DNA from: Conexibacter sp. | GTDB taxonomy: Bacteria; Actinomycetota; Thermoleophilia; Solirubrobacterales; Solirubrobacteraceae | Direction of reading: 5' to 3' | DNA: 15,658 nt | NCBI GenBank assembly: GCA_025964215.1 | Contig: JAOPZG010000180.1 | Span: forward strand, 1-15,658 | Shown here: positions 1 to 15,658 of the stretch, in pieces | Layout of the letters: each line of letters opens with the position of its first letter | Position numbering within the stretch: position 1 is the stretch's first letter | The notes under the pieces: model-generated | What the model saw: the letters and a program-made list of their open reading frames with translations, nothing else | Database searches by the model: none | Told to the model about the DNA's origin: nothing | Program-made: the position numbers and the translations under genes

Positions 1-1
1 C

Positions 2-1030
2 GGCGCCGAGCGAGCGCTGCAGAAGCTCATCGACGCCGAGGTCCGCGTCGTCCCGGTCGGCGAGCGCGTCGACCTGCAGACCGCCGGCGAGCGCTACCTC
101 GTCCACCTCGACCAGGTGATGAACCGCCGGCCGACCACGCTCCAGGACTACACCATCATGTTGCGCAAGCACCTCGTCCCGTTCTTCGGGGGACGGTCGC
201 TGCAGCGCATCGACACCCAGCTGGTCGCCGACTACCTCATCGCCAAGCAGCGCGAGGGCCTGGCGAGCAAGACGGTCGGCAAGCAGCTCACCTTCCTGCA
301 CGGCGTCTTCCGCTACGCCATGAAGAAGGGCTGGACCAACGCCAACCCGGTGGCCGCCGTCGACCGACCGCGTTCGCCCGACAGCGACCCCGACATCCGG
401 TTCCTGACCCACGAGGAGCTCGAAGCCCTCCTACGCGCCGTCGACGACCCCGAGTTCGGCCGGGTCGACTACCCGCTGTTCCTCGTGGCAGCGACGTGCG
501 GCCTGCGACAGGGCGAGTTGGTGGCCTTGCGTTGGCGCGACGTCGACTGGACCGCGGGTGTCATCCGAGTCCGCCGCAACTACACACGAGGCCACTGGGG
601 CACGCCCAAGTCGCGTCGGTCGAGTCGCGCAGTGCCGATGATCAGCCGGACGGCCGGGGCGCTGGACCGGCTGTTCACGTCGTCGCCGCATCAGGCCGAC
701 GACGACCTCGTCTTCGGCCATCCGGAGCTGGGGTCGGTCCTCGACGCGTCGAAGCTGCGCAAGCGGTTCAAGGCCACCCTCGCGGCCGCCGGCGTTCGGC
801 CGGTGCGCTTCCACGACCTGCGGCACACGTTCGGGACCCAGGCCGCGGCGTCAGGGGTGCCGCTCCGGACGCTCCAGGAGTGGATGGGACACCGGGACTA
901 CAAGACGACGCTGATCTACGCCGACTACGCGCCGCGCTCGGAGGAGCGGCAGATGATGGAGCGGGCATTCGCGACGGGGCCGTTGCTCAGCGCCAACGAG
1001 CGAAGCGCCGGGTTCAGCGCCGCGGGCTAG
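2..1030 (+). CDS. Tyrosine recombinase / phage-type integrase (5' partial)
   Basis: Site-specific DNA integrase that would insert or excise the mobile element. The reading frame is open to the left edge, so the N-terminus lies outside the window. An N-terminal SAM-like core-binding domain (from about base 70 to 380) is followed by the catalytic domain. All catalytic positions are visible: Arg in GLRQGEL (codon 506-508), Lys in TPKSRR (608-610), the HDLRH box (His 812-814, Arg 821-823), His in GHRDYK (890-892) and the Tyr nucleophile in LIYADY (917-919). The gene therefore looks intact over the visible part. An internal ATG at 119 is unlikely to be the start because the domain begins before it. 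The next gene is 223 nt downstream. The neighbouring relaxase and Ubl operon suggest an integrative mobilisable element. Confidence 0.93.
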   Translation, partial: GAERALQKLIDAEVRVVPVGERVDLQTAGERYLVHLDQVMNRRPTTLQDYTIMLRKHLVPFFGGRSLQRIDTQLVADYLIAKQREGLASKTVGKQLTFLHGVFRYAMKKGWTNANPVAAVDRPRSPDSDPDIRFLTHEELEALLRAVDDPEFGRVDYPLFLVAATCGLRQGELVALRWRDVDWTAGVIRVRRNYTRGHWGTPKSRRSSRAVPMISRTAGALDRLFTSSPHQADDDLVFGHPELGSVLDASKLRKRFKATLAAAGVRPVRFHDLRHTFGTQAAASGVPLRTLQEWMGHRDYKTTLIYADYAPRSEERQMMERAFATGPLLSANERSAGFSAAG

Positions 1031-1033
1031 GAC

Positions 1034-1069
1034 CCATGCAGCGCGTTTGCAGGAGGCCTCCTGGCATGG
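1034..1069. repeat. Nested inverted repeat just after the integrase
   Basis: A perfect 14-bp palindrome (CAGGAGGCCTCCTG, 1050-1063) is enclosed by a wider CCATGC/GCATGG pair (1034-1039 and 1064-1069). It starts four bases after the integrase stop. It could be a transcription terminator (no T-run follows) or a protein-binding site. The rest of the gap to 1253 holds no gene I can support. Confidence 0.4.
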
Positions 1070-1253
1070 GCCTGCACCTTCGGAAGTGCGAGCATGGCGC
1101 TCTGCACACGAGGTCGTCCGCGCCGGGTGCGACTATCACTGGTTACCAGAATTGAGCCGTATGTTGGGGCGCCCCGGAGAGGCACCCGGCCCGAGAGACT
1201 TACGACTCTCGCATACGCCACAGACGGCATCTCGGCGGAGGCCGTGCAACCGG

Positions 1254-2075
1254 ATGGATCCCAAGGACCAGGACCAAGAGGAAGAAACCCGGTCGCTCCC
1301 GCGCGCCTTTAACGGTCAGCGAGCCCGAGCCGCGCTCGCGTCTCTGATCGAGCCCGCGTCTCACCCGCGGCTCGTGCTCGATGCCGGCCATGTGACAACC
1401 GTCGACGCGTATGCCGGAGCGGTGCTCCGCACCGGGATCGAGGTTCATCTCGCGCGGGACCCCGGGAACAGCATCGTCGTCGCCGAGCCGGAGGCCTCTC
1501 TATGTTGGGCGGCTCTTTACGACCTTCTCGGCGAGTTCCTTCCGCCCCGCTCCTCCTGGGCAGGAAACCGTCCGACCCCCACACGGGGACGCGACATCGT
1601 GCTCCCGGCAACGCCGATCGCCGACGATGAAACGACCGTCCTCCTGACCGACGTGGCGCTGCCCGCTGCAGCGGGTGCGCTGGGGTTCGGCGATCACGCA
1701 CGGCGCCTACTTCAGGAAGCCGCGGCAGCGTTCATCGACAACGCCCGAAAGTACGGCGACGAGAACGCGCCTGTGGGTCCGGTGATTTGCGCTGCGCTTG
1801 AGCCGCAGTCAAACGATCTGCAACTCGTGGTGTGCGATCTGGGATCAGACGCCCCTGCCGACGGCCAGGCCGCGCTGCGCGACGCGGTCTCGCGCAGTCG
1901 CGAGACGCTTGGCGGCATCCAGTCGCTCGTAGCTCTGCGCCGCAACGGGATGGACCTCTCAGTCCGCCTCGCCTTCGGAGCCGGCCGGGCCCACCACCGA
2001 ACACATCGAGCGTGGCGGTTCAGCACCTTCGCGGCCGTCCCGGGCTTCATTGCCGGAGTCGAGATCCATCGGTAG
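1254..2075 (+). CDS. STAS-like plus GHKL ATPase-like protein
   Basis: A 273-aa soluble protein that resembles an anti-sigma-type ATPase. The N-terminal part (about residues 20-90) has a STAS-like pattern (hydrophobic strand LVLDAG, then SIVVAEP). The C-terminal part (about 140-255) resembles the histidine-kinase-like ATPase fold: an N-box IDNARKYG with Asn163, a degenerate G1 box (CDLGSD) and a GGIQSL segment. There is no dimerisation/phosphoacceptor domain, no membrane segment and no sensor domain, so it is not a classical kinase. The residue four before Asn163 is Ala instead of the usual Glu, so ATP hydrolysis is doubtful. The start at 1254 was chosen because the upstream in-frame extension (from 1047) has no domain character; a purine-rich GGCGGAGG lies 12 nt upstream. 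The next gene encodes a STAS-like partner, a pairing seen in other bacteria. The precise role is unknown. Confidence 0.62.
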   Translation: MDPKDQDQEEETRSLPRAFNGQRARAALASLIEPASHPRLVLDAGHVTTVDAYAGAVLRTGIEVHLARDPGNSIVVAEPEASLCWAALYDLLGEFLPPRSSWAGNRPTPTRGRDIVLPATPIADDETTVLLTDVALPAAAGALGFGDHARRLLQEAAAAFIDNARKYGDENAPVGPVICAALEPQSNDLQLVVCDLGSDAPADGQAALRDAVSRSRETLGGIQSLVALRRNGMDLSVRLAFGAGRAHHRTHRAWRFSTFAAVPGFIAGVEIHR

Positions 2076-2127
2076 AAGGCACCAGGCCAGGGAACACCTT
2101 CTGTCAGACACTCGTCTAGAAAGATCC

Positions 2128-2156
2128 CCCTCTCAGGATTCTGCGCTAAGTATGGT
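2128..2156 (+). promoter_or_regulatory. Candidate promoter of the STAS-like gene (leaderless layout)
   Basis: CCCTCT (2128-2133), a 17-bp spacer and TATGGT (2151-2156). The ATG of the next gene lies six bases after the -10-like box, the usual actinobacterial leaderless arrangement, and no Shine-Dalgarno sequence is present. The same CCCTCT-N17-TATRNT layout appears before the Ubl operon. Confidence 0.35.
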
Positions 2157-2162
2157 TCAACT

Positions 2163-2756
2163 ATGTCACTGAACGTCGCACGATACGACCTCGTCCGAGA
2201 CGGACGAGTTCTGGCTACACGTCCCAAAGGACGTGATGCGGGCCGCGCGGCTGCTGAGCGGCTAGCGGAAGCCGACGGCCTGTTGCTGAGCTTCTGGGGC
2301 GTCGACGTGGCCTCTCTGCCGTTCTTGGATGAGGTCATTCGCCAGCTTCGCGCCATGCTCTTCGACGGCGGAAAGCTGCTCGTGGTGACCGGCTTCAACG
2401 AAGACGTGAAGGAGAGCATCGAGATCCTTCTCGCCAAGCACAAGATGACGCTCGCAGCGCTCGAACAGGATCAGATCAGCCTCCTTGGAGGCTCGGCCCA
2501 CCTCAACGAAACGCTGCGTGAAGCCCAGGAGCTACGAGAGTTCACGGCACCGGAGCTTGCCGAGCGCCTATCCATGAAGCTGCCCGCCGTCCACGCTCGG
2601 CTCAATGCATTGGCGGAGGCCGGCGCGATCGCCCGTCAAGACGATCCCACCGCGAAACGCGGCAAGCGCGGCAAATACAGGGTTCCGACACCGGCAGACG
2701 CCGGGAACCTAGCGCCACCACCTACGGCGAAAAAGGTCGAGCCGGTAACCGCCTGA
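2163..2756 (+). CDS. STAS-like (DUF4325-type) protein with C-terminal winged helix
   Basis: A 197-aa protein. Residues about 37-100 show a STAS-like DUF4325 pattern: a strand LLLSFWGVDVASLPFLDEV followed by a second strand KLLVVTGF. Residues about 121-165 look like a winged helix-turn-helix (FTAPELAERLSM, then VHARLNALAEAGAIAR), and the tail is basic then Pro/Ala-rich. The protein probably binds DNA and is switched by its partner, the upstream ATPase-like protein; this is inferred from similar pairs, not shown. The ATG at 2163 was chosen because the domain starts there and a leaderless promoter fits; an alternative in-frame start was not seen nearby. The gap to the ATPase gene is 87 nt, and a strong terminator follows three bases after the stop. 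Confidence 0.62.
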   Translation: MSLNVARYDLVRDGRVLATRPKGRDAGRAAAERLAEADGLLLSFWGVDVASLPFLDEVIRQLRAMLFDGGKLLVVTGFNEDVKESIEILLAKHKMTLAALEQDQISLLGGSAHLNETLREAQELREFTAPELAERLSMKLPAVHARLNALAEAGAIARQDDPTAKRGKRGKYRVPTPADAGNLAPPPTAKKVEPVTA

Positions 2757-2758
2757 TC

Positions 2759-2784
2759 GAGGGCCCCGCGAAAGCGGGGCCCTC
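2759..2784 (+). terminator. Rho-independent-like terminator of the ATPase/STAS module
   Basis: A perfect stem (AGGGCCCCGC / GCGGGGCCCT, extended by one G-C pair) with a GAAA tetraloop, followed by TTCCGTT. It begins just after the STAS-like gene stop and separates this unit from the Ubl operon. Confidence 0.8.
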
Positions 2785-2808
2785 TTCCGTTACTGGTCGC
2801 GCTATACT
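2780..2808 (+). promoter_or_regulatory. Candidate promoter of the Ubl operon
   Basis: The -10-like box TATACT (2803-2808) lies 37 nt before the modifier ATG. The sequence 17 bp upstream is CCCTCT (2780-2785), as in the promoter before the STAS-like gene, but here it overlaps the terminator's right arm. The -10 is credible; the -35 is tentative. Confidence 0.4.
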
Positions 2809-2818
2809 TCAGTGAAGT
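2806..2818. promoter_or_regulatory. Perfect palindrome overlapping the Ubl promoter -10
   Basis: ACTTCA-G-TGAAGT, a perfect 6+1+6 inverted repeat that overlaps the end of the TATACT box and the expected transcription start. This is a typical place for a repressor operator. The binding protein is unknown; the winged-helix STAS protein just upstream is one candidate (inference). Confidence 0.35.
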
Positions 2819-2844
2819 TGTTGAACTCTCTTTGGAGGAACCCC

Positions 2845-3144
2845 ATGTCCCAGACCGATCAACCCTCGAGCCACATCGCTACCGACGACAGTCGCGGGCA
2901 CGGTCCCAAGCCGAAGCCCACGACGATCCACGTCAACGAGAAGCGCGTCCACATGCCCGACGACCACGCCACGGGTCTGCAGATCAAGCAGCACGCCATC
3001 TCCGAGGGCCTGAACATCCAGGTCGACTTCGAGCTCGTCGAAGAGCTCGAGAACGGCCGCACGAAGAACGTCGGCAACGACGATGAGGTCAAGCTCAAGG
3101 AAACGAGTCGCTTCCTTGCCAACGACGGCGACGAGAACTCCTGA
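2845..3144 (+). CDS. Ubiquitin-like modifier (multiubiquitin-family domain)
   Basis: A 99-aa protein with one ubiquitin-like (beta-grasp) domain at about residues 26-91. It matches the multiubiquitin pattern: IHVNEKRVHMP strand pair, TGLQIKQHA helix, DFELVEE strand, then DDEVKLKETSRF. The first 25 residues are polar and likely disordered. The start at 2845 is fixed by GGAGG at 2834-2838, six bases upstream; an earlier GTG at 2812 lies inside the promoter palindrome. Unlike eukaryotic ubiquitin it does not end in Gly-Gly; it ends ANDGDENS, with Gly95 four residues from the end, so trimming by the JAB domain encoded two genes downstream is possible. It would be adenylated by the E1 domain and attached to targets or to itself. 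The E2 gene starts two bases after the stop. Confidence 0.82.
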   Translation: MSQTDQPSSHIATDDSRGHGPKPKPTTIHVNEKRVHMPDDHATGLQIKQHAISEGLNIQVDFELVEELENGRTKNVGNDDEVKLKETSRFLANDGDENS

Positions 3145-3146
3145 CC

Positions 3147-3563
3147 ATGACCCCCGACGTCGAGAAGGGCATCGCCGAGATCCAGCACGCATTCGCCGGT
3201 CATGGCGTCGAGACCGTCGAGACCGGCGATGGTGGCGCCTACGTCATCGTCGCCGATCTGGACCTCGGCCCAGCGTTTGTGCCGAGGTCCAGCTGGATCG
3301 GCTTCACGCTCCCCTACAACTACCCCCTTGCGGACGTCTATCCGCACTTCGCCTGCCCCGATCTCGCGACCGCAGACGGCACGCCGCTCCCAACGCCCCC
3401 GCTGAACAGCGGCCAGAGTATGCCCGGCTTCAATCGCCCCGCGACGATGGTGTCGCGTCGCTCACCCCGGTGGAATCCCGCGCACGACACCGCGGCGCTG
3501 AAGCTCATGCGCATCATCGGGTGGTTCGCCGAGCAGGCCGCACAGACGAGGGCAGCCGCATGA
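3147..3563 (+). CDS. E2-like ubiquitin-conjugating protein (prokaryotic E2 family E type)
   Basis: A 138-aa protein with a UBC/E2-like layout: a strand WIGFTLPYNYPL (residues 50-61), the E2-typical YPxxxP segment ending YPHFACPD (65-72), then SRRSPRWNP (103-111) and a C-terminal helix. It would receive the modifier from the E1 and transfer it. The order Ubl-E2-JAB/E1 with near-zero gaps identifies it as firmly as its sequence does. The only cysteine is Cys70, in the strand before the expected catalytic loop. Counting back eight residues from Trp109, as in classical E2s, gives Met101, not Cys, so the catalytic residue is unclear. It starts two bases after the modifier stop, with no strong ribosome site, which suggests translational coupling. 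Its stop overlaps the next ATG (ATGA). Confidence 0.75.
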   Translation: MTPDVEKGIAEIQHAFAGHGVETVETGDGGAYVIVADLDLGPAFVPRSSWIGFTLPYNYPLADVYPHFACPDLATADGTPLPTPPLNSGQSMPGFNRPATMVSRRSPRWNPAHDTAALKLMRIIGWFAEQAAQTRAAA

Positions 3564-5038
3564 AGCCTCGGCCGCAGTTCCTGCCCGCTAGTGCAGAGGC
3601 GGAGGCTTGGCAGCTCGTTCTGCCTGAGGAACTAGCCGACGCGCTCGACGCCCACCTGTTCCCCGGTGACGAGGACGAGCACGGCGCCGTCATCAGCGCC
3701 GGGATGGTCCGAACCTCCCGCGGCGTGCGCCTCCTGGCCCGTGAGCTGTTCGTAGCGTCCGACGGCGTGGATTTTGTGCCTGGGCGCAAGGCCTACCGGC
3801 GCCTCACTCCGCAGTTCGTCAACGATCACATCCGACACTGCCGCGACGAGCGCCTCGTGTACTTGGCTGTCCACAACCACCACGGTCATGGCTCAGTCGG
3901 GTTCTCCGAGCCTGATCTCCGGTCGCACGAGCGCGGCTACCCCGCACTGCTGGACATCGCCAAGGGCATGCCGGTCGGCGCACTCGTCCTCGCGCATGGC
4001 GCGCTCGCCGGCGACATCTGGACACCCGAGGGAACTCGACACCCGATCGGCGAGACGGTCATTCTCCGCCGCAACGTCGAGCGGATCTACCCACTGCCGG
4101 CCGCTGCACCGCCCGACCGCGCCGAGATCGACGATCGCCAGGCCCGTGTGTACGGCAACGCCGGACAAGATCTGCTCGGACGCCTCAAGGTCGGCGTCAT
4201 CGGCGCTGGCGGAGTCGGCCTGCCGATCGTTGCCTTCCTCGCCCGGCTCGGCGTCGGACATCTTGTCGTGATCGATCCCGAACGCGTCGAGATCACCAAC
4301 TTGCCCCGTCTGCCGGAGAGCACCCGCCGCGATGCGATGTCGTGGCTGACGACACCAGGGCGACCGCTCGCCCTACAACGGCTCGGCGGTCGTCTGGCCA
4401 CACCGAAGGTCCGGCTGGCCAAGCGGGTCGCGCGGCGGGCGCGAAAGAACTCGATCGTCGACGCGGTCCGCGGCGACATCGCGGACGTCGATGTGGCGCA
4501 GCAGTTGATCGACTGCGACTACCTCTTCCTCGCGGCCGATACCCATACGGCCCGCTCCATCTTCAACGCTCTGGTCCACCAGTACCTCGTCCCAGGCGTG
4601 CAGGTCGGAAGCCACGTGGCCGTCGGCGGCGACGGCGATATCGGCAAGATCGCCTCGGTTCTGCGACCGGTGACGCCCGATGGCGGTTGCTTGTGGTGCA
4701 ACGAGTTGATCCGGCCCGACAAGCTGACTGACGAGTCGTTGCCAGCGGCGGTCCGGCGCGCGCAGCGCTACTTGCCGATGGAAGACGCGCCAGCTCCGAG
4801 CGTCATCACGCTCAACGCACGCGGCGTCGCGGACGCGACCGACCACTTCATGTTGGCCGTCACCGGACTTCTTGAATCGTCCGAGACCAATGGCGATTTC
4901 CGCCGCTACGAGACACGCGCCGACAAGCTGCGCACCAGCATTCCCCGCCGATCCCCCGACTGCAGAGAATGCGGCACCCACGCCTCTTCGATCCGCGCCC
5001 GCGGCGACGGCGCCCGGCTACCAGTCCGCGGCGCCTGA
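3560..5038 (+). CDS. JAB/JAMM peptidase - E1-like ThiF adenylyltransferase fusion
   Basis: A 492-aa two-domain enzyme. Residues about 20-165 are a JAB (JAMM) metallopeptidase: Glu40 in the EDEHGA segment, His105-Asn-His107, and Ser116-Glu-Pro-Asp119 as the SxxD box. This domain would trim the modifier or cleave it from targets. Residues about 190-475 are an E1/ThiF Rossmann domain: nucleotide loop GAGGVG (215-220), Asp239 in IDPERVEITNL, and Asp327 in LAADTHTAR. Two CxxC pairs (Cys377/380 and Cys468/471) likely bind structural zinc. The segment PAPSVITLN has Ser414 where many E1-like proteins carry the catalytic Cys; the only other E1 cysteine, Cys319, lies in a core strand. The start at 3560 overlaps the E2 stop (ATGA) and has GAGGG seven bases upstream. 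Confidence 0.9.
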   Translation: MKPRPQFLPASAEAEAWQLVLPEELADALDAHLFPGDEDEHGAVISAGMVRTSRGVRLLARELFVASDGVDFVPGRKAYRRLTPQFVNDHIRHCRDERLVYLAVHNHHGHGSVGFSEPDLRSHERGYPALLDIAKGMPVGALVLAHGALAGDIWTPEGTRHPIGETVILRRNVERIYPLPAAAPPDRAEIDDRQARVYGNAGQDLLGRLKVGVIGAGGVGLPIVAFLARLGVGHLVVIDPERVEITNLPRLPESTRRDAMSWLTTPGRPLALQRLGGRLATPKVRLAKRVARRARKNSIVDAVRGDIADVDVAQQLIDCDYLFLAADTHTARSIFNALVHQYLVPGVQVGSHVAVGGDGDIGKIASVLRPVTPDGGCLWCNELIRPDKLTDESLPAAVRRAQRYLPMEDAPAPSVITLNARGVADATDHFMLAVTGLLESSETNGDFRRYETRADKLRTSIPRRSPDCRECGTHASSIRARGDGARLPVRGA

Positions 5039-5053
5039 TCGCCGACCCTTCTG

Positions 5054-5082
5054 TCTGACGACACAGGAGGCCGTCGTCCAGA
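5054..5082. repeat. Inverted repeat between the Ubl operon and the relaxase gene
   Basis: TCTGACGAC (5054-5062) pairs with GTCGTCCAGA (5073-5082) with one bulged G, around a 10-nt loop. No T-run follows. It may be the Ubl operon terminator, or part of an oriT, since MobF origins usually lie beside the relaxase gene. I could not recognise a nic consensus in 5039-5219. Confidence 0.35.
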
Positions 5083-5219
5083 TCAGTCCGACACACCGTC
5101 TGCGACTCCGGCTGACAGTGCCCTTCACCGTTTCCGTGACCCGCACCACAATGACCAGCACACATCTGCATTCTCCGAATGGCCCGAGGGTGATCCCGTC
5201 CGCTCGTCGACTAAGGGAC

Positions 5220-6044
5220 GTGCTCTCGATCGGCAAGGTCGGCGGCGGACAGGGCGATCCGCGCTACTACATCGACAACGTCGCCGCCGGCAAGGACGAC
5301 TACTACGCCGGCCACGGCGAGGCCCAAGGCCAGTGGGAAGGCCGCGGTGCCGAAGGCCGCGGGCTGACCGGTGGCGTCGAAGACGAGCAGTTCCTCGGCC
5401 TCCTCACCGAGCCCAGCACGACAGCCACCAGACCGAAGACGGTCTTGGCCTATGACTTGACGTTCTCCGCGCCGAAGTCGGTCTCGGTCATCTACGGCAT
5501 CGGTGATCGCACCGTCTCCCCCGTCGTCCGCGCCGCCCACGACGAGGCGGTGCGAGAGGCGCTCGGCTACCTCGAACGCCACGCCACGTGGACGCGCCGC
5601 GGCGCCAATGGCAAGCATCTGCTCCGCGGCGACGGCCTCACGGTCGCCGCGTTTCGTCATCGCACCTCGCGTGCCGGCGATCCGCAGTTGCACACCCACG
5701 CCGTCGTCGCCAACACGACCACCGCCGAGGGCCGGGAGACAGCGCTCGACGGCCGCGCCCTCTACGCCCACCAGCGGACCGCCGGATTCCTCTATCAAGC
5801 GGCGCTGCGCAGGAGCCTCACCGAGACGCTTGGCGTGGAGTGGGAGCCCGTCCGCAACGGCGCGGCCGAGATCAGCGGCATCGACGACCAGGTGCTCAAG
5901 CACTTCTCCCGCCGCAGCCAGGAGATCCGCGAGCGGCTCGGGCAGCTCGGCGCCCGGTCGGCCCGTGCGGCGGAGGTCGCCGCGTTGGAGACCCGCCGGG
6001 CCAAGGACTACAACGTGTCGACCGACCGACTCCGGCAGGAGTGA
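5220..6044 (+). CDS. MobF (TrwC/TraA-type) relaxase domain, cut short by an in-frame TGA
   Basis: A 274-aa N-terminal relaxase portion. It would nick oriT and stay bound to the transferred strand. The family's opening LSIGK...GQ...YY is present from residue 2, with tyrosines 16/17 and 28/29 (YYIDNV, DDYYAGHGEA), the segment LTFSAPKSVSV, and the three metal-binding histidines (His147 in FRHRTSR, His158 and His160 in LHTHAVV). I chose GTG at 5220 because family members start with MLSIGK; upstream in-frame ATG 5151 and GTG 5190 also exist. The frame stops at TGA 6042-6044, but the same frame continues without a shift into the helicase half. The full-length ancestor would be about 960 aa, so this is a broken or two-part gene. 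Confidence 0.85.
   Translation: MLSIGKVGGGQGDPRYYIDNVAAGKDDYYAGHGEAQGQWEGRGAEGRGLTGGVEDEQFLGLLTEPSTTATRPKTVLAYDLTFSAPKSVSVIYGIGDRTVSPVVRAAHDEAVREALGYLERHATWTRRGANGKHLLRGDGLTVAAFRHRTSRAGDPQLHTHAVVANTTTAEGRETALDGRALYAHQRTAGFLYQAALRRSLTETLGVEWEPVRNGAAEISGIDDQVLKHFSRRSQEIRERLGQLGARSARAAEVAALETRRAKDYNVSTDRLRQE
6042..6044 (+). other. In-frame TGA splitting the relaxase-helicase gene
   Basis: The frame reads ...LRQE-stop-RARAAELGLDRR... with coding-like sequence directly on both sides and no frame change. A single G-to-A change of a TGG (Trp) codon would explain it. The next base is C, the context in which UGA readthrough is most frequent, so a little full-length protein might still be made (inference). 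Confidence 0.75.
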
Positions 6045-6080
6045 CGAGCGCGCGCCGCGGAGCTCGGTCTCGATCGTCGG

Positions 6081-8102
6081 GTGCTCGACCTCGTCCTCGA
6101 TCGCCGGCGTCCCGGACCCGCGCTCGAACCAGATCTCCGCGCCGTCGCCGACGACCTTGGCGCGCCCGGCGGGATCACCGAGCGGGCGTCGACCTTCGAC
6201 CGCCGCGACGTTCTCCGCGACTGGGCCGAGGCCCACCGCGAGGGCGCGAGCGTCGAGCGGCTCGAAGCGCTGGCCGACCACTGGCTGGCGTCCCCGCAGG
6301 CCGTCCAGCTCGAACGGGACGGGAGTCGCCCGCAGCTCGGCGGCGCTCGATACTCGACGCCTGAGATGCTGGCGGTGGAGGACCGGGTCCTGACCGAGGC
6401 CGCTCGCCGCCAGGACGCAGGAGTGGCCCAGCTGGACGCGACCAGGGTCGACGACCTGCTCGCGACCCGGAGCGACATCGCGGACGAGCAGGCCGCGATG
6501 GCGCGCTCGCTGACGACCTCCGGCGACGGCGTGCAGATCGTTCGCGCAGCGGCGGGCACCGGCAAGACGCGAGGACTCACCGCCGCGCGAGACGCCTGGG
6601 AAGCCGACGGCGTGCGCGTCTTCGGGTGCGCGCTGGCCGCACGCGCCGCGGTCGAGATGGAGACGCTCGCGGGCATCGACAGCACGACGATCGCTCGCTT
6701 GCTCGTCGACATCGACCAAGGCAATGGCCTTGCTCCGGGTTCGGTGCTGGTCGTCGATGAGGCCGGCATGGTCGGCTCGCGCACGATCGACCGGCTCGCC
6801 CAGCACGCCACCAACACGAAATCCAAGCTCGTCCTCGTCGGCGACGACCGCCAGCTCCCGGAGATCGATGCCGGCGGCGCGTTCCGGCGGCTCGCGCGGG
6901 ACCTCGGAGCGATCGAGCTGCACCAGGTCCACCGCCAGGCGGAGACGTGGGATCGCGAGGCTCTCGCGCAACTACGGCAGGGCCAGGTCCAGACATGGAG
7001 CGAGGCGTACCGCGATCACGGGCGCCTCGTCGCCCGGCCGACCGCCGACGAGCTGCGTGCGACGCTGGTCGAGGACTGGTGGGAGGCGGCCCGCCGACCC
7101 GATGCCGGCGACGCGGTCATGATCGCCCACCGGCGTTCCGACGTCGCCGACCTCAACGCGCTGGCCCGTGAGCGCATGGACCGTGACGGCCGGCTCGGCG
7201 CAGAGGAGCTGATCACCGACAGGCGAGCGTTCGCGGTCGGCGACCGCGTGATCGCCCGCCGCAACGACCGCCGCGCGGGCGTCGTCAACGGCACCCGCGC
7301 CGAAGTTGTTGGTGTTGACCTGGAGCGTCGCACCGTGGCGCTCCGCACGGCGGACGGCGGTGGACGCGAACTCGACTCGTTCTATCTGGACGACGGCTGG
7401 CTGGACCATGCCTATGCGTTGACGGCCCACGCCGCCCAGGGCGCGACGGTCGACCGGTCCTTCGTCCTCGGCTCCGACGAGCTGTACCGCGAGTGGGGCT
7501 ACACCGCGATGAGCCGCCACCGCGATCAGGCGCGCTTCTACGTGGTCTCGCCCGGCTCCGTCGAGCGGGCGCTGCCCGGCCTCGAACCCGAACACGACAC
7601 CCTCACCGAGGACGTCGCGGCGATGGTCTCGTCGAGCCGCCAGCAGGAACTCGCCCTCGACTTGCTCAATCGCACGGGAGCTGGCGCCGCCGAGCGAGCC
7701 GTGCGACGGGCCCACGACGAGATTGAGCGAGCACAGCAGCGCATCGTGGCGATGCATGAGGAGCGAGCGAACCTCGGACTGCTGCAGCGCTCCCGCCGCG
7801 CGGCGGTCGACGAGGACATCGCTCGCCAGCAGGAGGCCATCGAGCGATGGACTGACCAGGCTGCCGCAGCCCGCGAGCCCGAAGTGCCCGCCCGCCACGA
7901 AGCTCCGCCGGTCGTCGCCGACCCACACGAGGCCCGTCTCGCGCTCGTCGCCCGCGATCAGGTCCTCGGCGAGCGGCCGTCGAGCTTCGTGGCACGCGAG
8001 GCCTGGGCTCGCGAAGCCGCGCAGCTCGTCGGCGCCGGCGCGCCGACGCTGGATCCACCGACCCGCCACATCGGCGCCGACGACTTGGGCATGGACCTCT
8101 AG
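6081..8102 (+). CDS. TraA/TrwC-type helicase portion (RecD-like superfamily 1), second half of split relaxase
   Basis: A 673-aa helicase portion that would unwind DNA during conjugal transfer. Walker A AAGTGKT lies at about residues 158-164 (Lys162), Walker B VVDEAG at 224-229 (Asp226, Glu227), followed by GDDRQLPEIDAGG and a C-terminal motif ALTAHAAQGATVDRS, then YTAMSRHRDQARFYVV, all typical of RecD-like/TraA helicases. The last 130 residues are charged and helical, likely coiled coil. GTG 6081 is only a candidate start; the frame is open back to the TGA at 6042-6044, and coding character begins immediately after it, so this is best read as the C-terminal half of the upstream relaxase. The stop lies seven bases from the stop of a converging gene. 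Confidence 0.85.
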   Translation: MLDLVLDRRRPGPALEPDLRAVADDLGAPGGITERASTFDRRDVLRDWAEAHREGASVERLEALADHWLASPQAVQLERDGSRPQLGGARYSTPEMLAVEDRVLTEAARRQDAGVAQLDATRVDDLLATRSDIADEQAAMARSLTTSGDGVQIVRAAAGTGKTRGLTAARDAWEADGVRVFGCALAARAAVEMETLAGIDSTTIARLLVDIDQGNGLAPGSVLVVDEAGMVGSRTIDRLAQHATNTKSKLVLVGDDRQLPEIDAGGAFRRLARDLGAIELHQVHRQAETWDREALAQLRQGQVQTWSEAYRDHGRLVARPTADELRATLVEDWWEAARRPDAGDAVMIAHRRSDVADLNALARERMDRDGRLGAEELITDRRAFAVGDRVIARRNDRRAGVVNGTRAEVVGVDLERRTVALRTADGGGRELDSFYLDDGWLDHAYALTAHAAQGATVDRSFVLGSDELYREWGYTAMSRHRDQARFYVVSPGSVERALPGLEPEHDTLTEDVAAMVSSSRQQELALDLLNRTGAGAAERAVRRAHDEIERAQQRIVAMHEERANLGLLQRSRRAAVDEDIARQQEAIERWTDQAAAAREPEVPARHEAPPVVADPHEARLALVARDQVLGERPSSFVAREAWAREAAQLVGAGAPTLDPPTRHIGADDLGMDL

Positions 8103-8109
8103 CGGCCTC

Positions 8110-8478
8110 CTAGATGACGTCGCTCGGCGGCGGCGGCGCGCCGCCCAGGCTGTCCCGCAGCTCGATCAGCTCGCGAGCCAAGGCGAGCTGGCTCTCGTAC
8201 TGCGCGACGCCCTCCAACGTGTGCGGCATCTTCACCGGCTCCTCCCACTCGATCGCGCCCGGGATCAGCGCAAGCGCAACGCCGCGCGTCAGGCTCTCGT
8301 GCTCGAAGGCGTCGATGAAATGGACCGCGGCGATCGCCGCGTCACGCGCGTCCGGCCCGAAGGCCATGTCGCACGCCTCTTCGAGCATGCGCGCTGCGGT
8401 CGCGCGCAGCAGCTCGCGCAGGTGGTCGGGGATGCCGACGGGATCATCGTCAGACGGGATAGCGTCTGAGGTGTCCAT
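8110..8478 (-). CDS. Hypothetical 122-aa protein
   Basis: I do not recognise this family. The protein is acidic and mostly helical in appearance, with no membrane segment; a helix with DHLRELLRATAARMLEEA is near the N-terminus, and the C-terminus is proline-rich (GGAPPPPSDVI). The start (ATG at 8476-8478) is supported by AAGGAG (8489-8494) ten bases upstream. A longer in-frame upstream extension lacks protein character. It converges on the helicase gene with seven bases between the stops, and is the last gene before the tRNA, so it probably belongs to the mobile element. Confidence 0.65.
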   Translation of the reverse strand: MDTSDAIPSDDDPVGIPDHLRELLRATAARMLEEACDMAFGPDARDAAIAAVHFIDAFEHESLTRGVALALIPGAIEWEEPVKMPHTLEGVAQYESQLALARELIELRDSLGGAPPPPSDVI

Positions 8479-8543
8479 GGAGTTCACGCTCCTTGGGCCA
8501 TGCCCCCGGCCGTTAGCGCGGCGCGGGGGCGCATTTTTAGTTG

Positions 8544-8563
8544 TCGGAGAGAGACCTCTCCGA
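8544..8563. repeat. Inverted repeat TCGGAGAG / CTCTCCGA
   Basis: Perfect 8-bp arms with a 4-nt spacer, 66 nt upstream of the reverse-strand hypothetical gene. It may be an operator or part of an element boundary; no T-run supports a terminator. Bases 8565-8715 hold nothing else I can identify. Confidence 0.35.
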
Positions 8564-8717
8564 ACCCTGTAGGACGCGAGGACCCAGAACTCGCCCCCTG
8601 CGAGTACGACAACGGACGTGGTGTTCCGCTCCGTCCGGCGCGCAGGTAGCGTTTCAACCACCAACTGAGTCCCAAAACGAGACCACGCCGCGCCGCCGAA
8701 CCGTCCCGTTAAGCACG

Positions 8718-8740
8718 AAAACCCCCTGGCGAGAGGGGGC
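8718..8740 (-). terminator. Terminator of tRNA-fMet
   Basis: Read on the minus strand: CCCCCT, six-base loop, AGGGGG, then TTTTC, starting nine bases after the tRNA 3' end. This is a classic intrinsic terminator. Confidence 0.85.
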
Positions 8741-8748
8741 TTCCGTAG

Positions 8749-8822
<74 letters not shown>

Positions 8823-8833
8823 GCGGTCGGAGG

Positions 8834-8863
8834 AGTGTAGCGAATGTGTCGTCTCCGAACGGT
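8834..8863 (-). promoter_or_regulatory. Candidate promoter of tRNA-fMet
   Basis: On the minus strand, TACACT (8839-8834) ends 11 bases before the tRNA 5' end. A weak ACCGTT (8863-8858) lies 18 bp upstream. The -10 is convincing, the -35 is not. Confidence 0.4.
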
Positions 8864-8873
8864 CGCGGTCGGG

Positions 8874-9182
8874 TCATGCGCGGTCGCGTCCGCGGCGGAG
8901 GCAGGTGATGGCCAACCAACGGCCAGGGGCGTCCGTGCGGGCCAGCGGGAACGCCAGGTCGCCGCTGATCGCCCACAGCGCCGCGGGCTTGTCGGAGACG
9001 GCCCACGCGGGCGGCCAGTGGGTGATGTCGGCGTCCTCCAGCACCCGGAGCAACCCGGCGATCACGTCGTCGAGGCCGGGCACGCGGATCGGCATCCGCT
9101 CGCGGTAGCGCGCCACGCAGTGGTCGCTCGGCACGATCTCGGGGGCCTGCGGATCTCCGGTGCGTGCCGTGCCCACGAACAT
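8874..9182 (-). CDS. Hypothetical 102-aa protein
   Basis: I do not recognise a family. Visible features are a basic-acidic segment SDHCVARYRERMPIR at about residues 20-34, a helix DDVIAGLLRVLEDADI, and an aromatic core THWPPAW...LWAISGDLAFPLA. It ends in a basic tail (RRGRDRA). There is no signal peptide or membrane segment. The ATG at 9180-9182 gives a protein without low-quality extension, but no clear ribosome site is seen. It is divergent from the dehydrogenase gene, with only 31 bases between the starts. The longer frame reaching 9431 is antisense to the dehydrogenase and was not used. Confidence 0.6.
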   Translation of the reverse strand: MFVGTARTGDPQAPEIVPSDHCVARYRERMPIRVPGLDDVIAGLLRVLEDADITHWPPAWAVSDKPAALWAISGDLAFPLARTDAPGRWLAITCLRRGRDRA

Positions 9183-9213
9183 TGCCGTGCAGCGTGGCAG
9201 GATCCCTGACGCC

Positions 9214-10149
9214 ATGGCCCACGTCTTCGTCTCCCGCGCGCTGACCGGCGACGCGCTCGACCGCCTCACCGACGCGGGGCACGACGTCGACGTCTGGCCC
9301 GGCAACCTCCCGCCCCACCCCACCGAGCTGCGGGAGCGCGTCGCGCACGCCCACGGCCTGCTCGCGATGCTGACCGAGCGGATCGACACCGCCCTCCTCG
9401 ACGCGGCGCCCCAACTCAAGGTCATTGCCAACTACGCCGTCGGCTTCGACAACATCGACATGGAGGCCATCACAGCGCGCGGGATCGCCGTCGGCGTCAC
9501 GCCCGACGTCCTCACCGACGCCACCGCGGACCTCGCCTTCGCCCTCCTGCTGGCCGCCGCCCGCCGCCTCGCCGAGGCGCAGCGCGCCGTCCGCGACGGC
9601 CGCTGGCGGACCTTCGAGCCCCAGGGCTGGCTCGGCGCCGACGTCCACGGCGCGACGCTCGTCATCGTCGGCGGCACCGGGCGGATCGGGCAGGCGGTCG
9701 CTCGCCGCGCCGCCGGGTTCGACATGAACATCATCTCGCTCGGCCGCGACGGCGACCTCCACCAAGCCCTGCAACACGCCGACTTCGTCTCGCTCCACGC
9801 GCCGCTCACGCCGCAGACCCGCCACCTGATCGACGACGCCGCCCTGCACGCGATCAAGCCCGGCGCGATCCTCGTCAACACCGGCCGCGGCGGGCTCGTC
9901 GACCAGCCGGCGCTCGCCCGCGCGCTCCAGGACGGCCGCCTCGCCGCCGCCGCCCTCGACGTCACCGACCCCGAGCCGCTCCCCGCCGACGACCCGCTCC
10001 TCGACGCCCCCAACCTGCTCGTCGTCCCGCACATCGGCTCGGCGACGCGCACCACGCGCGGCCGGATGGTGCACATGGCCGTCGACAACCTCCTCGCGGG
10101 GCTCGCCGGCGATCCGCTTCCGCACCCGGCGCCCGTCCCGCGGAAGTAG
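9214..10149 (+). CDS. D-2-hydroxyacid dehydrogenase (glyoxylate/hydroxypyruvate reductase-like)
   Basis: A 311-aa cytosolic NAD(P)H-dependent oxidoreductase that interconverts 2-keto acids and D-2-hydroxy acids. The N-terminal substrate-binding half (1-100 plus the C-terminus) contains the NYAVGFDNID segment. The central Rossmann domain has VGGTGRIGQA (GxGxxG; usual family form GLGRIG). The catalytic triad is complete: Arg225 in NTGRGG, Glu254 in DPEPLP and His273 in PHIGSAT. The length fits the glyoxylate reductase (GyaR/GhrB) branch. The ATG at 9214 was preferred over GTG 9160 because the conserved first strand MAHVFVSRAL starts there. The Ppx gene follows after nine bases, probably co-transcribed. 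The exact substrate cannot be read from sequence. Confidence 0.92.
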   Translation: MAHVFVSRALTGDALDRLTDAGHDVDVWPGNLPPHPTELRERVAHAHGLLAMLTERIDTALLDAAPQLKVIANYAVGFDNIDMEAITARGIAVGVTPDVLTDATADLAFALLLAAARRLAEAQRAVRDGRWRTFEPQGWLGADVHGATLVIVGGTGRIGQAVARRAAGFDMNIISLGRDGDLHQALQHADFVSLHAPLTPQTRHLIDDAALHAIKPGAILVNTGRGGLVDQPALARALQDGRLAAAALDVTDPEPLPADDPLLDAPNLLVVPHIGSATRTTRGRMVHMAVDNLLAGLAGDPLPHPAPVPRK

Positions 10150-10152
10150 CCT
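10147..10152 (+). promoter_or_regulatory. Possible -10 box for leaderless Ppx transcript
   Basis: TAGCCT begins with the dehydrogenase stop codon and ends six bases before the Ppx GTG, matching the TANNNT-N6-RTG leaderless pattern. A possible ribosome site GGAAG lies 12 bases away, so read-through expression is equally possible. Confidence 0.22.
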
Positions 10153-10158
10153 CGCCCC

Positions 10159-11112
10159 GTGCGCATCGCCGTCATCGACATCGGGACCAACTCGACCCGC
10201 CTCCTGATCGCGGACGTCACGCGAGACGGCCGCGTCACGGAGCTCGAGCGGCGCACGACCGTCACGCGCCTCGGCCAGGGCGTCGACCACACCGGCGAGC
10301 TGCAACCCGAGGCGATGGCGCGCGTGTACGCGGCGCTCGACACCTACAAGAAGCTGATCGACGACCACGACGTCGAGGCGACGACCGGCGTGCTCACCTC
10401 CGCCGTCCGTGACGCGCGCAACGGAGCCCAGTTCACCACGACGGTCAACGACCGCTACGCCATCGGCGCGCGCACGATCAGCGGCGACGAGGAGGCGCGC
10501 CTGACCTACCTCGGGGCGACGAGCGACCGCACCGACAACGCCACCGCCGACACGCGCCGCGTCGTCATCGACGTCGGCGGCGGCTCCACCGAGCTCGTCG
10601 CCGGCCACGGCACCACGGTCGACTTCCACGTCTCCACGCAGGCCGGCGTCGTCCGCCAGACCGAGCGCTTCATCCGCTCCGACCCGCCGCGCGCGGAGGA
10701 GCTGCAACTGCTGCAACAAGAGGCGGCGGAGATCTTCGAGCAGGCGGTCCCACAGCAAGAGCGCGACCGCGTCACCCAGGGCATCGCCGTCGCCGGCACC
10801 GCGACCTCCTGCGCCGCGATCCTGCAGGAGCTCGACCCCTACGACCCCGCGAAGGTCCACGGCTTCCGCCTGCTCCGCGCCCAGGCCGAGATGCTCCTCG
10901 CGCGGCTCGCGGACCTGACGCTCGAGGAGCGCCGTCACGTCACCGGCCTGCACCCCGACCGCGCGCCCGCGATCGTCGCCGGCGTGATCCTGCTCGTCGA
11001 GGCGATGCGGACCTTCGACCTGGACGAGGTCGAGGTCTCCGAGCACGACATCCTGCGCGGAGCGGCGCTGGATCGGGCAGGAACTACAGGCGGCGGGACG
11101 GGCGAGGGCTGA
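10159..11112 (+). CDS. Ppx/GppA-family exopolyphosphatase / pppGpp phosphatase
   Basis: A 317-aa enzyme of the ASKHA fold that releases phosphate from the end of polyphosphate or from pppGpp. The N-terminal phosphate-binding loop IDIGTNSTRLLIAD is at residues 6-19, the conserved SGDEEA box at 108-113, and the second phosphate loop DVGGGSTEL at 138-146, with Glu145 in the expected catalytic place. A third loop AVAGTATS follows. The length matches the short actinobacterial form (like mycobacterial Ppx1) without the C-terminal HD domain of the E. coli enzymes. GTG at 10159 puts the first conserved strand (MRIAVIDIG) at the N-terminus. It lies nine bases after the dehydrogenase gene. Polyphosphate versus pppGpp preference cannot be decided here. 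Confidence 0.93.
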   Translation: MRIAVIDIGTNSTRLLIADVTRDGRVTELERRTTVTRLGQGVDHTGELQPEAMARVYAALDTYKKLIDDHDVEATTGVLTSAVRDARNGAQFTTTVNDRYAIGARTISGDEEARLTYLGATSDRTDNATADTRRVVIDVGGGSTELVAGHGTTVDFHVSTQAGVVRQTERFIRSDPPRAEELQLLQQEAAEIFEQAVPQQERDRVTQGIAVAGTATSCAAILQELDPYDPAKVHGFRLLRAQAEMLLARLADLTLEERRHVTGLHPDRAPAIVAGVILLVEAMRTFDLDEVEVSEHDILRGAALDRAGTTGGGTGEG

Positions 11113-11130
11113 GGAACACGCCCGCCCCGC
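11093..11130 (+). terminator. Hairpin at the end of the Ppx gene
   Basis: GCGGGACGGGCG (11093-11104) pairs with CGCCCGCCCCGC (11119-11130) with one mismatch and a 14-nt loop spanning the stop codon. There is no T-run, so the terminator role is tentative. Confidence 0.35.
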
Positions 11131-11562
11131 TCGCGCTGGCGACGGGGTCGAGCAAGGCGAACAGCGCCCCACCTCCCAGTTTCGCCGCACAGCGGTTGTA
11201 CCTCGCATCCCCACTTCTCGGAACGTCCCTGGACGGGTGTCTGATTGTGGGCCTCTGGGCCCCGCCGGATACTCCGAGAGGTCGGGTCAACGGGTGTGCG
11301 TGCCGAACAGGCTCGTTCGTCCGCTGTTCCGACGCATAGGTCCGAGCGAAGCCGCATCGAATCGGCGCCTCCCGCCGCTCGGGCCAGACAATCAGGCCCC
11401 CGCAAGGCACGTACCCCTGCCCGTCCTGTCGGGGCCGAGTTAGGAAGCCGCTCTTCGGGGCGGCTTCCGACTTTCGCGAGCTCCCGGCGGGACCCGACGT
11501 CGCACCGGAAAGCACGGGCCTTCTTCTTGCCGGAAGACGGTCCATCGCCGCCCCGAGCGCCG
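11131..11562. other. Gene-free stretch between convergent genes
   Basis: No protein or known RNA is supported here. Reading frames that cross it are extensions of frames antisense to the flanking genes. It holds the hairpin at 11443-11468 and a small GGGCC/GGCCC hairpin near 11258-11271. I looked for tRNA, RNase P, tmRNA and SRP RNA signatures by eye and saw none. Confidence 0.5.
11443..11468. terminator. UUCG-tetraloop hairpin between convergent genes
   Basis: GGAAGCCGC (11443-11451) pairs perfectly with GCGGCTTCC (11460-11468). Two more pairs (T-G, C-G) close a TTCG tetraloop on the plus strand. There is no long T-run on either side. It is probably a terminator between the Ppx gene and the oppositely oriented ThDP enzyme gene, or the end of an unknown small RNA. 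Confidence 0.5.
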
Positions 11563-13209
11563 CTATGCCAGGTTCGACTTCCGCGGGTAGATCACGTCGG
11601 GATCCGTGAGCACGTTGACGAGCGCCGGACGGCCCGCCTCGAAGGCCCGCGCGAGCGCCGGCTTGAGGTCCTCGGGCGTCCGGACGAGCTCGCCGTGGCC
11701 GCCCAGCGCCTCGACCATCTGGTCGTAGCGCGTCTCCGGCCGCAGCTCCGCGGCGACCGAGTACCCGTACAAGAACTCCATCGGGTGCTTCTCGAGCGCC
11801 CAGATCCCGTTGTTGCCCATCACCGCGACGACGTTCACGCCGTGGCGCGCGAGCGTGTCGAACTCCATCCCGCTGAAGCCGAAGGCGCCGTCGCCGACGA
11901 GCAGGACGACCTGGCGGTCGGGGTGCGCGAGCTTCGCGGCCAGCGCGTAGCCCGGCCCGGTGCCGAGGCAGCCGAACGGCCCCGGGTCGAGCCAGCAGCC
12001 CGGCTCGTAGGTGTCGATGACGCGCCCGGCGTAGGAGACGAAGTCGCCGCCGTCGCCGATGACGATCGCGTTGCGGTCGAGGACGTCGCTGAGCTCGCGG
12101 TAGAGCCGCATCGGGTGCAACGGGGCGCGGCCGTCGTCGAGCTCGACCCGCTCGGCCTCGCGCTTCTCGACCTCCTTGCCGCGCAGGTGCGCGACCCAGT
12201 CCCGCGTCCGCTCCGCCCCACCGTCGTCGCCGACCAGCGCGCGCAGCGTCGCGTCGATCCCGCCGTACAGGGAGACCTCGACCTCCCGCGGGTGCGCGCG
12301 CGCGGGCTCGGCCCGATCGATGACCACCAACTTGGTGTCCTCGCCGAACGAGCCGCCGAAGCCGAGGCGGAAGTCCATCGGGACGCCGATGACCAGCGCG
12401 AGGTCCGCGCCCTTCAGCCCATCCCCTCGTGCACGCGAGAAGAAGAGCTCGTGGTCGGCCGGCAGGCAGCCGCGCGCCTGGCCGTTCAAGTACACGGGGA
12501 TGCCCCGCGCCTCGGCCAGCTCGCGCAGCGCGTGCTCGCCGCGGCCCCAGTAGAGGTTCGTGCCGGCCATGATCACCGGGCGCTCGGCTGCGTCGAGCAG
12601 CGCGATCACGCGGTCGACGTCGCCGCCGGCGACCGGCTCGGCCAGGACGTCGTGCAGCGCGCCCTCCACACCCGTGTCTTCCCCCTCGGAGAAGACGTGG
12701 TCCATCGGGAAGTCCAGGAACGTCGGCCCCGAGTGCGGCGCCATCGCGGTCGCGAGCGCCTGGTCGACCAGCCCCGGGATCTCGTCGGGCGAGCCCGCGG
12801 TGGCGGCCAGCTTCGTGAGCGGCGCGACGAACGGGACGTGGTCGATCTCCTGCAGCGAGCCCATCCCCCAGCGCATCGCCGGCGCGCGGCCGCCGAGCAC
12901 GACGATCGGCGAGGCGGACTGCTGCGCGCTCGCGATCGCGCTCATCCCGTTGGTGACGCCCGGCCCCGCGGTCAGCGCGGCGACGCCCGGCGTGCGCGTG
13001 ACCTTCGCCCAGCCCTCGGCGGCGAACGTCGCGGCCTGCTCGTGGCGGGTGTCGACGATGTCGATCCCCTCCTCGCGGCAGCCGTCGTAGATCGAGAAGA
13101 TGTGCCCGCCCGAGAGCGTGAACAGCTTCGTGACGCCGTGGGCCTTCAGGCGGCGGGCGATCAGGCGCCCCCCGTGGAGGCGCGTGGCCTGCTCCGTCTC
13201 GGTGCTCAT
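11563..13209 (-). CDS. Thiamine-diphosphate-dependent enzyme, acetolactate synthase-like
   Basis: A 548-aa enzyme of the acetolactate synthase / 2-hydroxyacyl-CoA lyase / benzoylformate decarboxylase superfamily, which makes or breaks carbon-carbon bonds next to a keto group. Domains run in the usual order: N-terminal Pyr domain with the cofactor-activating Glu57 (DTRHEQAA) and AGPGVTNG; central domain (about 195-330); C-terminal PP domain with the ThDP/Mg motif GDG (439-441) to NN (466-467). The start at 13209 has GAGGA nine bases upstream; a longer frame to 13263 adds a low-quality basic leader. There is no regulatory small subunit or other branched-chain amino-acid gene beside it, so a catabolic or 2-hydroxyacyl-CoA lyase-like role is as likely as acetolactate synthesis. 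It is convergent with the Ppx gene. Confidence 0.9.
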
Positions 13210-13395
13210 CGCCCGACATCCTCGCCGCCGGGCGCCCGTCGCGCCAGCCCGCAGGTCATACAACGCGCCGCCGCATCTTCAGAGGCTTCCTATGAAGGTC
13301 ACCCGCATGGGTGTCCGTCTGACAGCGCCGGGTTGCAATCGGCCGCGATGAGCGTAGAACGGAAGGAGAAGGCACCCGATGAGGAGAGGAGTCCT

Positions 13396-13584
13396 ATGGA
13401 CGCCCGCTTCGAGAAGGACCTGCCGGCCGCGCAGGAGCAGAGCCTGCCCACCCGTCGCTTCGCGGCCATCGCCGCCGAGCAGGACGCGACCTACCCCATG
13501 CTGGCGCCCGCGGCGGCGCTGCACGTGGGCCAGGAGGGTGACGCCTACGACGAGCAGATCCTCGCCGGCCTCGTGAACATCTAG
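13396..13584 (+). CDS. Hypothetical 62-aa protein
   Basis: A small acidic protein of unknown function. The first half is charged (MDARFEKDLPAAQEQ), the middle reads LPTRRFAAIAAEQDATYPML, and the end is DAYDEQILAGLVNI. There are no cysteines, membrane segment or signal peptide. The start at ATG 13396 is supported by the purine-rich GAGGAGAGGAG just upstream; an in-frame ATG at 13348 has no ribosome site. G/C third positions agree with neighbouring genes. A strong terminator hairpin follows 23 bases after the stop, which favours a real transcribed unit. The gene is divergent from the ThDP enzyme gene. Confidence 0.6.
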   Translation: MDARFEKDLPAAQEQSLPTRRFAAIAAEQDATYPMLAPAAALHVGQEGDAYDEQILAGLVNI

Positions 13585-13607
13585 GCCGACATCTAGAGAA
13601 CGCCTAC

Positions 13608-13652
13608 GCGCACCGCGCGGCCCGACGGGCCGCTGCGGTGCGCCGTGCGTTT
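13608..13652 (+). terminator. Strong terminator after the 62-aa gene
   Basis: GCGCACCGC-GCGGCCC, a GAC loop, then GGGCCGC-T-GCGGTGCGC: 16 base pairs with one bulged T. It is followed by CGTGCGTTT, a short T-run. This is the best terminator hairpin in the right half of the window. Confidence 0.8.
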
Positions 13653-13910
13653 AACGGCACGATGCGCGCCGCGCCGTGCATCCGCCGGGCGGTGCCCGGG
13701 ATGACATCTCGGGGTGACGGGATCGGCAGGTTCTGGCAATGTTCTGGGTTCTGGACCGGTCGTCAGCGCTTATGCAGAAGCAACTCACCATCCGAGGGTC
13801 CAACGGACGTCCATGTCCGCCGAAAAACGGCGCGTCTGTGCGCGGACCTGGGTATCCTCGGTGGTGGCTGAGGGGTCCGTCCTATCTACGCGGTCTCAAG
13901 GGAGGCAGCC
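13653..13910 (+). promoter_or_regulatory. Upstream region of the HxlR-family gene
   Basis: No gene is supported here. It holds three direct TTCTGG copies (13731-13736, 13742-13747, 13749-13754), two -10-like boxes (TATCCT 13853-13858 and TATCTA 13883-13888) and, at the end, the ribosome-site-like GGGAGG at 13900-13905. I could not pair a convincing -35 with either -10. Confidence 0.3.
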
Positions 13911-14591
13911 ATTCCCTCCGTTCCACCCCCCAAGCGGCACCCGTACAACCAGTGGGCGCCTGACGCCCGCGCTCTCGACCTGGTTGGCGACAAGTGGACG
14001 CTGTTGATCGTCCGCGACCTCGTCGCCGGTCCACGACGCTTCGTCGAGCTGCAGCGGGTTCTTCCCGGCATCTCGACCGAGCAGCTGCGATCACGCCTCA
14101 ACCGCATGGTCGCCGACGGCCTGTTGACACGCCAGCGCTACCGCGAGGTTCCGCCGCGCGTGGATTACGAGCTCACCGAGCGGGCACGCGATCTGCTGCC
14201 CGTCGTCGGCGCGCTCGCACGTTGGGGCGCGCGCTGGGCCTGGTCCCCGCCGCGTCCGGACGAGTCGGTCGACATCGGCGCGATCCTGCGCACGGTGCCG
14301 GGCCTGACCCTGCCGGGCGAGATTGACGGCATGGTCGAGATCACGGTCGTCCGGCGCGCCGGCGACATGAAGCGCTACGTCCTGACGGCCCGTCGTGGCC
14401 GGATGGAGCTGGCGGAGCGCTCGGCCCCCGAGGCCGACGCGCGCATCGCCGGCCCCGAGCGGGCGTGGGTCGAGGCCCTCGGGCCCGACGCCTCGCGCAC
14501 GGAGCTGGAGATCAGCGGCGATCAGGAGATCGCGGACCTGCTGCTGGACGCCCTGGCGCCCGGCGCGGTGCGCGAGACGCCCGTGGCCTAG
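13911..14591 (+). CDS. HxlR-family winged-helix regulator fused to an SCP2-like domain (probable ATT start)
   Basis: A 226-aa transcription regulator. Residues about 17-105 form an HxlR winged helix: DARALDLVGDKWTLLIVRDL, then RRFVELQRVLPGIS, LRSRLNRMVADGLL and the wing YREVPPRVDYELTERA. Residues about 125-220 resemble a sterol-carrier (SCP2) domain, which may bind a small hydrophobic ligand. The frame is open back to a TGA at 13869-13871, yet it contains no ATG, GTG or TTG before the HxlR core. ATT at 13911 has GGGAGG five bases upstream and gives an N-terminus typical of relatives (PPPKRHPYNQW). The TTG at 14004 would remove the first helix of the DNA-binding domain. Converges on tRNA-Leu. 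Confidence 0.8.
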   Translation: MPSVPPPKRHPYNQWAPDARALDLVGDKWTLLIVRDLVAGPRRFVELQRVLPGISTEQLRSRLNRMVADGLLTRQRYREVPPRVDYELTERARDLLPVVGALARWGARWAWSPPRPDESVDIGAILRTVPGLTLPGEIDGMVEITVVRRAGDMKRYVLTARRGRMELAERSAPEADARIAGPERAWVEALGPDASRTELEISGDQEIADLLLDALAPGAVRETPVA

Positions 14592-14607
14592 GAAGCTCGA
14601 GTGGGGC

Positions 14608-14641
14608 GTGCGAGCGCGTCGCGTCCGCGGCGCGCTCGCAC
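14608..14641. terminator. Hairpin between HxlR gene and tRNA-Leu
   Basis: A perfect 11-bp inverted repeat GTGCGAGCGCG (14608-14618) / CGCGCTCGCAC (14631-14641) with a 12-nt loop. It lies between the HxlR stop and the tRNA 3' end, so it could terminate both convergent transcripts. There is no T-run. Confidence 0.55.
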
Positions 14642-14659
14642 GAGCCCTGCTGTGCGCCA

Positions 14660-14744
14660 TGCCCGGGGGGGGACTCGAACCCCCATGCCCTCGCGGGCAG
14701 CCGGGTTTAAGCCGGCCGTGTCTGACCAGTTCCACCACCCGGGC
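14660..14744 (-). tRNA. tRNA-Leu (TAA)
   Basis: An 85-nt class II tRNA on the minus strand. Acceptor GCCCGGG pairs with CCCGGGC followed by A73. The anticodon stem is GCCGG/CCGGC with loop CTTAAAC (anticodon TAA). The long variable arm TGCCCGCGAGGGCA and T-arm GGGTTCGAGTCCC are present. CCA is not encoded. Confidence 0.97.
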
Positions 14745-14758
14745 GGGGTCTTGCGCCC

Positions 14759-14787
14759 AGCGTATCGGCGTCTTCCTAGACTGGGAA
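14759..14787 (-). promoter_or_regulatory. Candidate promoter of tRNA-Leu
   Basis: On the minus strand, TTCCCA (14787-14782), a 17-bp spacer and TACGCT (14764-14759), 14 bases before the tRNA 5' end. It shares the short gap with the divergent sigma-factor gene, whose own -10 could be TAGACT at 14777-14782. Confidence 0.38.
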
Positions 14788-14827
14788 CCCGCAACTCGAA
14801 CGCCCTCCGGGAGTTCCAGGATCGACG

Positions 14828-15658
14828 GTGGAAGTCTCAGCCCTCCGACATTCCCCGGCCGCGAGCCTTCGCGGCCCGACGCCGCTGCTGCGCCTGCAGG
14901 GCGACGAGCGGCTGGTCGCGCTCACCCGTCGCGGCAACCAGGCGGCCTACGAGGCGCTCGTCGCGCGCTACCAGTCGCGGCTGCTCGCGTTCTGCCGCCA
15001 CATGCTCTCCTCGCGCGAGGACGCCGAGGACGTGCTGCAGGAGGTCTTCGCCGCCGCGTTCAACGCGATGCTCGCCGACGACCGGGCGATCAACGTGCGG
15101 CCGTGGCTCTACCGGATCGCGCGCAATCGCTGCCTGAACCACCTGCGCAAGCAGACCGCCATCGGCGTGGACTCGATGGACATCCACCTCGCCGAGCACG
15201 GCACGACGACCGCCGACAAGGTCGACGACCGCGAGGACTTCCGCCAGCTCGTCGCCGACGTGCAGACGCTGGCCGAGACGCAGCGCACCGCGCTGCTGCT
15301 GCGCGAGATCGACGCGCTGAGCTACGAGCAGATCGCCGAGGCGATGGAGACCACGGTCCCGTCGGTGAAGTCGCTGCTCGTGCGCGCCCGCGTCTCGCTC
15401 GCCGAGGCCGCCGAGGCGCGCCGGCTCACGTGCGACGAGGTCCGCGGCGAGCTCGGCGAGTGGGCCGAGGGGCTCGCGCGGATCAGCGCGCCGGTCCGCC
15501 GCCACGTGCGCGGCTGCCAGCGCTGCGGCGCCTTCAAGAAGCAGCTCAAGCAGACCAACAAGGCGCTCGCCGCCGTCTTCCCGGTCGGCCCGCTGCTGCT
15601 GCTCAAGAAGTTCGTCCTGGCCCAGGGCGCCTCGAGCGCCGGCGCGGCCGCGGGCGGA
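14828..15658 (+). CDS. ECF-type RNA polymerase sigma factor with C-terminal zinc-finger tail (3' partial)
   Basis: A sigma-70 family factor, 277 residues visible; the frame runs past the right edge. Region 2 (about residues 28-100) includes AYEALVARYQSRLLAFCRHML, the EDAEDVLQEVFAAAF box and WLYRIARNRCLNHLRK. Region 4 (about 150-195) has LLLREIDALSYEQIAEAM and the recognition helix VPSVKSLLVRAR. Beyond it a tail carries Cys202 ... His226-x3-Cys230-x2-Cys233, the layout of a zinc-binding anti-sigma (ZAS) domain normally found on a separate protein, then a hydrophobic PLLLLKKFVL stretch. This may be built-in redox or membrane-linked control (inference). GTG at 14828 has AGGA six bases upstream. 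It is divergent from tRNA-Leu. Confidence 0.88.
   Translation, partial: MEVSALRHSPAASLRGPTPLLRLQGDERLVALTRRGNQAAYEALVARYQSRLLAFCRHMLSSREDAEDVLQEVFAAAFNAMLADDRAINVRPWLYRIARNRCLNHLRKQTAIGVDSMDIHLAEHGTTTADKVDDREDFRQLVADVQTLAETQRTALLLREIDALSYEQIAEAMETTVPSVKSLLVRARVSLAEAAEARRLTCDEVRGELGEWAEGLARISAPVRRHVRGCQRCGAFKKQLKQTNKALAAVFPVGPLLLLKKFVLAQGASSAGAAAGG

Follow-up and report, generated by a model that had tools for sequence, protein, structure and literature searches.

A three-gene operon in the 15,658-nucleotide stretch of Conexibacter sp. DNA analysed here (the window) is assigned by sequence comparison to the Bub (polyUbl 6e) family, on the strength of its ubiquitin-like modifier, E2-like protein without the canonical cysteine and JAB-E1 fusion. 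Nothing in its gene content sets it apart from other members of this described family, and its regulation and mobility agree with the known pattern. Most of the operon has thus been described already; what stands out is the well-supported subclade in which it falls, whose modifiers end in serine. Our preferred account, which we hold with moderate confidence, is that of a Bub-type operon on a mobilizable element, controlled by DNA damage, whose serine-ended modifier is conjugated, most likely without a thioester.

To our knowledge, ubiquitin-like proteins that become conjugated end in glycine, a feature commonly attributed to the narrow channel through which the tail passes in the E1, the E2 and the deconjugase. 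A natural serine-ended branch, if true, would test this rule directly and would reveal how the active sites of the E1 and JAB have adapted; such a modifier could also supply a new protein-engineering tag. The serine-ended modifier and the accompanying E1 change would surprise a specialist, if they are not already contained in Ye 2026 or Gong 2025. The operon additionally offers a small system for examining the role of Bub, phage defence versus DNA-damage stress, a choice left open in the available text of Chambers 2026 (PMC13373217).

Gene content and family assignment

The open reading frames were re-checked, and the three operon genes lie where the earlier note had placed them (Table 1), packed as it had described, with a 2-nt gap followed by an ATGA overlap at 3560-3563. 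Their products are 99, 138 and 492 amino acids long. The placement of the modifier in a ubiquitin-like family was borne out by Pfam, whereby Multi_ubiq (PF14452) matched residues 27-87 at 31.9 bits against a cut-off of 24.5; a profile search also linked the modifier to the solved structure 9cd2 (E 3.9e-6). For the E2-like protein, the expected Prok-E2_E membership was not recovered from the window protein alone (14 bits, cut-off 25), and its E2-like character was instead established by homology to BubB, chain 9eae_C being found with a profile of eight E2-like relatives. The proposed JAB-E1 fusion likewise came out in two ways: the ThiF half was matched directly by Pfam (80.1 bits), whereas no Pfam JAB model matched the fusion at E<=1, and the JAB half was recognised through Citrobacter BubCD (9ea4), which aligns with residues 17-431 in a sequence search of solved structures, and through its retained JAMM residues. 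PADLOC and NCBIfam models matched nothing in the Ubl or the E2 and only part of the E1, the best stretches of the PADLOC E1-E2 models spanning roughly 35-60 residues.

The modifier does contain a single Ubl domain, as first noted, but this is not a peculiarity of the window, given that 53 of 83 relatives' Ubls are at most 140 amino acids long from the first Met (one, L031, is mis-measured). Nor is the branch without a name. Bub is the name used by Chambers 2026, whose available text states that protection against phage by Bub is yet to be demonstrated (PMC13373217), structures have been solved, and the literature listed in the same source includes a mechanism paper (Ye 2026) and a Ubl structure paper (Gong 2025).

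Table 1. Features of the window and of the element that it carries (C194 is a second contig)
Feature	Positions	Strand	Evidence and remarks
Tyrosine integrase	2..1030	+	Pfam Phage_integrase, E 5.3e-30; cut by contig start
CapK-like protein	1254..2075	+	N-terminal half STAS-like; only a motif points to the kinase half
CapS-like STAS-wHTH transcription regulator	2163..2756	+	Profile comparison with known CapS
Hairpin, possible terminator after CapS-like gene	2760..2783	+	10-bp arms, 4-base loop; sequence inspection
Perfect palindrome ACTTCAGTGAAGT, possible operator upstream of Ubl gene	2806..2818	.	Sequence
BubA-type modifier	2845..3144	+	Leader of ~26 residues, one beta-grasp (Multi_ubiq) domain, C-terminus ...NDGDENS; PF14452, E 1.5e-7
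BubB-type E2/UBC-like protein	3147..3563	+	Ser103 invariant, no conserved Cys; profile match to 9eae_C, E 9.3e-8
BubCD-type JAB-E1 fusion	3560..5038	+	9ea4, E 8.7e-21
TrwC-type relaxase, GTG start	5220..6044	+	PF08751, E 9.7e-76 (match to the extended ORF, 4872-6044)
TraI-type helicase	6081..8102	+	AAA_30, E 8.9e-53; in the frame of the relaxase
Attachment-site repeat, 83 bases	8709..8791	.	Other copy at C194 656-738, 82/83 bases equal
tRNA-Met, integration target	8748..8822	-	Overlapped by the 83-base repeat

Relatives of the operon and the serine-ended tail

Among 7,993 candidates scored, 3,639 proteins matched the fusion, and 120 of these matches were listed. The comparison set of 87 loci consists of the best 80 of 120 from a scan of species genomes, together with six plasmid loci and the window. 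Two E1 stretches, RGYPAL... and FLAAD..., served as search patterns for the species-genome scan, so conservation within them is partly by construction; the Ubl played no part in the selection. One further locus (L092), apparently the same stretch as L013 and with no Ubl found, was left out. A Ubl went undetected in 4 of the 87 loci (L037, L057, L058 and L061), all cut near a contig end, and the E2-like gene was found in 85, the other two (L037 and L057) being cut at the contig end. In an E1 tree with 12 more distant Bub E1s, the 87 loci group together on a long branch (SH-aLRT 100, length 1.95), and the window is sister to L013, a Thermoleophilia MAG locus, with support of 97; the tree was made by a quick method with a midpoint root, and long branches were flagged among its distant rows. 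The 87 loci come from Actinomycetota, Pseudomonadota, Cyanobacteriota, Chloroflexota, Acidobacteriota, Verrucomicrobiota, Nitrospirota, Gemmatimonadota, Planctomycetota and other phyla.

A C-terminal serine is present in 81 of the 83 clade Ubls, 73 of which end in exactly DDNS; the two misses are L080, whose Ubl frame ends early, and L047, with the tail DDTSWR. The window modifier ends in DENS, one of the rarer forms alongside DDHS (3), EDNS (2), EDDS and DNNS, the last two and DENS being seen once each. Asn precedes the serine in 77 of the 81 serine-ended tails, its place being taken by His in three and Asp in one. All six serine codons are used for the terminal residue (TCG 24, TCC 24, TCA 18, AGC 11, AGT 2 and TCT 2; n = 81), and the stop of the Ubl gene overlaps the next start as ATGA in 11 of 81 cases, from which it follows that the constraint acts on the protein.

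Outside the clade, 11 Bub Ubls of greater distance were compared, and 10 of them have glycine at the predicted end. This glycine is either the C-terminal residue itself, or marks the junction with the E2 part in fused proteins (placed by eye), or stands three residues short of the end (L115); L123 lacks such a glycine. This count leaves out L112 and L113, whose E1 barely matches, and L120, for which no Ubl is annotated. The crystallised Citrobacter BubA constructs also end at the junction glycine. The window modifier lacks a terminal glycine, unlike the Gly-ended modifiers of classical ubiquitin-like conjugation.

Active-site residues

The JAMM residues of the JAB half (E40, H105, H107, S116 and D119) are conserved in all 87 loci and in four of four distant E1s. 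The adenylation residues R193, R250, K283 and D327, which we take to be the equivalents of MoeB R14, R73, K86 and D130, are likewise found at 87 of 87 loci, and R250, K283 and D327 also in the four distant E1s; D327 falls inside one of the search patterns. Four E1 cysteines are near-invariant (C377, C380, C468 and C471, each in 86 of 87 loci), and their arrangement as two CxxC pairs suggests zinc binding. Two others, both present in the window E1, are less constant: C94 in the JAB half (56/87) and C319 in the adenylation half (70/87), C319 being the one cysteine that could carry a thioester in the window E1. At residue 348 the E1 carries Gln at 84 and Glu at 3 of the 87 loci; each of the 12 distant Bub E1s compared carries Asp there. 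The serine tail and the change at residue 348, like the lack of any DUF6527 gene found, are features of one and the same clade and so represent one event, not independent support; their correlation is therefore a hint, and not proof, that the E1 may have been re-tuned at residue 348 alongside the tail.

In the E2-like protein, Ser103 is invariant, both within the clade (85/85) and in four of four distant proteins, and its counterpart in the alignment with Citrobacter-type BubB is the serine of WSRH. The columns conserved in at least 94% of the E2-like sequences (n = 85) include no cysteine, the window's own Cys70 not being conserved. The Ye 2026 mechanism reportedly involves oxyester intermediates. 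Ser414 of the E1, attractive earlier in a set of 32 homologs, was dropped as a universal catalytic serine because the residue is Ala in four of four distant E1s; elsewhere the position is Ser, Ala or Asn, with Ser in solved BubCD and in two distant E1s. A canonical thioester cascade was also disfavoured, as the E2 has no conserved Cys and the near-invariant cysteines of the E1 are the four zinc-type ones only. With neither a terminal glycine nor an invariant catalytic-type cysteine, canonical Gly/Cys conjugation chemistry appears unlikely.

Upstream regulators

The earlier note mentioned neither the serine tail nor the two genes that precede the operon. The product of the second of these genes has, by profile comparison, the STAS-wHTH architecture of CapS. 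Its link to known CapS came only from such comparison, in which one E value (2.1e-9) is inflated, the profile having been iterated. Plain BLAST of the protein against known CapS returned nothing, Foldseek gave no match at E<=0.001, and a search of solved structures gave nothing relevant; at a second look, 2 of 50 Foldseek rows were STAS domains, most others being winged helices. Where known CapS has its phosphorylated Ser54, the aligned residue here is Pro53; the conserved serine is Ser51, at 90% or above in 72 sequences.

For the CapK-like protein, the STAS_2 match was weak (E 0.13), no HATPase match was obtained, and an N-terminal HTH is absent when the gene is read from the ATG at 1254; Asn163 is invariant (7/7). 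Foldseek with the predicted model placed STAS domains or STAS-bearing transporters at ranks 1-9 (best E 0.011, none <=0.001). Identification as CapK by structure was dropped, the model being too weak (pLDDT 51.6, with the kinase half mostly under 50). When the CapK-like profile was compared with the CDS annotated in front of a known capS, no match resulted; that CDS gives weak HTH and HATPase matches of its own.

Between the CapS-like gene and the operon, the hairpin of Table 1 is not listed by a terminator scan. The palindrome is a weak operator candidate because the window contains 3.2 such perfect palindromes per kb, and a sigma-70 promoter scan found none against 0.4 expected. In other members of the clade, an ImmA/IrrE (CapP-like) gene was found on the upstream side in 42 of 65 relatives and on the downstream side in 3 of 75, three seeds of the profile used (L002, L003 and L007) sitting among the counted loci. 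The available text of Chambers 2026 counts 544 Bub operons, of which 219 have CapW or CapH+CapP and 59 have CapK+CapS alongside; a broader survey found 231 of 443 capK-capS pairs to lie ahead of Bub operons, and CapK+CapS is reported there as a DNA-damage switch for other Bub operons (PMC13373217).

Mobile element and distribution

The earlier note took the host to be a high-GC actinobacterium and the operon to be part of a mobile element; the element was confirmed, and its bounds were found. The N-terminal part of the integrase is encoded at one end of contig C194, where this contig shares an exact 113-base overlap with the window. From repeat to repeat the element measures ~9.3 kb (9,333 bases between anchors), and its order is a small frame, the integrase, the CapK-like and CapS-like genes, the Bub operon, the TrwC relaxase and the helicase. 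On C194 the repeat is followed by a small reading frame, HTH-like by eye, and then by the start of the integrase. The relaxase ends at an in-frame stop at 6042-6044. With an integrase, a relaxase and direct att repeats at a tRNA, this is an integrative mobilizable element. Outside it, a thiamine-diphosphate-using enzyme is encoded at 11563-13263.

Six other genomes of the genus were available for comparison; in the three that were inspected closely, the right flank is 76-82% conserved as far as the tRNA region, where homology stops at 8714, 8715 and 8747. As a related integrase (66%) also lies near the same tRNA in one genome (G228), the tRNA-Met region is probably an integration hotspot. In another genome (G272), 306 bases from the C194 side, repeat included, match at 71% next to the tRNA, which hints that the site there may be unoccupied by the element.

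A close relative (E <= 1e-60) was found in 2 of 299 genomes of the window's class, and of the 346 genomes searched in its phylum 7 gave Multi_ubiq matches, the window's own genome being included in both counts. The distribution in class and phylum is rare and patchy, matching the expectation for mobile cargo. Matches were present in 124 of 72,556 plasmid records. A phage or viral context was rejected, there being no match among 50,697 phage records and no relative encoded at any of 33 pattern matches in viral contigs.

Proposed mechanism and alternative explanations

As to regulation, the transfer step, the target and any role in defence, we infer the following course. The CapS-like repressor would keep the operon silent until DNA damage activates the CapK-like protein, whereupon the operon would be switched on. 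The JAB-E1 fusion would then adenylate the C-terminal serine of the modifier, which would be handed on by way of Ser103 of the E2-like protein, most likely without a thioester, to a target; the JAB half would take the modifier off again. For the widespread branch as a whole, we propose only tentatively, as a possibility that may well prove wrong, that the modifier leaves the ribosome with its DDNS end already in place, and that an E1 re-tuned at position 348 (Gln/Glu in place of Asp) activates and conjugates it via the serine, no step passing through a cysteine intermediate.

The DDNS tail could instead be a pro-peptide that the JAB half trims, such that the conjugated end lies upstream. The JAMM residues are intact, and distant fusions show a Gly followed by the E2 part, a junction which the JAB half is presumed to cut and at whose glycine the crystallised BubA constructs end. 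In the clade, however, no conserved glycine lies upstream of the tail (e.g. AIPNDDNS, TAPDDNS), the last four residues are the conserved ones, which would be unexpected of a discarded tail, and the Ubl gene stops directly after the serine in 81 of 83 cases; we consider trimming of this kind doubtful. The near-constant penultimate Asn recalls MccB, which is among the solved E1 relatives and modifies a peptide ending in asparagine, and the E1 might similarly modify the modifier's own C-terminus without forming protein conjugates. This seems very improbable, since the tails with His or Asp in place of Asn depart from the pattern, and E2 and JAB, the former encoded at 85 of 87 loci, have no role in MccB chemistry.

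Conjugation without a thioester is also to be weighed against a sulfur-carrier pathway (ThiS/MoaD with ThiF/MoeB), the rival that the earlier note had itself named. The E1 domain is indeed of ThiF type, but the modifier lacks a terminal GG, the JAB is fused to the E1, the best solved match is BubCD and not ThiF, and the 26 window ORFs scanned include no thiamine- or molybdopterin-making gene, which leaves this pathway scarcely credible. Finally, the element might be inactive and the operon passively kept as decayed cargo, as the stop inside the relaxase-helicase frame and the fragmentary assembly (674 contigs, 65% complete) would allow. Against such decay, no stop interrupts any of the three operon genes, their active-site residues are intact, and the integrase and both att copies are present, making it improbable.

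Comparison with known systems

Operons of this type were first drawn as polyUbl operons in Table 1, row 6e, of Iyer 2006 (PMC1779556). As given in that row, they comprise a Ubl of one to three domains, an E2/RWD-like protein that lacks the catalytic-type cysteine, a JAB-E1 fusion and a zinc-finger-like gene, the last being a further gene in many of these operons and not given as universal (PMC1779556). The window resembles this description in its Ubl, its E2/RWD-like fold without the canonical cysteine, the JAB in front of the E1 and its actinobacterial origin, and differs from it in having no zinc-finger-like further gene. Unlike many such operons, the window has no DUF6527 gene that could be found, nor was a DUF6527 or zinc-finger gene found at any of the 87 clade loci, 75 of the 86 non-window loci having at least 2.5 kb downstream; the DUF6527 profile matches four distant loci, which were its own seeds.

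With Citrobacter Bub (structures 9ea4, 9ea8, 9eae and 9eav) the operon shares the Ubl, the E2-like protein with its invariant Ser and the JAB-E1 fusion. Unlike that system, it has separate Ubl and E2 genes, a Ser-ended Ubl and Gln348 in place of Asp. The zinc-type cysteines of the window E1 are absent from Citrobacter-type E1s, and the first pair is found in other distant Bub E1s.

The upstream genes correspond to the CapK+CapS systems of the available text of Chambers 2026 (PMC13373217) in being two genes in the same order before a Bub operon, with a CapS-like STAS-wHTH protein. They differ from known CapK+CapS, as described there, in that the CapK-like protein lacks an N-terminal HTH, its kinase half is recognised by motif only, and the phosphoserine position of CapS is not kept in register. 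Lastly, the operon shares Ubl, E2, JAB and E1 components with the anti-phage Bil operons. In Bil, as described in the available text of PMC11354881, the JAB (BilC) and the E1 (BilD, with a Cys domain) are separate and the E2 has a Cys, whereas the window encodes JAB and E1 as a single fusion.

Organization of the integrative element

The TrwC relaxase and the helicase share a common reading frame in the window and are separated by a single in-frame stop, which represents either a natural split of the transfer gene or its early decay. A sequence of roughly 66 bases occurs close to the right end of the element and again on C194, the contig overlapping the window start; many copies of it are found across genomes of the same genus.

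Positions of features in the window and in compared loci
Feature	Source	Position
TrwC relaxase	window	5220-6044
In-frame stop	window	6042-6044
Helicase	window	6081-8102
Roughly 66-base sequence	window	8473-8540
Roughly 66-base sequence	G000 C194	about 899-965
Distant Bub-like operon	L123, Rhodococcus	1892-3970
CapS accession preceding Bub operon	L089, E. coli IncHI2 plasmid	851-3769

Neighbours and relatives of the Bub operon

At three loci (L006, L008, and L123), the regulator position of the Bub operon is occupied by toxin-antitoxin genes, namely HigA with RelE/ParE or RES with Xre. The Ubl of the distant L123 operon ends in RQSAQVA, which is neither a Gly end nor DDNS. Multi_ubiq genes were found by the phylum scan at L112 and L113, where the adjoining E1 barely matches the E1 family of the window's operon; these loci are possibly another operon type. 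On the E. coli plasmid, an IS3-like element separates the CapS gene from its upstream CDS, and the CapS accession is the one named by Chambers 2026 (PMC13373217).
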